From assembly GCF_001676785.2 (NCBI RefSeq), contig NZ_CP015910.2, forward strand, positions 2,480,001 through 2,544,000: 64,000 nucleotides of DNA. The letters run 5' to 3'. Below the pieces are notes generated by a model. The model did not search any database. It worked only from the letters and a program-made list of their open reading frames with translations, and was not told where the DNA came from. Positions 1 to 64,000 of the stretch are shown here, one piece after another; the stretch's first letter is position 1, and each line of letters starts with the position of its first letter. Source of the stretch: Brachyspira hyodysenteriae ATCC 27164 (GTDB lineage Bacteria > Spirochaetota > Brachyspiria > Brachyspirales > Brachyspiraceae). Made by a program: the position numbers and the translations under genes.

Positions 1-158
1 CCCAAATGCGGTCCGAACAACATTGGAAAGTCAAAATAATGTCTTGCATGAGGAGGAGGCGGAGCCATATGAAACATTCTGTCAAATGCCGGAGAACATG
101 AACTCAATAAAAAAAGTGATAATATAGATGAAATTATAAAAGTGATTTTTTTTAACAT
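1..158 (-). CDS. Putative lipoprotein, N-terminal part only
   Basis: The frame opens at an ATG (158-156) and runs off the window edge. The first residues are a basic MLKK, a hydrophobic stretch and a lipobox-like LLSSC, so export and lipidation at Cys21 is the likely fate. After the cysteine comes a proline-rich MAPPPPHARH segment. No catalytic domain can be judged from 52 residues, and no strong Shine-Dalgarno site is visible. The signal peptide is seen directly; membrane anchoring is inferred from it. Confidence 0.6.
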   Translation of the reverse strand, partial: MLKKITFIISSILSLFLLSSCSPAFDRMFHMAPPPPHARHYFDFPMLFGPHL

Positions 159-281
159 ATTAGTTACCCATCGTTTTATTTGCTTTATTAGACGAAAAAA
201 TTATAATAAAAGTTCCCAATAAATATTTATTTTTCATAAAAAAGTTGTATTATTATAATTACTATAAAATAGGAAATAATT

Positions 282-899
282 ATGGAAATATTAGATTTAG
301 AAAGAGCCGAATACGAATTAAACAAAGCATACAAATCAAACCCTACTCCTTGGGTAGAACATTCAAGATATGTTGCTAAAGCTGCAAGGATAATAGCTTC
401 TGAATACAATAAAAAATCAACAGATAAAAAATTAGACGAAGACAATTCATATATATTCGGACTTTTGCATGATATAGGAAGATACACAGGAATAAGTGCT
501 GAAAGGCATTTAATAGACGGATATAAATACTGCATTAATTATGGCTGGGAAAAGATGGCTCAAATATGCATCACTCATGCTTTTATGATACAAGATGTAA
601 ATACTGCAATAGGAAAATTCGACATGCCTGAAGAAGATTTCAACTTCATAAAAAATTTTGTTGAGAATGCTGTATATGACGATTATGATTTACTTATTCA
701 ATTATGCGATTGTCTTGCTTTGCCTTCTGGATTTTGTTTGCTTGAAAAAAGGTTCGTTGATGCTGCATTAAGATATGGAACATTTCCTCAAAGTGCATTG
801 AGATGGAAAAGAGTATTTGAAATAAAAGAATATTTTGAAAGTGTTATAGGCACTTCAATTTACAATTTACTTCCGAACATAAAAGATAATATTTCATGA
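282..899 (+). CDS. HD-domain phosphohydrolase family protein
   Basis: This 205-residue soluble protein has the HD-superfamily pattern: a first histidine in WVEHSRYV (about residue 27), the paired HD in LLHDIGRY (63-64), a later histidine in ITHAFM, and an acidic residue in LLIQLCDCLAL. These residues normally bind one or two metal ions for phosphate-ester or nucleotide hydrolysis. The short single-domain form resembles stand-alone YqeK-like or uncharacterised HD hydrolases, and the substrate cannot be told. The gene stands alone on the plus strand, and its last six bases overlap the end of the convergent hicB-like gene. Confidence 0.75.
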   Translation: MEILDLERAEYELNKAYKSNPTPWVEHSRYVAKAARIIASEYNKKSTDKKLDEDNSYIFGLLHDIGRYTGISAERHLIDGYKYCINYGWEKMAQICITHAFMIQDVNTAIGKFDMPEEDFNFIKNFVENAVYDDYDLLIQLCDCLALPSGFCLLEKRFVDAALRYGTFPQSALRWKRVFEIKEYFESVIGTSIYNLLPNIKDNIS

Positions 900-1070
900 T
901 CTTTTTAATGGTATATTTTTTTCTTCAAAATAAAGTGATATAACATTTTTTATTTCTTTCAAGGCTTCTTCTTCTGTTGCTCCGAAAGCACTTATATTAT
1001 CTAACTCTTCTGATAAAGCTATATACCCCTCATCTTCTTCACTATAAAAAATTTTAATACTATATTTCAT
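894..1070 (-). CDS. hicB: HicB-family antitoxin-like protein
   Basis: A 58-residue ORF starts at an ATG with an excellent GGAGG ribosome site lying inside the end of the upstream toxin gene. The sequence MKYSIKIFYSEEDEGYIA, followed by SAFGATEEEALKEI, is the compact HicB fold (partly degraded RNase H-like) that binds HicA. It has no C-terminal DNA-binding domain, as in short HicB forms. The toxin frame stops one base before this ATG, so translational coupling is expected. The open frame is intact although its partner is frameshifted. Confidence 0.8.
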   Translation of the reverse strand: MKYSIKIFYSEEDEGYIALSEELDNISAFGATEEEALKEIKNVISLYFEEKNIPLKRS

Positions 1071-1071
1071 A

Positions 1072-1313
1072 TCATTCCTCCAAATTATATTTATTAACTA
1101 GATATAAAAATTGTTTAACTTGATAGGGTTTTACCTCTCCATTAACATTTTGTATATTAATTAACTCAGAAATACCAATTCTAGAATATATTCTATGGCC
1201 CCTCTTTGTCTTTTACACACAAAACCAAAAGATTCTACAATACTACAAAAATAAGAATATTTAATATTTTTATTATTATTTGTAAGTTTATTAATAATCT
1301 CTTTCTTGTCCAT
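1072..1313 (-). pseudogene. hicA: HicA-family mRNA interferase, frameshifted
   Basis: The first frame reads MDKKEIINKLTNNNK and continues to FGFVCKRQRG, which is the N-terminal half of HicA. The C-terminal half, HRIYSRIGISELINI then NVNGEVKPYQVKQFL, follows in another frame. The two halves join if one base is added in the GGGGCC run at about 1197-1202. The catalytic histidine of the G-S-H motif sits exactly at the break (GxH), so the encoded product should be inactive. One missing base could also be an assembly error. The order toxin then antitoxin, with the stop one base before the next ATG, is typical of hicAB. Confidence 0.72.
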
Positions 1314-1528
1314 ATTTTAATTATAATATTATTCAATATAAAATCAACTACTCGCCTAGCTAACGAATCCATACGGTCGGCACATTCCGCACAGTAACGC
1401 TCACCCTTACAGACAGGCAACTATACGTGAACGAAGGAAGGCTGATTAGACAATCATCAAACAAATAAACTAATTGTAAAAACATAATCTACATGTTAAA
1501 ATTAATAATAAAAAAATAAGGAATAAAA
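1314..1528. repeat. Intergenic region with dispersed-repeat core copy 1
   Basis: Between divergent hicA and the DUF4160 gene lies a degenerate copy of the island repeat. Its left half (ACTCGCCTAGCTAACG) is near 1350, the CCGCAC core arm is at 1387, and the right end is a degraded GGCTGATTAG near 1440-1450. The arm facing CCGCAC has decayed. No gene is visible here. Confidence 0.6.
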
Positions 1529-1783
1529 ATGCCTGTTATATCAAGATTTTATGGTATCATTATCAAAATGTATTTTCAGCAAAAAGAGCATAATCCTCCG
1601 CATTTTCATGCTATATATGGTGAGTATGTTGGTGTTATTGATATCAATGAATTAAAGATGATAGAAGGCGATTTACCTAATAAAGCATGTTCGCTTGTAT
1701 TGGAATGGGCTAAGAATAATCAAGACGAACTTTTAAATATATGGAATACTCAAAACTTTAAACAATTAGAACCTTTGGAGTAA
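1529..1783 (+). CDS. DUF4160 family protein
   Basis: An 84-residue protein beginning MPVISRFYGIIIKMYF, with HNPPHFHAIYGEY and a C-terminal helical LVLEWAKNNQDELLNIW. This is the DUF4160 signature. Such genes are usually found directly beside a DUF2442 gene and are considered probable toxin-antitoxin pairs, though the biochemical role is not established. AAGGAA lies just upstream of the ATG. The partner gene begins two bases after this stop codon, so they form a two-gene operon. Confidence 0.8.
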   Translation: MPVISRFYGIIIKMYFQQKEHNPPHFHAIYGEYVGVIDINELKMIEGDLPNKACSLVLEWAKNNQDELLNIWNTQNFKQLEPLE

Positions 1784-1785
1784 TT

Positions 1786-2025
1786 ATGACTTTCCATAAA
1801 ATAAAAAACGTTAAAGCTTTGGATAATCTCATTTTAGAAATAATATTTGAAAATGAAGAAATAAAATATTATGATATAAAAAAATTAATCCCTGAACATA
1901 AAGAGTTTGAAATTTTGAATGATAGGACTTTATTTAATCTTGTAAAAGTAGATGTCGGCGGATACGGCATTTCTTGGAACGATGATTTGGATATATCATG
2001 CAACACTTTATACTACGAGCTGTAG
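1786..2025 (+). CDS. DUF2442 family protein, 3' end supplied by the repeat
   Basis: A 79-residue protein with the DUF2442 pattern (FHKIKNVKALDNLILEI, then LIPEHKEFEIL and GYGISWNDDLDISC). It is the usual partner of DUF4160 and overlaps the end of its operon mate's control region. The last residues YYEL and the TAG stop are encoded by TACTACGAGCTGTAG. That same string forms the left border of the island repeat at about 6232 and 11070, so the native C-terminus was probably replaced when the repeat arrived. The core fold looks complete. Confidence 0.75.
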   Translation: MTFHKIKNVKALDNLILEIIFENEEIKYYDIKKLIPEHKEFEILNDRTLFNLVKVDVGGYGISWNDDLDISCNTLYYEL

Positions 2026-2847
2026 CACCACCCCGCACGGTAACTCTTTACCTTATCAAACGTCCACTATACGTGCGGCTGAATATCCAAACATTACCAT
2101 AAAAGATTTTTTTAAAATTTTCATTATTACCCACCCAAACCCACCCTTTAAAGTTAAACAGAATTTTTTTAAAGAATAAGCCCGAAAATCTGATTTTTTT
2201 TAAAGACTACGAAAAAAAGTGGACTTTCCCAACCCCAACAAGCTAGCCATTTGAACCACTCGCCTAGCTAACACACTACTCGCCGTAGGGGCTTCCCGCA
2301 CTGTATATCTTAATATTAAGGATAGTACAATGTACGTGCGGCTGATTACCCAACATCAAACAAAAAGAAACCGACTAAAAAGCCAACCCAGAAATAATTT
2401 TTTGAAAATTTACCTTATTACCCACCCGAACCCGCCCTTATAGTTAAACAAACATTTTTAACAAAACAAGCCTACAAATTAAATTTTTTTAGAAAAAATT
2501 AGAAAAAATATTGTACTTTTTTCATAGGAAAAAAGTACCAAAAAACTACTTCTTTTGTGGCACAGGCGAAGCCCGCCTACGGCGAGAAGCAAAAAGCATT
2601 TACATCATGTAGGATAATCCAAACATTCTAACAATATACCCAAAACGCTAACGCGAATTTTTATTAAATATTGAACGCAGGCTAAAGCCTTTCTCTCTGA
2701 ACTACTCGCCTAGCTTACGCACTCCCTACGGTCGGGGGCTTTCCGCACGGTATAGCTCACCCTTACAGACAGTCAACTGTACGCGACCGAAGGAAGTACC
2801 CGAGACAAAGTCCCCTATGGTGAGGGTATGCGGCTGATTACCCAACA
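2026..2847. repeat. Repeat block R1 (core copies 2-4)
   Basis: No gene is seen here. Three copies of the dispersed core lie at 2033-2078, 2296-2341 and 2743-2833. Each has CCGCAC at the left and GTGCGG or ATGCGG at the right, followed by CTGATTACCCAACAT (the first copy is degenerate). Between cores are the longer unit segments seen elsewhere (TTACCCACCCAAACCCGCCC, AGTTAAACA, AGCTAGCCATTTGAACCACT). Copy 4 carries an extra arm with a GAAGTACCCG...GGTATGCGG insertion. The region 2560-2590 holds a short GCCCGCCTACGGCG element also found in other intergenic stretches. Confidence 0.75.
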
Positions 2848-4155
2848 TTATTTTTGAACAGTTTTATTTGATTTTAAATGATTATATTTTCTTTTACTAA
2901 CATAACCCTTAATAATATTACCTTCATTATCTTTAGTTTCTACTTCATAATAATATTTAACATCACCAATGATAGTTATATTATTAACTGTAGTTTGATA
3001 TATAACGTTTGATTTTGAATTATTTTTATCCATTATATTTATAATTAAAGCAGTAAAAATTGCAATCAATAATCCATAAATAATTAATATTATTCTATTA
3101 TATATAGGATTTTTTTTACTCCATTTTTCCCAATAATCCATCAATTTTAATTGCCAATTATTAGTATTATTAATTGAATATAAATCGTTTTTTAACTCTT
3201 CAATCTCATTCTTATCAATAGCTTTTAAATTTAGATTTTCATCTTCTTCTAATTTCAAGAATACTTTATTAATAGAATCAGAAAAACATTTTTTATAATT
3301 TAATTCTATAAAATTTGCATAATCTTTTTTTAATAATTCTTGAGAATGTTTTAATGTTTCATATAAACTATTAATTGTAATTGAACCTGCAATATCTACA
3401 TATTCTTTTTTGCGTAATTCTTCAGCATTCTTAATGGCATCAGATAAAGAATTATTTAAACTTAAATTAGAATGTTTTAATGTTTCATATAAACTATTAA
3501 TTGTAATTGAACCTGCAATATCTACATATTCTTTTTTACGTAATTCTTCAGCATTCTTAATGGCATCAGATAAAGAATTATTTAAACTTAAATTAGAATG
3601 TTTTAAAGCTTCATATAAACTATTAATTGTAATTGAACCTGCAATATCTACATATTCTTTTTTACGTAATTCTTCGGCATTCTTAATGGCATCAGATAAA
3701 GAATTATTTAAACTTAAATTAGAATGTTTTAATGTTTCATATAAACTATTAATTGTAATTGAACCTGCAATATCTACATATTCTTTTTTGCGTAATTCTT
3801 CAGCATTTTTAATAGCATCAGATAAAAAATTATTTATACTAGAATTAGAAACAATATTTTTATTTTCTTTATTGAATTCTTCAATATCTTTAAAAGTGTT
3901 ATATAAACTATTAACTGCGAGTTGAGAAGCTTCGTATAAAGTATTGTTAATATCAATTTTTTTTGTATCTATATTAAAACTCTTTTCTTCTTCAAGAATT
4001 TTTCTTATACTAGAATGAATATCTAATTCTGGAATACTCCTATTAAATTTATTTTCTTCTTCAACTATTTTTTTTATAGCACTAGAATGAATATCTAAAT
4101 TTTTTGTACATATATCAAATTTATCAGATAATAAACTTGAAGTAGAATTTTTCAT
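2848..4155 (-). CDS. Membrane-anchored protein with internal tandem repeats
   Basis: 435 residues, with TGGAG seven bases before the ATG. The N-terminal part holds two related LDIHSS...KILEEE segments. Then come four 42-residue repeats (SLSDAIKNAEELRKKEYVDI, ending in SLYETLKHS), probably helical. A conserved IDKNEIEELKNDL stretch follows, then a WSKKNPIYN lead-in to one transmembrane helix (about 354-375) and a C-terminal domain ending GYVSKRKYN. The last 110 residues closely match the protein at 7338-8159 beside the reverse transcriptase. Function is unknown. The shared C-terminus and island setting suggest a membrane-acting effector or sensor, which is inference only. The gene ends directly against the repeat. 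Confidence 0.7.
   Translation of the reverse strand: MKNSTSSLLSDKFDICTKNLDIHSSAIKKIVEEENKFNRSIPELDIHSSIRKILEEEKSFNIDTKKIDINNTLYEASQLAVNSLYNTFKDIEEFNKENKNIVSNSSINNFLSDAIKNAEELRKKEYVDIAGSITINSLYETLKHSNLSLNNSLSDAIKNAEELRKKEYVDIAGSITINSLYEALKHSNLSLNNSLSDAIKNAEELRKKEYVDIAGSITINSLYETLKHSNLSLNNSLSDAIKNAEELRKKEYVDIAGSITINSLYETLKHSQELLKKDYANFIELNYKKCFSDSINKVFLKLEEDENLNLKAIDKNEIEELKNDLYSINNTNNWQLKLMDYWEKWSKKNPIYNRIILIIYGLLIAIFTALIINIMDKNNSKSNVIYQTTVNNITIIGDVKYYYEVETKDNEGNIIKGYVSKRKYNHLKSNKTVQK
3344..3847. repeat. Four tandem 126-bp repeats inside a coding region
   Basis: Near-identical 126-bp units begin at 3344, 3470, 3596 and 3722. The unit is a multiple of three, so gain or loss keeps frame and changes the protein by 42 residues per unit. 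Copies differ at only a few bases (for example AATGTTTC versus AAGCTTC), and the last one degrades. Such identity implies recent expansion. Confidence 0.9.
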
Positions 4156-4262
4156 AAATTACTCCAATAAACCAAATTATATTTATAGTATATATTATAG
4201 CAGTATATATTTCAATATTTTTTTAATTATCACCATCAAGAATCTTTATCAAACCAAATAAA

Positions 4263-4923
<661 letters not shown>

Positions 4924-4927
<4 letters not shown>

Positions 4928-6261
4928 TCTTCCTCTATAATCCTCACTTCCTCATCACTCAAATTATACAACTTATACACCAAAGCATCAATCTGCTTGT
5001 CAACAGCATTAATCTGCCTGTTAATCATAGTAACAGCATTCGGATTTTTCTCAACGGCTAACTTTTTGTTTAACGCAATGATACTGTCAACTAAAGCAAC
5101 AATTTTGTCATGCATTTCCTTGTCTTGTTTATCATCTAAATTTATATTTGGCATAGGAAAAGAATTTAATACATTAATTTTTAATTCAGCAAATAATTTT
5201 CCTTTTCTAGGTTGTATAGTTCTATAATACCAAGTAAGAAATTTTGAATTTAAAATACCTAAAAAATACAATAAGCTAATATCTGTAAATTTAGGAATGC
5301 ATACAAAAACATTATTACTGAAATAATAATTATCATTATCTACATTAGCCAATATAAAATCACCTGTTCTTCTAACAACTAATTTATTATTTTCAAAATA
5401 TTTAGAATTACCTAATCATGCATACTCCTTATTTTTCTTATCAATAATATTTGGAGAATAATTAACCCATTTACCATTCCAAGTTAAATTATACCTCTTT
5501 ACTTCATCTCCTCCTAATATAAGTTTCTTACAATAATTATTTAGACATTCATCTATAAATAATTTTTTTCTTATATTACCTGAGTGTATACCTTCATGTG
5601 ATTCAAAATAATCAGAAAATTTATTATAATTTTTAAATTTATTAAGAATATTAATAATATCATCTGTCAAATATAAATTAAATTTATAACCTGTATTATC
5701 ATTATAAACCTTTTGAGAAATTCTATTTGATATTATTTTATCTTTATCATGTATAAATATATTAATAATATTATCTTTTACTGTTCTATTATCAATATTT
5801 CCTATAATAGTACAGCTATCTAAATTGACCTTTTTAAATGCCATTCCCCAATGAGATATATCACTAATGCATAATTTATCTAAAATTAATTTTCTAGTTG
5901 AATCATAATTTTTTAACAATATAATATCAGGCAATACAAGACCAAACAAACCATTATCTTTTATTAAATTAAAAGATTTCTCTATAAAAAATCTAAATAA
6001 ATCTAATATACCTATTGTAGAGACTGGATATTTTTCTTTAAAATAATATTCTTCTTCTTTTAAGATATTAATTTCTTTTTGACCCCAAGGCGGATTGCCT
6101 ATCACCACATCGAAACCGCCCCCTTTAAAAATATTTTTAAACTCGTCCTCCCAATCAAAACAATTTATTTTATATTGCGTCTCCTCGTCAAAATCAAGCA
6201 CCGACTGGCTCTCGTAAAAATCATTGCCTACTACGAGCTGTAGCACCTTCCCGCACGGCAA
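4924..6261 (-). pseudogene. Truncated type IIG-like DNA methyltransferase module 1, with internal stop
   Basis: This is the C-terminal half of an Eco57I-like adenine methyltransferase. It starts at VVGNDFYES, has the catalytic motif IV NPPW in GFDVVIGNPPWGQ, a target-recognition region, and the conserved C-terminal helices (LNKKLAVEKNPNAVTMIN). The 5' end, which should encode the nuclease domain and the SAM-binding DPACGSG motif, is absent because the repeat border joins the gene just before GNDFYES. An in-frame TGA at about 5416-5418 interrupts it (KNKEYA stop LGNSKYF), followed by the expected VVRRTGDF motif. A CGA-to-TGA change would explain this. The ends match the module at 9797-11089 almost exactly but the middle differs. 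It cannot be an active enzyme alone. Confidence 0.8.
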
Positions 6262-7337
6262 CGCTCACCCTTACAGAAAGTACAATGTACGTGCGGCTGA
6301 TTACCCAACATCAAACAAAAAACTAACTAAAAAGCTAACCCAGAAATATAAAATCGAACCCACAAACAGATACTAACACAGAAATAATTTTTTTGAAAAT
6401 TTATCTTATTACCCACCCAAACCCGCCCTTATAGTTAAACAAACATTTTTAACAAAACAAGCCCGAAAATATAAATTTTTTTAAAGACTACGAAAAAAAA
6501 TCGACTTTCCCCACCCCAACAAGCTAGCCATTTGAACCACTCGCCGTAGCTTCCGCACTACTCGCCGTAGGGGCATTCCGCACGGTAACGCTCACCATTA
6601 CAGCAAGTACAATGTAAGTGCGGCTGATTACCCAACATCAAACAAAAACAAACTAACTAAAAAGCTAACCCAGAAATATAAAATCGAACCCACAAACAGA
6701 TACTAACACAGAAATAATTTTTTGAAAATTTACCTTATAAACCACCCCCTAACCGAGCGAAACGAAAAATAAAAGGCTATGAAATTTTTAATTTTTACTT
6801 ATATAATACCCACCCAAACCCGCCCTTATAGTTAAACAAACATTTTTAACAAAACAAGCCTACAAACAGTAACTTTTTTAGAAAAAACACGAAAAAAATC
6901 GACTTTCCCACCCCAACAAGCTAGCCATTTGAACCACTCCCCTAGCTTACGCACTACTCGCCGTAGGGGCTTCCCGCACGGCAACGCTCCCATTACAGAT
7001 AGTACAATGTAAGTGCGGCTCATTACCCAACATCAAACAAAAAATAAAATAACTAAAAAGCCAACCCAGAAATATAAAATCGAACCCACAAACAGAAACT
7101 AACCCAGAAATAATTTTTTGAAAATTTACCTTATAACCCACCCCCTGACTGAGCGTAGCGAGGAAATACCCGGACGAAGTCCACCGGAGGTGAGGGTACG
7201 CCCTTATAGTTAAACAAACATTTTTAACAAAACAAGCCTACAAACATAAACTTTTTTGTGCGAGCCGCACCACCACCCCGCACGGCACTGCTCGCTCTTA
7301 CAGAAAGTACAATGTATGTGCGGTTTATTACTCAATA
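6262..7337. repeat. Repeat block R2 (core copies 5-8)
   Basis: This is a tandem-like array of the island repeat with cores at 6251-6296, 6578-6623, 6974-7018 and 7278-7323, spaced 327, 396 and 304 bp. Between cores the long unit recurs: AACTAAAAAGCTAACCCAG, TTGAAAATTTACCTTATTAC, CCCGCCCTTATAGTTAAACA, then AGCTAGCCATTTGAACCACT and CTACTCGCCGTAGGGGC. Some units contain a GAGCGTAGCGAGG insertion (7140-7170). Minus-strand open frames of 60-70 codons cross several units, but they follow the repeat and lack ribosome sites, so I do not call them genes. Confidence 0.85.
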
Positions 7338-8159
7338 TTATTTTTGAAAAGTTTTATTTGACTTTAATTGATTATATTTTCTTTTACTAACATAACCATT
7401 AATAATATTACCTTCATTATCTTTAGTTTCTACTTCATAATAATATTTAACATCATTAATAATAGTTATATTATTAATAATAGTTTTATTTATTATTTGA
7501 GAATTAGAACTAGCATCTTTTCTTACAGGCAATAAAAGACCTATATAAAAACTAATAATAGCTGGAACAACTACAGATAATATTAGTGCTATAATAGGAT
7601 TTTTTTTAGCCCATTTTTTATAAACATCAAATATCTTTTGCTGCCAATTAAGTGATATGACATTTTCTTTGTGTATTTCTTCTAAGTCGTTTTTTAACTC
7701 TTCAATCTCATTTTTATCAATATTTTCTAAATTTATATCTTTATTCTCTTCTAATTTTAATAATGCTTCATTAATAGAATTAGAAATAATTTCTTTGTAT
7801 TGCAACATTGGAATATTAATATTCCTAAATGTAAAAACATTAGTTAGCATTGAAATAGTACGCTGAAATTCATTAGATAATCCTAAAATATTAATATCTC
7901 TAAATGTAAGAACATCTACTAATTTTGAAATAGTCGATTGAATTTCATCAGAAAATCTAGGAATTAAAATCTTTTCAAAATTAATTTTATTAAATACATT
8001 ATCAAAATTTGCTATTGGTAAATTTTTATACGCTTCCAAATATTGTATTTGAGTTTTATGCATATTATTAATAATATCTGGAACAAGTCTAATTTTACTA
8101 ATTTGTTCTATACGAGAATTTAATAAATTTTCTATTAAAATAAAATCTTTATTTTCCAT
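7338..8159 (-). CDS. Retron-linked membrane protein, candidate effector
   Basis: 273 residues, with AGAGG before the ATG, 76 bp downstream of the reverse transcriptase gene on the same strand. The N-terminal 120 residues are helical and contain two similar segments (LVDVLTFRDINI and LTNVFTFRNINI). Then come IDKNEIEELKNDLE, YKKWAKKNPI, one transmembrane helix (about 188-211) and a 60-residue C-terminal domain with YYYEVETKDNEGNII and GYVSKRKYN. The C-terminal half matches the protein at 2848-4155. Many retrons carry a membrane effector next to the reverse transcriptase, which makes that role plausible. No sequence motif proves it. The stop codon lies directly against repeat core copy 8. Confidence 0.65.
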   Translation of the reverse strand: MENKDFILIENLLNSRIEQISKIRLVPDIINNMHKTQIQYLEAYKNLPIANFDNVFNKINFEKILIPRFSDEIQSTISKLVDVLTFRDINILGLSNEFQRTISMLTNVFTFRNINIPMLQYKEIISNSINEALLKLEENKDINLENIDKNEIEELKNDLEEIHKENVISLNWQQKIFDVYKKWAKKNPIIALILSVVVPAIISFYIGLLLPVRKDASSNSQIINKTIINNITIINDVKYYYEVETKDNEGNIINGYVSKRKYNQLKSNKTFQK

Positions 8160-8235
8160 TTACTACCTCTCAATAATATTTATTACTACTTTATAAAACA
8201 ATATAATAATACCAAACATTTAATAAAAAATTAAA

Positions 8236-9192
8236 TTACTTAGGTATTAATTTATATAATTTTCTTATTCTATTTCTATTAGCTAAAAAATGATCTTCTT
8301 CTATTTGTTTAGTATAATTAAGTAAGCCATTTAATTTTGATATTGTTTTAATAATTTCAATATTATTATTTTCTATCTCTTTTTTAATAATATCATTAGA
8401 TTTATTTAATAATTTTAAATTTTCAATAATATCTTTTCTTTTTGAATTTTTTATATATAGTTTATTATTTTTTAATATTACTCCTGTTATTTTAGCATAA
8501 CCTTTATTATATCGCTTAGTTTTTTCAGGTTTTATCTTTAAATTATTTTTTTCAAAAATATCTATTATCTTATTAGGCAATTTATTTGTAAACTTTATAT
8601 CTGAAGAAAATGTCATATCATCTACATATAAAGAAAATCTTATTCCTTTTTTTAAACATAGATTATAAATATTATCAAAAACATCACTATAACATAAATA
8701 TGCTAATATTTGACTTGATGGACTTCCTGTAGATAAAAAAGTTTCTTTCCCATTATCATAAACTGTTAATTTTGTAATAAATAATGCTATATCACTATTT
8801 AATTTAAACTTATTAAAAAACAAATCATATATTGTATTCCCTTTAATACTATTATAAAAACTTGATATATCCATAGTCAAAAAATATTTTTTTCCTAAAT
8901 GATATCTAGCATTTTCAATATTATTTTTATTAGTATTTTTTATACTTGGAGCAAATAAATATTTAGGTAATACTTTTGGTAATAAACATTTTAATAATTT
9001 TTTTTGAGTTTTTTTAAGAAAAAATATAGGTTTGTGTATTTCTCTACCATTATCATTAATTTCTGTTATATAACATTCTTTTATATTATTATTAATAATG
9101 TTATATTTTAATACTTTATTAACACAAAGAAATTCACAAGTTTTTTCTATAGAAGTAAAATTTTTAAATATATCTAAATTGTATTTTATCAT
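8236..9192 (-). CDS. Retron-type reverse transcriptase
   Basis: 318 residues from the ATG at 9192 (a TTG one codon earlier is also open). The order of polymerase motifs is clear: GREIHKP near 49, the retron-typical NAxxH as NARYH (94-98), motif A DISSFYNSI (108-116), motif B GSPSSQ (156-161), motif C YVDD (189-192), and a VTG-like ITG at 235-237. There is no maturase, endonuclease or integrase domain, so a group II intron or LINE-like role is unlikely. Expected role: synthesis of branched msDNA from an adjacent non-coding RNA. The gene follows a 43-codon ORF by 17 bp and a highly structured leader, and precedes a membrane-protein gene. Its ribosome site is weak, which suggests coupling to the small ORF. 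Confidence 0.88.
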   Translation of the reverse strand: MIKYNLDIFKNFTSIEKTCEFLCVNKVLKYNIINNNIKECYITEINDNGREIHKPIFFLKKTQKKLLKCLLPKVLPKYLFAPSIKNTNKNNIENARYHLGKKYFLTMDISSFYNSIKGNTIYDLFFNKFKLNSDIALFITKLTVYDNGKETFLSTGSPSSQILAYLCYSDVFDNIYNLCLKKGIRFSLYVDDMTFSSDIKFTNKLPNKIIDIFEKNNLKIKPEKTKRYNKGYAKITGVILKNNKLYIKNSKRKDIIENLKLLNKSNDIIKKEIENNNIEIIKTISKLNGLLNYTKQIEEDHFLANRNRIRKLYKLIPK

Positions 9193-9209
9193 CAAAAATA
9201 ATAAGCTGG

Positions 9210-9341
9210 TTACCTAAACAGGTAATCCATAATGGAAGATACAACCTTAATAATAAAGTGTATCAACTTATGATATTTTACATAATAAAATATCATATTT
9301 AGGAATAGTGATATAATTTTATTTTTGATAAAATTTATCAT
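9210..9341 (-). CDS. Small hydrophobic protein of the retron locus
   Basis: A 43-codon ORF with a strong AAAGGAG site six bases before the ATG, ending 17 bp before the reverse transcriptase start. The product (MINFIKNKIISLFLNMIFYY, then a basic KYHKLIHF segment and a second hydrophobic stretch) is amphipathic and could associate with membranes. Its ribosome site forms one arm of a long hairpin (9347-9411), so translation may be controlled by RNA folding. I recognise no family. It may be a leader peptide for the reverse transcriptase or a small toxin. Confidence 0.5.
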   Translation of the reverse strand: MINFIKNKIISLFLNMIFYYVKYHKLIHFIIKVVSSIMDYLFR

Positions 9342-9716
9342 AATATCTCCTTTATATAGTGCTTTGGATTTCTTACACAATGTAAGAAGCACTATGCCAC
9401 CCATAAAGGAGTGAAAAAATTATATCCCTGTTTAAGACCATTAGCTCGTAAACGAGCAATAAATTATTGCAATATTCTAACAAATTACTCGCTTTGCGAG
9501 TCTATTGTTAGTTAATGCAATATATGATGCTAATAACGAGCGATAAATCATCGCCACCCAAAACATATTTTAAATGAATAAATGAAATACAAACAATAGC
9601 AATTCATAATTAATATAAAATACATTTAAGTAAATAGGCAATGAACACAATAATCAAACAATTCAATTAATTGTGAAATTTTTCAAAGAGCAATATTTAT
9701 TGCTTGGTGGCAATTC
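9342..9716 (-). ncRNA. Structured leader, candidate retron msr-msd RNA
   Basis: On the minus strand, between a promoter-like site and the small ORF, several strong stems occur. (1) AGCAAT/ATTGCT at 9704-9689, immediately after TTGCCACC (9713-9706). (2) CACAAT...ATTGTG at about 9676-9630. (3) GCGAT/ATCGC at 9554-9540. (4) A long hairpin near 9525-9465 with TATTGCA, CTAACAA and ACTCGC arms. (5) GCTCGT/ACGAGC at 9457-9444. (6) A 65-nt hairpin 9411-9347 (CTCCTTTAT...ATAAAGGAG). TTGCCACC can pair with GGGTGGC at either 9559 or 9402, giving alternative a1/a2 closures of about 165 or 320 nt. The AGC following a1 fits a retron branch-G context. The exact RNA ends and which hairpin is msd are unknown. 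Confidence 0.5.
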
Positions 9717-9723
9717 ATATATA

Positions 9724-9751
9724 ATGATACTATATATTATTTTTTTGTCAA
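9724..9751 (-). promoter_or_regulatory. Probable promoter of the retron-like operon
   Basis: The minus strand reads TTGACA (9751-9746), a 16-bp A/T spacer and TATCAT (9729-9724). Initiation would fall near 9717, just upstream of the candidate a1 sequence, so leader, small ORF, reverse transcriptase and membrane protein would form one transcript. Confidence 0.55.
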
Positions 9752-9796
9752 TTTAATATAAAATTATTCAATCAATATATAATACCTATTTTCTAT

Positions 9797-11089
9797 TTAT
9801 TCACCTTCTATAATTCTCACTTCCTCATCGCTCAAATTATATAACTTGTACACCAAAGCATCAATCTGCTTGTTAACAGCATTAATCTGCCTGTTAATCA
9901 TAGTAACAGCATTAGGATTTTTTTCAACGGCTAACTTTTTGTTTAACGCAATAATGTTGTCAACAAGATTAACTATTTTATCATGCATTTCTTTATGTTG
10001 TTTATTTTTTAAATCTAATTGTGGAATAGGAATTTTAGCAGTAACAACTGAATCAAAATGCATAGTCCTTATAGATTTACCAAATATAAAAATATATGTA
10101 TACCAAGATAACAATTTTGAATTAAGAACTCCAAGTATAAACTTTATATCAAAATCACTTTTATTGTATAATTGATTAACAGTATCCAATATTAAATAAT
10201 CATTTATATTTTCTAACATACTAGAATGTATAGCTATTATTTTAATATGTGGTACTGGGTTCATTATATGAGCTACTATATTTTGTACTAAAATAGAATT
10301 ATTATTAATCATTGCTTTATCTTCAATATTATTATCACCTGAAATATATTTAATATAATTATCATTATAAAAATATCTTGAAATATTTTTACCACCCAAA
10401 ACCTTATAATATTTTTTATTTTCAGGAATTTCATCTATACATATCTTTTGATAACCTGCTCCACGTTTATTAATAATAATATCATTAAAATAAAGATTAG
10501 ATGATTTCATTTTCACAGCTATATTTAAATCTTCATTAGAAATACCATTTAAATAAAAATCAAATTCATTAAATGTTTTTTTATCAATATTTCCTATCCT
10601 TTTAATTTCAGTATCTTCTCGTACAGAAGTTATATAATTATCTTGATTTAAATCTTTTTTAAATAAAGTTATAACTTGTTCTAATTTTACATCTTTCCAA
10701 ACTTTACCACAATCAACCAATTCAAACAAATGATCAATCATTAATTCTCTTGATACTTGCCAATTTGAAGCATATATAAAAGATTTTGGAATAATATATC
10801 CATTTATACCATTTCCTTTTAGTAATTTTTGCAATAAACCTAAAAATAAAGCTGCTGTATTTGTGTTACCCAAACCATATTTTCTCTCTAAATAAATTCT
10901 TTCAACATCTAAAAGTTCAGCTCCATATGGCGGATTACCTATCACCACATCGAAACCGCCCCCTTTAAAAATATTTTTAAATTCGTCCTCCCAATCAAAA
11001 CAATTTATTTTATATTGCGTCTCCTCGTCAAAATCAAGCACCGACTGGCTCTCGTAAAAATCATTGCCTACTACGAGCTGTAGCACCAC
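9797..11089 (-). pseudogene. Truncated type IIG-like DNA methyltransferase module 2
   Basis: 430 open codons hold the C-terminal half of an Eco57I-like adenine methyltransferase. It begins at VVGNDFYES next to the repeat border and has NPPYG (motif IV), a target-recognition region (ELVDCGKVWKDVKLEQVI; KNISRYFYNDNYIKYISGD) and the C-terminal AVEKNPNAVTMINRQINAV. The first 50 and last 60 residues are nearly identical to module 1 (4924-6261). The middle is unrelated in detail, implying a different DNA target. The nuclease domain and DPACGSG motif are missing and there is no ribosome site, so it is probably silent. Unlike module 1 it has no internal stop. It may be a donor of specificity sequence for a complete gene. 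Confidence 0.8.
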
Positions 11090-12479
11090 CCCGCACGGTA
11101 TCGCTTACCATTACAGATAGTACAATGTAAGTGCGGCTGATTACCCAACATCAAACAAAAACAAACTAACTAAAAAGCTAACCCAGAAATATAAAAACTA
11201 ACACACAAACGGAAACTAACCCAGAAATAATTTTTTTGAAAATTTACCTTATTACCTACCCCCTGACCGAGCGTAGCGAGGAAATACAGAAAAGCAGAAA
11301 AAGAATTTTTTTTTAAATTTTCATTATTACCCACCCAAACCCGCCCTTTAAAGTTAAACAGAATTTTTTTAAACAATAAGCCCGAAAATATAAATTTTTT
11401 TAAAGACTACGAAAAAAAATCGACTTTCCCCACCCCAACAAGCTAGCCATTTGAACCACTCGCCGTAGCTTACGCACTCCTTACGGTCTGGGGCATTCCG
11501 CACAGCACTGCAACCCCTTACAGACAGTCAACTGTACGCGACCGAAGGAAGTACCCGAAGGGTATGCGGCTGATTACCCAACATCAAAAAACAAACTAAC
11601 TAAAAAGCTAACCCAGAAATATAAAAGCTAACCCACAAACAGAAACTAACAAAGAAATAATTTTTTTGAAAATTTACCTTATTACCCACACCCCTAACTG
11701 AGCGTAGCGAGGAAATACAGAAAAGCAGAAAAAGAAATTTTTTTAAATTTTCATTATTACCCACCCAAACCCGCCCTTTAAAGTTAAACAGAATTTTTTT
11801 AAACAATAAGCCCGAAAATATAAATTTTTTTAAAGACTACGAAAAAAGTTGACTTTCCCAACCCCAACAATCTAGCCATTTGAACCACTCACCTAGCTAA
11901 CGCACTACTCGCCATACGGGCATCCCGCACGGTACTGCAACCCATTACGGATAGACCTCTGTAAGTGCGGCTGATTACCCACTACTCGCCTAGCTAACGC
12001 ACTCCCTACGGTCGGGGGCTTTCCGCACGGTAACACTCACCATTACAGCAAGTACAATATATGTGCGGTTTATTACCCAACATCAAACAAATAACTAAAA
12101 AGCTAACCCAGAAATAATTTTTTTGAAATTTACCTTATTACCTACCCCCTGACCGAGCGTAGCGAGGAAATACAGAAAAGCAGAAAAAGAAATTTTTTTA
12201 AATTTTCATTATTACCCACCCAAACCCGCCCTTTAAAGTTAAACAGAATTTTTTTAAACAATAAGCCCGAAAATATAAATTTTTTTAAAGACTACGAAAA
12301 AAGTTGACTTTCCCAACCCCAACAATCTAGCCATTTGAACCACTCGCCGTAGCTTCCGCACTACTCGCCGTAGGGGCATTCCGCACGGTAACGCTCACCA
12401 TTACAGCAAGTACAATGTAAGCGACCGAAGGAAGTACCCGAAGGGTATGCGGCTGATTACCCAACATCAAAAAAATAAT
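11090..12479. repeat. Repeat block R3 (core copies 9-13)
   Basis: Cores lie at 11091-11136, 11498-11569, 11925-11970, 12023-12068 and 12381-12452. Copies 10 and 13 carry the enlarged form with the extra GACCGAAGGAAGTACCCGAA arm. Two ~200-codon-spaced minus-strand frames (11170-11376, 11600-11806) repeat almost the same peptide because they lie in the same unit; I regard them as non-coding. Unit segments with GACCGAGCGTAGCGAGGAAA occur at about 11265, 11695 and 12150. The block ends directly against the stop codon of the next gene at 12480. Confidence 0.85.
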
Positions 12480-13436
12480 TTATAAATCATCAAAAGGTAA
12501 TAATTTTTCTTTATTCTTTATATGCTTAATAACTTTTTCTATAAAATAAACGGATCTTTCTTTATTATTTTTTGTTACTATCTTTTCTATACGCAATCTT
12601 ACTTTTAATTGATCTTCTTTTGAAAATTTTTCTATATTACTATCAATATTTTTTAAAAAACTTTCATCTTCAACTTTTATATTAATTGAACCCAATGTAT
12701 CATTATGTAATTTCCATTTATATTTATTTTCAAATGATAAAGTTTTTATATCAAAAATAGCTTCTATTCTATTATCAGAAATGATATCAATATTAACTTT
12801 TGGAGGTGCTTTAAAAAAATCAATATTATTTTTATCTGCTATATCTTTAATAACATTATTATATTCCATTTGTAATGTATCTATACCTTTTCTATTAATA
12901 ATAGATATCATATTTTCTACATCTTTTCTTATAGAATTATTTGTATATAATTTATATGTTTTTTTTATTTTTGTTTCCTTTTCTTTAGCAGTTTCTATTT
13001 TTTCTTCATCATACTCAAACCAGATATTTGAATTTTCTAAATTATTAATACATAACTTTCCATTTTCAAATATAAAATTATCTTCTTGAACTTTTTTTCC
13101 TTTTGTATATTTTATAAAATTAAATAAATTTTGTAAAAAAACTATCATATCTTTTGCATTAATAAACGCAGATACAATATCATTATTGAATAAATCAAGA
13201 ATAATTTTTACAATTATTATAATTTCTATACCAAAACAACCTTTATGAAAATTAGCCTTAATTTTTACATCTACATCGGTATTATCTTCATTTATTTCTG
13301 AATTAATTTCTTTAAATAAATTATTTATTGATTTAAGTATTAAAATTAAATCATCAGCTAACATTTCATTATTATTTAATGCTTCACCATCATATATAAG
13401 TTTTAAACAACTAGTACTAATATCACTATTATCCAT
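12480..13436 (-). CDS. Uncharacterised partner of a RES-domain protein
   Basis: 318 residues from the ATG at 13436, chosen because GAGG lies six bases upstream; an upstream GTG at 13451 lacks a site. The N-terminus (LKLIYDGEALNNNEM, then LKSINNLFKEIN and VKIKANFHKGCFGIEI) resembles a widespread family of uncharacterised proteins with an N-terminal YDG and a small-residue F motif. A short hydrophobic stretch IEIIIIVKIILDLF precedes a charged, mainly alpha/beta C-terminal part. The gene starts 41 bp after the RES gene, so they are co-transcribed. It may be an antitoxin or sensor for the RES protein; this is inferred from position alone. Confidence 0.65.
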   Translation of the reverse strand: MDNSDISTSCLKLIYDGEALNNNEMLADDLILILKSINNLFKEINSEINEDNTDVDVKIKANFHKGCFGIEIIIIVKIILDLFNNDIVSAFINAKDMIVFLQNLFNFIKYTKGKKVQEDNFIFENGKLCINNLENSNIWFEYDEEKIETAKEKETKIKKTYKLYTNNSIRKDVENMISIINRKGIDTLQMEYNNVIKDIADKNNIDFFKAPPKVNIDIISDNRIEAIFDIKTLSFENKYKWKLHNDTLGSINIKVEDESFLKNIDSNIEKFSKEDQLKVRLRIEKIVTKNNKERSVYFIEKVIKHIKNKEKLLPFDDL

Positions 13437-13477
13437 TTTAATCCTCTTCACTATAATATATTAACAATAAAAAATTA

Positions 13478-14260
13478 TTATATTTTTAAATCATTTACAA
13501 ATTCTTCAATATTACTAGAATATTTTACATCAATATCAGATATAAAATATAATTTAGATTTTATAAACTTACAAGTATCTTGATGATTAAATAAAGTAAT
13601 ATTTATACCTCCTTTATTTAAAGAACTTTCAAATTTAATGCCATCAAATCCAAGATTTTTTAATAATTCTGCAATATATTGAGTTGGTATATAATCAATA
13701 TCATTTCCATGATTTATAGCTGAAAATCCATAATTAAGAGAAAAAAATTCATTAACTTTTACATTATCATTGTTAGTTGATTTAAAATTTGAAATATCAA
13801 ATAATGTTAAATCACATAAAGTTTTTATTTCAGCTACACTTACAAAACTGCATATCATTGGTCTAACTTCTTTTATACTTGTATTTATATCTTCAGATGT
13901 GTATAAGTAACTAATTTTTTCAGGATTTGCCCTACCTGCTTTTGCTATTTCTGGATTTGGTGCCATAGAATTTTTTTCATCATAACCAACTATTTCATCT
14001 CCATTAACTTCTTGTTTACTAAAATCATCTTTGAATATTCTACTACGATATAATTCAGCATCTTTTTTTAAGATAAATTTATAATTTAAAGCTTGTTTTT
14101 TGACAACATCTATTATGTTATGTTTTGGAAAAAACCTATTATTATAAATTATTTCTTTTTTAAAATCTTCAAAATCAACTATTCTTTCATATCTAAAATA
14201 TAATAAAACAATAGCAATTGCCCATATTTCATTAATATTATTTTTATTGTCTTCTTCCAT
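13478..14260 (-). CDS. RES-domain protein, possible NAD+-degrading toxin
   Basis: 260 residues, with AAAGGA upstream of the ATG. The C-terminal two thirds show the RES pattern: LYRSRIF (catalytic arginine), a proline/glycine stretch AGRANPEKISYLYTS, the glutamate in TSIKEVRPMIC, a cysteine/serine-rich strand, and the ending YIAELLKNLGFDGIKFESS with NITLFNHQD. RES toxins of Xre-RES systems hydrolyse NAD+. Here no Xre gene is present, and the N-terminal ~80 residues (AIVLLYFRYERIVDFEDFK) are extra. The neighbour at 12480-13436 takes the antitoxin or partner position. Toxicity is inferred from the family. Confidence 0.75.
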   Translation of the reverse strand: MEEDNKNNINEIWAIAIVLLYFRYERIVDFEDFKKEIIYNNRFFPKHNIIDVVKKQALNYKFILKKDAELYRSRIFKDDFSKQEVNGDEIVGYDEKNSMAPNPEIAKAGRANPEKISYLYTSEDINTSIKEVRPMICSFVSVAEIKTLCDLTLFDISNFKSTNNDNVKVNEFFSLNYGFSAINHGNDIDYIPTQYIAELLKNLGFDGIKFESSLNKGGINITLFNHQDTCKFIKSKLYFISDIDVKYSSNIEEFVNDLKI

Positions 14261-14701
14261 ATTTAGATTTAATCCTTTAAAAATCTTTACTTAATTTATA
14301 TAATTCAAATTATAAATTTATATATAAAATTATCAACCCACTATATATACCCTTAACTTCTAAACAAGGGGCTAACAGCCCGAGCCATAAACTTAATAAA
14401 ATTTTTTTTGCTTCTTTTGACGAAGTCCGCCTATGGCGTAAGAAAAAAGAAGTATAACTCAATACCAGAAATAAAGAGTTATACCTCAAGATTGTAAATG
14501 TTTTTTGTTTCTTTTTCTTATTACAAATAAAAATTGTTCGCTTTGAAGCTCTGTCAAGTAAACTTGCCAGACGCTCACAATTTTTATTAAAAAGAAATGC
14601 TTTTTCGCGTAGCGTGTCCGAGCAAAGCGAGGACATAAGGTTCTTTTTTTGAGAAAGCAAAAAAAGAACATGGAAAAAAGTTTGCTTTCTTTTACAAAGA
14701 A
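14261..14701. other. Intergenic region with inverted repeats, no gene
   Basis: 440 bp between the RES gene and the type IIG gene. Near 14408-14452, CTTCTTTTGACGAAGTCCGC is followed by TATGGCGTAAGAAAAAAGAAG, giving an imperfect hairpin. Around 14605-14670, GCGTAGCGTG and GAGCAAAGCGAGG motifs and AAGAAC-rich arms form another. Short open frames cross it but lack ribosome sites and read through the inverted repeats. Confidence 0.5.
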
Positions 14702-17700
14702 CTAACCCTCAATAATCTTTATCTCCTCATCATTAAGCCCATACAAAGCATACACAATCTTATCAATAGCCTTGTCCACCGCCTGAATACGCGTGTTAAG
14801 CATCTCAATAGTGTTAGGGTTCTTCTCGGAGGAAAGTTTTTTGTTTAAGTCAATGATGTTGTCAACGAGCTTAATTAAATTTTCTTCTGTATTTTTATCA
14901 ATATCTGGAATAGGAAAATCATTTATATATTGAGGTTTAAACCTTGTTGTATTACCTCTTAATATAGTACCTGTTTTCTTAACATAATAAGTAAATAACT
15001 TACTATTAAAAATTCCCATATAAACATTGATGTTATATATAGCCTTTTCATTAAATACAATACTGTAAATTGTAGTTGTATGATATAAATTTTTATCATC
15101 AATCACAGCCTGCATTCTCATATTAATATCAGGAAAAGAAATTTTTTTATGCTCAAATTCATTTAAACTTTTCGGGTATATATAAGCATAAAATTTATCA
15201 TTTTTCATTCTTCCCCTTTCTCTATTTTCTAATTCTTTTCTATTTTCTTGCAAATATTCCCAAGCCTTTGGAAACTGCTCTTTTATTTCTTTTTGAGAAT
15301 ATAATACAGCAGGATTTAAATTTATATTATACGGAAAAATTACCCAACGAATTGGTTGTACATCAGTATACCTTTTTAAATCTTTACCCAATAGAAATGG
15401 TTTTATAAATCCTCTTTCTATTTCAATTTCTTTATCTAATGACTTTGAATAAGTTTTTACAATTCCATTATTTTCTTCCCCGCCTTGTAAAACATAAATA
15501 TCGTCTGCACTTGTAGCTATACCTTGAAATATTTTTTTTGTTATATCTTTTAAAACTATTTTATAATTTTTTAATTTCTCTATTATAGACAAAGTATCAT
15601 TATCATAAAAATTCCAATTATCTTTTGTTATTATACTAATAGGAAAAGTTTCAAAAGTAGATTCAAACAATTTTTCTTTTATATCTACATTTTCATCAAA
15701 TCTTAATAATTTAAAATCATTTTGTTCTTCATTAGATAAAAATAATAAACAAGTATATGTAGTAGCATTATTAAATATTTGATTCTCACCAAAATACACA
15801 ACTTTTTTTAATGCCTTTCTATTAGATATTATTTCTCTTAAATTCTCTCCCATATCTACTTTAAAAAACTTATGAGGTAAAATATATCCCATTTCACCTG
15901 TAGGCTTTAATAACTGAAAAGCTTTTTCAACAAAACATAAATAAATATCTATATTACCACTGTTTGCACTTTTATAAGTTTGTTTTAATGCATCTACAGT
16001 TAATGGGCTTGATTCTGCCATTGTCTGAATTTTTACATAAGGAGGGTTTCCAATTACTACATCAAAGCCCCCTGCTTTCATTATATCCCTAAACTTAGAA
16101 TTCCAATCGAAACAGTTAATTTTATATAAAGTGTCATCATCCAAATCGAGATGGCTCTCGTAAAAATCATTGCCTATTAAACTATTACCGCATTTGATAT
16201 TGTCCTCCAATGACGGTAAAGCTCGCTCATTAAATAAATCCTGATTGTTCTGTATTGACGCTGGACTCTCCCCCTCCAAACATTTCATAAGTAATGATAA
16301 TTTCGTTACCTCTACCGCATTGCTGTCTATGTCCACTCCAAATATATTGTTGCGTAATATCTGCTTCTTTATCCAAATTGTTAAATCCCCATTCTCTTTT
16401 ATTACATCTTCTTTTGATCCCTTAAACTTCGCCCTGTCCTTTATCTTGTTGTAATATTCAATATGATAATTAAGTAAATATTTATACGCCCCAAGTAAAA
16501 AACTTCCGCTGCCGCAAGCTGGATCCAATATTTTTATATTCGCTATCTCCTCAGGCTTCTTCCCCTTTATAGCCTCCCCAACTGTATTCGCTACTATATA
16601 ATCAACTATATACTCAGGTGTATAATAAACCCCTCCTGCCTTACGCACCTCTGGTTTTAATTCTATCTTCGCACTATGATTCTTCCCTATAGTGATAGTC
16701 TTACCCAAAAACTGCTCATAAGCATTCCCTATTATCTCAACCGATATCACAGAAAACTCATAAGGACTCAAAGGATAATAAAGCTCATTAATAATCTCTT
16801 TTATTACTTTATTATCAATCTCAATACTGCTGCTAATACTGTCTTTAGAAAAATCAAACAGCCCCGAATTATACCTGCCGTCAGCTTTCTCAAAAATTTT
16901 TAAAAGATTACCATAAAAACTCTCATCCTTATTTTCACAAGTCTTTTTTAAATCCCCATACTCCTCAATGCCTCTGTCTTCAGCCGCCCTCAAAAATATA
17001 ATCCTGTCAATAATCTGCTGAACCGCATAATTCAAATCGCGTACAGATAAATTTTTATTAAGCTTCGCAATATTAGATGCAAGCTTAGTCCTTAAACTAT
17101 CAAGTGAATTAAGAAAATCAATATCAACACTTTCAGTACCTTTTTTGTTTGAAGTACCTGCAATATATTTTTCAAGCGAACCCTGTTCAATTCTCTCTTT
17201 ATTAAGTATCTCATAAAGAAAATCAAATCTATTAAGATAATCCTCAAAATGAATATACTCAATCCTAGCAGTAGAAGCCTTATCATTAACATTTGGCTTT
17301 CTAGTGCAGTCATAAACAGCAAGCTCCTCAAAATCAGTAAGAAAACTTATACCAAGCTTGGCACTCCAACCATACCTCCTAAGCTGAAAAGCAGGCAAAC
17401 TGTCCTCTTTAAGATTAACACCGGGCTTTTTCGCCTCCACAAAGAAAACCCTATTCCCCCCAATACGAAATGCATAATCAGGAGCTTTAGTTTCCTTTCC
17501 AACTTTCACCTTATCTTCATGAATTACATCACGATAAGTCTGCGATTTACCTGCCCTATTAGAAACGTCCCAACCGAACGCCTCAAAGAACGGATCCAAA
17601 AAATCCCTTCTAGTCTCCGTTTCATTATAATTTTTATTTGTATACTGATCCTTGTTATTCCTAAACTTAATAACTAACTCTTCAACTTTTTTATAAACTT

Positions 17701-17716
17701 CTTCTTTACTATACAT
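14702..17716 (-). CDS. Type IIG-like restriction-modification protein (Eco57I family)
   Basis: About 1004 residues from the ATG at 17716, preferred over 17728 because GGGGG sits five bases before it. The N-terminus has a PD-(D/E)xK-like nuclease signature: PDYAFRIGGNRVFFVEAKKP (D about 80, E94, K96). Then come a helical linker, the GGVYYTPEYIVDYIV lead-in, SAM motif I LDPACGSGSF (about 397-406), VDIDSNAVEV, and motif IV NPPY (557-560) for N6-adenine methylation. A C-terminal target-recognition region ends in helices like those of the silent modules. Expected role: one polypeptide that methylates and cleaves DNA. Its DNA is clearly diverged from the two truncated modules at the shared GNDFYES region, so direct recombination with them is not obvious. 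Confidence 0.88.
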   Translation of the reverse strand: MYSKEEVYKKVEELVIKFRNNKDQYTNKNYNETETRRDFLDPFFEAFGWDVSNRAGKSQTYRDVIHEDKVKVGKETKAPDYAFRIGGNRVFFVEAKKPGVNLKEDSLPAFQLRRYGWSAKLGISFLTDFEELAVYDCTRKPNVNDKASTARIEYIHFEDYLNRFDFLYEILNKERIEQGSLEKYIAGTSNKKGTESVDIDFLNSLDSLRTKLASNIAKLNKNLSVRDLNYAVQQIIDRIIFLRAAEDRGIEEYGDLKKTCENKDESFYGNLLKIFEKADGRYNSGLFDFSKDSISSSIEIDNKVIKEIINELYYPLSPYEFSVISVEIIGNAYEQFLGKTITIGKNHSAKIELKPEVRKAGGVYYTPEYIVDYIVANTVGEAIKGKKPEEIANIKILDPACGSGSFLLGAYKYLLNYHIEYYNKIKDRAKFKGSKEDVIKENGDLTIWIKKQILRNNIFGVDIDSNAVEVTKLSLLMKCLEGESPASIQNNQDLFNERALPSLEDNIKCGNSLIGNDFYESHLDLDDDTLYKINCFDWNSKFRDIMKAGGFDVVIGNPPYVKIQTMAESSPLTVDALKQTYKSANSGNIDIYLCFVEKAFQLLKPTGEMGYILPHKFFKVDMGENLREIISNRKALKKVVYFGENQIFNNATTYTCLLFLSNEEQNDFKLLRFDENVDIKEKLFESTFETFPISIITKDNWNFYDNDTLSIIEKLKNYKIVLKDITKKIFQGIATSADDIYVLQGGEENNGIVKTYSKSLDKEIEIERGFIKPFLLGKDLKRYTDVQPIRWVIFPYNINLNPAVLYSQKEIKEQFPKAWEYLQENRKELENRERGRMKNDKFYAYIYPKSLNEFEHKKISFPDINMRMQAVIDDKNLYHTTTIYSIVFNEKAIYNINVYMGIFNSKLFTYYVKKTGTILRGNTTRFKPQYINDFPIPDIDKNTEENLIKLVDNIIDLNKKLSSEKNPNTIEMLNTRIQAVDKAIDKIVYALYGLNDEEIKIIEG

Positions 17717-18637
17717 AATGTCCCCCATTACTTTTAATAATTTTATTTATAAATTTACTTTTATTATATAATTTTTAATCCATATAAACCAACAAAACCA
17801 TATAATAAAACCTTCATATTTTTATATATACCTAAACAATTATATTTTATCAACTTATGCACTTTATATAAATGTTATCTACTTTTTTGTTGCACACGCT
17901 CTGCGGACTTCGTCAAAGTAGCAAAAAACGCAAATACTACAGTTTAATATTTTAAAAATATGCATTAAATGTGGGTAATACCCTAGTTTTAACTTCAAAA
18001 TGCAATATTTCTCCGTAGGCGGACAGTGGACACTACAAAGGCAGATAGCATCCAGCCACCACCACTTTTAATAATTTTATTTTTGTAACGTTCAAATATA
18101 AAAAATAAACTTTAAACGCAATACTCTCATTAAACTATAAAATAAATATACACTTTTATATAGTATACAAAATTTTACTTAAATATTCAATGAAAGATAC
18201 CATTTTTTATAGCACAACATTTGAGAAATATAATTGATTAACTATCGACTTTTATAATATAAAATACCTACATTATAACTTTATACTGCAATACACCCAA
18301 ACCACACATTTTGCAACTAAATATAAGTAGAAAATCAACCCCAACATCAAATAAACTACTAGCTTTACCATACGGGTACACTTTGTGCCCCCCGCACTAC
18401 TAGCCTAGCTAACGCACTCCCTACAGTCGGCACCATTCCCGCATGGCACTGCAACTCCTTACAAACAGTCAATTATACGCAACCGAAGGAAGTACCGTCA
18501 GGTATGCGGCTGATTACACAACATCAAACAATAAAACTAACTAAAAAGCTAACCCATAAATAATTTTTTAAATTTACTTTATTAACCACTAGAAATACAG
18601 ATTTTACAACTAGATACAAGTAAGAAATATATTGACG
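17717..18637. repeat. Intergenic region with repeat core copy 14
   Basis: No gene is seen here. 17880-17930 holds the short GCGGACTTCGTCAAAGTAGC element (reverse of GACGAAGTCCGC found elsewhere), and 18015 has CCGTAGGCGGAC. The island repeat occurs at about 18350-18560. It has a degenerate left unit (CTAGCCTAGCTAACGCACTC), the core 18439-18509 with CCGCAT/ATGCGG ends and the enlarged arm, then CTGATTACACAACATCAAAC and AACTAAAAAGCTAACCCA. The rest is AT-rich spacer. Confidence 0.6.
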
Positions 18638-19486
18638 TTAAATTAATGTAATATTATCTGGTAAATATAAATTGTCACTAAAAAAAATATATTCTTTTGA
18701 TTTAACTTTTTTATTTATATTATAGAATAAATCTAAATAACTTTTTCTATATTTATTATATAATGAAAATATAAAATCAGATACATCATAAGTGACTATC
18801 CATTTATAATTTATAGAATCTATGACATTATTTAAATTAATATGATCCTTATCTTTATAAAAATTTTTATATAATTCTTTACCTTTCAAAAAATATGGCG
18901 GATCAAAATTAATAAAAATATTTTTATATCTTTTTATATTTCTATTTTTTAATAAATCTATAGCATCCAAATTATATAATATAATTCTATTCTTTTCTTT
19001 TGATATATTCTGTATTTTATCAATAAGTTTATCTTTATTAAATCTAGAATCAATTTTATAATTACCAAGTTGTTTTTTACCTCCAATAATTCCTGCCTTA
19101 ATAATTCCAGAAACATTAGTTCTATTCAAAAAAAATGTTGCAAATCCTAAGTCAAATAAATTATTAGCATTCTGATTATTATAAATTTCTTTTTGCTTAT
19201 TCCATTCTTTAATATCAATTTTAGTATGATAAATTTTATCACACATAGCATCTGAATAATTAATAACGCTATACCAAAAAGCATATATAGATATATCAAA
19301 ATCATTAATAATAATTTTTTCAACATCATTATTTAGTAAAAGTTTTAAAGCAATTCCAGCTCCACCTGCAAAAGGTTCTAAATAAGTTTTTCCTATTAAA
19401 TTATTATGTAATATAAGTTTTTTTACATAATCATAAAAAAAACTTTTTCCACCTGGATATCTTAAAGGAGATACTATTTCTGGCAT
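18638..19486 (-). CDS. D12-class (Dam-like) DNA adenine methylase
   Basis: 282 residues beginning MPEIVSPLRYPGGKSFF, with the motif I region YLEPFAGGAGIALKLL and the catalytic motif IV FDPPYF, preceded by INDFDISIYAFWYSV. This is the D12 class N6-adenine methyltransferase architecture at normal length. AAAGGAG overlaps the end of the upstream OLD-like gene, only two bases away, so the two are translationally linked. No dedicated restriction endonuclease is adjacent, and the Toprim protein next door may be the nuclease partner. The recognition site cannot be read from sequence. Confidence 0.88.
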   Translation of the reverse strand: MPEIVSPLRYPGGKSFFYDYVKKLILHNNLIGKTYLEPFAGGAGIALKLLLNNDVEKIIINDFDISIYAFWYSVINYSDAMCDKIYHTKIDIKEWNKQKEIYNNQNANNLFDLGFATFFLNRTNVSGIIKAGIIGGKKQLGNYKIDSRFNKDKLIDKIQNISKEKNRIILYNLDAIDLLKNRNIKRYKNIFINFDPPYFLKGKELYKNFYKDKDHINLNNVIDSINYKWIVTYDVSDFIFSLYNKYRKSYLDLFYNINKKVKSKEYIFFSDNLYLPDNITLI

Positions 19487-19488
19487 AA

Positions 19489-21174
19489 TTAATCTCCTTT
19501 ATTATCTTCTATATTCCACTCATTTCTATCTATACCAAAAAAATGAGCAACTTTTTTAAATAATACATTTAATTCTTTATAAAATTTATTAACTTCTTCT
19601 TCGTTTTCTTTTATCCATAACTCAAAAAAATATTTATAATGTTTTTCATATCTATTAAAATGTTTTTTTAATTCTTCTCTCTCTACACCTTTAGATGAAT
19701 TATTTTTAGATTTTTCTTCTACTTTTTTTAATTGTATATTTTTATATGAATTAAAAATTTCTTTTAAATCATCTTTAGAATATTCTTGTGATATATTACA
19801 CTTTGTACTATATGATTCATAATTATTTATTATCACTTCAATATATTCAAAAAATAGTTTTTCAGGAGATTTACCACCTGGCAAACATAATATACAATTT
19901 CCACGCTTATCTTTTATATCATTTTCTTGATCACCATCAAGTATGCATATACCCAAATAATGTTCATTTTGAAAATTTTCTTTATTAAAAAGTTTTGCTA
20001 GATTACTTGAACCTATTGACATTTCTAATAAAAAAAATTTATCTCTTATATAGGAAAATGAATCTCCGTATTTTTTCTCAAAAAAATCAAATAAAATATT
20101 TAAAAATATTCTAGCTTCTTCATCTTCAGTAAAAATATTAATTCTAACATTTTCAAACATTTTCTTTCTACCAATATTCAAAAGATGCTGTTTCATTTTA
20201 TAAATATTTGAATTATCTAATTTATCAACTTTATTATTTTTATCTTGTAGATAAATTATATTAATTTGTTCTTTTTTATCTAAAGAATATTCTATTAATG
20301 ATAAACTATGAGTAGTAAATATTACTTTAATTTTATATTTCTTAGAATATTCCTCTAATTTATCTAATAATTTATTCTGATAATTTGGGTGTAATGTTGC
20401 ATCTAGTTCGTCTATCAAAAATATAGATACAAATTCTTCTTTATCTATATAATCTTTATTTAAACTATCATAGTAATACTCAAATGATACTAAAGACTGA
20501 AGTACTATAAATAAATTATCTTCTCCAGCAGATATTGTATTAGAATCAATACCTTCAATATTTGTATAAAAATCTCCTCTATTTTTTATATTAGAAACGA
20601 CTTCATTATATTGATAATCTATATCAAAATTTGTAAATTCTTTATATAATTCTTTTATAGAATTTTTATATTTTTCTGGTAAATCAACATTAATTTTACT
20701 TATTAAACTATCATCATAGTATTCACCATAAGGTAATAACCTAGATAAACCAAGATAAATTATAAATTTATATTCTAAGGATTCCTTATTTTTTATTTTA
20801 TAATATGGCTTTACTGCATATCTATTTGCTTTTTTAGAATTATGTTTTCTAAATCCTAATTTATTATTAGATATAATATTGTATAAAATACCTTTTGTAT
20901 TTTTAGCAGGATCATTATAATATTTAGAATTTTTAACTAGCTTTTCTAATTTAGGGTTTATCTCTTTAGTAATTTTATTTGTTATTGTAATAAATTGTTT
21001 ATCTTTTAAATATTCAAAATTTTTATCTATTTTTTTAAATGAATTACTAATAACATATAATAATGATGATTTGCAGGTTCCATTAACACCAGCTATTATA
21101 TTTATGTTTTTATTAAATTCAAAAGTTATATTTTCAAATTTTCGATATTTTATAAATTCTAATTTTAGCCCCAT
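19489..21174 (-). CDS. OLD-like AAA ATPase with Toprim-type C-terminal domain
   Basis: 561 residues. The N-terminus (LEFIKYRKFENITFEF) leads to a Walker A variant GVNGTCKSS (29-37), where cysteine replaces the usual glycine before KS. A signature-like ISAGEDNLFIVLQSL, Walker B FLIDELDATLHPN and the switch FTTHSLSLIEYS follow, so this is an SMC/ABC-type ATPase. The C-terminal part has an acidic INIFTEDEEARIFLN and CILDGDQENDI, resembling Toprim metal-binding residues of OLD nucleases. Such proteins act in phage defence, including OLD, PARIS-like and Gabija-like systems. It is co-transcribed with the adenine methylase, so methylation-guarded cleavage is a reasonable model but unproven. Confidence 0.8.
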   Translation of the reverse strand: MGLKLEFIKYRKFENITFEFNKNINIIAGVNGTCKSSLLYVISNSFKKIDKNFEYLKDKQFITITNKITKEINPKLEKLVKNSKYYNDPAKNTKGILYNIISNNKLGFRKHNSKKANRYAVKPYYKIKNKESLEYKFIIYLGLSRLLPYGEYYDDSLISKINVDLPEKYKNSIKELYKEFTNFDIDYQYNEVVSNIKNRGDFYTNIEGIDSNTISAGEDNLFIVLQSLVSFEYYYDSLNKDYIDKEEFVSIFLIDELDATLHPNYQNKLLDKLEEYSKKYKIKVIFTTHSLSLIEYSLDKKEQINIIYLQDKNNKVDKLDNSNIYKMKQHLLNIGRKKMFENVRINIFTEDEEARIFLNILFDFFEKKYGDSFSYIRDKFFLLEMSIGSSNLAKLFNKENFQNEHYLGICILDGDQENDIKDKRGNCILCLPGGKSPEKLFFEYIEVIINNYESYSTKCNISQEYSKDDLKEIFNSYKNIQLKKVEEKSKNNSSKGVEREELKKHFNRYEKHYKYFFELWIKENEEEVNKFYKELNVLFKKVAHFFGIDRNEWNIEDNKGD

Positions 21175-21240
21175 AATCTATACCTACTAAAAATATATTC
21201 AATATTATATACTTTCAAAATACAGTTGTCAATAAAACAA

Positions 21241-21272
21241 AAAAGGCAGCCATTATTCATAGCTGCCCTTTT
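21241..21272 (-). terminator. ileS terminator
   Basis: The stem GGCAGC/GCTGCC has an 11-base loop and is flanked by A and T runs. Read on the minus strand it is AAAAGGGCAGC...GCTGCCTTTTTT, just after the ileS stop. The symmetry would also stop plus-strand transcription. Confidence 0.85.
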
Positions 21273-21304
21273 GTAATATTTAAATATTAATTATTTTTGT
21301 ATTT

Positions 21305-24076
21305 TTATCTCACTGCCTCAGCACATCTAGTACATAACTCTTTATGCTCGCTGTCTGTTCCTACACTGTCATAATGTCCCCAACAGCGTACGCATTTTTC
21401 ATGACTAGCTTTCTCTGTCTTAACGAAAGAAACGCCGCCCTCTATAAATGTATCGTCCTTGCTGTCAGAAAGTGTTACTTTACTTACAATGAATATCTCG
21501 TTTAAATATTTTTCATATTTAGTAAGCAATTCTTTAGTTGCTGGCTCTTTAGTGCATATTGTTACATAAGCCTCTAAAGATTTACCTATTGTGCTATTAT
21601 CTCTAGCTCTTTCAAGTGATAATAATACATCATCGCGTACTTTAAGAATTGAAGCCCATTCTTTTTCTAACTCTAAATCAATTAAATTGTCATCAGCTTT
21701 AGGATATAACTCTAAATGTACAGAAGAAGCATTTTCTCCTTTGTAGTATCCCCAAACCTCATCAGTTGTAAAAGGAAGTACTGGAGCTATTATTTTTACT
21801 AATACATCTAATATTTCAACAAGTACAGTCTGAGCACTTCTTCTTGAAATAGAATCTTTTCTATCACAGTATAATCTGTCTTTGATAATGTCAAAATAAG
21901 TAGCAGAAAGCTCAACAACACAGTAATTTATAAGTCTTTGATAGAATAAATGGAACTCATAACCATCGCAAGCCTTCTCAGCAACTTTTATAAAACTATG
22001 AAGTCTTGATAAAGCATATCTGTCTACAGGAAGTAAATCTTTAACTTCAATCTTTTCTTTAGTGAAATCAAAATCAGAAATATTTCCTAACAAATACCTG
22101 AAAGTGTTTCTTATTTTTCTATAATTGTCAGCAATAGCCTTCATCATGTTATCGCCAACACGTGCATTGTGAGTGAAGTCCTCACTTATACACCAAAGTC
22201 TTAATATATCAGCACCATATTTGTCAATAACTTCTAAAGGTGAAACAACATTGCCTGCACTCTTATGCATAGCTCTGCCCTGTTCGTCTAAAGTCCAACC
22301 ATGAGTTACAAGCTCTTTGTATGGAGGTATTCCTCTTATAGCCATAGAAGGCCAAATTGCAGCTTGGAACCAACCTCTGTATTGGTCGCCTCCCTCTAAA
22401 TATATATCAACAGGGAAAACTCCGTCTAAATCTTTATTAGTTTTCTGTGCAGCAAAAGATGATACACCAGAATCGAACCAAACGTCCAAAATATCTTGCT
22501 CTTTATCAAAATCACAGCTTCCGCATTCACATTTAGTGCCTTCAGGAAGTAAGTCTTTAGCCTCTAATTCAAACCAAACATCCATTCCTTTAGTTTTTAC
22601 TATTTCAGCAAAATGTCTTGTAGATTCAGCAGTTAATAAAGTTTTTCCGCAGTTCTTACAATAGAATGCAGGTATAGGAACTCCCCAAGAACGCTGTCTT
22701 GATAAACACCAGTCAGGACGATTTTCAAGCATTTTCTGCATTCTATCATGTCCCCAAGTTGGATACCATTTAATATTATCTAAAGCTTTAACTGTTCTTT
22801 TATCTATATTATCATGTGTCATATTCATAAACCACTGAGAAGTAGCTCTGAATATCAATGGATTTTTACATCTCCAACAAATAGGATAACTGTGAGTAAC
22901 TTTTTCTTTATGGTATAATGAACCATTATTTTCAAGTATCTCTACTACTTTAGGATTTGCATCTCTTACTTTCATTCCCTGCATTTCTGGGAAATCGCTT
23001 GTATATCTTCCAGCTTTATCTACAGGACAATATATTTCAAGTCCGTAATTCATACCAGTTTGATAGTCTTCCATACCATGACCAGGTGCTGTGTGAACAA
23101 TACCAGTACCTGCAGTAGCCTCAACATAATCAGCAAATACAACAGCAGATTTTCTATCTTTTATGAATGGGTGAGCTATTTCAAGTTTTTCAATTTCTTC
23201 CATAGATACAGGAATCATTTCTCTGCCTTCTGCTTTCATGTCTTTTTTAGATAGAACAGTATCAACTAAAGAAGTTGTCATTATTGCATATCTTCCGTCT
23301 ATTTCAACAGCAACATATTCTAAGTCTCTATTGAAAGCACAAGCCATATTTGAAGGCAATGTCCAAGGAGTAGTAGTCCATATCATAACATCAACATTAC
23401 CATCTAATTTATCATTGATTTTATTTAATACAGGGAATCTTACATAAACGCTTGTAGAAGTATGATTGTCGTCATATTCTATTTCAGCAGCAGCCAATGC
23501 AGTTTCACAATCCATACACCAGTGAATAGTTCTTAAGCCTTTATATATGTAACCCTTCTCTACTAATTGTGCAAATACTTCAACTATTTCAGATTCATAT
23601 TCAGGAGACATAGTAAGATAAGGATTTTCCCAATCTCCCATTACACCAAGTCTTTTAAACTCTTTTCTTTGAATATCAATATATTTCTGAGCATAAGCAC
23701 GGCATTTTTTTCTCATTATAAATTTAGAAGTTTCTTTATATTTATCTCCTAAACTCTCCTGCACCTTTAATTCTATAGGCATACCATGACAATCCCAACC
23801 AGGAACATAAGGAGAATCAAAACCTTTAGCAGATTTATATCTTACAATAATATCTTTAATAATTTTATTCAATGATGTTCCAATATGAATGTCTCCATTC
23901 GCATAAGGCGGTCCATCATGTAAAATACATTTAGGAGCACCTTTTCTTAATTCTCTAAGTTGTTGATAAAGTTTTTCTTCTTCCCATTTTTTTATTATTT
24001 TGGGCTCTTTTTCCTTTAAACCAGCTTTCATAGGAAAAGCAGTTTTAGGCAAATTGATAGTAGAACTATAATCCAT
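21305..24076 (-). CDS. ileS: Isoleucyl-tRNA synthetase
   Basis: 923 residues, full length for bacterial IleRS. It has the class I HIGH-type signature HIGTSLNKII after GPPYANGD, an editing (CP1) domain with TTTPWTLPSN and GTGIVHTAPGHG, the KMSKS equivalent MHKSAGN, an anticodon-binding domain, and a C-terminal zinc finger with CVRCWGHY and LCTRCAEAVR. It acts in the cytoplasm, charging tRNA-Ile. GGAGC lies 10 bases before the ATG, and TTGTAA-17 bp-TAGAAT upstream (about 24146-24118, minus strand) is a likely promoter. The gene is monocistronic, with its own terminator. Confidence 0.97.
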   Translation of the reverse strand: MDYSSTINLPKTAFPMKAGLKEKEPKIIKKWEEEKLYQQLRELRKGAPKCILHDGPPYANGDIHIGTSLNKIIKDIIVRYKSAKGFDSPYVPGWDCHGMPIELKVQESLGDKYKETSKFIMRKKCRAYAQKYIDIQRKEFKRLGVMGDWENPYLTMSPEYESEIVEVFAQLVEKGYIYKGLRTIHWCMDCETALAAAEIEYDDNHTSTSVYVRFPVLNKINDKLDGNVDVMIWTTTPWTLPSNMACAFNRDLEYVAVEIDGRYAIMTTSLVDTVLSKKDMKAEGREMIPVSMEEIEKLEIAHPFIKDRKSAVVFADYVEATAGTGIVHTAPGHGMEDYQTGMNYGLEIYCPVDKAGRYTSDFPEMQGMKVRDANPKVVEILENNGSLYHKEKVTHSYPICWRCKNPLIFRATSQWFMNMTHDNIDKRTVKALDNIKWYPTWGHDRMQKMLENRPDWCLSRQRSWGVPIPAFYCKNCGKTLLTAESTRHFAEIVKTKGMDVWFELEAKDLLPEGTKCECGSCDFDKEQDILDVWFDSGVSSFAAQKTNKDLDGVFPVDIYLEGGDQYRGWFQAAIWPSMAIRGIPPYKELVTHGWTLDEQGRAMHKSAGNVVSPLEVIDKYGADILRLWCISEDFTHNARVGDNMMKAIADNYRKIRNTFRYLLGNISDFDFTKEKIEVKDLLPVDRYALSRLHSFIKVAEKACDGYEFHLFYQRLINYCVVELSATYFDIIKDRLYCDRKDSISRRSAQTVLVEILDVLVKIIAPVLPFTTDEVWGYYKGENASSVHLELYPKADDNLIDLELEKEWASILKVRDDVLLSLERARDNSTIGKSLEAYVTICTKEPATKELLTKYEKYLNEIFIVSKVTLSDSKDDTFIEGGVSFVKTEKASHEKCVRCWGHYDSVGTDSEHKELCTRCAEAVR

Positions 24077-24192
24077 CTTATTTTTGCTCCATTTTTAATT
24101 TTTATAAAGATATTCAATTCTATACTATAAGTAGGAATTTTACAAGTTGTTATTATGCAAAAATATTTAAACTATTTCTAATTAATAAAATA

Positions 24193-24221
24193 TTGACATA
24201 AAAATACAATAGTGATAATAT
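24193..24221 (+). promoter_or_regulatory. Strong consensus-like promoter upstream of the heptamer repeat
   Basis: TTGACA (24193-24198), a 17-bp spacer and TAATAT (24216-24221) on the plus strand. Initiation would fall at about 24228, so the heptanucleotide repeat lies in the transcribed leader of the FkbM gene. An ATG occurs at 24229, nearly at the predicted 5' end. Confidence 0.6.
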
Positions 24222-24247
24222 TAATTATATGAGAAATATAAAATTCA

Positions 24248-24387
24248 CACAGCTCACAGCTCACAGCTCACAGCTCACAGCTCACAGCTCACAGCTCACA
24301 GCTCACAGCTCACAGCTCACAGCTCACAGCTCACAGCTCACAGCTCACAGCTCACAGCTCACAGCTCACAGCTCACAGCTCACAGCT
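24248..24387. repeat. Twenty perfect copies of a 7-bp tandem repeat
   Basis: CACAGCT is repeated 20 times without error, followed by a partial CACA. It lies between divergent ileS and the FkbM gene, downstream of a promoter-like site and 100 bp before the FkbM start. Seven is not a multiple of three, so copy change would shift any frame read through it. The frame from the ATG at 24229 is open through the whole array and stops at about 24402, giving the heptad SQLTAHS. Confidence 0.95.
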
Positions 24388-24487
24388 CACATACTTTCTT
24401 AAGTATTCTATATATCAATATATTTTTTCTATTAAAAAATATCTTTTACCTAAAAAGATGATACAAATTTATTTAGGATATTAATAT

Positions 24488-25579
24488 ATGAGTGACAAAC
24501 CATTTTATAAAATATTAAAATATATTCCATATAAAAAAATGAGAAATTACGCTATAGAAATTATAGATTTCATAGAAACACCAAATATATATAAAGACAT
24601 TAATAAAATAAAAGATACTGTAAACAAATTAGTTTGGTATATTCCATTCAGAAATCTTAGAGATGCTATAAGGGAAATTATTTTATACATACTAGAAACA
24701 AAAAAAAGATATACTGATAACTATTTCATAAACCATTTCGATTTTAAAAATATATATGATAAATTAACAAATGGATTGAATAATGACGATATAAAATTAA
24801 TAGATAATTTAATTTATAAATCTTTTTATAATAAAACTTATATTGATGAAGAAGAATTTAATAAACTAACCAAAGTAGAAAATGAACATAATAAAAAAAT
24901 AAAATCTATGGATAATGATAAATATATTTATGATGATAAATACATATTAATAGGATCAAAGTTTTTTGAAATTATTAATTTCTATGATAGAATGTTCATA
25001 GATACTCTAAAAAACCATACTTATTTTAAAAGTAAGGCAATAATAGATGCTGGAGCTTGGATTGGAGATACAGCATTAGTATTATCTGAATATACCAATG
25101 ATAAGGTTTATGCGTTTGAACCTGTTATAGAAAATATTAATATAATGAATGAAGTCATAAAAATTAATAAAAAAGATAATATAGTACCTGTATGTTTAGC
25201 TTTAGGAGATGAAAATAAATCTGTAATGGCTTCTATATCTGGAACTTATTCCTTCTTTAATGACAAAATACTGGATAATGATAATAAATTAGAATTTGAT
25301 ATGGTTACATTGGATAAATTTGTTGAAGATAATAATATAGAAGTTGGATTAATAAAAACTGATTTAGAAGGATTTGAGCAGCCTTTTTTAAAAGGTGCAA
25401 TTAATACCATAAAAAAACAAAAACCCACATTAATTATTAGTATTTATCATAGCTATGAAGATTTCTTTGAAATAAAACCTATGATAGAAAGTTGGAATTT
25501 GGGATATAAATTTTCAATAAAAAAAGGAAGCGAATTCCATTCCATTACTGGAACACTACTTATAGCTGAAGTTATATAA
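24488..25579 (+). CDS. FkbM-family methyltransferase
   Basis: 363 residues. The C-terminal half is a Rossmann SAM methyltransferase: AIIDAGAWIGDTALVLSEY (motif I), VYAFEPVIENINIM (motif II acidic residue), LALGDENK, and the FkbM hallmark LIKTDLEGFEQPFLKGA. Then PTLIISIYHSYEDFFEI completes the domain. The N-terminal ~150 residues are helical and not recognised. FkbM proteins O-methylate sugars or small molecules, and in spirochaetes they often sit in glycan gene sets, so surface glycan modification is a guess. Expression may depend on the upstream 7-bp repeat array. Confidence 0.85.
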   Translation: MSDKPFYKILKYIPYKKMRNYAIEIIDFIETPNIYKDINKIKDTVNKLVWYIPFRNLRDAIREIILYILETKKRYTDNYFINHFDFKNIYDKLTNGLNNDDIKLIDNLIYKSFYNKTYIDEEEFNKLTKVENEHNKKIKSMDNDKYIYDDKYILIGSKFFEIINFYDRMFIDTLKNHTYFKSKAIIDAGAWIGDTALVLSEYTNDKVYAFEPVIENINIMNEVIKINKKDNIVPVCLALGDENKSVMASISGTYSFFNDKILDNDNKLEFDMVTLDKFVEDNNIEVGLIKTDLEGFEQPFLKGAINTIKKQKPTLIISIYHSYEDFFEIKPMIESWNLGYKFSIKKGSEFHSITGTLLIAEVI

Positions 25580-25581
25580 TC

Positions 25582-26943
25582 TTATAAAGTAATATTAGCA
25601 TTTTTCTGCCATTTGTTGGATTTTAAATAAAACATACTGAAGAAAGTATTTATTATATAGCATATACCCATAGAAAGCCAGATACCTATAAGCTCAAAAT
25701 GAGGAGATAATGCATAAGCTAAAATAGTTCTTAAAATTAAAGTTGTTGATGTTGCAAAAGCCATAATAACTATAGTCTTGCCTGCTCCGTTTATAACTCC
25801 GTTACATACAAACATCATAGAATAAAAAATAAATATAGGCATTATAGTATAAATATAGCTTCTTGCATATTCAAAAACCTGAGTATCTTTTGTAAACATT
25901 CTTATAAGAAGATAAGGATTAGTTATTGAAAATATACTCATAATAGAAGAAATTATAATTCCTATAACGATTCCGCTTTTTAGAATTTCTTTTACCCTTT
26001 CTAATTTTTTAGCCCCGATATTCTGTGCCGACATTGTCATAACAGCATTTCCCAAAGCACCCATAGGCATTATAAAAAGCGACTCTACCCTATTAACAAT
26101 AGCCACAGTTGCACTTGCAGCTTCTCCGAAACTGCTTATTAATCTTGTAATTACTAACCATCCGAAAGCTACTATAAACTGATTGAATGAAATTGGTATT
26201 CCCAATTTAAGTATTTTTTTAGTCATATTCAAATCGAATGTAAATATAAAAGGATTGATTCTTATAAAACTGTTTTTTATTCTAAGATATGTTGTGCTTA
26301 TCAATACAGAAGTAAATTGAGAAATTACCGTAGCAATAGCTGCCCCTTGAAGTCCCATTGCCGGTATTATCCAAAAACCTTTTATAAGTATAGGATCTAA
26401 TATTATATTAATTATAGATGATACAATCAAAAATATTAATGGCCTTACAGTATCACCTACAGCTCTTAATATAGAAGAAATAAAAAAGTAAGTATAGGCA
26501 AATGGCATGCCTAAAATAGATATCCTTAAATATATTAATGCCATATCCATAGCATTCTCTGGAGTTTTCATCATTACAAGTATAGTTCTTGAGAATATGA
26601 GCATTAAAGCTCCAACAGTAACTAATATTATAACTCCCAAAGTAGTAGATACTTTTATAACATGGCTTACAGTATCATAATCTTTAGCTCCGTAATACTG
26701 CGAAACTATAACACCATTAGCCATATTAACACCGAAAGCAAAAGAACCCATTATAAGCATTATTGGAAAGCTTACTGCAACTGCTGAAAGTCCAAGAGGT
26801 CCTATAATATTACCTATCCAAATACTATCTACTATATTATATACAACATTAAGCATATTAGAAAGCAATATTGGTATAAGCAGTTTTAATAATGTTGGAA
26901 CAACTTTTGCTTCTGTGAGATCTGTTCCTATATGATTAGCCAT
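25582..26943 (-). CDS. MATE-family multidrug efflux transporter
   Basis: 453 residues with about 12 transmembrane helices in two related halves. It starts with a conserved TEAKVVPTLLKLLIPILLSN and has SIWIGNIIGPLGLSAVAVSFP, QYYGAKDYDTVSHV and the second-half equivalent AQNIGAKKLERVKEI, all typical of the DinF/NorM-like MATE superfamily. Drug or metabolite export coupled to Na+ or H+ is expected in the inner membrane. The gene is convergent with the FkbM gene, with a two-base gap and no obvious terminator between them. Confidence 0.9.
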   Translation of the reverse strand: MANHIGTDLTEAKVVPTLLKLLIPILLSNMLNVVYNIVDSIWIGNIIGPLGLSAVAVSFPIMLIMGSFAFGVNMANGVIVSQYYGAKDYDTVSHVIKVSTTLGVIILVTVGALMLIFSRTILVMMKTPENAMDMALIYLRISILGMPFAYTYFFISSILRAVGDTVRPLIFLIVSSIINIILDPILIKGFWIIPAMGLQGAAIATVISQFTSVLISTTYLRIKNSFIRINPFIFTFDLNMTKKILKLGIPISFNQFIVAFGWLVITRLISSFGEAASATVAIVNRVESLFIMPMGALGNAVMTMSAQNIGAKKLERVKEILKSGIVIGIIISSIMSIFSITNPYLLIRMFTKDTQVFEYARSYIYTIMPIFIFYSMMFVCNGVINGAGKTIVIMAFATSTTLILRTILAYALSPHFELIGIWLSMGICYIINTFFSMFYLKSNKWQKNANITL

Positions 26944-27389
26944 TTATATTTTTAACACCTATTATTTAATTAAACTTATCATCATATTATAAACCAAATA
27001 ACAATTAATTGAATAGTAAAAACAAAATTATTTTTTATATTAACTTACATATTTATAAAATTAAACGCACGGTAAATAGATTTCTTATTTAATGTAAATT
27101 ATATTATTCAATAATCTTATATAAAAAATGCACTCATCGTGCGGTATAAATATTAAAAATTTAAATAACTCTTGGGTGGGCGTTATAATCGCAGTCTAAA
27201 TAAAAAGAAAATTAATACAAAAGTGACAAATGAGATTAAAAAATATAAAGGGCGGGCAAATGTAATTAAATTTTAAAACTTTATTACATACCCAGCCATT
27301 TATTATTTTTTATTTTGAAAATATAATTCTTATTATTTTACAATACCGTTATGAAAGTAAAGTACTACCAAATTTTTATTAAATTAATA
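26944..27389. repeat. Intergenic region with an inverted-repeat relative of the island core
   Basis: A pair of arms, ACGCACGGTAAATAG at 27065 and ATCGTGCGGTA ending near 27146, encloses about 65 bp. Read on the minus strand this is CCGCAC...TTTACCGTGCG, the same layout as the island core. Beyond it, GGGTGGGCG (27174) and AAAGGGCGGGC (27248) look like inverted, diverged forms of the ACCCACCC...CCCGCCCTTT part of the island unit. No gene is visible. Confidence 0.45.
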
Positions 27390-29698
27390 TTATGATATTG
27401 CTTCTACAATATTATCTATTTTTAATACTTCATAAGGTATTTTTTCTCTATTTTTTATTATATTAACAACTATAGGCTTTAACTTACAATTTATAACCGC
27501 TCTTTTATTAGTATTTTCAAATACATCTTCTAAAAATTCCTGATCACTGCTTATTTGATTATCAACTATAGATGTTAATTCTTGCATTTCATCATCAGAC
27601 AATAAAAAATTTATAGCTAAATATTCTAAATGTTTATTAACCATTTCCATAATTTTTACGCTATCATCCTCAATAAAGCTATCTACTGTTTTTCCTACAA
27701 TTTTATCAGCTACCACTCCTCCAACTACAGAGCCTGCAACAGTTCCTACAGGACCAAAAACTGCTGTGCCTATAGCTCCTCCTATAAGTGCTCCTGTAGC
27801 ATTTCCTGCTGTTTTTATTATATTCTTAGTACATTGCATCTTAGATATTCTTCCTCTTGACATCTTCATCAGCGATACAGTAGAAGTTATAGCAGCTGTT
27901 ATTGAAGCAGTAACAACTTTATTAGAAAATACAGATTTTTGTGTTATTTTTGATAACCCTATTAAAGCCAAATTTGTAGCATTTTTAGTTAATGCTTCTG
28001 ATTGTAATTGAGAATCCACAGTTTTATTTATAAATGTTTCTATTTTATCCTCATTTTCTTTACTTAATAAAGATGTAGGCATGTTAGAATTACTGCCGTA
28101 TTCATTTATACTAATAATAGCAGATGATTGTATTGATAAGTTAATATCATTAGTTCTCCAATATGTCATAGCTGTATTAACAGCAAAATATGTACCTGCT
28201 GAAGAAACTGATAAAACTTCCTGCTTATCATTATTGTATAATACACTTTCTATATTTCCAAATTTAACTGTATTTATAATTTGATTTCTAGTCAAATGGC
28301 TTTTTACTATAATATTTTTTGCTTCTTCTGGATTATTAATATTATTTATAGAACCATTTAGTATTTTTTCTTTCATTTTTTCTATAGAAGCTTCATAAAA
28401 ATCCTTTGGGACTTCAAAACTTAATGCTTTACCTTCTTCATCATAATATTTATATTGTTCTTTTCCTATTTCTTCATCTATTATAAACATACTATTAATA
28501 GTTTCTTCTACATTTTTATATATTTTATTTTTTATAGGTACATATTTTTCCAATTCCAAGAAAATATTATCATTTTCTAATACAGCATCATTATTTGGAT
28601 CAATCTTATTAATTAAAAATTCTGTTTTATTTTTATTATAATTATAATTTTCATTAAATATCAATTGGTTTCCATCTGAATCTACTACAATATCAGGTTC
28701 TGTATAATTGTTAGGGAAATCTTTTTGACTTGCTATTTTGTAGCATTTATCCTCAGTACTTACACATATAAGAGAGCAGAACCATTCTTCATTTGGATTA
28801 TAATTTTCTAATGAGCTTATTAATCCAGCTTTTCCGCATGAAGCACATATTACTATTTTATCATTATTTATGTTATGTACAAAAAACTCACCGTCATCAA
28901 ATTCTAATAAATTTATATCATCATTTTTAACTATAAAAAAATCATATAAACATTCATCAGATAATGGTAAAGTTTCTTTTAATGAAGAAACAGCAAATTC
29001 TTTATCTACCCTTGTATCTAATTTAATTATTTCATTTGCTTTATCTGAACATTTATTAAAGAAGTTTATATTGAAATAATAATCTTTATCAAATAAATAT
29101 ATCTTTTTTATTTTTCCTTTTACTTCAAAATCTTCTAATATGGCATCCAATATATCAAATAAACCAAAATCTTCATTATCTGAATGAGAACCTATATTTA
29201 CTTCTGATGATAATTGATTATAATTTATACAATTGATACTGCCTAGTTTTCTTACCACATTATTTGCAAAATATGCAATATCAAATGATACTTTTACTGT
29301 AAATATTACAGGTATCATCACTATAATTTTCATAAATATTGTATCTAATATTTCATTTGATTGTGCTGCTTCATAATTAAAAAATAAGAAAAATAAAAGT
29401 AAATTTGTAAAGTATAATCTTTTATAATATCTTCCATTTGAATATTCTGCACCCTCTAATCTTACAAGATTTTTTTTAGTAAAATATTGTATTGCTCTTA
29501 TAATTAAACTTATTTGCAAAATAGCAAGCACTATAATATAAAAAAATGATCATATTTAGATATAACATAAAAATTATAATATAATGCCAAAAAACCAACA
29601 AATAATCTTATTTTTATAAATGAAAATAATTTATTTGCTATTATTGATATTAATATAAATACTCCTAAAAGACATATAAAAAATAAGATTACTCCCAT
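27390..29698 (-). pseudogene. Glycine-zipper membrane protein, frameshifted near the N-terminus
   Basis: The main frame (27390-29531) encodes 713 residues but opens at a GTG without a ribosome site. A preceding frame starting at 29698 (ATG, GGAG upstream) reads MGVILFFICLLGVFILIS to KYDHFFIL and stops. One extra T in the T7 run at about 29543 would fuse both into about 770 residues. Features are three or four N-terminal membrane helices, a CxxC...C-type cysteine cluster (VICASCGKAG and WFCSLICVS), helical and hydrophilic middle parts, and a glycine-zipper segment (ALIGGAIGTAVFGPVGTVAG) that may insert in membranes. No family is recognised. The frameshift could be phase variation, decay or an assembly error. 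Confidence 0.55.
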
Positions 29699-30574
29699 AT
29701 ACAACTCCAACTAATATATATTTTAACATTTTATTATAAATATAAAATACTAATTTGTCAATATTTATTAAATATTTAAGTAATAATAAATATTAATAAT
29801 ATATTTTTATTATTAATATTTATTATAAAATAGTATTAATTAATATTATTATTATTCATTTTATAATAAAGATATATAACTACTAGAATATGTATAAAAA
29901 ATATTCCAAAACAAGTTAAATAAATTTATAACTTAATGATATTATATATAAATTAATTAAAATACATTTTGAATACAAAAGATATTAAATTTCACAACTC
30001 TGTTACATATTACACTCTATATTTTTTATGTTTACTTCTTAATAATAATTTAAATACATCAATGGTTAATTATAAAATAAATTACTCACCCAAAATTTAA
30101 TTAGACTTAAAATTTTATCTAACGCATGATTAATCTTTTATAATTTTATAGATTGAATAAAAATAGCATTTAACTTTATTTTTTAGTTTTACTTACCATG
30201 CGTTTTAATAAAAAAATTAATCTCTAGCATTAGGAGCATGCCTTAGTATACCATTTACAGTATAAAAATTTTTATATAGTAATAGTTCACTTATGTAAAG
30301 AGAGGATTTTTCATATCTAAAAGTAGATGTTTTAAATATTATAAGATTTATCAAAATTGTCAGCACTTAATATTGAATGTATTGAAAATTCAGAAGATTT
30401 AATTTCAAATATATGTTTTGACGGTATTTCACTCTCAATATCCAAATATTCTAAATATAATATTATTGATAAAGTTACCCTATCCATGCAAGTATTTATT
30501 GAACCCAAAACTTTTATCTGAGTTTCATATAATAAAGCTACATGTTTAATTGAGATAAAAATTATAATGCAAAT
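29699..30574. other. AT-rich intergenic region with an inverted repeat and a possible gene remnant
   Basis: No intact gene is seen here. Arms ACGCATG (30122-30128) and CATGCGT (30198-30204, preceded by CTTAC) enclose about 70 bp, like the element at 27066-27144. ACTCACCCAAAATTTAATTAG lies just before it. From about 30360 to 30560 the plus strand reads ECIENSEDLISNICFDGISL, SISKYSKYNIIDKVTLS and, after a stop, SYNKATCLIEI. This has the look of the second half of a PilZ-like domain, but too little remains to be sure. Confidence 0.35.
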
Positions 30575-30608
30575 AAAAAGGCATACATAAATTAATATGC
30601 ATGCCTTT
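30575..30608 (-). terminator. Terminator of the Bax-inhibitor-1 gene
   Basis: Arms AAAGGCAT (30577-30584) and ATGCCTTT (30601-30608). On the minus strand the hairpin is followed by TTTTTATTT, directly after the gene stop. Confidence 0.75.
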
Positions 30609-30637
30609 AATTTATTTAATTATATACTATATAATTT

Positions 30638-31372
30638 TTAATCTCTGCTTCTTATTTTAGATAAAAGTTTTAATATCTCTAAATAAAGCCATACCAAAGT
30701 AACAAGAAGTCCGAAAGCAGCATACCATTCAAAGTATTTAGGCATATTATACTGCTCGCCTTTTTCCATAAAGTCAAAATCCAAAAGTAAATTAAATGAA
30801 GCAACAAGAACTATTACAATACTTATTCCAATACTTAAAGGGCTTGAACCATATAAGAAAGGAATTCTAGCACCAAAGAATGACATTACAAAATTAACCA
30901 AATATACAAGACCTATACATAATGTAGATACAGTTACCACACTTCTAAATTTTTCAGTTACTCTTATTATTCTAAATTTGTATAATAATAACATTATAAA
31001 TAAATCTAAAAAAGTAAGAAATACTGCTTGTACAACTATACCGTCATAAGCAGCATTAAAAATGTAAGAAACAGCACCTATAGCAACACCTTCAAGTATG
31101 GCATAAAGTATAGAAAATACTTGAGACAATTCTTTTTTGAAAATCATTATTAAAGCTAAAACAAAAGCAGCCATAGATGAAACTAAAGCAGCCGGATAAA
31201 GAAGACCAGGATTAGCAGCTAAAACAAAAAATACACTTACCATAGCTGAAAGTATTAATACTAATGTAAGTATTATTGATTTGTTAATTGCCCCATTAAC
31301 AGTCATTGTGTTATCATTTTCATAACTTGATGCATAATTAAATGCTTTATTTGATAAAACAGGATTTGCCAT
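30638..31372 (-). CDS. Bax inhibitor-1/YccA-family membrane protein
   Basis: 244 residues with seven predicted helices. NNGAI-like MTVNGAINKSIILTLVL opens the family, and PGLLYPAALVSSMAAFVLAL, LYAILEGVAIGAVSYIF and a C-terminal LLLDFDFMEKGE with FEWYAAFGLLVTLVWLYLE are typical of the YccA branch (TMBIM). The family includes pH-sensitive Ca2+ leak channels; in bacteria the physiological role is mostly unknown. GGAGG lies before the ATG. The gene is monocistronic, with its own terminator. Confidence 0.9.
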   Translation of the reverse strand: MANPVLSNKAFNYASSYENDNTMTVNGAINKSIILTLVLILSAMVSVFFVLAANPGLLYPAALVSSMAAFVLALIMIFKKELSQVFSILYAILEGVAIGAVSYIFNAAYDGIVVQAVFLTFLDLFIMLLLYKFRIIRVTEKFRSVVTVSTLCIGLVYLVNFVMSFFGARIPFLYGSSPLSIGISIVIVLVASFNLLLDFDFMEKGEQYNMPKYFEWYAAFGLLVTLVWLYLEILKLLSKIRSRD

Positions 31373-31507
31373 AATTTTAAACCTCCAAAATTCTTTTTAT
31401 TTAGTTATTTATTATATATTACTTAAACAAAAATACTAGTGTAAAGTATAACTAATAATTTTAAATAAAGTAATATTATTATTTTAATTGATATATGTGC
31501 ATAAAAA

Positions 31508-31795
31508 TTAAATTCGTTTATTTTCTTCATCTTCTGCTATTTTTTTTACAACAGCTACACCAATTAAAGTTAAAACAAGCAATATAAGCTTATGAATAAT
31601 TGCAGTTATTAACTGAGTTATTATAAATGCTATTAAAAAAGATACTGCATATTTAGAAAAAGTATTAGGAAGGAAAGAAGCATTTTCTAATTTAAAATTA
31701 TAAATAATAAAAGTAAGTGGTATAGCAATTATAATAGTAAATATAGAAACTGATATTATAGAAGCCGACATAATTTTTTTATTTTCTTTTTCCAT
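31508..31795 (-). CDS. Small two-helix membrane protein
   Basis: 95 residues: a charged MEKENKKIM start, a first membrane helix SIISVSIFTIIIAIPLTFII, a short loop, and a second hydrophobic part FLIAFIITQLITAIIHKLIL, ending EDEENKRI. There is no conserved catalytic motif and I recognise no family. Its length and layout resemble the 76-residue protein at 32256-32486 nearby. The reading frame is clean and a GAGG-type site precedes the ATG. Confidence 0.55.
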   Translation of the reverse strand: MEKENKKIMSASIISVSIFTIIIAIPLTFIIYNFKLENASFLPNTFSKYAVSFLIAFIITQLITAIIHKLILLVLTLIGVAVVKKIAEDEENKRI

Positions 31796-31981
31796 TTTTC
31801 AAAAACCTCATAAATTATTTTTATTTAATTATTATCGTATTTTAATTTTAATAAAATACCTATATAAAGTATATATAACTAATTATTTTAAATAAAGTAA
31901 TATTTGTAATGATATAATGGAATATAATACTAAATTGCTTCTAAGCTAAAAAATAAAATCTTTTGAAAACTATATATTATT

Positions 31982-32270
31982 TATTAGAAAAAATACTCTC
32001 TCATTTCTTCCAATAAGTTTTTTGTTAATTGATAACTATAATAGTTTTGTATAACAGAATCAATGCCTCAGTATGAATAAATAGCAGTTAAATCATTTTC
32101 ATCTTTAATACAATCAGTTATAAGTTTAGTATTAAAAATACTTATGAATAAAAACAGCCGCAAATATTTTCTTTAATTAATAATTCTTTATGTTAGAAAA
32201 TAATTTATGTATTTTTAATAGTTCTTCAACTGTCATTTTTTTATTAAATAAATTGTCAATCTTTCATTTT
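31982..32270 (-). pseudogene. Decayed gene fragment
   Basis: The minus strand shows pieces of one protein in shifted frames with stops: MTVEELLKIHKLFSNIKNY near 32235-32180, then TKLITDCIKDENDLTAIYSY, a stop, and GIDSVIQNYYSYQLTKNLLE up to EEMREYFF ending near 31984. Codon use is like that of real genes here, but no open frame remains. The original family is not recognised. Confidence 0.4.
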
Positions 32271-32486
32271 TTTACTTATAACTTTTATTAAAACAACACA
32301 TACTAATATAGCAATAATAAAAGGCACTGCGAAAATAAAAGAAATACTAGCAGGAGCTGAAGCACCGTCAAATTTAATAGCATAATACATATAACCATAA
32401 TTGAAAGCAACTACAGTAACCATCATATAAGAAAATAAATAGGCTATGATTTTAATAGTTTTTATAATTCTTTGTTTATTATTCAT
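32256..32486 (-). CDS. Small two-helix membrane protein
   Basis: 76 residues with a basic start MNNKQRIIKTIK, a helix IIAYLFSYMMVTVVAFNYGY, a loop with KFDGASAPAS, a second helix ISFIFAVPFIIAILVCVVLI, and a basic tail KVISKKMKD. Positive charges at both ends suggest both termini face the cytoplasm. No family is recognised. It lies just downstream (minus-strand sense) of the rRNA terminator. Confidence 0.5.
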   Translation of the reverse strand: MNNKQRIIKTIKIIAYLFSYMMVTVVAFNYGYMYYAIKFDGASAPASISFIFAVPFIIAILVCVVLIKVISKKMKD

Positions 32487-32542
32487 TTATAAATCTCTTT
32501 TATTTATCTTTTAAATAAAGAATAAAAATTTAAATATAAAAA

Positions 32543-32570
32543 ATCCCAACAGAAATCAATCTATTGGGAT
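32543..32570 (-). terminator. rRNA operon terminator
   Basis: ATCCCAA (32543-32549) pairs with TTGGGAT (32564-32570). On the minus strand the stem is followed by TTTTTT, about 17 bp after the end of 5S rRNA. Confidence 0.85.
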
Positions 32571-32586
32571 AAATATATAATATATA

Positions 32587-32703
32587 CCCGGCAACGTTCT
32601 ACTCTCCCGTAAAGCTACCCTTACAGTACCATCGACGATGAAAGGCTTAACTGCCGTGTTCGGAATGGGAACGGGTGTATCACTTTCTCTATGGTCACCG
32701 AAA
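32587..32703 (-). rRNA. rrf: 5S ribosomal RNA
   Basis: The minus strand carries the conserved 5S features: GGTGACCATAGAGAAAGTG near the 5' end, the CCCGTTCCCATTCCGAACAC block, AGTTAAGCC, and a closing GTAGAACGTTGCCGGG. It follows 23S rRNA by about 110 bp and precedes a terminator. End positions are accurate to a few bases. Confidence 0.93.
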
Positions 32704-32815
32704 TAATATTAGCAAATTAAAAGAACAATTTTTAGTATCTTTGCCAGATATATAAGAGCGTAGATGTCTCATTCTTTTATTATAATTTCCTTATTTTAAG
32801 AAGAAAACGATAATA

Positions 32816-35804
<2,989 letters not shown>

Positions 35805-36117
35805 ATATTATCCTTTTCTTCTTTTATATAGAAGCAAAAGCTAATATATCAAATTGAATGAGACTTTTAGCTAATTAAAGCTGTTTCTTATCTAATTCTT
35901 TAGTAACGCTCCGCTTAATTGTTTCTACTCTAAGACACACAATCTAATTGTGTTTTCTTTATCTAGTGAAGATTTTTATAATCGCTGATTTCCGTTTTAT
36001 GTTGGAAAAAACTTTCTAAAAATCTACGCTCTCATATATCTGTCAAAGAACCTTAAGTTTCCAGCTGATGTTTCGTTTCTTTCGTTTTGTTTTTTGTTTC
36101 TCATCAACTGTTTTATT
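35805..36117 (-). other. 23S rRNA leader with processing-stem arms
   Basis: About 300 nt between the probable promoter and mature 23S. ATAATATGG at the 5' end of 23S mirrors CCATATTAT after its 3' end. ATCTACGCTCTCATATATCTG (36019 onward) is complementary, with mismatches, to AGATATATAAGAGCGTAGAT in the 23S-5S spacer (32750 onward). GAATGAGAC (35866) likewise mirrors GTCTCATTC (32768). These arms would bring both ends of 23S together for RNase III cleavage. A local hairpin ACACAA/TTGTGT lies near 35937-35953. Confidence 0.6.
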
Positions 36118-36145
36118 ATTATAGCATACAGTCAAAAAAACGCAA
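36118..36145 (-). promoter_or_regulatory. rrl: Probable rrl-rrf promoter
   Basis: On the minus strand, TTGCGT (36145-36140), a 16-bp spacer and a perfect TATAAT (36123-36118), followed by the 300-nt leader of 23S. The region is shared with the divergent gene at 36465. Confidence 0.6.
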
Positions 36146-36464
36146 TACTTAAAAACCTTTATTTCACCTAAAAAAAGCAAATATTTTTAAAATATTTAGT
36201 TATATAATACATTTTATACAAAAAATAGCCTTGAAAAAATCAAAAGCCATAAAAAGCCTTTTTTGATACCTGATTTTTTTCAAAAATTCTGGAATTATAT
36301 TGAAATTCTGACTGAAATTTGGAAATTTTTTATTAAAAAAAAGAAATTCTGTATGAATTTGTGAATTTCTTTATTAAAAATCCAAAAAACTAGCATATTT
36401 TAAAAAAATAATATATAATTTTTTTTAAAGTTACTAATAAACATTTGAAAAGAGAGTTATTAAT

Positions 36465-38972
36465 ATGAGTGTAAACATTGAAGAAAATGGAAATTTAAAA
36501 TTAAGTGCAGGAAATATTGTTTTTTATGAAGGAGAAAATGTAAAAAACATATCAATAGTTACAAAAGGAGAAATAGATGTTTATATTTCTTCTAAGGAAA
36601 TTCTAGGTATAGAAGATGAAAATGAAGTTATGAGATATAGCTGCAGATTATTTTCAATTCCTAAAAATATTATGCTTGGTATTGGAAGTTATAAATCAAA
36701 TTCTAAATATATGTTTTCTTTTAAATCAAAAGATAATACTGAAATATATGCTGTAAAAACACCAAATCAAGAATATGTAAAAAGCTTTTTTAAAGTTAAT
36801 AAACCATATCTTACAAGCATGTATCATTCTATTGCATATTTAATACTTAAATCTTATGAAGAATATATTAAAATTAAAAAAATAAATTCTGATATAAAAA
36901 TAATATCTTCAAATCTTGCTGTTATATATTTTAATTTGCAGCAAAATAAATCAAAAAATATAAAATCAGAAATTTTTAAAGGATATAAAGAAATTTATGA
37001 TGATTCTATAAACTCTGGTTTTAATTTTCCTGCTTCTTTTGATGTTGACTTCATAAGAGCAGACCATTCTGAAATATATATGCATAATAAAAATCAGCTA
37101 ATAGAAAATACAGAAAAATTAGATTTTGAAATTGACTATGTAAGAAGATTTTTAACTATGCCTAAAGAAATAAAAAATCAATTCTTCACTTATGATGAAA
37201 ATATGAGTTTAGATGCATCTCATATGTTATATGAAAATTTAAGAAAGATATCATCATTACTAAAAAATGAAATAGTTGAGGCTATAGAAAACATACTATT
37301 CTTATCTTCTAATGAAGATGAATCTTTATTTGGAGAGTATACTAAAACTGCTCTTGATTTAGATAAGCAAGGAAAAGATAATGAAGTATGGGTTAAATAC
37401 ATAAGATTTATGTCTAGTATAATAAAAGACATTTACAATAAAATTAAAACAGAATATGATTATGATCTTCATATAGACATCGATGAAATAGATTCAATAA
37501 TCAGAAGAATATCTGCAAACTCTGCAAATCCATCTGAAGATAATATAGCTGCCGGAATAGATGATATTGATAATGTTAAAGTTACATTAGGATTTGAAGA
37601 ATTACCTGAAGAAGTAAAAAATCCTACTAAAAAATTAATAGAAATGTCTGGAATAGATGAAAATAAAGCTAAAAACTTCATGAAATCTTTACAGGCATTT
37701 AGAAAATTAAGAGATAAATTCAGTACAGACGATGATGTAAGAAAAATAAGAAGAGGTGTTTCAAGCGTATTCTTTGAAATATACAGAGAAATTGCTAAAA
37801 GATCAATAATAAACGGAGATAACAGCAGACTTATAAAAATGTTTTTAAACTTCGGATATATGGATGATCAGCTTCTTACTCCTAATCAAATAATGGATCT
37901 TTATGAAATAAAAGACAAAAGTAAAACTAAAAGAATTAATGTATTTTATATAGATGAATGGCTACAAAAAATTTATGATAAAGATGAGCCTCCTTCTGTT
38001 AATGGATTCGGTCAGGATTATAGAGAAGCTTTGAGAGAATTGAAAAAACGCGGTACTATAAGTGATAAAGAATTAGAAGATCATTGGGAAAGTTCATCAA
38101 AAAGACTTGAATATGAAGTTGATAACATGATTGAAACTACTCATAGATTATGTTATGGTCAGGTTAGTGTATATTTCCCTATACTTCATAAAGATATGAT
38201 AACCAAAGATTTTGAAAAAGCATTAATCAGAAGAGATGTAATGGAAAAATCTATAAAAGATATAACTGATATAGATTTCTCAGCATTCTACAGAGAGGTA
38301 TTATATAAAAATAAAGAATTAAACATAGAAAAAGAATTAGTTATGCAGGAAGTTTTGCCTAATATAATACTTATGCCTACATTCGGTTCAAGAGCAATAA
38401 TGTGGGAAGAACTTTCAAGCAGACAAAAAAATAGTACAGGAAGATTCTTATTCCCAATATTTACTTCTGAAGAAATAGATTCTTTATTAATACCTACTAT
38501 AGGAGCATTTAGATGGGAATTATGTAAAACTATGCTCGGACCTGCTTGGAATGATATTACCCAAATGTCAATTACTTCTGAGTACAGCGATTATGTTCAG
38601 TTCTATAAGAAAAATAGAGGACTTTCTGATGAAGCTAAAGAAAAATTAAAAGTACAAATTAAAAAATGCAGAAACAATCTAAGAGAAGTATTTGTAACTG
38701 ACTATAATCTATGGATAAGATATGAAAGTAAAGGTATTATGAGACTTAACAGAGTAGCAAGAGGTATATTATATAGACAAGTACCATTTGCTAAAGATAT
38801 AAGAGTTGAACTTGAAAAACAGCCTATGTATACAGAAATAGCAAACAGATTCAAAAACATAAGAAACAAAAAAGCTACTGAGTTAGAAAACAGATACTTT
38901 AAATTCACAAAATCAGGAAATCCTTTACCTGATGAATTACAGCATCATATAGATTTCTACAAAAATATGTAA
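36465..38972 (+). CDS. Large protein with N-terminal cyclic-nucleotide-binding-like domain
   Basis: 835 residues. Residues ~10-120 look like a CRP-type beta-roll (LKLSAGNIVFYEGENVKNIS, IVTKGEIDVYI, and KNIMLGIGSYK), although the classical phosphate-binding cassette is not obvious. The remaining ~700 residues are mostly helical, with strongly conserved-looking blocks (LMPTFGSRAIMWEELSSR, GAFRWELCKTMLGPAWNDI, GKGIMRLNRVARGIL-like). Long proteins of this kind are common in spirochaetes and poorly characterised. No membrane segment is present. AGAGAG precedes the ATG, and a clear terminator follows the stop. A role in nucleotide signalling is inferred. Confidence 0.7.
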   Translation: MSVNIEENGNLKLSAGNIVFYEGENVKNISIVTKGEIDVYISSKEILGIEDENEVMRYSCRLFSIPKNIMLGIGSYKSNSKYMFSFKSKDNTEIYAVKTPNQEYVKSFFKVNKPYLTSMYHSIAYLILKSYEEYIKIKKINSDIKIISSNLAVIYFNLQQNKSKNIKSEIFKGYKEIYDDSINSGFNFPASFDVDFIRADHSEIYMHNKNQLIENTEKLDFEIDYVRRFLTMPKEIKNQFFTYDENMSLDASHMLYENLRKISSLLKNEIVEAIENILFLSSNEDESLFGEYTKTALDLDKQGKDNEVWVKYIRFMSSIIKDIYNKIKTEYDYDLHIDIDEIDSIIRRISANSANPSEDNIAAGIDDIDNVKVTLGFEELPEEVKNPTKKLIEMSGIDENKAKNFMKSLQAFRKLRDKFSTDDDVRKIRRGVSSVFFEIYREIAKRSIINGDNSRLIKMFLNFGYMDDQLLTPNQIMDLYEIKDKSKTKRINVFYIDEWLQKIYDKDEPPSVNGFGQDYREALRELKKRGTISDKELEDHWESSSKRLEYEVDNMIETTHRLCYGQVSVYFPILHKDMITKDFEKALIRRDVMEKSIKDITDIDFSAFYREVLYKNKELNIEKELVMQEVLPNIILMPTFGSRAIMWEELSSRQKNSTGRFLFPIFTSEEIDSLLIPTIGAFRWELCKTMLGPAWNDITQMSITSEYSDYVQFYKKNRGLSDEAKEKLKVQIKKCRNNLREVFVTDYNLWIRYESKGIMRLNRVARGILYRQVPFAKDIRVELEKQPMYTEIANRFKNIRNKKATELENRYFKFTKSGNPLPDELQHHIDFYKNM

Positions 38973-39005
38973 AAATTCAGACTGTAAAAAATATTACTAA
39001 AAAAT

Positions 39006-39042
39006 AAAGGGCTTGAATAAATAATTTTCAAAGCCCTTTTTT
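39006..39042 (+). terminator. Terminator after the CNB-like gene
   Basis: AAAGGGCTT (39006-39014) and AAGCCCTTT (39031-39039), followed by TTTTTTATTTTT on the plus strand, 35 bp after the stop. Confidence 0.85.
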
Positions 39043-39055
39043 ATTTTTAATATCC

Positions 39056-40260
39056 TTAAGCAGCTAATAAATATAAATTATACAAATCTTTAGTAGGATT
39101 ATCTATTATTTCAGGTTCTGCATTAATTTCTAAAACATAAACTATCGTCTAATATTTTAAATTGTACCAAAACAGACTCTTAGGAAACTGTTCATGTTAT
39201 TTCAGATAATGAATATATAAGCTTTTCTGTAAAATTTATTTTTTACATCACTAATGCATTTGATTTGTATTTGATTCATTTATTTTTTATTTTTGAATCA
39301 TTTTATTTAGCATTATCATCATAAATTTAATTTTATTAATTTATGCTAATGACTCTATTTTGCCACGAAATTAGTACTAACATAATTAAACTCATTCATC
39401 AAATTACTTTTGTATAATTATTTTTATTTATAATATAAAATTTATATACCTATGATACCTATACAAGACAAAACTCTATTATACTATATAACGGTATATA
39501 TATTTTCATTTAATAAGATCAAAAATTCCACATTTTACAACAATAACTATTTTTGAAGTAAAAATTACAAGAATAAAATCATCTCAGAAAACATCAAAAG
39601 CTAAAATATATTCATCATATTTAATTATTTAAGAAAGTTTATTTATATTATCATTTGACAATAATGTATATGCATGATTTTTATATAATAAATTTGCAAT
39701 TTAATTTTTATAAAATTATCAGAATATATAAAAAATTTTATCTTCATTTTTTGAAGAAACATTTTTAATTAAACCTACTCAATTAAAACAAAATTTCACA
39801 TTATATCATTTCCACTGACGCAATTATGACAAAACATAATTAAACTCCAAGTTAAGCATTATTTTTGATTCAAATGTTTTGCCCTCAATATGAAGATATA
39901 AATTTTTGATAATAATCTAATGTATATAAACTGCCTTCTTGAAACAAACATACCATTATATAAAAATATGATTATAGTATTATTATTACTTTATTAAACC
40001 GCATGTGAAATACAATACATCTTCATAATAAAGTTTGGAAGTTCATCTAATTCTTTATTTGTAAACCAAGTATCTGTCTTTTATAGCCTATAACTGCTTT
40101 CTTACTCTTTCAATATATTTATAATGTGATTGATCATTTTTCTTAGCATTATTACTATTTTCTAAAGCAGCATTAATAGTACTTTCTCAATTAGGATAAA
40201 ATTTTATATTATCATAATTTTTAGTGCCGTAATTTTGGAAAACATAATTAAACTTCTTGT
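39056..40260 (-). pseudogene. Decayed gene region
   Basis: About 1.2 kb without an intact frame. The minus strand still reads protein-like pieces interrupted by stops and frame changes: a 3' end VYVLEINAEPEIIDNPTKDL...LLAA and stop at 39056; NKELDELPNFIMKMYCISHA near 40045-39990; and ESTINAALENSNNAKKNDQS then HYKYIERVRKQL near 40185-40085. Base composition matches genes in the window. The parent family is not recognised. The pieces may come from more than one gene. Confidence 0.4.
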
Positions 40261-40559
40261 TTATATAAATAATCATTATACTAAGATAATAATTTATGCC
40301 TATTACATTTTTTATCGTAGTAATTATTTTTATGATTTTTTTACAAAAAAGTGATTTTTTAGGAGAATATATAGTAAATAAATATAAGATACAAAAATAT
40401 ATTATGAAAAATATAATTTATATTTTAAAATATTTTCAAGCAAATTATTTTTTTTTCGATATTTATGGAAGCATAATGCTATATTTTACAACTATACTTG
40501 CAATAAAATTCATATATTGTTAAAATAAGCGTAAGTATTAGTATGTAAAGAGTGTTATA

Positions 40560-41027
40560 ATGAGATTAGACTATATAAGACCATTTACAGATGCGTCCAA
40601 TGAAATATTACAAAATTATATTAAAGATGGAATAAAAATTGGAGATATAACTTTAAAAGGTGATTTTGTAAATGCTTCTGGTATTATAGCTATAGTAGCA
40701 TTATCAAATGATATAGTCGGTCATTTTATAATAGATATGAAATTAGAAACTGCTAAAAAAATAGTTTCTATAATGAATGACAGAGAAATAAAAGATATTG
40801 ATAAATTATCATTATCTACACTGCAAGAACTTGTTAATTTAATAGCAGGACTTGCTGTAACAAAATTAGAAACAGACGGATATGATGTTGATATATCACC
40901 GCCTGTTATTATGAAAAGCAAAAATTTGGAAGTTTCGATAAGCGATTCGGAATTTCTGCATATAAAATTAGATACCTCTATTGGCGATTTTAATATATTA
41001 GTTGCCGTAGAATCAGAAAAGGAGTAA
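40560..41027 (+). CDS. cheX: CheX-type chemotaxis phosphatase
   Basis: 155 residues of the CheC/CheX/FliY-like fold. The active-site ExxN pattern appears as LQELVNLIAGLAVTKLE (E and N three apart), within LSTLQELVNLI. A beta core (GDFVNASGIIAIVALSND) and a C-terminal FNILVAVE are as in CheX. Expected role: dephosphorylation of CheY-P in the cytoplasm. In spirochaetes CheX replaces CheZ. It is the first gene of a long plus-strand cluster, six bases before cheY. Confidence 0.85.
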   Translation: MRLDYIRPFTDASNEILQNYIKDGIKIGDITLKGDFVNASGIIAIVALSNDIVGHFIIDMKLETAKKIVSIMNDREIKDIDKLSLSTLQELVNLIAGLAVTKLETDGYDVDISPPVIMKSKNLEVSISDSEFLHIKLDTSIGDFNILVAVESEKE

Positions 41028-41033
41028 AGAAAT

Positions 41034-41453
41034 ATGTCTGACATTAATACAAAAGAAGCTGATGGTATAAATGAATTTGGAAAACCATACAAAGTTCTAA
41101 TCGTAGATGACTCTGCATTTGTTGTTAAACAATTACAGCAAATCTTTGTATCTGAACAATACAACGTAGTCGGCACTGCAGAAAACGGAGAAGAAGGCGT
41201 CCTTATGTATAAAGAATACAAGCCAGACTTAGTAACTATGGATATTACAATGCCTAAAATGGATGGTATTACTGCATTGACTAAAATAATAGAATACGAT
41301 AAAAATGCTAAAGTTGTTATGGTTAGTGCTTTAGGTAAAGAAGATATGGTAAAAAAAGCACTTCTAGCTGGTGCTAAAAACTATATTACTAAACCTTTGG
41401 ACAGAAAAAAAGTTCTTGAACGTATAAAAATGGTTCTTACAAAAAAACAATAA
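41034..41453 (+). CDS. cheY: CheY-type response regulator
   Basis: 139 residues. The receiver domain starts after a 16-residue N-terminal extension: VLIVDDSAFVVKQL (acidic pair), the phospho-acceptor Asp in LVTMDITMPKMDG, the threonine/serine position in VVMVSALG, and the lysine in NYITKPLDRKK. There is no output domain, so it should act by binding, for example to the flagellar switch. GGAG lies upstream. It is flanked by cheX and cheR, consistent with a chemotaxis operon. Confidence 0.92.
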   Translation: MSDINTKEADGINEFGKPYKVLIVDDSAFVVKQLQQIFVSEQYNVVGTAENGEEGVLMYKEYKPDLVTMDITMPKMDGITALTKIIEYDKNAKVVMVSALGKEDMVKKALLAGAKNYITKPLDRKKVLERIKMVLTKKQ

Positions 41454-41487
41454 TAATTTATTGCCTATTTGCTTGGAATAATTTATT

Positions 41488-42303
41488 TTGAATGAGCTAA
41501 AATTAACCGACAAACAATTTGATCTGTTTAAAGATTTTGTATATAGAGAAAGCGGTATATGTTTTAATGTTATCAATAAAATTATTTTAGAATCAAGAAT
41601 AGCTTCTTCTATGAAAGATAGAAATCTTGATGTAGTGGAAGATTACTATAAACTTGTTTCTTCTGACAAAGAAGAATTAAAAAAATTTTTAGATAACATT
41701 ACTACAAATCTTACTAAATTTTTTAGGAATGAGCCGAACTTTAAATTGTTAAAAAATTATGTTCTGCCAAAAATAATGACATATAAAAAACCTGGAGAAC
41801 AAATAAGAATTTGGAGTGCCGGCTGTTCTACAGGTGAAGAGCCCTACTCTATAGCAATAACTTGTTTGGAAACACCTGGTATAAAAGACAAAGATATTAA
41901 GATATTTGCTAGTGATTTGTCTCTTAACTCCTTGGTAGCTGCCAAGGAAGGAAGATATGAAGGGCATAAAGTTGAAAATGTGCCAAAAGAATATTTAAAT
42001 AAATATTTTGATAAATTATCTTCCGGAGAATATTCTATAAAAAATGATATAAAAAAATTAATAACTTTTGATTATCATAATTTAAGACATAGAGGCAGCC
42101 AGTCAAATATGGATGTCATTTTTTGCAGGAATGTTCTCATATACTTTGATAATGAGTCTGTTAAACTTACAGTTAATAGATTTTATGATATACTAAATGA
42201 ACATGGATTTTTATTTATAGGACATAGCGAATCACTATTCGGACTCGATACTAAATTTAAATTTAATAATATAGATAATTCCATAGTATATACTAAAAAT
42301 TAG
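41488..42303 (+). CDS. cheR: CheR chemoreceptor methyltransferase
   Basis: 271 residues from a TTG start. An N-terminal helical domain (FDLFKDFVYRESGICFN) is followed by the SAM domain with IRIWSAGCSTGEEPYSIAI (motif I), IFASDLSLNSLVAAKEG (motif II acidic) and DVIFCRNVLIYFD, all typical of CheR. It methylates glutamates of chemoreceptors such as the protein at 55825-57660. A GGA lies 11 bases before the TTG; no in-frame ATG fits the conserved N-terminus better. Confidence 0.93.
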   Translation: MNELKLTDKQFDLFKDFVYRESGICFNVINKIILESRIASSMKDRNLDVVEDYYKLVSSDKEELKKFLDNITTNLTKFFRNEPNFKLLKNYVLPKIMTYKKPGEQIRIWSAGCSTGEEPYSIAITCLETPGIKDKDIKIFASDLSLNSLVAAKEGRYEGHKVENVPKEYLNKYFDKLSSGEYSIKNDIKKLITFDYHNLRHRGSQSNMDVIFCRNVLIYFDNESVKLTVNRFYDILNEHGFLFIGHSESLFGLDTKFKFNNIDNSIVYTKN

Positions 42304-42314
42304 GAGTTTTATTA

Positions 42315-42725
42315 ATGTTTTCAAAAAGAAATGATAATACAGAATCTAATTCTATTATAGGTGAAGGATCTTTCTTCAAAGGTGAATTTACATTAAACGG
42401 TACATTGAGAATAGACGGATGTTATGAAGGCGAAAAATTAGAAGTAGATAATGTTTTTGTAGGCGCCACAGGAAAAGTGAAATCAAATATAAAAGCTGTT
42501 TCTGCAGTTATAGAAGGTATAATCATCGGAAATATAGAGGCAAAGAACAGAGTGATGCTTATGCCTACAAGCAGAGTACTTGGGGAAATAAGAACTCCTG
42601 AATTAATAATACAAAATGGAGTTATATTAGAAGGATTATGTATAGTATCCCAAGATCCGCTTACTAATCCTAAAGAAACAATTTTAGAATTATATAATAA
42701 TGGTAATACAGATAATCAAAATTAA
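42315..42725 (+). CDS. Bactofilin, polymer-forming cytoskeletal protein
   Basis: 136 residues with a short polar N-terminal tail and a right-handed beta-helix core: IGEGSFFKGEFTLNGTLRID, GATGKVKSNIKAVSAVIEG and IGNIEAKNRVMLMPTSRVLG. The repeating G-x-(I/V) pattern is the bactofilin domain. It self-assembles at the membrane and helps set cell shape or positions wall enzymes. Location between cheR and the TPR-mreBCD genes links it to envelope morphogenesis. AGGAG precedes the ATG. Confidence 0.92.
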   Translation: MFSKRNDNTESNSIIGEGSFFKGEFTLNGTLRIDGCYEGEKLEVDNVFVGATGKVKSNIKAVSAVIEGIIIGNIEAKNRVMLMPTSRVLGEIRTPELIIQNGVILEGLCIVSQDPLTNPKETILELYNNGNTDNQN

Positions 42726-42749
42726 TTTATTGGATTATATTAAATAATA

Positions 42750-43691
42750 ATGCCTTACCTATATAACGTTGAAAAAAAGATTAGCATACATATCATAGTA
42801 ATAACTTTAATTGCTGCAATAACTGTAATAGGAACTGCATATTTATTCACTTCTAACTATATAGAAAAGAAAAGATTAAAATCCATATATAATTATATGG
42901 AATCAGAAGATTATAATAATGCTTCATTCCTATTCAATGATCTTTACAGTAAAAGACCTTTAAATAAAAATATATTAATAACAGGAATAGATTTATACTA
43001 TGATATTCTTATAAGATCTGATAAAAAAGAAATAATAGTAAATGCAAGTGAAAATATTATAAGATATGCTAATCAGCTATTATTATCTTTTAAATTTATA
43101 AAAAATAAAAATATCATACATCAAAGATTGGCTTATAGTTATCAAAGATTGGGGCAAGCATATTATATTGATTCATATAATTCATATATAGATGCAATAA
43201 ATGAAGGAGATAATAGAACTTCAACAGCTATAGAGTTATCTAAAATTTGCTATGAAATAGGATTATTTAAAGATGCTGTAAAATATTTAGAAAATGCTAT
43301 TGACAGAGAATTAAGAATAAATACTGATAAATTTATAAATATGGAATTATATTATGAACTTGCAAATGCCTATGAGGGTGATAAAGATTATACAAAAGCT
43401 ATACAAATATTATCTTCTATGGACGGTAAATTTAATAATAATATCATCTTAGAATCAAAAACTTATTTCAAATTAGGAAATTTATATTACAGACAAGGAT
43501 TATATAAAGAAAGTGAATTTTTTTACAAAAAGGCATTAGAGATAGATGAAAAAAATCCTGATTTATATTATAGTATAGGAACATTATATTTAGAAACTAA
43601 AAGAAGAAATGAAGCTGTAAAAATGTTTAGAGAAGCTATAAAAATAGATAATTCGTATAAGCCCGCTAGGGATACTTTAAGGAGATTGTAA
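42750..43691 (+). CDS. Membrane-anchored TPR protein
   Basis: 313 residues. An N-terminal transmembrane helix (IIVITLIAAITVIGTAYLF, about 16-34) is followed by helical pairs. The last repeats are clear TPRs: TYFKLGNLYYRQGLYKESEF, FYKKALEIDEKNPDLYYSIG and TLYLETKRRNEAVKMFREAI. The domain probably lies in the periplasm or along the membrane and acts as a scaffold. The stop is three bases before mreB, so a role with the elongation machinery is plausible. No classical enzyme motif is present. Confidence 0.8.
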   Translation: MPYLYNVEKKISIHIIVITLIAAITVIGTAYLFTSNYIEKKRLKSIYNYMESEDYNNASFLFNDLYSKRPLNKNILITGIDLYYDILIRSDKKEIIVNASENIIRYANQLLLSFKFIKNKNIIHQRLAYSYQRLGQAYYIDSYNSYIDAINEGDNRTSTAIELSKICYEIGLFKDAVKYLENAIDRELRINTDKFINMELYYELANAYEGDKDYTKAIQILSSMDGKFNNNIILESKTYFKLGNLYYRQGLYKESEFFYKKALEIDEKNPDLYYSIGTLYLETKRRNEAVKMFREAIKIDNSYKPARDTLRRL

Positions 43692-43694
43692 TAA

Positions 43695-44720
43695 ATGTTT
43701 AACTGGTTATACAATATGTTCTCAAGTGATATGGGAATAGACTTAGGTACTGCTAATACTCTTGTATATGTTAAAGGAGAAGGAATTGTTTTGGCTGAAC
43801 CTTCAGTGGTAGCTATAGAAAAAAGTACAGGAAATGTAATAGCAGTTGGAAATGAAGCTAAGCAAATGTTGGGTAAAGTACCTAACTCTATAGCAGCAAT
43901 AAGACCTATGAGAGATGGAGTTATTGCTGACTTTGAAACTGTTGAAAAGATGATAAGATACTTTATCAATAAAGTACATAATAAAAGAACTTTGGTAAAG
44001 CCTAGAATAGCTATAGGTATACCTACAGGAATTACTGAGGTAGAAAGAAGAGCTGTAAGAGAAAGCTGCGAACAGGCTGGAGCTAGAACTATATTCTTAA
44101 TAGAACAGGCAAGAGCTGCTGCTATTGGAGCTGATATGCCTATAAATGAACCTCATGGAAACATGATCATAGAGATAGGCGGAGGTACTACTGAAGTTGC
44201 TGTTCTTTCACTTGGAAGTATGGTAAGAAGTGCTTCTATAAGGGTTGGAGGAGATGAGCTTGATGATGCTATTATCAAATACATGCAAAGAACTCATAAC
44301 CTATATATCGGTGAAAAAACTGCTGAAGAAATTAAAATCAATATAGGACATGCTTATAAAGGCGATATATCAAAAACTATGGATATTAGAGGAAGAGATT
44401 CCGTATCAGGACTTCCTAAAACTCTTACTATAAATAGTGCAGAAATTAAAGATGCTATAGCTGATATATTAATAGAAATATTAGAAGCTGTAAAATCTGT
44501 ACTTAATCAAACACCTCCTGAAATTTCTGCAGATATTGTAGAAAGAGGTATAGTTATGAGCGGCGGTACTTCCCTACTTCCTGGTTTTACTGATTTAATT
44601 TCTATGGAAACAGGAGTACCTGTAATTCTTGCTGAGAGTCCTCTTACTTGCGTTGCTATAGGATGCGGTAAATTTATAGAGGAAACTAAGAATTTAAAGA
44701 ATTATAGAAGATACTCATAA
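43695..44720 (+). CDS. mreB: Rod-shape-determining protein MreB
   Basis: 341 residues, actin-like ATPase, full length. Phosphate-1 [23 protein letters not shown], the connector [20 protein letters not shown], phosphate-2 [18 protein letters not shown], and the adenosine motif [17 protein letters not shown] are all present. It polymerises under the inner membrane and guides lateral wall synthesis with MreC and MreD encoded next. In a spirochaete it should maintain the helical cylinder. Spacing to the TPR gene is three bases, so the group is one operon. Confidence 0.97.
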
Positions 44721-44767
44721 CCGGAAAAATTATAAAAGTTTTATTAATATAGCCGATATTCATATAC

Positions 44768-45658
44768 GTGAAACTTTTTATAAAACATAAATTATTAACT
44801 TTATATATACTGCTAAACCTTGTAGCAGGAATGCTGATGGTACTGAATAGAAGTAATTTCGTATTTAATTTACAGTCTATTTATGCACTTGGTGTATACC
44901 CTATTCAAAGTGCAACAAAAAGTGTATCAAGAGCTTTTGTATATCTCTATACCAGCATAACAGATATATTTACACTTCAAAGTCAAGTGCAGATATTAAG
45001 AGACAGAATAGCTGAATTAAGCGGTGCTGCTTTAGAATATGAACAGTTAAGTGCTGAAAATGAAAGACTTAGAGGATTATTAAATGAAGCTCCTACAGAT
45101 GAATATCCTTTGGAATATGCTGAAATAGTTTCTAAAGACCCTCAGAACTTCTACACTACAATAGTTATAAATAAAGGCAGTGCTCATGGAATAGTAGTAG
45201 GAATGCCTGTTATATCTTATCAAAACGGATATAAAGGTTTAGTAGGAAAAGTTGTTGAGGTTAGAAGATACAACAGTAGAATATTATCTTTAGTTGACCA
45301 AAGATCACAAATATCTGTAATGCTTGAAAGCTCAAGAACTACAGGTATAATGGTAGGACAAAGCCCTAAATCCACTCAAACACATTTGCAGTATATAGAT
45401 TTACAAATGGATGTTGAAGAAGGTGAAAGAGTTGTTACTAGCGGTATGGGCGGAGTATTTCCAAAAGGTATATTAGTAGGTACTATATTTAAAGTTGAAA
45501 AGAAAAATTACGGACTTTTCCATGATCTTTATGTTGAGCCTGCTGTCAATTTCTCTACTTTAGAAAATGTTTATGTTATAAAGAAAATTCCAGATCAGGA
45601 AATTATTATGCTTGCCAATGAAGAAGATACAGAAGCAAATGGAGATGCAGTAAAATGA
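44768..45658 (+). CDS. mreC: Rod-shape-determining protein MreC
   Basis: 296 residues from a GTG start, which gives the expected basic N-terminus MKLFIKHKLLTLYILLN. One N-terminal transmembrane helix is followed by a periplasmic coiled coil (FTLQSQVQILRDRIAELSG, ENERLRGLL) and two beta-barrel lobes (IVINKGSAHGIVVGMPVIS; LVDQRSQISVML; VTSGMGGVFPKGILVG). It links cytoplasmic MreB with periplasmic wall enzymes. The stop overlaps the mreD start by four bases. Confidence 0.95.
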   Translation: MKLFIKHKLLTLYILLNLVAGMLMVLNRSNFVFNLQSIYALGVYPIQSATKSVSRAFVYLYTSITDIFTLQSQVQILRDRIAELSGAALEYEQLSAENERLRGLLNEAPTDEYPLEYAEIVSKDPQNFYTTIVINKGSAHGIVVGMPVISYQNGYKGLVGKVVEVRRYNSRILSLVDQRSQISVMLESSRTTGIMVGQSPKSTQTHLQYIDLQMDVEEGERVVTSGMGGVFPKGILVGTIFKVEKKNYGLFHDLYVEPAVNFSTLENVYVIKKIPDQEIIMLANEEDTEANGDAVK

Positions 45659-46194
45659 AAAGAATAATAACTGTAATCATTACTACTCTGATTTTACTTC
45701 TTATACAATCATCTCCTGCTTATGATTTGATAAGAGTAGCACTTGGAGCTAAACCTGATTTACTTCTAATTTTTTTAACATTCATAGCATTCCGATATGG
45801 ACCTTTTGACGGAATAATATACGGATTTATAATAGGACTTTTACAAGATATCGTATCAAGCGGTACATTCGGTTCTTATGCCATAATATTTCTTAATATT
45901 GGTTTCTTTGTAGGATTCTTTAACACAAGAATATTCATCAAGCAAATAGCAGCAGGAATATTCGTAACTTTAGTAGGTTATTTAATAAAAATTATTGCAT
46001 TATTTTTAGTAACTTCTATATATTCAGATCTTTCAAATGTTGCTGTCTTAATAAGATCAGAACTTCTTGTAGGACTTCCTCTCACAGTTATATTATCCTC
46101 TCCTGCATTTATCTTATTTGAAAAAGTTGCTCCTCTAATATATGATAAGCAGAAAATACATGTTGATGACAGTACTAAGGAATATACAGAATAA
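45655..46194 (+). CDS. mreD: Rod-shape-determining protein MreD
   Basis: 179 residues with five or six membrane helices: IITVIITTLILLLIQSSPAY, AKPDLLLIFLTFIAFRYGPF, DGIIYGFIIGLLQDIVSSG and FGSYAIIFLNIGFFVGFF, typical of MreD. It forms the membrane part of the elongation complex with MreC. The ATG overlaps the mreC stop (ATGA), indicating coupling. Confidence 0.92.
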   Translation: MKRIITVIITTLILLLIQSSPAYDLIRVALGAKPDLLLIFLTFIAFRYGPFDGIIYGFIIGLLQDIVSSGTFGSYAIIFLNIGFFVGFFNTRIFIKQIAAGIFVTLVGYLIKIIALFLVTSIYSDLSNVAVLIRSELLVGLPLTVILSSPAFILFEKVAPLIYDKQKIHVDDSTKEYTE

Positions 46195-46197
46195 AAC

Positions 46198-46743
46198 ATG
46201 GCAAACTCTGAAATTGAAATAAAAGCATATATAAGAGATTTTGACTCTGTTCTAAATTTTCTAAAAAGCAATGCAAAATTCAAAAAAAAATATTTCAAAA
46301 AAGATATTTACTATGCCAAAGAAGGAAGTATTAAAACAGGAAATATAAAAACAAGCGACTGCATAAGACTTAGAATAGAGCATGGAGGATATACTTTCTG
46401 CACAAAAGAAAGAACATTGATTGATGGTGTAGAAGTCAATGAAGAAATAGAAGTAAAAGTAAGTAAGAGAAAAGCAAAATTCATTATTAACTTTTTATCA
46501 AAACTGCAGAAATATAAAGAATATGTAAAAAAAGAAAAAAAAGGTTATGCTTTTATATATAAAAATGCTTTAGTAGAAATATCAAAAATAAAAAATTTAG
46601 ATGACTTTATAGAAATAGAATTTTTAAACTCAGATGAAACTATAGAAAATCAAATACTTCAATTAAAATCTATATTAAATGAAATAGGTATTGAAGAAAA
46701 AGATATAGAAACCAAACCTTATATTGTTCTACTTTCAAAATAA
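46198..46743 (+). CDS. CYTH-domain protein (class IV adenylate cyclase/thiamine triphosphatase-like)
   Basis: 181 residues. The EIEIKAYI start is the CYTH signature ExExK, followed by SDCIRLRIEHGGYTFCTKER (basic triphosphate-binding strand) and acidic strands EEIEVKV and DFIEIEFLN. The family binds triphosphorylated ligands in a beta tunnel with metal. CyaB-type cyclase, ThTPase or polyphosphate-related activity cannot be separated here. The gene begins three bases after mreD and ends the long operon. Confidence 0.82.
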   Translation: MANSEIEIKAYIRDFDSVLNFLKSNAKFKKKYFKKDIYYAKEGSIKTGNIKTSDCIRLRIEHGGYTFCTKERTLIDGVEVNEEIEVKVSKRKAKFIINFLSKLQKYKEYVKKEKKGYAFIYKNALVEISKIKNLDDFIEIEFLNSDETIENQILQLKSILNEIGIEEKDIETKPYIVLLSK

Positions 46744-46885
46744 AATATACAACAAAAAAACATAATATTTTTCAACATTTACACTCAATTTACATAAAAA
46801 ATATTGAAAACTTCATTATTTTCAGTATAATAATGATATAAAACAATAATTTACTAAAAAATAAATAAAACATATTAGGTAAAAA

Positions 46886-47902
46886 ATGAATAAAACACAC
46901 TATAGTATACTTTTTATAATTTTATTATCAGCTTTATTATATAGTCAAAATACTAATGATAATTCATTAGAAAATAAAATGAATAAATACAAAGAAAAAG
47001 TAAGTGTACAATGGAAATATAATCCTCTTAGGATATATGAAACCGATAAATATTTTTCTCCATGGCTTGATCCGGATAACTATAATACAAGTTTTTGGTT
47101 CGGAGATGTTTTAAATGCAAATCATTTATATCCTAATAAAAATTTTAATGTAGATAATATCGTAATGTTTTTTAGTCCGAAATTGGCTGTAGATTTGGCA
47201 CCAATTGCATTTAATATAAATGGAGATAAACATAGATTCAGAATAGGCGTAGGATATTTATTAAAATTATTCTTCAGCAGCTATAAAAAAGGAGAAGATC
47301 AATTATATGGTGCTACTTTTTTGTACGGAAATTATATGCAGGTAGAAGCTTATTTTGAATATATATTTGATAATAAATTGAAAGTGAGATTCGCTCCTTT
47401 AAGACATATATGTATTCATATGGGAGGAGATATACTTGGAGATGAAACATTATATGATAAAAGCAAGGAAGAATTCAGAGATGTTGGTTTTGAACAGATG
47501 CATTTATCAGCGAATTATAGATGGGGATGGTTTTCATTCTATGGAGGAACATCGTTTGCCATATCTAGCTTTGATATATCTAATTTAGTTAATTTATTTA
47601 ATATTTATGGCGGTGCTGATGTAAGAATACCGTTATGGGGTGAAATAAGTTTAATTACGGGAATTCATCTAGGAGCATATTTAGATAGAATCAATTTAAT
47701 AAATAGGACTGCTGGAAGAGGACAAGGATATCCTATTATTGGCAGATATGAAGAATGGACGCCTTCTATAGCTACTGGTGTAGGTTTTGAAGTATACAGA
47801 TTTGTAATAGGCGTAAAATATGAATATGCAAGATCAAAACAATTATACGCTTATAAAAAAATGGAAAGCAGAATAGGTTTAGATGCTAGTTTATTCTTCT
47901 AA
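46886..47902 (+). CDS. Putative outer-membrane beta-barrel protein (DUF1207-like)
   Basis: 338 residues with a signal peptide (MNKTHYSILFIILLSALLYS, cleavage near SQN). The mature part consists of alternating aromatic/hydrophobic strands (RFRIGVGYLLKLFFSSY, FSFYGGTSFAISSF, YRFVIGVKYEYARS) and ends with a terminal phenylalanine, typical of outer-membrane barrels. The FAPLRHICIHMGGDILGDE block resembles DUF1207 proteins. It is a stand-alone gene with a short 5' gap after the mre cluster. Transport substrate unknown. Confidence 0.7.
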   Translation: MNKTHYSILFIILLSALLYSQNTNDNSLENKMNKYKEKVSVQWKYNPLRIYETDKYFSPWLDPDNYNTSFWFGDVLNANHLYPNKNFNVDNIVMFFSPKLAVDLAPIAFNINGDKHRFRIGVGYLLKLFFSSYKKGEDQLYGATFLYGNYMQVEAYFEYIFDNKLKVRFAPLRHICIHMGGDILGDETLYDKSKEEFRDVGFEQMHLSANYRWGWFSFYGGTSFAISSFDISNLVNLFNIYGGADVRIPLWGEISLITGIHLGAYLDRINLINRTAGRGQGYPIIGRYEEWTPSIATGVGFEVYRFVIGVKYEYARSKQLYAYKKMESRIGLDASLFF

Positions 47903-48004
47903 TTATATTTTAATTAGAAATTAATTTATATAATAATTATTCAGCATATATACTTTATTTTATAATATTTACTTTTAATAAAAACAATATAAAATATATA
48001 TATT

Positions 48005-48583
48005 ATGAAACATATTTTTATTATACTATTATTAATAATATCTATATCAGAAATATCATACTCTTATGAATTAAGATTAAATTTTTCAAGAAGTTATATA
48101 TATGATGATAAATTATATGTAGATGTTAAAACTTTTTATGAGGATCAAATTTATCAAAATATAAAAAAATATATAGATAATGGAATCGTAGTATTTATTA
48201 ATTATAGAGTAGATTTAATAAAAAAGAATTTACTATTTGATGATAATATAAGAGAAATATATTTATACAGAAAATTATATTATGATTTTTTTACTAAGGA
48301 ATATGTAGTTTTAAACTCAGAAACTATGAGAGAAATAAGAAATACAGACTTAGAAATTTTAATTAAAAATATTTATCAAATAAATAGAATAGAAGTAATA
48401 AATGTAAATAAACTAAATAAAAACAATAAGTATCTATTCAAAACTAGATTGTCAATACAATTTCAAAATGCATATCCATATTTATCAGTATTTTTCAATA
48501 TAATAACCCCTATACAATATAGAATAAAATGGTTAAAATCTAATGAATTCAGTATTAAAGAGTTATATTATAATAACATGTAA
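48005..48583 (+). CDS. DUF4390-like exported protein
   Basis: 192 residues with an N-terminal signal (MKHIFIILLLIISISEISYS). The mature part has LDVKTFYEDQIY-like and ENG(I)VVFINYRVDLIKKN strands, followed by IREIYLYRKLYYDFFTKEYV, the (R)xxxYDxxxxxY block of DUF4390. The usual C-terminal NEFSIKELY ending is present. It is probably periplasmic and of unknown function. It lies between the barrel gene and two NlpC/P60 genes, so an envelope role is likely. Confidence 0.75.
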   Translation: MKHIFIILLLIISISEISYSYELRLNFSRSYIYDDKLYVDVKTFYEDQIYQNIKKYIDNGIVVFINYRVDLIKKNLLFDDNIREIYLYRKLYYDFFTKEYVVLNSETMREIRNTDLEILIKNIYQINRIEVINVNKLNKNNKYLFKTRLSIQFQNAYPYLSVFFNIITPIQYRIKWLKSNEFSIKELYYNNM

Positions 48584-48689
48584 CTATTATTTATAATGAA
48601 AAATCCGATTTATAAATATAAAAAATCGTTTTAGGAAAAAAACAATAAAACAATTTTTTTAAAATATTTAAATATTACCAGAGGATAAT

Positions 48690-49286
48690 ATGCGTTTTTA
48701 TATTAATATTTTAATTATCTCATTATTATTTACTATGCAGGCATTTAATCAGGAAAATACAAGACTTGAAATAGTAAAATGGGCTAATTTTTATATGAAT
48801 AAAAAATATAAATATAATCAAAGCGATACTATAACAAATCCTTTTTCAAAAGAAAAGAAGAAAGTAAATTTTGACTGCTCTGGATTTGTTAACGCTGTAT
48901 ATTGGACTGCCATTGAAAATCCTACTATCAAACTTCAAGGATCAACAGAAAATATACATTTTATTCTATCCAAAGAAAATAAAATATATAAAAATGTTAA
49001 GCCTAATATAGGAGATATAATATTTTTTGATGGAACTACAAATCCTAATAAAAAACTTACACATTCAGGAATTGTTGTAAATATAGATGAAGATGAAACT
49101 ATAACTTATATTCATTCATCTACAAGTAAAGGACCTATTTTGGGATATATTAATTTAAAATATCCTGACTTAGCAAGAAAAGACGGAAAACAAATAAACA
49201 GCTATCTTAGAAGAGGTGATGCACCTTATTCATTAGCTTCGCATTGTTTTAACAGTTATGGCACTGTATTAGAAAAACCAAATTAA
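48690..49286 (+). CDS. Exported NlpC/P60-family peptidase, copy 1
   Basis: 198 residues. A signal peptide (MRFYINILIISLLFTMQAF) is followed by a single NlpC/P60-type domain: catalytic cysteine in FDCSGFVNAVYW, NIGDIIFFDG, catalytic histidine in LTHSGIVVNID, and a third polar residue in TYIHSST. It likely cleaves cell-wall peptides in the periplasm. It is about 55% identical by eye to the next gene, with the same tail (ASHCFNSYGT), so they arose by tandem duplication. GAGG lies before the ATG. Confidence 0.85.
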   Translation: MRFYINILIISLLFTMQAFNQENTRLEIVKWANFYMNKKYKYNQSDTITNPFSKEKKKVNFDCSGFVNAVYWTAIENPTIKLQGSTENIHFILSKENKIYKNVKPNIGDIIFFDGTTNPNKKLTHSGIVVNIDEDETITYIHSSTSKGPILGYINLKYPDLARKDGKQINSYLRRGDAPYSLASHCFNSYGTVLEKPN

Positions 49287-49315
49287 TCTAAAATATAATA
49301 ATATTGTAAATTGCC

Positions 49316-49343
49316 TTGACTTTTTACTAATATTTTATAAAAT
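49316..49343 (+). promoter_or_regulatory. Promoter between the NlpC/P60 genes
   Basis: TTGACT (49316-49321), 16 bp, TAAAAT (49338-49343). It predicts separate transcription of the second NlpC/P60 gene from about 49350. Confidence 0.5.
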
Positions 49344-49368
49344 AATTTACTATGTATAAGAGTGTATT

Positions 49369-50058
49369 ATGCGTTTTTATATTGTTATACTATCATTATT
49401 TATGATATTGTTTAATTCAGTATCATTTACTCAAACTTACGGATATGATAAGGAATATCAAAAGAAGTTAGAAGAAAGCGGAGTTGAAATAAATGATACG
49501 CAAAAGCAAAAAGTTAGAAATGATATAAACAAATGGGCTAACTTTTATTTAGATAAGCATTATCAATATAATGAAAAAGCTACATTAACACACCCTACTT
49601 CTAAAGAGAAGAAAACATTTAGATTTGACTGTTCGGGATATGTAGCTGCAGTTTATTGGGCTTCTAATATAGCGGTATTTGAAAAACAAGCGATTTTAGA
49701 TTCTGGCGGAGTAAAGACTATATATGCTACTTTGTCAAAATATAAAAAAATTTATAAAGATGTTTTGCCTAATGTTGGTGATATAATAATGTTTGACAAA
49801 ACTACTTCTAATGATAAAAAGCTTACACATGCCGGTATAGTAATAGAAGTTGATAAAGAGGATGAAACTGTAACATATATTCATGCTTCTACAAGCAAAG
49901 GACTTATTATTGGATATATGAATTTGAAATACCCTGATTTAGCAAGAAAAGATGGGAAAATAATAAACAGTGCTCTTAAGAGAGGCGGAGGAGTAGATTC
50001 TTTAGCATCTCATTGCTTTAATAGCTATGGTACTATCTTGGATATACCTGAAGAATAA
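49369..50058 (+). CDS. Exported NlpC/P60-family peptidase, copy 2
   Basis: 229 residues: signal peptide MRFYIVILSLFMILFNSVSF, then a 40-residue charged insert absent from copy 1, then the peptidase domain with cysteine in FDCSGYVAAVYW, NVGDIIMFDK, histidine in LTHAGIVIEVD and TYIHAST. The C-terminal NLKYPDLARKDGK block and ASHCFNSYGT tail are shared with copy 1. Wall-peptide hydrolysis in the periplasm is expected. It has its own promoter-like site upstream, which may allow different expression of the two copies. Confidence 0.85.
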   Translation: MRFYIVILSLFMILFNSVSFTQTYGYDKEYQKKLEESGVEINDTQKQKVRNDINKWANFYLDKHYQYNEKATLTHPTSKEKKTFRFDCSGYVAAVYWASNIAVFEKQAILDSGGVKTIYATLSKYKKIYKDVLPNVGDIIMFDKTTSNDKKLTHAGIVIEVDKEDETVTYIHASTSKGLIIGYMNLKYPDLARKDGKIINSALKRGGGVDSLASHCFNSYGTILDIPEE

Positions 50059-50129
50059 TAATTTGTAAATATTTGATATTTTATTAATATTTATTTATAT
50101 ATAAAAGTTAAAATAAGTTTGGAGAATAC

Positions 50130-52226
50130 ATGAGTAGTAAAAAAAATAATAGAAGACAATCTATGCCGCAATCCGGAGGGGGCGGAAATCAAATTATAAT
50201 CATACTTCTTCTCACAATGGTTGTAGTAATGGCTATAATGTACTTTCAAAAAACACCGCAGGTAAAAGCTCAGGAATGGGATTATTCTACTGTGGTACAA
50301 AAAGTCAAAGAAGGAGTTGTTAAAGAAGTTACTATAGTAGATCAGAACATCAGAAATGGTAAAGCTATAGAAACAGTTAATGGAAAAATTACTGAGATAA
50401 ACTTTTACTCTTATATACCATTTACTGCAAGCGGATTCGTTAACTTACTTATAGATAATAATGTTAAAGTTAGAGGAGAAGCTGAAAAACCTAGTTATTT
50501 AAGTCTTATACTTGTAAACTTACTTCCTATACTCTTAATAGGATTTCTGCTTTGGTTCTTTATGTTCAGGCAGGTTCAGGGTTCTAATAACAGAGCTATG
50601 AGCTTCGGTAAAAGCAGAGCAAGACTTCTCACTAAAGAAGATGTAAAAGTAACTTTTAAAGATGTTGAAGGATGTAAAGAGGCTAAAGAGGAATTACAGG
50701 AAGTTGTACAATTCTTAAAAGATGCAAGCAAATTTACAAAACTTGGTGCTAAAATACCTAAAGGAGTACTATTAGTAGGCCCTCCTGGTACTGGTAAAAC
50801 TTTACTTGCAAAAGCTGTTGCAGGAGAAGCTAATGTACCTTTCTTTAGTATGTCTGGTTCTGAATTTGTTGAGATGTTTGTAGGTGTTGGTGCTTCAAGA
50901 GTTAGAGATTTATTTGAACAGGGAAAAAGATCTGCTCCTTGTATAATATTTATAGATGAGCTTGATGCTGTAGGTAGAACTAGAGGTGCTGGATACGGCG
51001 GCGGTCATGATGAAAGAGAACAAACATTAAACCAAATGCTTGTTGAAATGGACGGTTTTAATACTGATACTAGAATCATAATATTTGCTGCTACTAACAG
51101 ACCTGATGTACTTGACCCTGCTTTGCTTCGTCCTGGAAGATTTGACAGACAGGTTGTTGTTGATTTGCCTGACGTTAAAGGAAGAGAGGGAATATTTAAA
51201 GTGCATGTTGCTAAAATACAGCATGATCCTTCTATAGATTTGTATCATTTAGCTAGAGCAACTCCTGGTTTTTCAGGTGCTGATATTGCTAATATGGTTA
51301 ATGAAGCTGCATTAATAGCTGCTAGAAATGATAAACCAAGAGTAGAACTTTCTGACTTTGAAGAAGCCCGCGATAAAGTTATGATGGGTCCTGAAAGAAG
51401 AAGCATATTAATAAGCGAAAAAGAAAAATTAAATACTGCTTATCATGAGGCAGGACACACTTTAATGGCTGTACTTCTTCAAAATACAGATGCTTTGCAT
51501 AAAGTTACTATTGTTCCTAGAGGAAGAAGTTTAGGTGCTACTTGGACTTTACCTGCTGATGGAAGATATACACTTCAAAGAAAAAAGGCTATTGATGAAA
51601 TGTCTTTACTTCTTGGAGGACGTGTTGCTGAAGAGTTCAAATTCGGTGAAGATTCTGTAACTACAGGTGCTTCTAATGATATAGAGAGAGTTACTGAACT
51701 TGCTAGAAGAATGGTATGCGAATGGGGTATGAGCAGACTTGGTCCTATATCATTCGGACAAAAAGAACAGCCTATTTTCTTAGGAAAAGAGATTGCAAGA
51801 CATAAAGATTATAGTGAAGAAACAGCTCAGAAAATAGATGAAGAAGTTCATAAATTTGTAATGAGAGCTTATGAAAGAACTAAAAAATTAATAGCTGAAA
51901 ATGCTGATAAATTTGAATCTTTATCCAGAGAGTTATTTGAAAAAGAATCTCTTGATATAGAAGATATAGAAAGAATATGCGAAGTAAAATTAGACAGAGT
52001 TAAAGATAAGCTAGTTTATGCTGGTAAAGATCCAAAAAGAGGTACTGATGAGCTTGAAGATCCTTCAGCATATCAGGAAGGTGAAGTAAAAAGCGTAAAG
52101 GAAGAAGTTTTTAATACTCCTATAAAACCTCTTAAAAAATCTGATAAAGAAGAAGTAAAATCTATAAAAAAATCAAGTGTGAAAAAAGTTTCTTCTTCTA
52201 CTAAAAAGAAAAAAACAGAAGAATAA
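50130..52226 (+). CDS. ftsH: ATP-dependent zinc metalloprotease FtsH
   Basis: 698 residues. There are two membrane helices (about 21-39 and 124-146) around a periplasmic part, then the AAA module with Walker A GPPGTGKT (217-224), Walker [14 protein letters not shown], the [22 protein letters not shown], and the zinc site HEAGH followed by the distal acidic region [19 protein letters not shown] lysine-rich tail ([12 protein letters not shown]) extends the C-terminus. It degrades membrane and regulatory proteins at the inner membrane. GGAG lies before the ATG, and a terminator follows. Confidence 0.97.
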
Positions 52227-52251
52227 AAAAATGTTTTTCTGATAATATCAT

Positions 52252-52292
52252 AAATGCCGTTAGTATATTTATTATGCTGCGGCATTTTTATT
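52252..52292 (+). terminator. ftsH terminator
   Basis: AAATGCCG (52252-52259) pairs with CGGCATTT (52280-52287), followed by a T-rich run on the plus strand. Confidence 0.85.
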
Positions 52293-52419
52293 TATTAACT
52301 TATTTTATAATAAAATCAATAAACCTAATAAAAACTTGGGTTGCTTTTTCAAATTCAAACAAAAAACAAAAAAAATTGTATTTAAACATAAATTTTAAAT
52401 GCTGGTGTATAAAAAGTTA

Positions 52420-52776
52420 TTAATCATCTTCTAAACATTGAGGATTAGTAATTTCAAATCTCTCATCAATATTTTTCTCTCCCCATTCGCACATAGCTTC
52501 TAATATTTTATATAATGATTTGCCTTTCTTAGTAATTGAATATTCTACCTTTGGAGGAACTTCTGGATATATTTTTCTGCTTATGAGTCCATCTTCTTCC
52601 AACTCTCTAAGCTGATTAGTTAATGTTCTTTGAGATATAGGCTTCATATAACGCATCATCTCATTAAATCTTTTTGTTTTATTTTCTATAAGATAATTAA
52701 GTATTATTGGCTTATATTTACCGCCTATCATATAAAGTGTAACACCTATCTCTGATGATACTTTAATCTTTTTCAT
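52420..52776 (-). CDS. HxlR-family transcriptional regulator
   Basis: 118 residues, a winged-helix protein of HxlR type: IGGKYKPIILNYLIENKTKR (where many members have W in GGKW), FNEMMRYMKPISQRTLTNQL (recognition helix), LEEDGLISRKIYPEVPPKVE and YSITKKGKSLYKILEAMCEW. It has no extra sensor domain; related proteins respond to aldehydes or redox signals through cysteines. Divergent from the SDR gene, whose expression it probably controls. The shared region holds a perfect inverted repeat. Confidence 0.9.
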   Translation of the reverse strand: MKKIKVSSEIGVTLYMIGGKYKPIILNYLIENKTKRFNEMMRYMKPISQRTLTNQLRELEEDGLISRKIYPEVPPKVEYSITKKGKSLYKILEAMCEWGEKNIDERFEITNPQCLEDD

Positions 52777-52821
52777 AAATACTATTTCCTTTAATAAAAA
52801 TTAATAATGCAGTGAAATTCA

Positions 52822-52836
52822 TGTTACTTAATAACA
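52822..52836. promoter_or_regulatory. Candidate HxlR operator
   Basis: TGTTACTTAATAACA is a perfect 5-5-5 inverted repeat. It is in the intergenic region between the divergent HxlR and SDR genes, 13 bp upstream of the -35 of the SDR promoter. HxlR proteins commonly bind such sites in their own divergent region. Confidence 0.45.
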
Positions 52837-52849
52837 AATATTTCCGTTC

Positions 52850-52877
52850 TTGTTTTACTCTATCTATACTGTATTAT
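52850..52877 (+). promoter_or_regulatory. Promoter of the SDR gene
   Basis: TTGTTT (52850-52855), 16-bp spacer, TATTAT (52872-52877), followed by AAAGGAG before the ATG at 52914. Confidence 0.5.
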
Positions 52878-52913
52878 AAATCATAAATTATTTTTATAAA
52901 GGAGTTTTTTACA

Positions 52914-53633
52914 ATGAAAAAATTAGTTGTAATTACAGGAGCAAGCTCAGGTATAGGAATGGAAACTGCTAAAAAATTTTCTGAAAATGGATATCCTACT
53001 CTATTAATATCAAGAAGAAAAGAAATAATGGAAAAATTAAATTTAAAAAATTCTATAAGTGTTTCTGCTGATGTTACAAATTTAGAAGAAATAAAAAATG
53101 CAGTAAAAATAGCTGAAGAAAAATATGGAAAAACAGATTTGCTTATAAATTGTGCAGGAGTTATGCTTTTAGGAAATATTGATAAACAAAGTTATGAAGA
53201 ATGGAAAAACATGATTAATGTAAATGTTAATGGCATACTTACAACTACAAATGTTATACTTCCTGATATGATAAAAAGAAATGAAGGAACTATTATTAAT
53301 ATAAGTTCAATAGCTGGAAAAAAAACTTTCACAAATCATGGAATATACTGCGGAAGTAAATTTGCTGTACATGCTATTACAGAAAGTATAAGAGAAGAAG
53401 TTGCTGATAAAAATGTAAGGATAATAGTTATAGCTCCCGGAGTAGTAGAAACTAATCTTTTAAGCCATACTACAGATGAAAATATAAAATCTGATTATAT
53501 TGAATGGAAAAGAAGTATAGGAAATGGACTTAATGCTTCTGATATTGTTAATTGTATAGAGTTTGCCTATAATATGCCTCAGGATATATGTGTAAGAGAA
53601 ATTGTAATAGCAAAAACTAAACAAGTAGATTAA
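52914..53633 (+). CDS. Short-chain dehydrogenase/reductase
   Basis: 239 residues, classical SDR: cofactor motif TGASSGIG, DVTNLEE, the NAG-equivalent NCAGVML, catalytic serine in NISSIAGKK, Y-x-x-x-K as YCGSKFAVHA, and the PG motif IAPGVVETNL. The arginine at SRRK after the second strand suggests NADP(H). The substrate is unknown. A clear AAAGGAG site is present. Divergent from the HxlR regulator and probably controlled by it. Confidence 0.92.
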   Translation: MKKLVVITGASSGIGMETAKKFSENGYPTLLISRRKEIMEKLNLKNSISVSADVTNLEEIKNAVKIAEEKYGKTDLLINCAGVMLLGNIDKQSYEEWKNMINVNVNGILTTTNVILPDMIKRNEGTIINISSIAGKKTFTNHGIYCGSKFAVHAITESIREEVADKNVRIIVIAPGVVETNLLSHTTDENIKSDYIEWKRSIGNGLNASDIVNCIEFAYNMPQDICVREIVIAKTKQVD

Positions 53634-53718
53634 TTTATATATTCTTAAAAAATAAAATCATTTAAATTTTTTATTAATTTATTAACCCTACCAACACAAA
53701 AATATATTCTTTTATAAA

Positions 53719-53755
53719 AAACTAGAAGTACATATTTAATCAGTACTTCTAGTTT
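53719..53755. terminator. Bidirectional terminator
   Basis: A 13-bp perfect stem AAACTAGAAGTAC/GTACTTCTAGTTT with an 11-base loop, flanked by A and T runs, between the convergent SDR and P1 peptidase genes. Confidence 0.9.
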
Positions 53756-53785
53756 ATTTTTATAAAAACAATATTTTAATAATAA

Positions 53786-54766
53786 TTAATTTTTCATTAT
53801 GTCATTTAAGCATTTAAAACCATGAGAAGTTTCAGCATTTCTAACAGCATTATTTATAGCCTTACCCATTACAATAGCTGCAATTGTACCTACAGCATCC
53901 AAATTTGCATTAACTTCTCCCACACTCATAGCATAAATACTGTCTCCGTCTAATGTGGTATGAACAGGTTTTATAGTTCTTGCAAATCCATTATGTGCCA
54001 TTGAAGCTATTTTTCCCATTTGTGATTTTGTGAATTTAGCATTCGTTATAATAGCACCTATTGTTGTATTCTCTTTAGTGTTTGAAGTAAAAGATAAATT
54101 ATTATTCTGTGTGATTTTTATTAACTCTTCTTCTGAACTTCTAAATCCATTTTTATTTTCATTAAGAAGACCTGCAATCATTTTACCGCTGTCATAATCA
54201 TATACATCACCAAAAGCATTCACAGAAACTACAGCCCCAATCTTAACATCATCAACTTGTACAGCGTAAAAACCAAGACCTGACTTCATAGCATAATCAG
54301 CACCTAGTATCTTTCCTACACTTGCACCTGTTCCAGCTCCATAATTACCCATTTTAGGATTATTATTTTGAGCATTAACACAAGCATCATAGCCCATGTT
54401 AATATCAGGACGAACTTTATAATCTCCAATTCTCAAATCAAATATACAAGACTGACATACTAAAGGCACCTTTGTAATGCCAACATCAAAACCAATATTT
54501 CTCTCCTCTAAATATTTCATAACTCCGCCTGAAGCATCTAATCCGAATGCACTTCCACCGCTAAGAAGAACAGCATGAACTACATCAGTAGAAGCCTGTG
54601 CCTTTGTTAGTTCACTTTCTCTTGAAGCTGGTCCCCCTCCCCTAACATCTAAACCTATAACTGCTCCCCTTTCGCATATTATAACTGTACAGCCTGTTGC
54701 CGCCTCTTTGTTCTCAGCATTTCCTATTTTTATATTTTCTATATCTGTTATTTTTATCTCTTTCAT
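53786..54766 (-). CDS. P1-family (DmpA/BapA-like) peptidase
   Basis: 326 residues, N-terminal nucleophile hydrolase of family S58. VGLDVRGGGPASRESE-like IGLDVRGGGPASRE, LSGGSAFGLDASGGVMKYLE, GAGTGASVGK and VSVNAFGDVYD are conserved. The self-cleavage site is expected before the threonine/serine nucleophile in ENTTIGAIITNAKF; here threonine occupies the position. It releases N-terminal residues from small peptides or amides in the cytoplasm. No signal peptide. Stand-alone gene. Confidence 0.88.
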   Translation of the reverse strand: MKEIKITDIENIKIGNAENKEAATGCTVIICERGAVIGLDVRGGGPASRESELTKAQASTDVVHAVLLSGGSAFGLDASGGVMKYLEERNIGFDVGITKVPLVCQSCIFDLRIGDYKVRPDINMGYDACVNAQNNNPKMGNYGAGTGASVGKILGADYAMKSGLGFYAVQVDDVKIGAVVSVNAFGDVYDYDSGKMIAGLLNENKNGFRSSEEELIKITQNNNLSFTSNTKENTTIGAIITNAKFTKSQMGKIASMAHNGFARTIKPVHTTLDGDSIYAMSVGEVNANLDAVGTIAAIVMGKAINNAVRNAETSHGFKCLNDIMKN

Positions 54767-54948
54767 AATCTTATCCTAATTTATTTATTTGTTTGCATAT
54801 TATATTTATAAAACAAAATAAAAAGAAATGCAAACTATTTTTTATAATACACATATTAGAAAATAAGGTTTGTGTGGTCAGGATTAAGTAAATTAATTTA
54901 TGATAATTTTTATATGTAAATAATTATATTTTTAATAATAATTATATA

Positions 54949-55710
54949 TTAATTATATCCATCACTTCTTCCTAAAGATATACCTAAAACTAAACCTATA
55001 GATAAATCAGAAAAATTATATTTTTTATATATATCATTACCTAAATTATTATTAACAACATCAGTTTTGTACTGCATACCGAAATTATACATCATATATC
55101 CTCCTACGCTAATAGCAAAATTAGGAACTAAATATATAAATCCTTCAACAGTAAGTTTTATATAAGGCATTATAGGAGCTTTAAATAGATTTCTCATATC
55201 ATTAACATTCCAATTATTTAAATTAGGTGCTGACATAAGTCCTATATACCTACTTGATGCTACCATAGCATATACAGGTGCTAATATTCCTGTACCAAAT
55301 CCTATAGACATTTTACTGAAATTTAATTTAACTGTAGCTCCAACCATAATAGAATAAAATGCCATAAGTTCTGTATATTTTTTATTGTTTTCTTTATAAT
55401 CAGACATCAAAGCATTAACGCTAAAACCAATATCTCCAAATAAACTTACTCCTTTAACAATACTTGTATAATCATCTTCAAATAACTTAAAATAATTTCC
55501 AATTTGGAAAAATAACAGACCCTCAAAACCTAAAGTACCGTCAACACTGTCATAAATAGTATTTTTATATTTATCATTTACTTTTATAGAATTAAATGGA
55601 AAAGCAATTCCATAATGTCCATTGAAATTTATCTCTAAACTAGCAAATGCACTATATGTAATAGTTATAATTAAAATGTTTACAAATAAAAAATATTTAA
55701 CTATTTTCAT
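54949..55710 (-). CDS. Putative outer-membrane or exported beta-barrel protein
   Basis: 253 residues with a signal peptide (MKIVKYFLFVNILIITITYS, cleavage near AFA-S). The mature part has strand-like alternations (LEINFNGHYGIAFPF, YSIMVGATVKLNFSKM, IGFGTGILAPVYAM, DLSIGLVLGISLGR) typical of spirochaete outer-membrane barrels. It lacks a terminal phenylalanine, ending SDGYN. No family is named with confidence. AGAGG lies upstream. Monocistronic by position. Confidence 0.65.
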   Translation of the reverse strand: MKIVKYFLFVNILIITITYSAFASLEINFNGHYGIAFPFNSIKVNDKYKNTIYDSVDGTLGFEGLLFFQIGNYFKLFEDDYTSIVKGVSLFGDIGFSVNALMSDYKENNKKYTELMAFYSIMVGATVKLNFSKMSIGFGTGILAPVYAMVASSRYIGLMSAPNLNNWNVNDMRNLFKAPIMPYIKLTVEGFIYLVPNFAISVGGYMMYNFGMQYKTDVVNNNLGNDIYKKYNFSDLSIGLVLGISLGRSDGYN

Positions 55711-55766
55711 AGTATAACCTCTAATATTTAATAATTTATATTATATAAATTATTTAAAATAAAAAA

Positions 55767-55797
55767 AGCTGTCTAACTAAAATTAAGTAAGACAGCT
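55767..55797 (-). terminator. Chemoreceptor gene terminator
   Basis: AGCTGTCT (55767-55774) pairs with AGACAGCT (55790-55797). Read on the minus strand it is followed by a run of seven T, after the receptor stop. Confidence 0.85.
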
Positions 55798-55824
55798 AAT
55801 ATTTATTATATATGAAAAAATCAA

Positions 55825-57660
55825 TTATCTATTATGCGAAATCTTAAAAAACTCAATACTTCTTTCCAAAAACTCTGCTTTTTCAACTAAATTTCTTGAA
55901 ATTTCATTTGAATTTTCAGCTAAAGCAGCATTCTGAGTTGTAGCAGTTTCCATATTATTCACTTCTATACTTATTTGATTAGTACCTGATTCCTGCTCTA
56001 AGGCATTTGAAGTGATTGTCTCCATTAATTTTGAAGTATCTGATACTTTATTCTGTAAGTCCACAAATATTTCCTGAGATTGTTTTGCTGTTTGAGTGGC
56101 TGTATCTATTTTTTGAGAAGTATTATCTACCAATTCTGTTATATCTTTAACTGAAGCCTGGGTAGTTTGAGCAAGATTTCTTACCTCAGAAGCAACAACA
56201 GCAAATCCCTTTCCCTGATCTCCGGCACGTGCTGCCTCTACTGAAGCATTAAGAGCCAATATATTAGTTTGAAAAGCAATATCCTCAATAATCTTTGTAA
56301 TATCTTTTATTTTCTCGCTAGCCTGATAAACTTCTTCTATATTTGAGGCTGTTTGTGCAATTATGCTTGCAGCATTTTCTATATACTGCATAGATTCTGA
56401 CATCATATCCTTTCCAAGTAAAGATTTTTCAGTAGAAGTTTTTATATTAGAAACCATTTCCTCTATACTAGCAGCTGTTTCCTCTAGACTAGATGACTGC
56501 GAATCAGTTCTTACAGATAATTCATTACTGCTTTCCATCATACTTTGTGCTGCTGTCATTATCTCCCTTGAAGCATTATTAACATTAGAAACAACTTCAG
56601 CTAATCTGCTGCTCATAACATCAAATACTTTTTCCAATTGTCCAAATTCATCTTTTCCATAATTATCTTTAATATAAGCATTTATATTTCCTTCTGATAT
56701 ACTAGTAGCATGCTGCATTAAAACTTTAAGAGGATGAGTAACTTTTTTAATATAAAGAAAAGCAAATACATTAATAAAAATGATAGATAAAATACATATT
56801 ATAATAGATATTATTATAGAGTCATTATTAGCCTTATAAATAACTTTATCATCCATAGCCATAATTAAATACCAATCTAAATTCTCAAGTCTGCTGTAAA
56901 CTGCTGTTCTAGGATCATGACTTACAGAAGATATATAATTCATAACACCAGAAGACATACCTCCTTTTATTATTGAACCGTATGCATCATTAGCCTTGGT
57001 ATTAATCTCATTTTTTGTATCTAATACAACGGTATTATCATCATCAATAGCAAATATTCTAGTTCTTTCAGGCAATTTCAATTCCTGAAGTTTAGCAGCC
57101 AAATCCTCCCAATCCATGATCATATATACATTTCCAACATATTCCCCATTATATTTTACTCCACAAATAACTGCTAATGACCATTTTTTATCAGCACTTG
57201 ATTTTTGTATACTGTCATCAAAAGATGCTTCATTATTGTTCTTCTTTAGAATATTTAAAATATTAGGTCTTACTGTTGTTATATTTTCACCTATTTTTAC
57301 ACTATTAACATTGTCTAAAATTATACCATTAGTATCTGTTATGCCTATATCAAGTACATATTCATTAATTGCTTCAAATTCAGTAAGTGTACTTCTTATA
57401 TCAATCTCTCTGTTTACTAAATAATTTCTTACTATAGGAGATACAGCATAAGTTTTTATTAAATTCCTGCTGTCATCAAGCCAAACATCAAGCATATCTT
57501 TGTAACCATTAACTGTATTATCAAAACCAGATAATGTTGAATTTTTCACTATTGCATGCGATCTGTATGATAATATCGCCACTATCAAGACTAAAAAAAT
57601 TGTACTTAAAATGCTTATGGCTATAGGCATTTTAACCCTTATAGAATGTATTTTTCTCAT
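55825..57660 (-). CDS. Methyl-accepting chemotaxis protein
   Basis: 611 residues. A first membrane helix ([20 protein letters not shown]), a periplasmic dCache-like sensor of about 240 residues ([37 protein letters not shown]), a second helix near 280-300, HAMP, and a cytoplasmic coiled coil with the hairpin signature [20 protein letters not shown] follow in order. There is no C-terminal CheR-docking pentapeptide. The ligand is unknown; dCache sensors often bind amino acids. It is probably methylated by the CheR encoded at 41488 and signals through CheA (not in the window). Confidence 0.93.
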
Positions 57661-57986
57661 ATATTTTCCTTTTATAAAACTATTTTATATAAATATATAA
57701 TATTGATAATAAAAAAATTTTTAACAAAGGTTATAATTAGTAAAAATGCAGTATCTGCTATTATAATAGTTTCATTATTAAAACAAAAAATTGATATATT
57801 TAAACTCTTGAATAAAAGATGATTATAAATTAAAAACTGATAAAGTCAATAAAAATCTAAAATATTTTTTTACTTTTACACATTTTTCTAAAAATTTTTT
57901 TTACAACAAATATTATAAAAAATAAAAAAGCTGCCCAACTTTTTATTGAAGTCAGACAGCTTATAATTTATATTAAATAAAATTGA
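57661..57986. other. Intergenic region with hppA terminator
   Basis: This spans 325 bp between hppA and the chemoreceptor gene. AAGCTG (57928-57933) and CAGCTT (57957-57962), with extended imperfect pairing (GTCTGACTTC...AAGTTGGG), form a minus-strand terminator followed by TTTTTT. The remainder is AT-rich and contains the chemoreceptor promoter region. No gene is seen. Confidence 0.65.
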
Positions 57987-60383
57987 TTACTTAATAATTT
58001 GATCAGCAATACCTAATATTGCTTGAATTTTTGGTGAGAAAGCAACTATAGCACCAGCAAATACAACACTTATCAAGCTCATTAATTTGATAAGGATGTT
58101 GATTGAAGGTCCAGAAGTATCTTTGAATGGGTCACCAACTGTATCACCTATAACAGCAGCAGCATGGTTAGGGTTAGTAATTTTTTCACCTGTTTTTTCA
58201 TCGATGATTTTTTTACCGCCTAAATTACCAGCTTCGATGTATTTTTTAGCATTATCCCAAGCACCGCCGGCATTAGACATCATAACAGCCATAGCAAATC
58301 CAGCAGTTAATCCTCCTACTAACATACCTATAACAGCAGGTACTCCGAATAAGAAACCAACTACAACAGGTACGATAATAGCTAATACAGAAGGAACAAT
58401 CATTTCTTTCTGAGCAGATTTAGTACAGATTTGAACAGCTTTTTCATAATCAGCTTTTACGCCTTTTTCACCAGCTAATAAACCTTTAATCTCTCTGAAT
58501 TGTCTTCTAACTTCTTCTACAACACCTGCAGCAGCACGTCCAACAGCTTTCATAGTTAAAGCACAGAAGAAGAATACTAACATAGCACCAATAAATATAC
58601 CTATTAATACTTTAGGGTTCATTAAGTGAATATTGAAAGCATTCATAAACTCATTCATACCTAAACTATAAACAACTTTGTCATATAATTCTTTAGCACT
58701 GTTAGCAGTATATTGAACAGTACCTATATCTATAGAAGTAAGATTACCAGTATTTATCATTCTTCCTAAAGAAGTTTTAATTTCCTCAATATAAGCAGCA
58801 ATCAAAGCCATAGCAGTTAAAGCAGCAGAACAAATAGCGAAACCTTTACCAGTAGCAGCAGTAGTGTTACCTAAAGAGTCTAAAGCATCAGTTCTTTCTC
58901 TAACGCTTTCAGGAAGTCCAGACATTTCAGCGTTACCACCAGCATTGTCAGCTATAGGACCATAAGCATCTGTAGCTAATGTGATACCTAAAGTAGATAA
59001 CATACCAACAGAAGCCAAAGCAATACCATATAAACCTTGAGAGAATGCAGAAGCTTCAGCACCGAAACCGCCTGCGAAACCGAATGCTAATATTATAGAT
59101 ATAACTACTGTAACAACAGGTATTAAAGTAGATTGCATACCTACAGCAAGTCCGCCGATTATAACTGTAGCAGGACCTGTTTTAGATTGTTCAGCTACCC
59201 ATTGAGTAGGTCTGTATTCAGCAGCAGTATAATATTCAGTGAAGAAACCAACTACGTTACCAGCTATAAGTCCTACAATTATAGAAACGAATAATCCTAA
59301 ATTGTTTGGAAGTAAAGCTTTTACAAGTAAGAAAGCAACTACAATGATTATAGCACTGCTCACATAAACACCAACTCTTAAAGACTTTAATAATTCTCCC
59401 ATAGTAGCACCTTCTTTAGTTTTAACGAAGAATACTCCTATAATAGAAGAAAGAGTACCAATAGCAGCAAGTATCATAGGAAGAGATACAGCAAATATTG
59501 GACTTACATCAGGATTAATATATCCAAAAGCAGCAGAACCTAAACTCATAGCAGCAAGTATAGAACCTGCATAAGATTCATAAAGGTCAGCACCCATACC
59601 AGCAACGTCACCTACGTTATCACCTACGTTGTCAGCTATAACAGCAGGGTTTCTTGGGTCATCTTCAGGTATTCCAGCTTCAACTTTACCTACTAAGTCA
59701 GCACCAACGTCAGCAGCTTTAGTAAATATACCGCCTCCAACACGAGCAAATAAAGCTTGGAAAGAAGCACCTACACCAAAGCTAAGCATTGTAGTAGTTA
59801 CAAAGTGCATTTTAGCAGCAGTATATTCGGCAGTACCTTTAGCTATGCCTGTAGCAGCTAAATTAAGGAAGTCTGTACCAAATAAACTATTATCAAGCCA
59901 TACATTTAATACTATAAACCATAATGAAATGTCAAATAAAGCAAGACCTACAACAGTAAGTCCCATAACAGCACCAGAACGGAAAGCTATTGTTAAACCT
60001 TCATTTAAAGACTTGCTAGCAGCATTTGCAGTTCTAGCAGATGCATAAGTAGCAGTTTTCATACCTAAGAAACCAGACAAAGTAGAGAAGAAACCGCCTG
60101 TTAAGAAACCTATAGGAATGAAAGGGTTTTGCACTTTTAATGCATAAGAAAGAATAGCAAAAATAATGAAAGCTCCAGCAAAGAAGAAAGCTATAACTTT
60201 ATACTGTTGTTTAAGATAAGCTATAGCACCTGAGCGTACATGTGAAGCTATTTCTTTCATAGTTTCATTACCTTCATCTTGTTTACGCATCCATTTATAG
60301 AAATAGAAGGCAAACGCTAGTGTCAAAATTGCCGCTGATATTGTAAAAAAGCGGGCGTTTTCAGCTAATATTTCATAATTCAT
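57987..60383 (-). CDS. hppA: Membrane-bound pyrophosphatase, K+-dependent type
   Basis: 798 residues from the second ATG; AGGG sits seven bases before it, whereas the first ATG (60389) is too close. About 16 membrane helices. The PPi-binding DVGADLVGKVE and the DNVGDNVGDVAGMGADL block, and a C-terminal AAVIGDTVGDPFKDTSGPS, are diagnostic. GNTTAATGKG has alanine at the position that distinguishes K+-dependent enzymes (lysine in K+-independent ones). It couples PPi hydrolysis to H+ or Na+ export across the inner membrane; which ion cannot be decided by eye. Monocistronic with terminator. Confidence 0.95.
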   Translation of the reverse strand: MNYEILAENARFFTISAAILTLAFAFYFYKWMRKQDEGNETMKEIASHVRSGAIAYLKQQYKVIAFFFAGAFIIFAILSYALKVQNPFIPIGFLTGGFFSTLSGFLGMKTATYASARTANAASKSLNEGLTIAFRSGAVMGLTVVGLALFDISLWFIVLNVWLDNSLFGTDFLNLAATGIAKGTAEYTAAKMHFVTTTMLSFGVGASFQALFARVGGGIFTKAADVGADLVGKVEAGIPEDDPRNPAVIADNVGDNVGDVAGMGADLYESYAGSILAAMSLGSAAFGYINPDVSPIFAVSLPMILAAIGTLSSIIGVFFVKTKEGATMGELLKSLRVGVYVSSAIIIVVAFLLVKALLPNNLGLFVSIIVGLIAGNVVGFFTEYYTAAEYRPTQWVAEQSKTGPATVIIGGLAVGMQSTLIPVVTVVISIILAFGFAGGFGAEASAFSQGLYGIALASVGMLSTLGITLATDAYGPIADNAGGNAEMSGLPESVRERTDALDSLGNTTAATGKGFAICSAALTAMALIAAYIEEIKTSLGRMINTGNLTSIDIGTVQYTANSAKELYDKVVYSLGMNEFMNAFNIHLMNPKVLIGIFIGAMLVFFFCALTMKAVGRAAAGVVEEVRRQFREIKGLLAGEKGVKADYEKAVQICTKSAQKEMIVPSVLAIIVPVVVGFLFGVPAVIGMLVGGLTAGFAMAVMMSNAGGAWDNAKKYIEAGNLGGKKIIDEKTGEKITNPNHAAAVIGDTVGDPFKDTSGPSINILIKLMSLISVVFAGAIVAFSPKIQAILGIADQIIK

Positions 60384-60631
60384 ACACATACCCTATTTTT
60401 TTGAATTTTGTTAGATTTTGTACAGTTATTGATTATAACCCAAATTGTATAAATTGTCAATTGATTTTTACGGTATTTTTAATACATACTAGACCTATAT
60501 TGTATTTTTTTCACACTATTAATTTATACATTATATACTAAAAAATTACATTATATTATTGAAAAAAAATAAACTATTATTATAATGTTAACATTATCTA
60601 ATAAAATAAAATATTATATTCGGAGTATCAT

Positions 60632-61216
60632 ATGAAAATATTGTTCATACGCCATGGTCAAACTCAATTAAATGCTGAAGGAAGATGGCTTGGTTCTACC
60701 GATGCTCCATTATCTGAAGCTGGTAAAGAAGTATTAATTAATAAAAAAAATATAATAGAAAAATATAAGCCTGTTCAAAAACTATATTGTAGCCCTATGA
60801 AAAGATGCCTAGAAACAGCTGATATATATTTTAATGATATGGATAAAAAAGTTATAGACGATTTGAGAGAAAGATGTTTCGGGGATTTTGAGGGCAAAAA
60901 CCATGATGAATTAAAAAATAATCCTTACTATAAAGAATTTTTCAGAACTAATTGGAAAAGCAATGTACCAAATGGTGAAACTTCTGAAAATTTCTTTAAT
61001 AGAACAGAAAATGCTTACTTCTATATAATAGAAGATATGAAAAAAAATAATTTAGATTATACCGCTATTGTAACCCATGGTGGTGTTATTATGTCTATAT
61101 TCAGCAGATATGATAATCAAAAATTAAATTTTTATGATTATCTTTTACAAAATGGAAGCGGATATTATGCAGAAATAGATGATAAAAATAATATAAATAT
61201 TATAGAAAAGTTATAA
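60632..61216 (+). CDS. Histidine phosphatase (CobC-like)
   Basis: 194 residues of the phosphoglycerate mutase-like fold. Phosphohistidine motif FIRHGQTQLN, partner residues SPMKRCLETADIYF, DDLRERCFGDFEGKNHDEL, and the second histidine in AIVTHGGVIMSIF. It lies eight bases before a CobD/CbiB-like gene, which favours alpha-ribazole-phosphate phosphatase (CobC) in cobalamin assembly, though general phosphatase activity is possible. GGAG lies upstream of the ATG. Confidence 0.82.
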   Translation: MKILFIRHGQTQLNAEGRWLGSTDAPLSEAGKEVLINKKNIIEKYKPVQKLYCSPMKRCLETADIYFNDMDKKVIDDLRERCFGDFEGKNHDELKNNPYYKEFFRTNWKSNVPNGETSENFFNRTENAYFYIIEDMKKNNLDYTAIVTHGGVIMSIFSRYDNQKLNFYDYLLQNGSGYYAEIDDKNNINIIEKL

Positions 61217-61223
61217 TTTTACG

Positions 61224-62234
61224 ATGATTATTAGTAATAACTTTTTTGGAATAAACAACATGAAAATATTATTAATACTTCCTATATCTTTTCTTTTAAA
61301 TATATTTATAAAAAACATTAAATTTGATCCTTTTGTTTTTATATCAAGGCTTCATTTTATAGCTGAAGATTTATTCAGAAAAAAAGGAAATGCTGAAAAT
61401 AAAATATTAGCTTCTATAATAGGAATATTATCATCTTTGATACTCATAGCAATATGTTTTTTAATTCCTTTCTTTCTTTTAATGCTTTTATACAAAGTAC
61501 ATTTTATATTAGGATTAATAATAGAACTTGCACTATGTTATATAACATTAGGTATTAGAAAGCCTTTGGAAATAAGTTCATATATATATCATAGTTTAAT
61601 AATAGGCGATATAAAAAAAGCTAAGTCTCTTTTGAAAGAAAATGCTGAAGTGGATGCTGATGATATTGAAGATGAACAAATGATAAAAAATACAATAGAA
61701 TATACTATAATAAGCATTGCTGAAGATTATATATACCCTGCTATATTTTTACTATTAGGAGGAGCTCCTTTATGTATAGCATATAAAGTTATTTATGTGC
61801 TTTCTGAAAGTTCTTCTGATACTATATATTTAGATGAAAATAAAACTGATGATATATTTGGAATATTTAATATTAAATTATGCTATATATTAAATATAAT
61901 ACCCTCATTCTTTACTGCTTTAATTTGTATTATCACATCTATATTCTTCAAATATGAATATAAAAATGCAATTTCTGTTTTGAAAAAAGACGGTAAAACT
62001 AATAAGGCAAGATTAGAAGCAGGAATTGCGGGACCTATGAATATAGAACTTGGAGGTGAATATATAAAAGATGGGGAAATATTCGACAGACCATTGGTTG
62101 GTGAATATTTAGAAGATTTAAATCCTAATCATATAGAAAAAGCTAATAAATTTATATTAACTTCTGCTATATTTGCTTTAGCAGCATTGATAATCATCAA
62201 GCTTATTTCTATGCTCATATCTTCAATATTTTAA
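61224..62234 (+). CDS. CobD/CbiB-like adenosylcobinamide-phosphate synthase
   Basis: 336 residues, or 325 if ATG 61260 is used. It is an integral membrane protein: FDPFVFISRLHFIAEDLF (equivalent of the DP...HPV block), IEYTIISIAEDYIYPAIFLL (the enzyme's usual S-x-E-N-x-x-D segment), GGAPLCIAYKVIYVLSESS, NKARLEAGIAGPMNIELGG and a C-terminal helix. CbiB attaches aminopropanol to adenosylcobyric acid. Some usual residues differ (E-D for N-x-x-D), so activity is not assured. Pairing with a CobC-like phosphatase supports a cobalamin role. No cobalamin riboswitch is seen upstream. Confidence 0.75.
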   Translation: MIISNNFFGINNMKILLILPISFLLNIFIKNIKFDPFVFISRLHFIAEDLFRKKGNAENKILASIIGILSSLILIAICFLIPFFLLMLLYKVHFILGLIIELALCYITLGIRKPLEISSYIYHSLIIGDIKKAKSLLKENAEVDADDIEDEQMIKNTIEYTIISIAEDYIYPAIFLLLGGAPLCIAYKVIYVLSESSSDTIYLDENKTDDIFGIFNIKLCYILNIIPSFFTALICIITSIFFKYEYKNAISVLKKDGKTNKARLEAGIAGPMNIELGGEYIKDGEIFDRPLVGEYLEDLNPNHIEKANKFILTSAIFALAALIIIKLISMLISSIF

Positions 62235-62256
62235 AATGATAAATAAAAAATATAAT

Positions 62257-62302
62257 TATAGGCTTTAAATAATATAATATTGATTATTATTTAAAGCCTA
62301 TA
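62257..62302. terminator. Bidirectional terminator
   Basis: An 18-bp stem TATAGGCTTTAAATAATA/TATTATTTAAAGCCTATA between convergent genes, with T runs on the plus side and A runs on the minus side. Confidence 0.9.
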
Positions 62303-62315
62303 TTTTTTATACTAA

Positions 62316-63662
62316 CTATTCATTTTGATAAACTGCTTTACTTACTAAATTATCATTCTTTAAATTCGTATTATAAAATATAAATAAAAACAAAATAGCT
62401 AATATTAACTGTGATGCAGGTACAGCAAACCAAACACCATTAAGTTTCAAGAATAAAGGAAGTATCAATATACATAAAGGACTTACAAGAAAAGGATCTA
62501 TATATGTTAAAAGCGTAGAATATATGCTTTCTCCTGATGAATAAAAATATGCAGTTCCAAGTCTTACTATAGGCTGAAATATAAAACCTGATGATATTAT
62601 AGGAAGCCCCAAACTTATTATAGCATTAGTTTCTATAGATGCCCCAAATAATATTCCAAGTTTATTTCTAAAAATCAATACTATTATTATAAGAAAAGCT
62701 CCAAGTATAATATCAAATAATATACCTTTTTTAAATACTTTTCTCATAAGATCATTTCTGCATGCACCTTTAAAATAACTTATCATAGGCTGACAGCCCT
62801 CTGCAACTCCCTCAAATAAATGCAAAATAGAGCCGTATATATAATTCATTACAGAGTATGCAGTAGTTCCTAAATATCCGCCGTATTTGATGCATTGAAG
62901 ATTATTAAATATCACTATAAGAGAAGGAGCCATAACCAAACCAAATGGAGATAATCCTATTTGCAAAGCTCTCTTTGTCATAGATAAATCAAAATCTGAT
63001 AATCTTATTTTTGTTCTGTTTTTCTTTCTTATAAATAAATAATAAACAGCTATCAAAGCAACTAATCCTTGAGCTATTATTGTAGCTAAAGCAGCACCAA
63101 ACATTTCTAATCTAAACACCATTAAAAATAAATAATCAAGAATAATATTTGTTATAAGTCCAACTCCCATAAAACTCATGGCATGAATAGTTTTTCCTGA
63201 ATTTCTTATTATAGGCATGCTTCCAAATGATATTATTTGAAAACTGCCTCCTAAAATTATAGTAGTAATATATGAATCAGCCTGTTTAAATACCTCATCT
63301 CTTGCACCAAGTAAATATATAAGACTGTTTTTTAATAAAAGAAGAACAATAGTTAATATTATACTAGCTAATATTAAAGAAATAAAAGTATTTACTTTAG
63401 CCCTATTAAATCCTTCTATATTACCCTCTCCAAGATATGTTGACATTATAACAGAGCCTCCCATACCAAGCATAATAGCTACTGCCATAAGCAAAGTACC
63501 TATAGGATAAACTAAATTAATCGCAGTAAGCCCAATATCTCCCATAGAATTGCCAACGAAAAAACCGTCTACAACTATATAAAATCCTCCAAGCATAGTT
63601 GATACTATAGCAGGTAAAACATATTTGAAAAAAGACTTATCCATTTTTTGAATATTCATCAT
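62316..63662 (-). CDS. MATE-family transporter
   Basis: 448 residues, about 12 membrane helices. MDKSFFKYVLPAIVSTMLGG, VVDGFFVGNSMGDIGLTAIN, STYLGEGNIEGFNRAKVN and, in the second half, EGCQPMISYFKGA are typical of the MepA-like MATE branch rather than that of the gene at 25582, so the two are not recent duplicates. Inner-membrane drug or metabolite export coupled to a cation gradient is expected. GGAG lies upstream of the ATG. Confidence 0.9.
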   Translation of the reverse strand: MMNIQKMDKSFFKYVLPAIVSTMLGGFYIVVDGFFVGNSMGDIGLTAINLVYPIGTLLMAVAIMLGMGGSVIMSTYLGEGNIEGFNRAKVNTFISLILASIILTIVLLLLKNSLIYLLGARDEVFKQADSYITTIILGGSFQIISFGSMPIIRNSGKTIHAMSFMGVGLITNIILDYLFLMVFRLEMFGAALATIIAQGLVALIAVYYLFIRKKNRTKIRLSDFDLSMTKRALQIGLSPFGLVMAPSLIVIFNNLQCIKYGGYLGTTAYSVMNYIYGSILHLFEGVAEGCQPMISYFKGACRNDLMRKVFKKGILFDIILGAFLIIIVLIFRNKLGILFGASIETNAIISLGLPIISSGFIFQPIVRLGTAYFYSSGESIYSTLLTYIDPFLVSPLCILILPLFLKLNGVWFAVPASQLILAILFLFIFYNTNLKNDNLVSKAVYQNE

Positions 63663-63833
63663 AATAAACTCCTTTAAAATATAGTCTTATTTCGTACTAT
63701 TAGTAATAGAGTATTATATACATGTTTATTTGTTTGTCAATAGAAAAAGTACGATTTTTTACTTTTTTATTAATATTGAAATATTTAACTTTTAATATAT
63801 ATTTAAAATTATTAATATAAAGAGGAAAGAATT

Positions 63834-64000
63834 ATGACTAAATATAATATAAAATTTTACTTTCTAATATTAATATTATATATAGTATCTTCTTCTTTCA
63901 TATTTTTTGATGATGGAGGAAATATAAAATTTATACCATATACTTCACTGCCAGATAATATTCAGGAATTTGTAAATACATACTTTAGCGAATATGAAGT
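63834..64000 (+). CDS. PepSY-like exported protein, N-terminal part
   Basis: The ATG at 63834 follows AGAGGAAAG. The signal-like KFYFLILILYIVSSSFIF is followed by DDGGNIKFIPYTSLPDNIQE and FVNTYFSEYEV, the opening of the PepSY-like (beta-lactamase-inhibitor-like) family found in tandem in many host-associated bacteria. The frame runs off the window. Function unknown. Confidence 0.6.
   Translation, partial: MTKYNIKFYFLILILYIVSSSFIFFDDGGNIKFIPYTSLPDNIQEFVNTYFSEYE

What the first reader, a model, noticed from the sequence alone, without database searches (positions are those of the whole stretch)
9342..9716. Candidate msr-msd with two possible closing pairings
TTGCCACC near the predicted 5' end can pair with either of two downstream GGGTGGC copies (9559 or 9402). 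An AGC directly follows it, as in retron branch sites, and at least six hairpins lie between. The last hairpin (9411-9347) sequesters the ribosome site of the small ORF. Alternative pairing would offer a switch between msDNA production and translation.
Basis: partly seen in the sequence, partly recalled or inferred. Interest (0 to 1): 0.7.

Follow-up and report, generated by a model that had tools for sequence, protein, structure and literature searches.

The report
Retron leader that locks peptide's ribosome site
A Brachyspira retron (a bacterial reverse-transcriptase element) has a leader RNA that looks like both the DNA template and an on/off lock on a small, probably toxic, peptide gene; distant relatives keep the same design with changed sequences, so the lock is probably real and was not described in the literature I could search.

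Summary
The reverse transcriptase at 8236-9192 (-) belongs to the type VI retron lineage. The 43-codon ORF at 9210-9341 is the small cationic amphipathic peptide gene found at the same place in type VI retrons; the usual HTH gene is missing here. In about 30 divergent relatives (spirochaetes, Bacillota, alpha/beta/gamma-proteobacteria, a cyanobacterium) the peptide's leader carries three matched short elements whose sequences change together: a1 near the 5' end, its complement in an upstream (msd) hairpin loop, and the same complement in a 5-10-nt bulge on the 5' strand of a hairpin that locks the peptide's Shine-Dalgarno (SD). In the window these are TGCCACC (9712-9706), GGGTGGC (9559-9553) and GGGTGGC (9402-9396, in the bulge). 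The 9402 copy is the conserved a2; a1:a2 pairing and the SD lock exclude each other as nested pairs and are predicted about equal in energy. Most likely the leader is a bistable RNA: retron fold (msDNA template, SD exposed) or closed, untranslated mRNA, with the msDNA loop, a copy of a1, competing for a2. Pairings are supported statistically; msDNA, toxicity and direction of control are inferred. New variant of a known kind.

The parts
9724..9751 (-). promoter-like site TTGACA-16-TATCAT; RNA start expected near 9717
   Evidence: consensus match only
9706..9712 (-). a1, TGCCACC; complement of both GGGTGGC copies
9689..9704 (-). msr hairpin 1 (AGCAAUaaauAUUGCU); AGC 9704-9702 is a possible branch site
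   Evidence: place matches hairpin 1 of relatives; AGC not conserved
9553..9559 (-). copy 1, GGGTGGC; counterpart of the msd-loop copy in relatives, but not in an apical loop in the window's predicted fold
9463..9520 (-). long stem-loop of the presumed msd (template for msDNA)
   Evidence: fold; role inferred
9347..9411 (-). SD-locking hairpin: outer stem 9411-9403 : 9355-9347 (CUCCUUUAU : AUAAAGGAG), inner stem 9395-9387 : 9364-9356
   Evidence: same geometry in relatives
9396..9402 (-). copy 2 = a2, GGGTGGC, the 7-nt 5'-strand bulge of the SD-locking hairpin
9347..9353 (-). Shine-Dalgarno AAAGGAG of the small ORF
   Evidence: sequence
9210..9341 (-). small ORF, 43 aa, cationic amphipathic peptide; candidate effector/toxin
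   Evidence: counterparts; charge and hydrophobic moment
8236..9192 (-). retron reverse transcriptase, type VI lineage (NARYH, YVDD, ITG)

Best explanation
A type VI-lineage retron in which one leader RNA is both the msDNA template and the 5' UTR of a small, probably membrane-active, toxic peptide. State 1 (closed): anti-SD 9411-9403 pairs with 9355-9347, the SD is hidden, and a2 is displayed as a bulge. State 2 (retron fold): a1 (9712-9706) pairs with a2 (9402-9396), closing the msr-msd; a1:a2 crosses the anti-SD:SD stem, so that stem opens, the SD is exposed and the anti-SD becomes the start of the template copied by the RT. In relatives the msd hairpin loop repeats a2, so the msDNA made from it would carry an a1 sequence in its loop. 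That DNA can compete with a1 for a2, on its own or other transcripts, and I propose it holds the leader closed (toxin off). Loss of msDNA or RT during phage attack would let a1 open the lock and the peptide would be made. Shown: RT lineage, conserved small ORF, conserved SD hairpin with bulge, sequence-varying agreement of the three elements. Inferred: msDNA production and its ends, peptide toxicity, direction of control, phage trigger.
For: RT: PADLOC RT_VI 3.7e-61, 205 bits against 120 for the next type; retron motifs NAxxH, YVDD, (I/V)TG; tree joins it to type VI RTs (branch 97/90) and away from the other Brachyspira retron RTs. Small ORF at the same place, before the HTH gene or directly before the RT. 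SD hairpin with a 5'-strand bulge of 5 nt or more and at most 1 nt opposite: MFE of 21 of 32 peptide leaders against 0 of 25 leaders of the neighbouring HTH genes; mean z -2.4 against +0.1. Arms covary: own anti-SD:SD score 16.8 against 12.2 +- 0.5 for swapped loci, 0 of 20000. Loop copy versus bulge zone, algorithmic: shared word 6.0 nt against 4.04 +- 0.19 swapped, 0 of 20000; on 8 loci fetched after the rule was written down, 6.0 against 4.22 +- 0.43, 3 of 20000. a1 versus bulge: 4 of 20000; without the GGCGA group 0 of 20000. L054, near the window in the RT tree and not used to frame the rule, has loop AGGCTCGC, bulge AGGCTCGC, a1 GCGAG. Energies of the two window states differ by 0.6 kcal/mol, SD unpaired 9 of 11 nt against 0 of 11. 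The shared unit in the second Brachyspira genome runs 8210-9845 and holds only leader, small ORF and RT.
Against: No msDNA, RNA 5' end, toxicity or phage data exist for this locus. The window is atypical: HTH gene missing, copy 1 is 157 nt upstream of the bulge instead of about 57-74 nt and not in an apical loop, a1 sits 1 nt from hairpin 1 instead of 5-9 nt. For most relatives the closed state is predicted more stable than the a1:a2 state, by up to 13 kcal/mol, so opening may need the RT. Complementarity alone cannot tell whether the loop copy acts as RNA or as DNA, nor the sign of the control. In L088, L042 and L049 the match is weak or needs a by-eye assignment, and L111 fails the algorithm.
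Confidence: 0.5

Rival explanations
1. Opposite sign: reverse transcription itself turns the peptide on. a1:a2 pairing and RT copying of the anti-SD strip away the lock, so active msDNA synthesis (for example phage-triggered) exposes the SD, and the closed hairpin is the resting, RT-independent off state.
For: Template topology: the anti-SD lies immediately 5' of a2, where the cDNA should begin, so copying and RNase H would destroy the lock. The closed state is predicted the more stable one in most relatives.
Against: In characterised retrons the RT and msDNA act as antitoxin (established knowledge; also the abstract of PMC12548924). It does not explain why the msd loop repeats a2.
Confidence: 0.25
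2. The 9559 copy is the true a2 and closes a short msr-msd (9714-9550); the 9402 copy is only part of a separate translational lock.
For: a1 makes 9 pairs (one U-G) with the 9559 region against 7 with the 9402 copy.
Against: Predicted a1:9559 probability is 0.04 against 0.80 for 9402. In relatives the equivalent upstream copy is in a closed hairpin loop, and the bulge copy is the downstream one.
Confidence: 0.1
3. RNA-only decoy: the loop copy acts as RNA, holding a1 away from a2; msDNA has no role in translation.
For: a1 is complementary to the loop copy as well (15 of 20000 swaps reach it).
Against: Loop and bulge match each other over more positions (6.5 nt) than a1 matches either (5.3 and 5.0 nt), 25 of 30 loci, Wilcoxon p 0.0008, and a1 tolerates U-G where loop and bulge stay identical. 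Elements in that comparison were assigned by eye, so this is suggestive only.
Confidence: 0.1
4. The effector is the downstream ORF 7338-8159 (coiled coil plus membrane segment), and the small ORF is only a leader peptide.
For: It lies directly downstream on the same strand.
Against: It has a paralogue at 2848-4155 with no RT beside it, occurs at 97% identity in a Brachyspira genome without this RT, and is absent from the genome that has the 99%-identical RT. The shared unit ends at 8210.
Confidence: 0.03
5. Chance complementarity in an AT-rich leader.
For: Short elements; the finding was made by eye.
Against: 0 of 1000 shuffles for the window and the permutation results across relatives.
Confidence: 0.02

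Closest known systems
Type VI retrons (Mestre et al. 2020 classification; PADLOC RT_VI)
   Same: RT lineage; small auxiliary ORF upstream; compact unit, in relatives often on plasmids and phages. PMC8541194 describes type VI as an RT with DNA-binding and small auxiliary protein genes
   Different: Window lacks the HTH gene. The three-element leader with a2 in the bulge of the SD lock was not described in any paper I could search; Mestre 2020 itself is not held
Classical retrons (Ec86 and others)
   Same: a1/a2 closure around msr and msd, retron RT motifs
   Different: Classical a2 is not entangled with a ribosome site; e.g. three other Brachyspira genomes carry a different retron with a1/a2 of 12 bp and no small ORF between a2 and RT
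Type I toxin-antitoxin systems
   Same: Small cationic amphipathic or hydrophobic peptide, SD hidden in leader structure, proposed antisense control
   Different: The proposed antisense is a piece of the same leader and its reverse-transcribed DNA, not a separately transcribed RNA
Riboswitch-like translational attenuators
   Same: Two mutually exclusive folds, one hiding the SD
   Different: The open fold is at the same time the presumed priming structure of a reverse transcriptase

Membership tests
Retron | Retron RT with NAxxH, YxDD and VTG-type motifs | tested here: met
   profile of the family hits solved retron RTs first (Ec86, 2.5e-38)
Retron | a1/a2 complementarity enclosing a structured RNA next to the RT | tested here: met
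   conserved by permutation across relatives
Retron | Branching G (AGC) after a1 | tested here: inconclusive
   AGC 9704-9702 present in the window but not conserved in type VI relatives
Retron | msDNA with 2'-5' branch | not testable with these tools
   needs biochemistry
Type VI retron | RT of the type VI lineage | tested here: met
Type VI retron | Small ORF upstream | tested here: met
Type VI retron | HTH (Xre) gene between small ORF and RT | tested here: not met
   Small ORF stops at 9210, RT starts at 9192; no ORF between. Hence described as an HTH-less relative of type VI, not a full member
Type I toxin-antitoxin | Small membrane-active toxin | not testable with these tools
   43 aa, net charge +5, hydrophobic moment 0.62; toxicity untested
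Type I toxin-antitoxin | Separately transcribed antisense RNA | not tested
   no transcript data

The most novel reading that the evidence does not exclude
The msDNA of type VI retrons is an antisense DNA antitoxin: its hairpin loop, a copy of a1, binds the bulge next to the ribosome site of the peptide's mRNA and sets whether the peptide is translated, coupling reverse transcription to translational control of a toxin.
Probability: 0.35. Interest if true: 0.92.

Novelty: new variant of a known kind. Interest (0 to 1): 0.78.

Why it matters
Known retron effectors are proteins held inactive by an RT-msDNA complex. Here the only effector candidate is a tiny peptide whose mRNA leader is the msDNA template, so control could act on translation. 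It would give type VI retrons a concrete mechanism and make msDNA a sequence-specific regulator. It is testable with point mutations and compensating changes, because relatives use different words for the same three elements.

Tried and rejected
Downstream ORF 7338-8159 as effector: rejected. Brachyspira-only covariation: impossible, only one 99%-identical relative. Other Brachyspira RT_VI hits (L016, L018, L020) are a different retron lineage with classical a1/a2. Rfam: no family matches the window leader or ten relatives. A length-only scoring of the triple was not significant for the window (0.30) because AT-rich words dominate; weighting by base composition resolved it. The first bulge finder found nothing in L053, L068, L079 and L098 and, later, L106 and L112, and picked wrong helices in L078, L085, L111 and L113; the zone-based test avoids that step. 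Finding copy 1 in an apical loop in the window failed. Literature searches for a described type VI mechanism found none; preprints and most subscription papers are not held. No covariance model was built, because the element sequences vary too much.

Full report
OBSERVATION. On the - strand: TTGCCACC 9713-9706, A9705, AGC 9704-9702, GGGTGGC at 9559-9553 and 9402-9396, and a hairpin 9411-9347 that pairs CUCCUUUAU with AUAAAGGAG, hiding the SD of the small ORF (start 9341). The hairpin folds better than shuffles (z -3.6), as does the whole leader (z -6.2). In the full-length fold a1 pairs with the 9402 copy (P about 0.8), not with the 9559 copy (0.04), and the SD becomes single-stranded. The two states differ by about 0.6 kcal/mol in the window. 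A word in the SD hairpin that recurs upstream and whose complement lies further 5' is not reached in 1000 dinucleotide shuffles when words are weighted by base composition.

WHAT IT IS. The RT 8236-9192 scores best against PADLOC RT_VI (3.7e-61), carries the retron motifs, and in a 45-row tree sits inside the type VI group (97/90), nearest L054 and the spirochaete L011, both of which keep an HTH gene. Type VI retrons have been described as RT plus DNA-binding gene plus small auxiliary protein (PMC8541194). In nearly all HTH-bearing relatives that I fetched, the HTH gene is preceded by a small ORF (about 31-67 aa, mostly 47-62) with a basic part and an amphipathic or hydrophobic helix-like part. 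The window's 43-aa ORF fits that description and position; its HTH gene is gone. The unit shared with the other Brachyspira genome spans 8210-9845, i.e. leader, small ORF and RT only. The membrane-protein ORF downstream is inherited separately.

COMPARATIVE TEST. Leaders of about 30 divergent loci were compared. Rule, written down: a1 upstream of hairpin 1; its complement in the apical loop of the big hairpin; the same complement in a 5'-strand bulge of the hairpin that hides the peptide's SD. Examples (a1 / loop / bulge): L065 CTGTCGT / GGACGACA / GGACGACAG; L069 GTCGTC / AGACGACC / GAGACGACC; L055 TCTCCC / TGGGAGA / TGGGAGA; L095 GCCATC / CGATGGC / CGATGGC; L054 GCGAG / AGGCTCGC / AGGCTCGC. 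Permuting partners between loci: loop versus bulge 0 of 2000; zone-based version 0 of 20000 for 27 loci, and 3 of 20000 for the eight loci fetched after the rule; a1 versus bulge 4 of 20000, and 0 of 20000 without the GGCGA-type loci; anti-SD arm versus SD arm 0 of 20000. The bulged SD hairpin appears in the MFE of 21 of 32 peptide leaders and in 0 of 25 leaders of the adjacent HTH genes. Permutations keep related sequences in the null, so the shared GGCGA word makes the tests conservative; but loci are not fully independent, a few elements (L042, L049, L078, L085) were set by hand, and all elements were assigned by eye. Of the five loci the strict bulge finder succeeded in L110 only; L106, L111, L112 and L113 fitted, fully or in part, only by eye or by the zone-based test.

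THE WINDOW AS A MEMBER OF THE SET. Four other HTH-less loci (L052, L057, L079, L097) also carry two copies of a word in the SD-hairpin zone (shuffle fractions 0 to 0.008). The window departs from the common layout: copy 1 is 157 nt from copy 2 (57-74 nt in nearly all others, 92 in L052) and is predicted to lie in a stem. In the second Brachyspira genome a1 has one C-to-U change that keeps the pair as U-G, while both copies are unchanged.

MECHANISM. Because a2 lies between the two strands of the anti-SD:SD stem, a1:a2 pairing and that stem cannot both form as nested helices. In the retron fold the anti-SD is the template immediately 5' of a2, where cDNA synthesis should start by analogy with Ec86 (own knowledge). 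In relatives the msd loop repeats a2, so its cDNA would carry an a1 sequence. Loop and bulge agree with each other over more positions than a1 agrees with either (6.5 against 5.3 and 5.0 nt, 25 of 30 loci, p 0.0008, by-eye elements), which favours a direct loop-bulge relation, as an msDNA-loop:bulge pairing would demand. I therefore favour msDNA as a competitor of a1 for a2 that keeps the peptide untranslated until msDNA or RT is lost. The sign of this control is the least certain step; the opposite sign is the main rival.

MEMBERSHIP AND NOVELTY. It is a retron by RT and leader anatomy, of type VI lineage but without the HTH gene, so 'HTH-less variant of type VI'. No Rfam family covers these leaders. 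None of the papers I could search describes the three-element leader or an SD lock in type VI retrons, but Mestre 2020, the experimental retron censuses and preprints were not readable, so prior description cannot be excluded.

Noticed in passing
L020, L016, L018 (Brachyspira genomes G006, G021, G025): A different retron with classical 12-bp a1/a2 (AGCTTACAGATA ... TATCTGTAAGCT) sits directly after the 3' end of a type IIG restriction-modification gene, the same neighbourhood as the window's retron: a likely retron insertion hot spot in this genus.
   Followed up: partly
window 2848-11500: Array of truncated type IIG restriction-methylase/specificity pieces (5416-6261, 4924-5352, 9797-11089) with near-identical ends and interspersed repeats; probably a recombining specificity cassette array beside the full-length 14702-17728 gene.
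   Followed up: no
window 7338-8159 and 2848-4155: Two paralogous coiled-coil plus membrane-segment proteins with conserved C-termini (57% over 159 aa), present in some Brachyspira without this retron; function unknown.
   Followed up: partly
L095 (Microvirga plasmid), 3168-4127: A TIR-domain gene directly follows the type VI retron RT.
   Followed up: no
L097 (Bacteroides uniformis plasmid), leader upstream of 1688: HTH-less retron with a 71-aa lysine-rich ORF; the word TTTTAGGCACGTG occurs twice in its leader, a similar two-copy design.
   Followed up: partly
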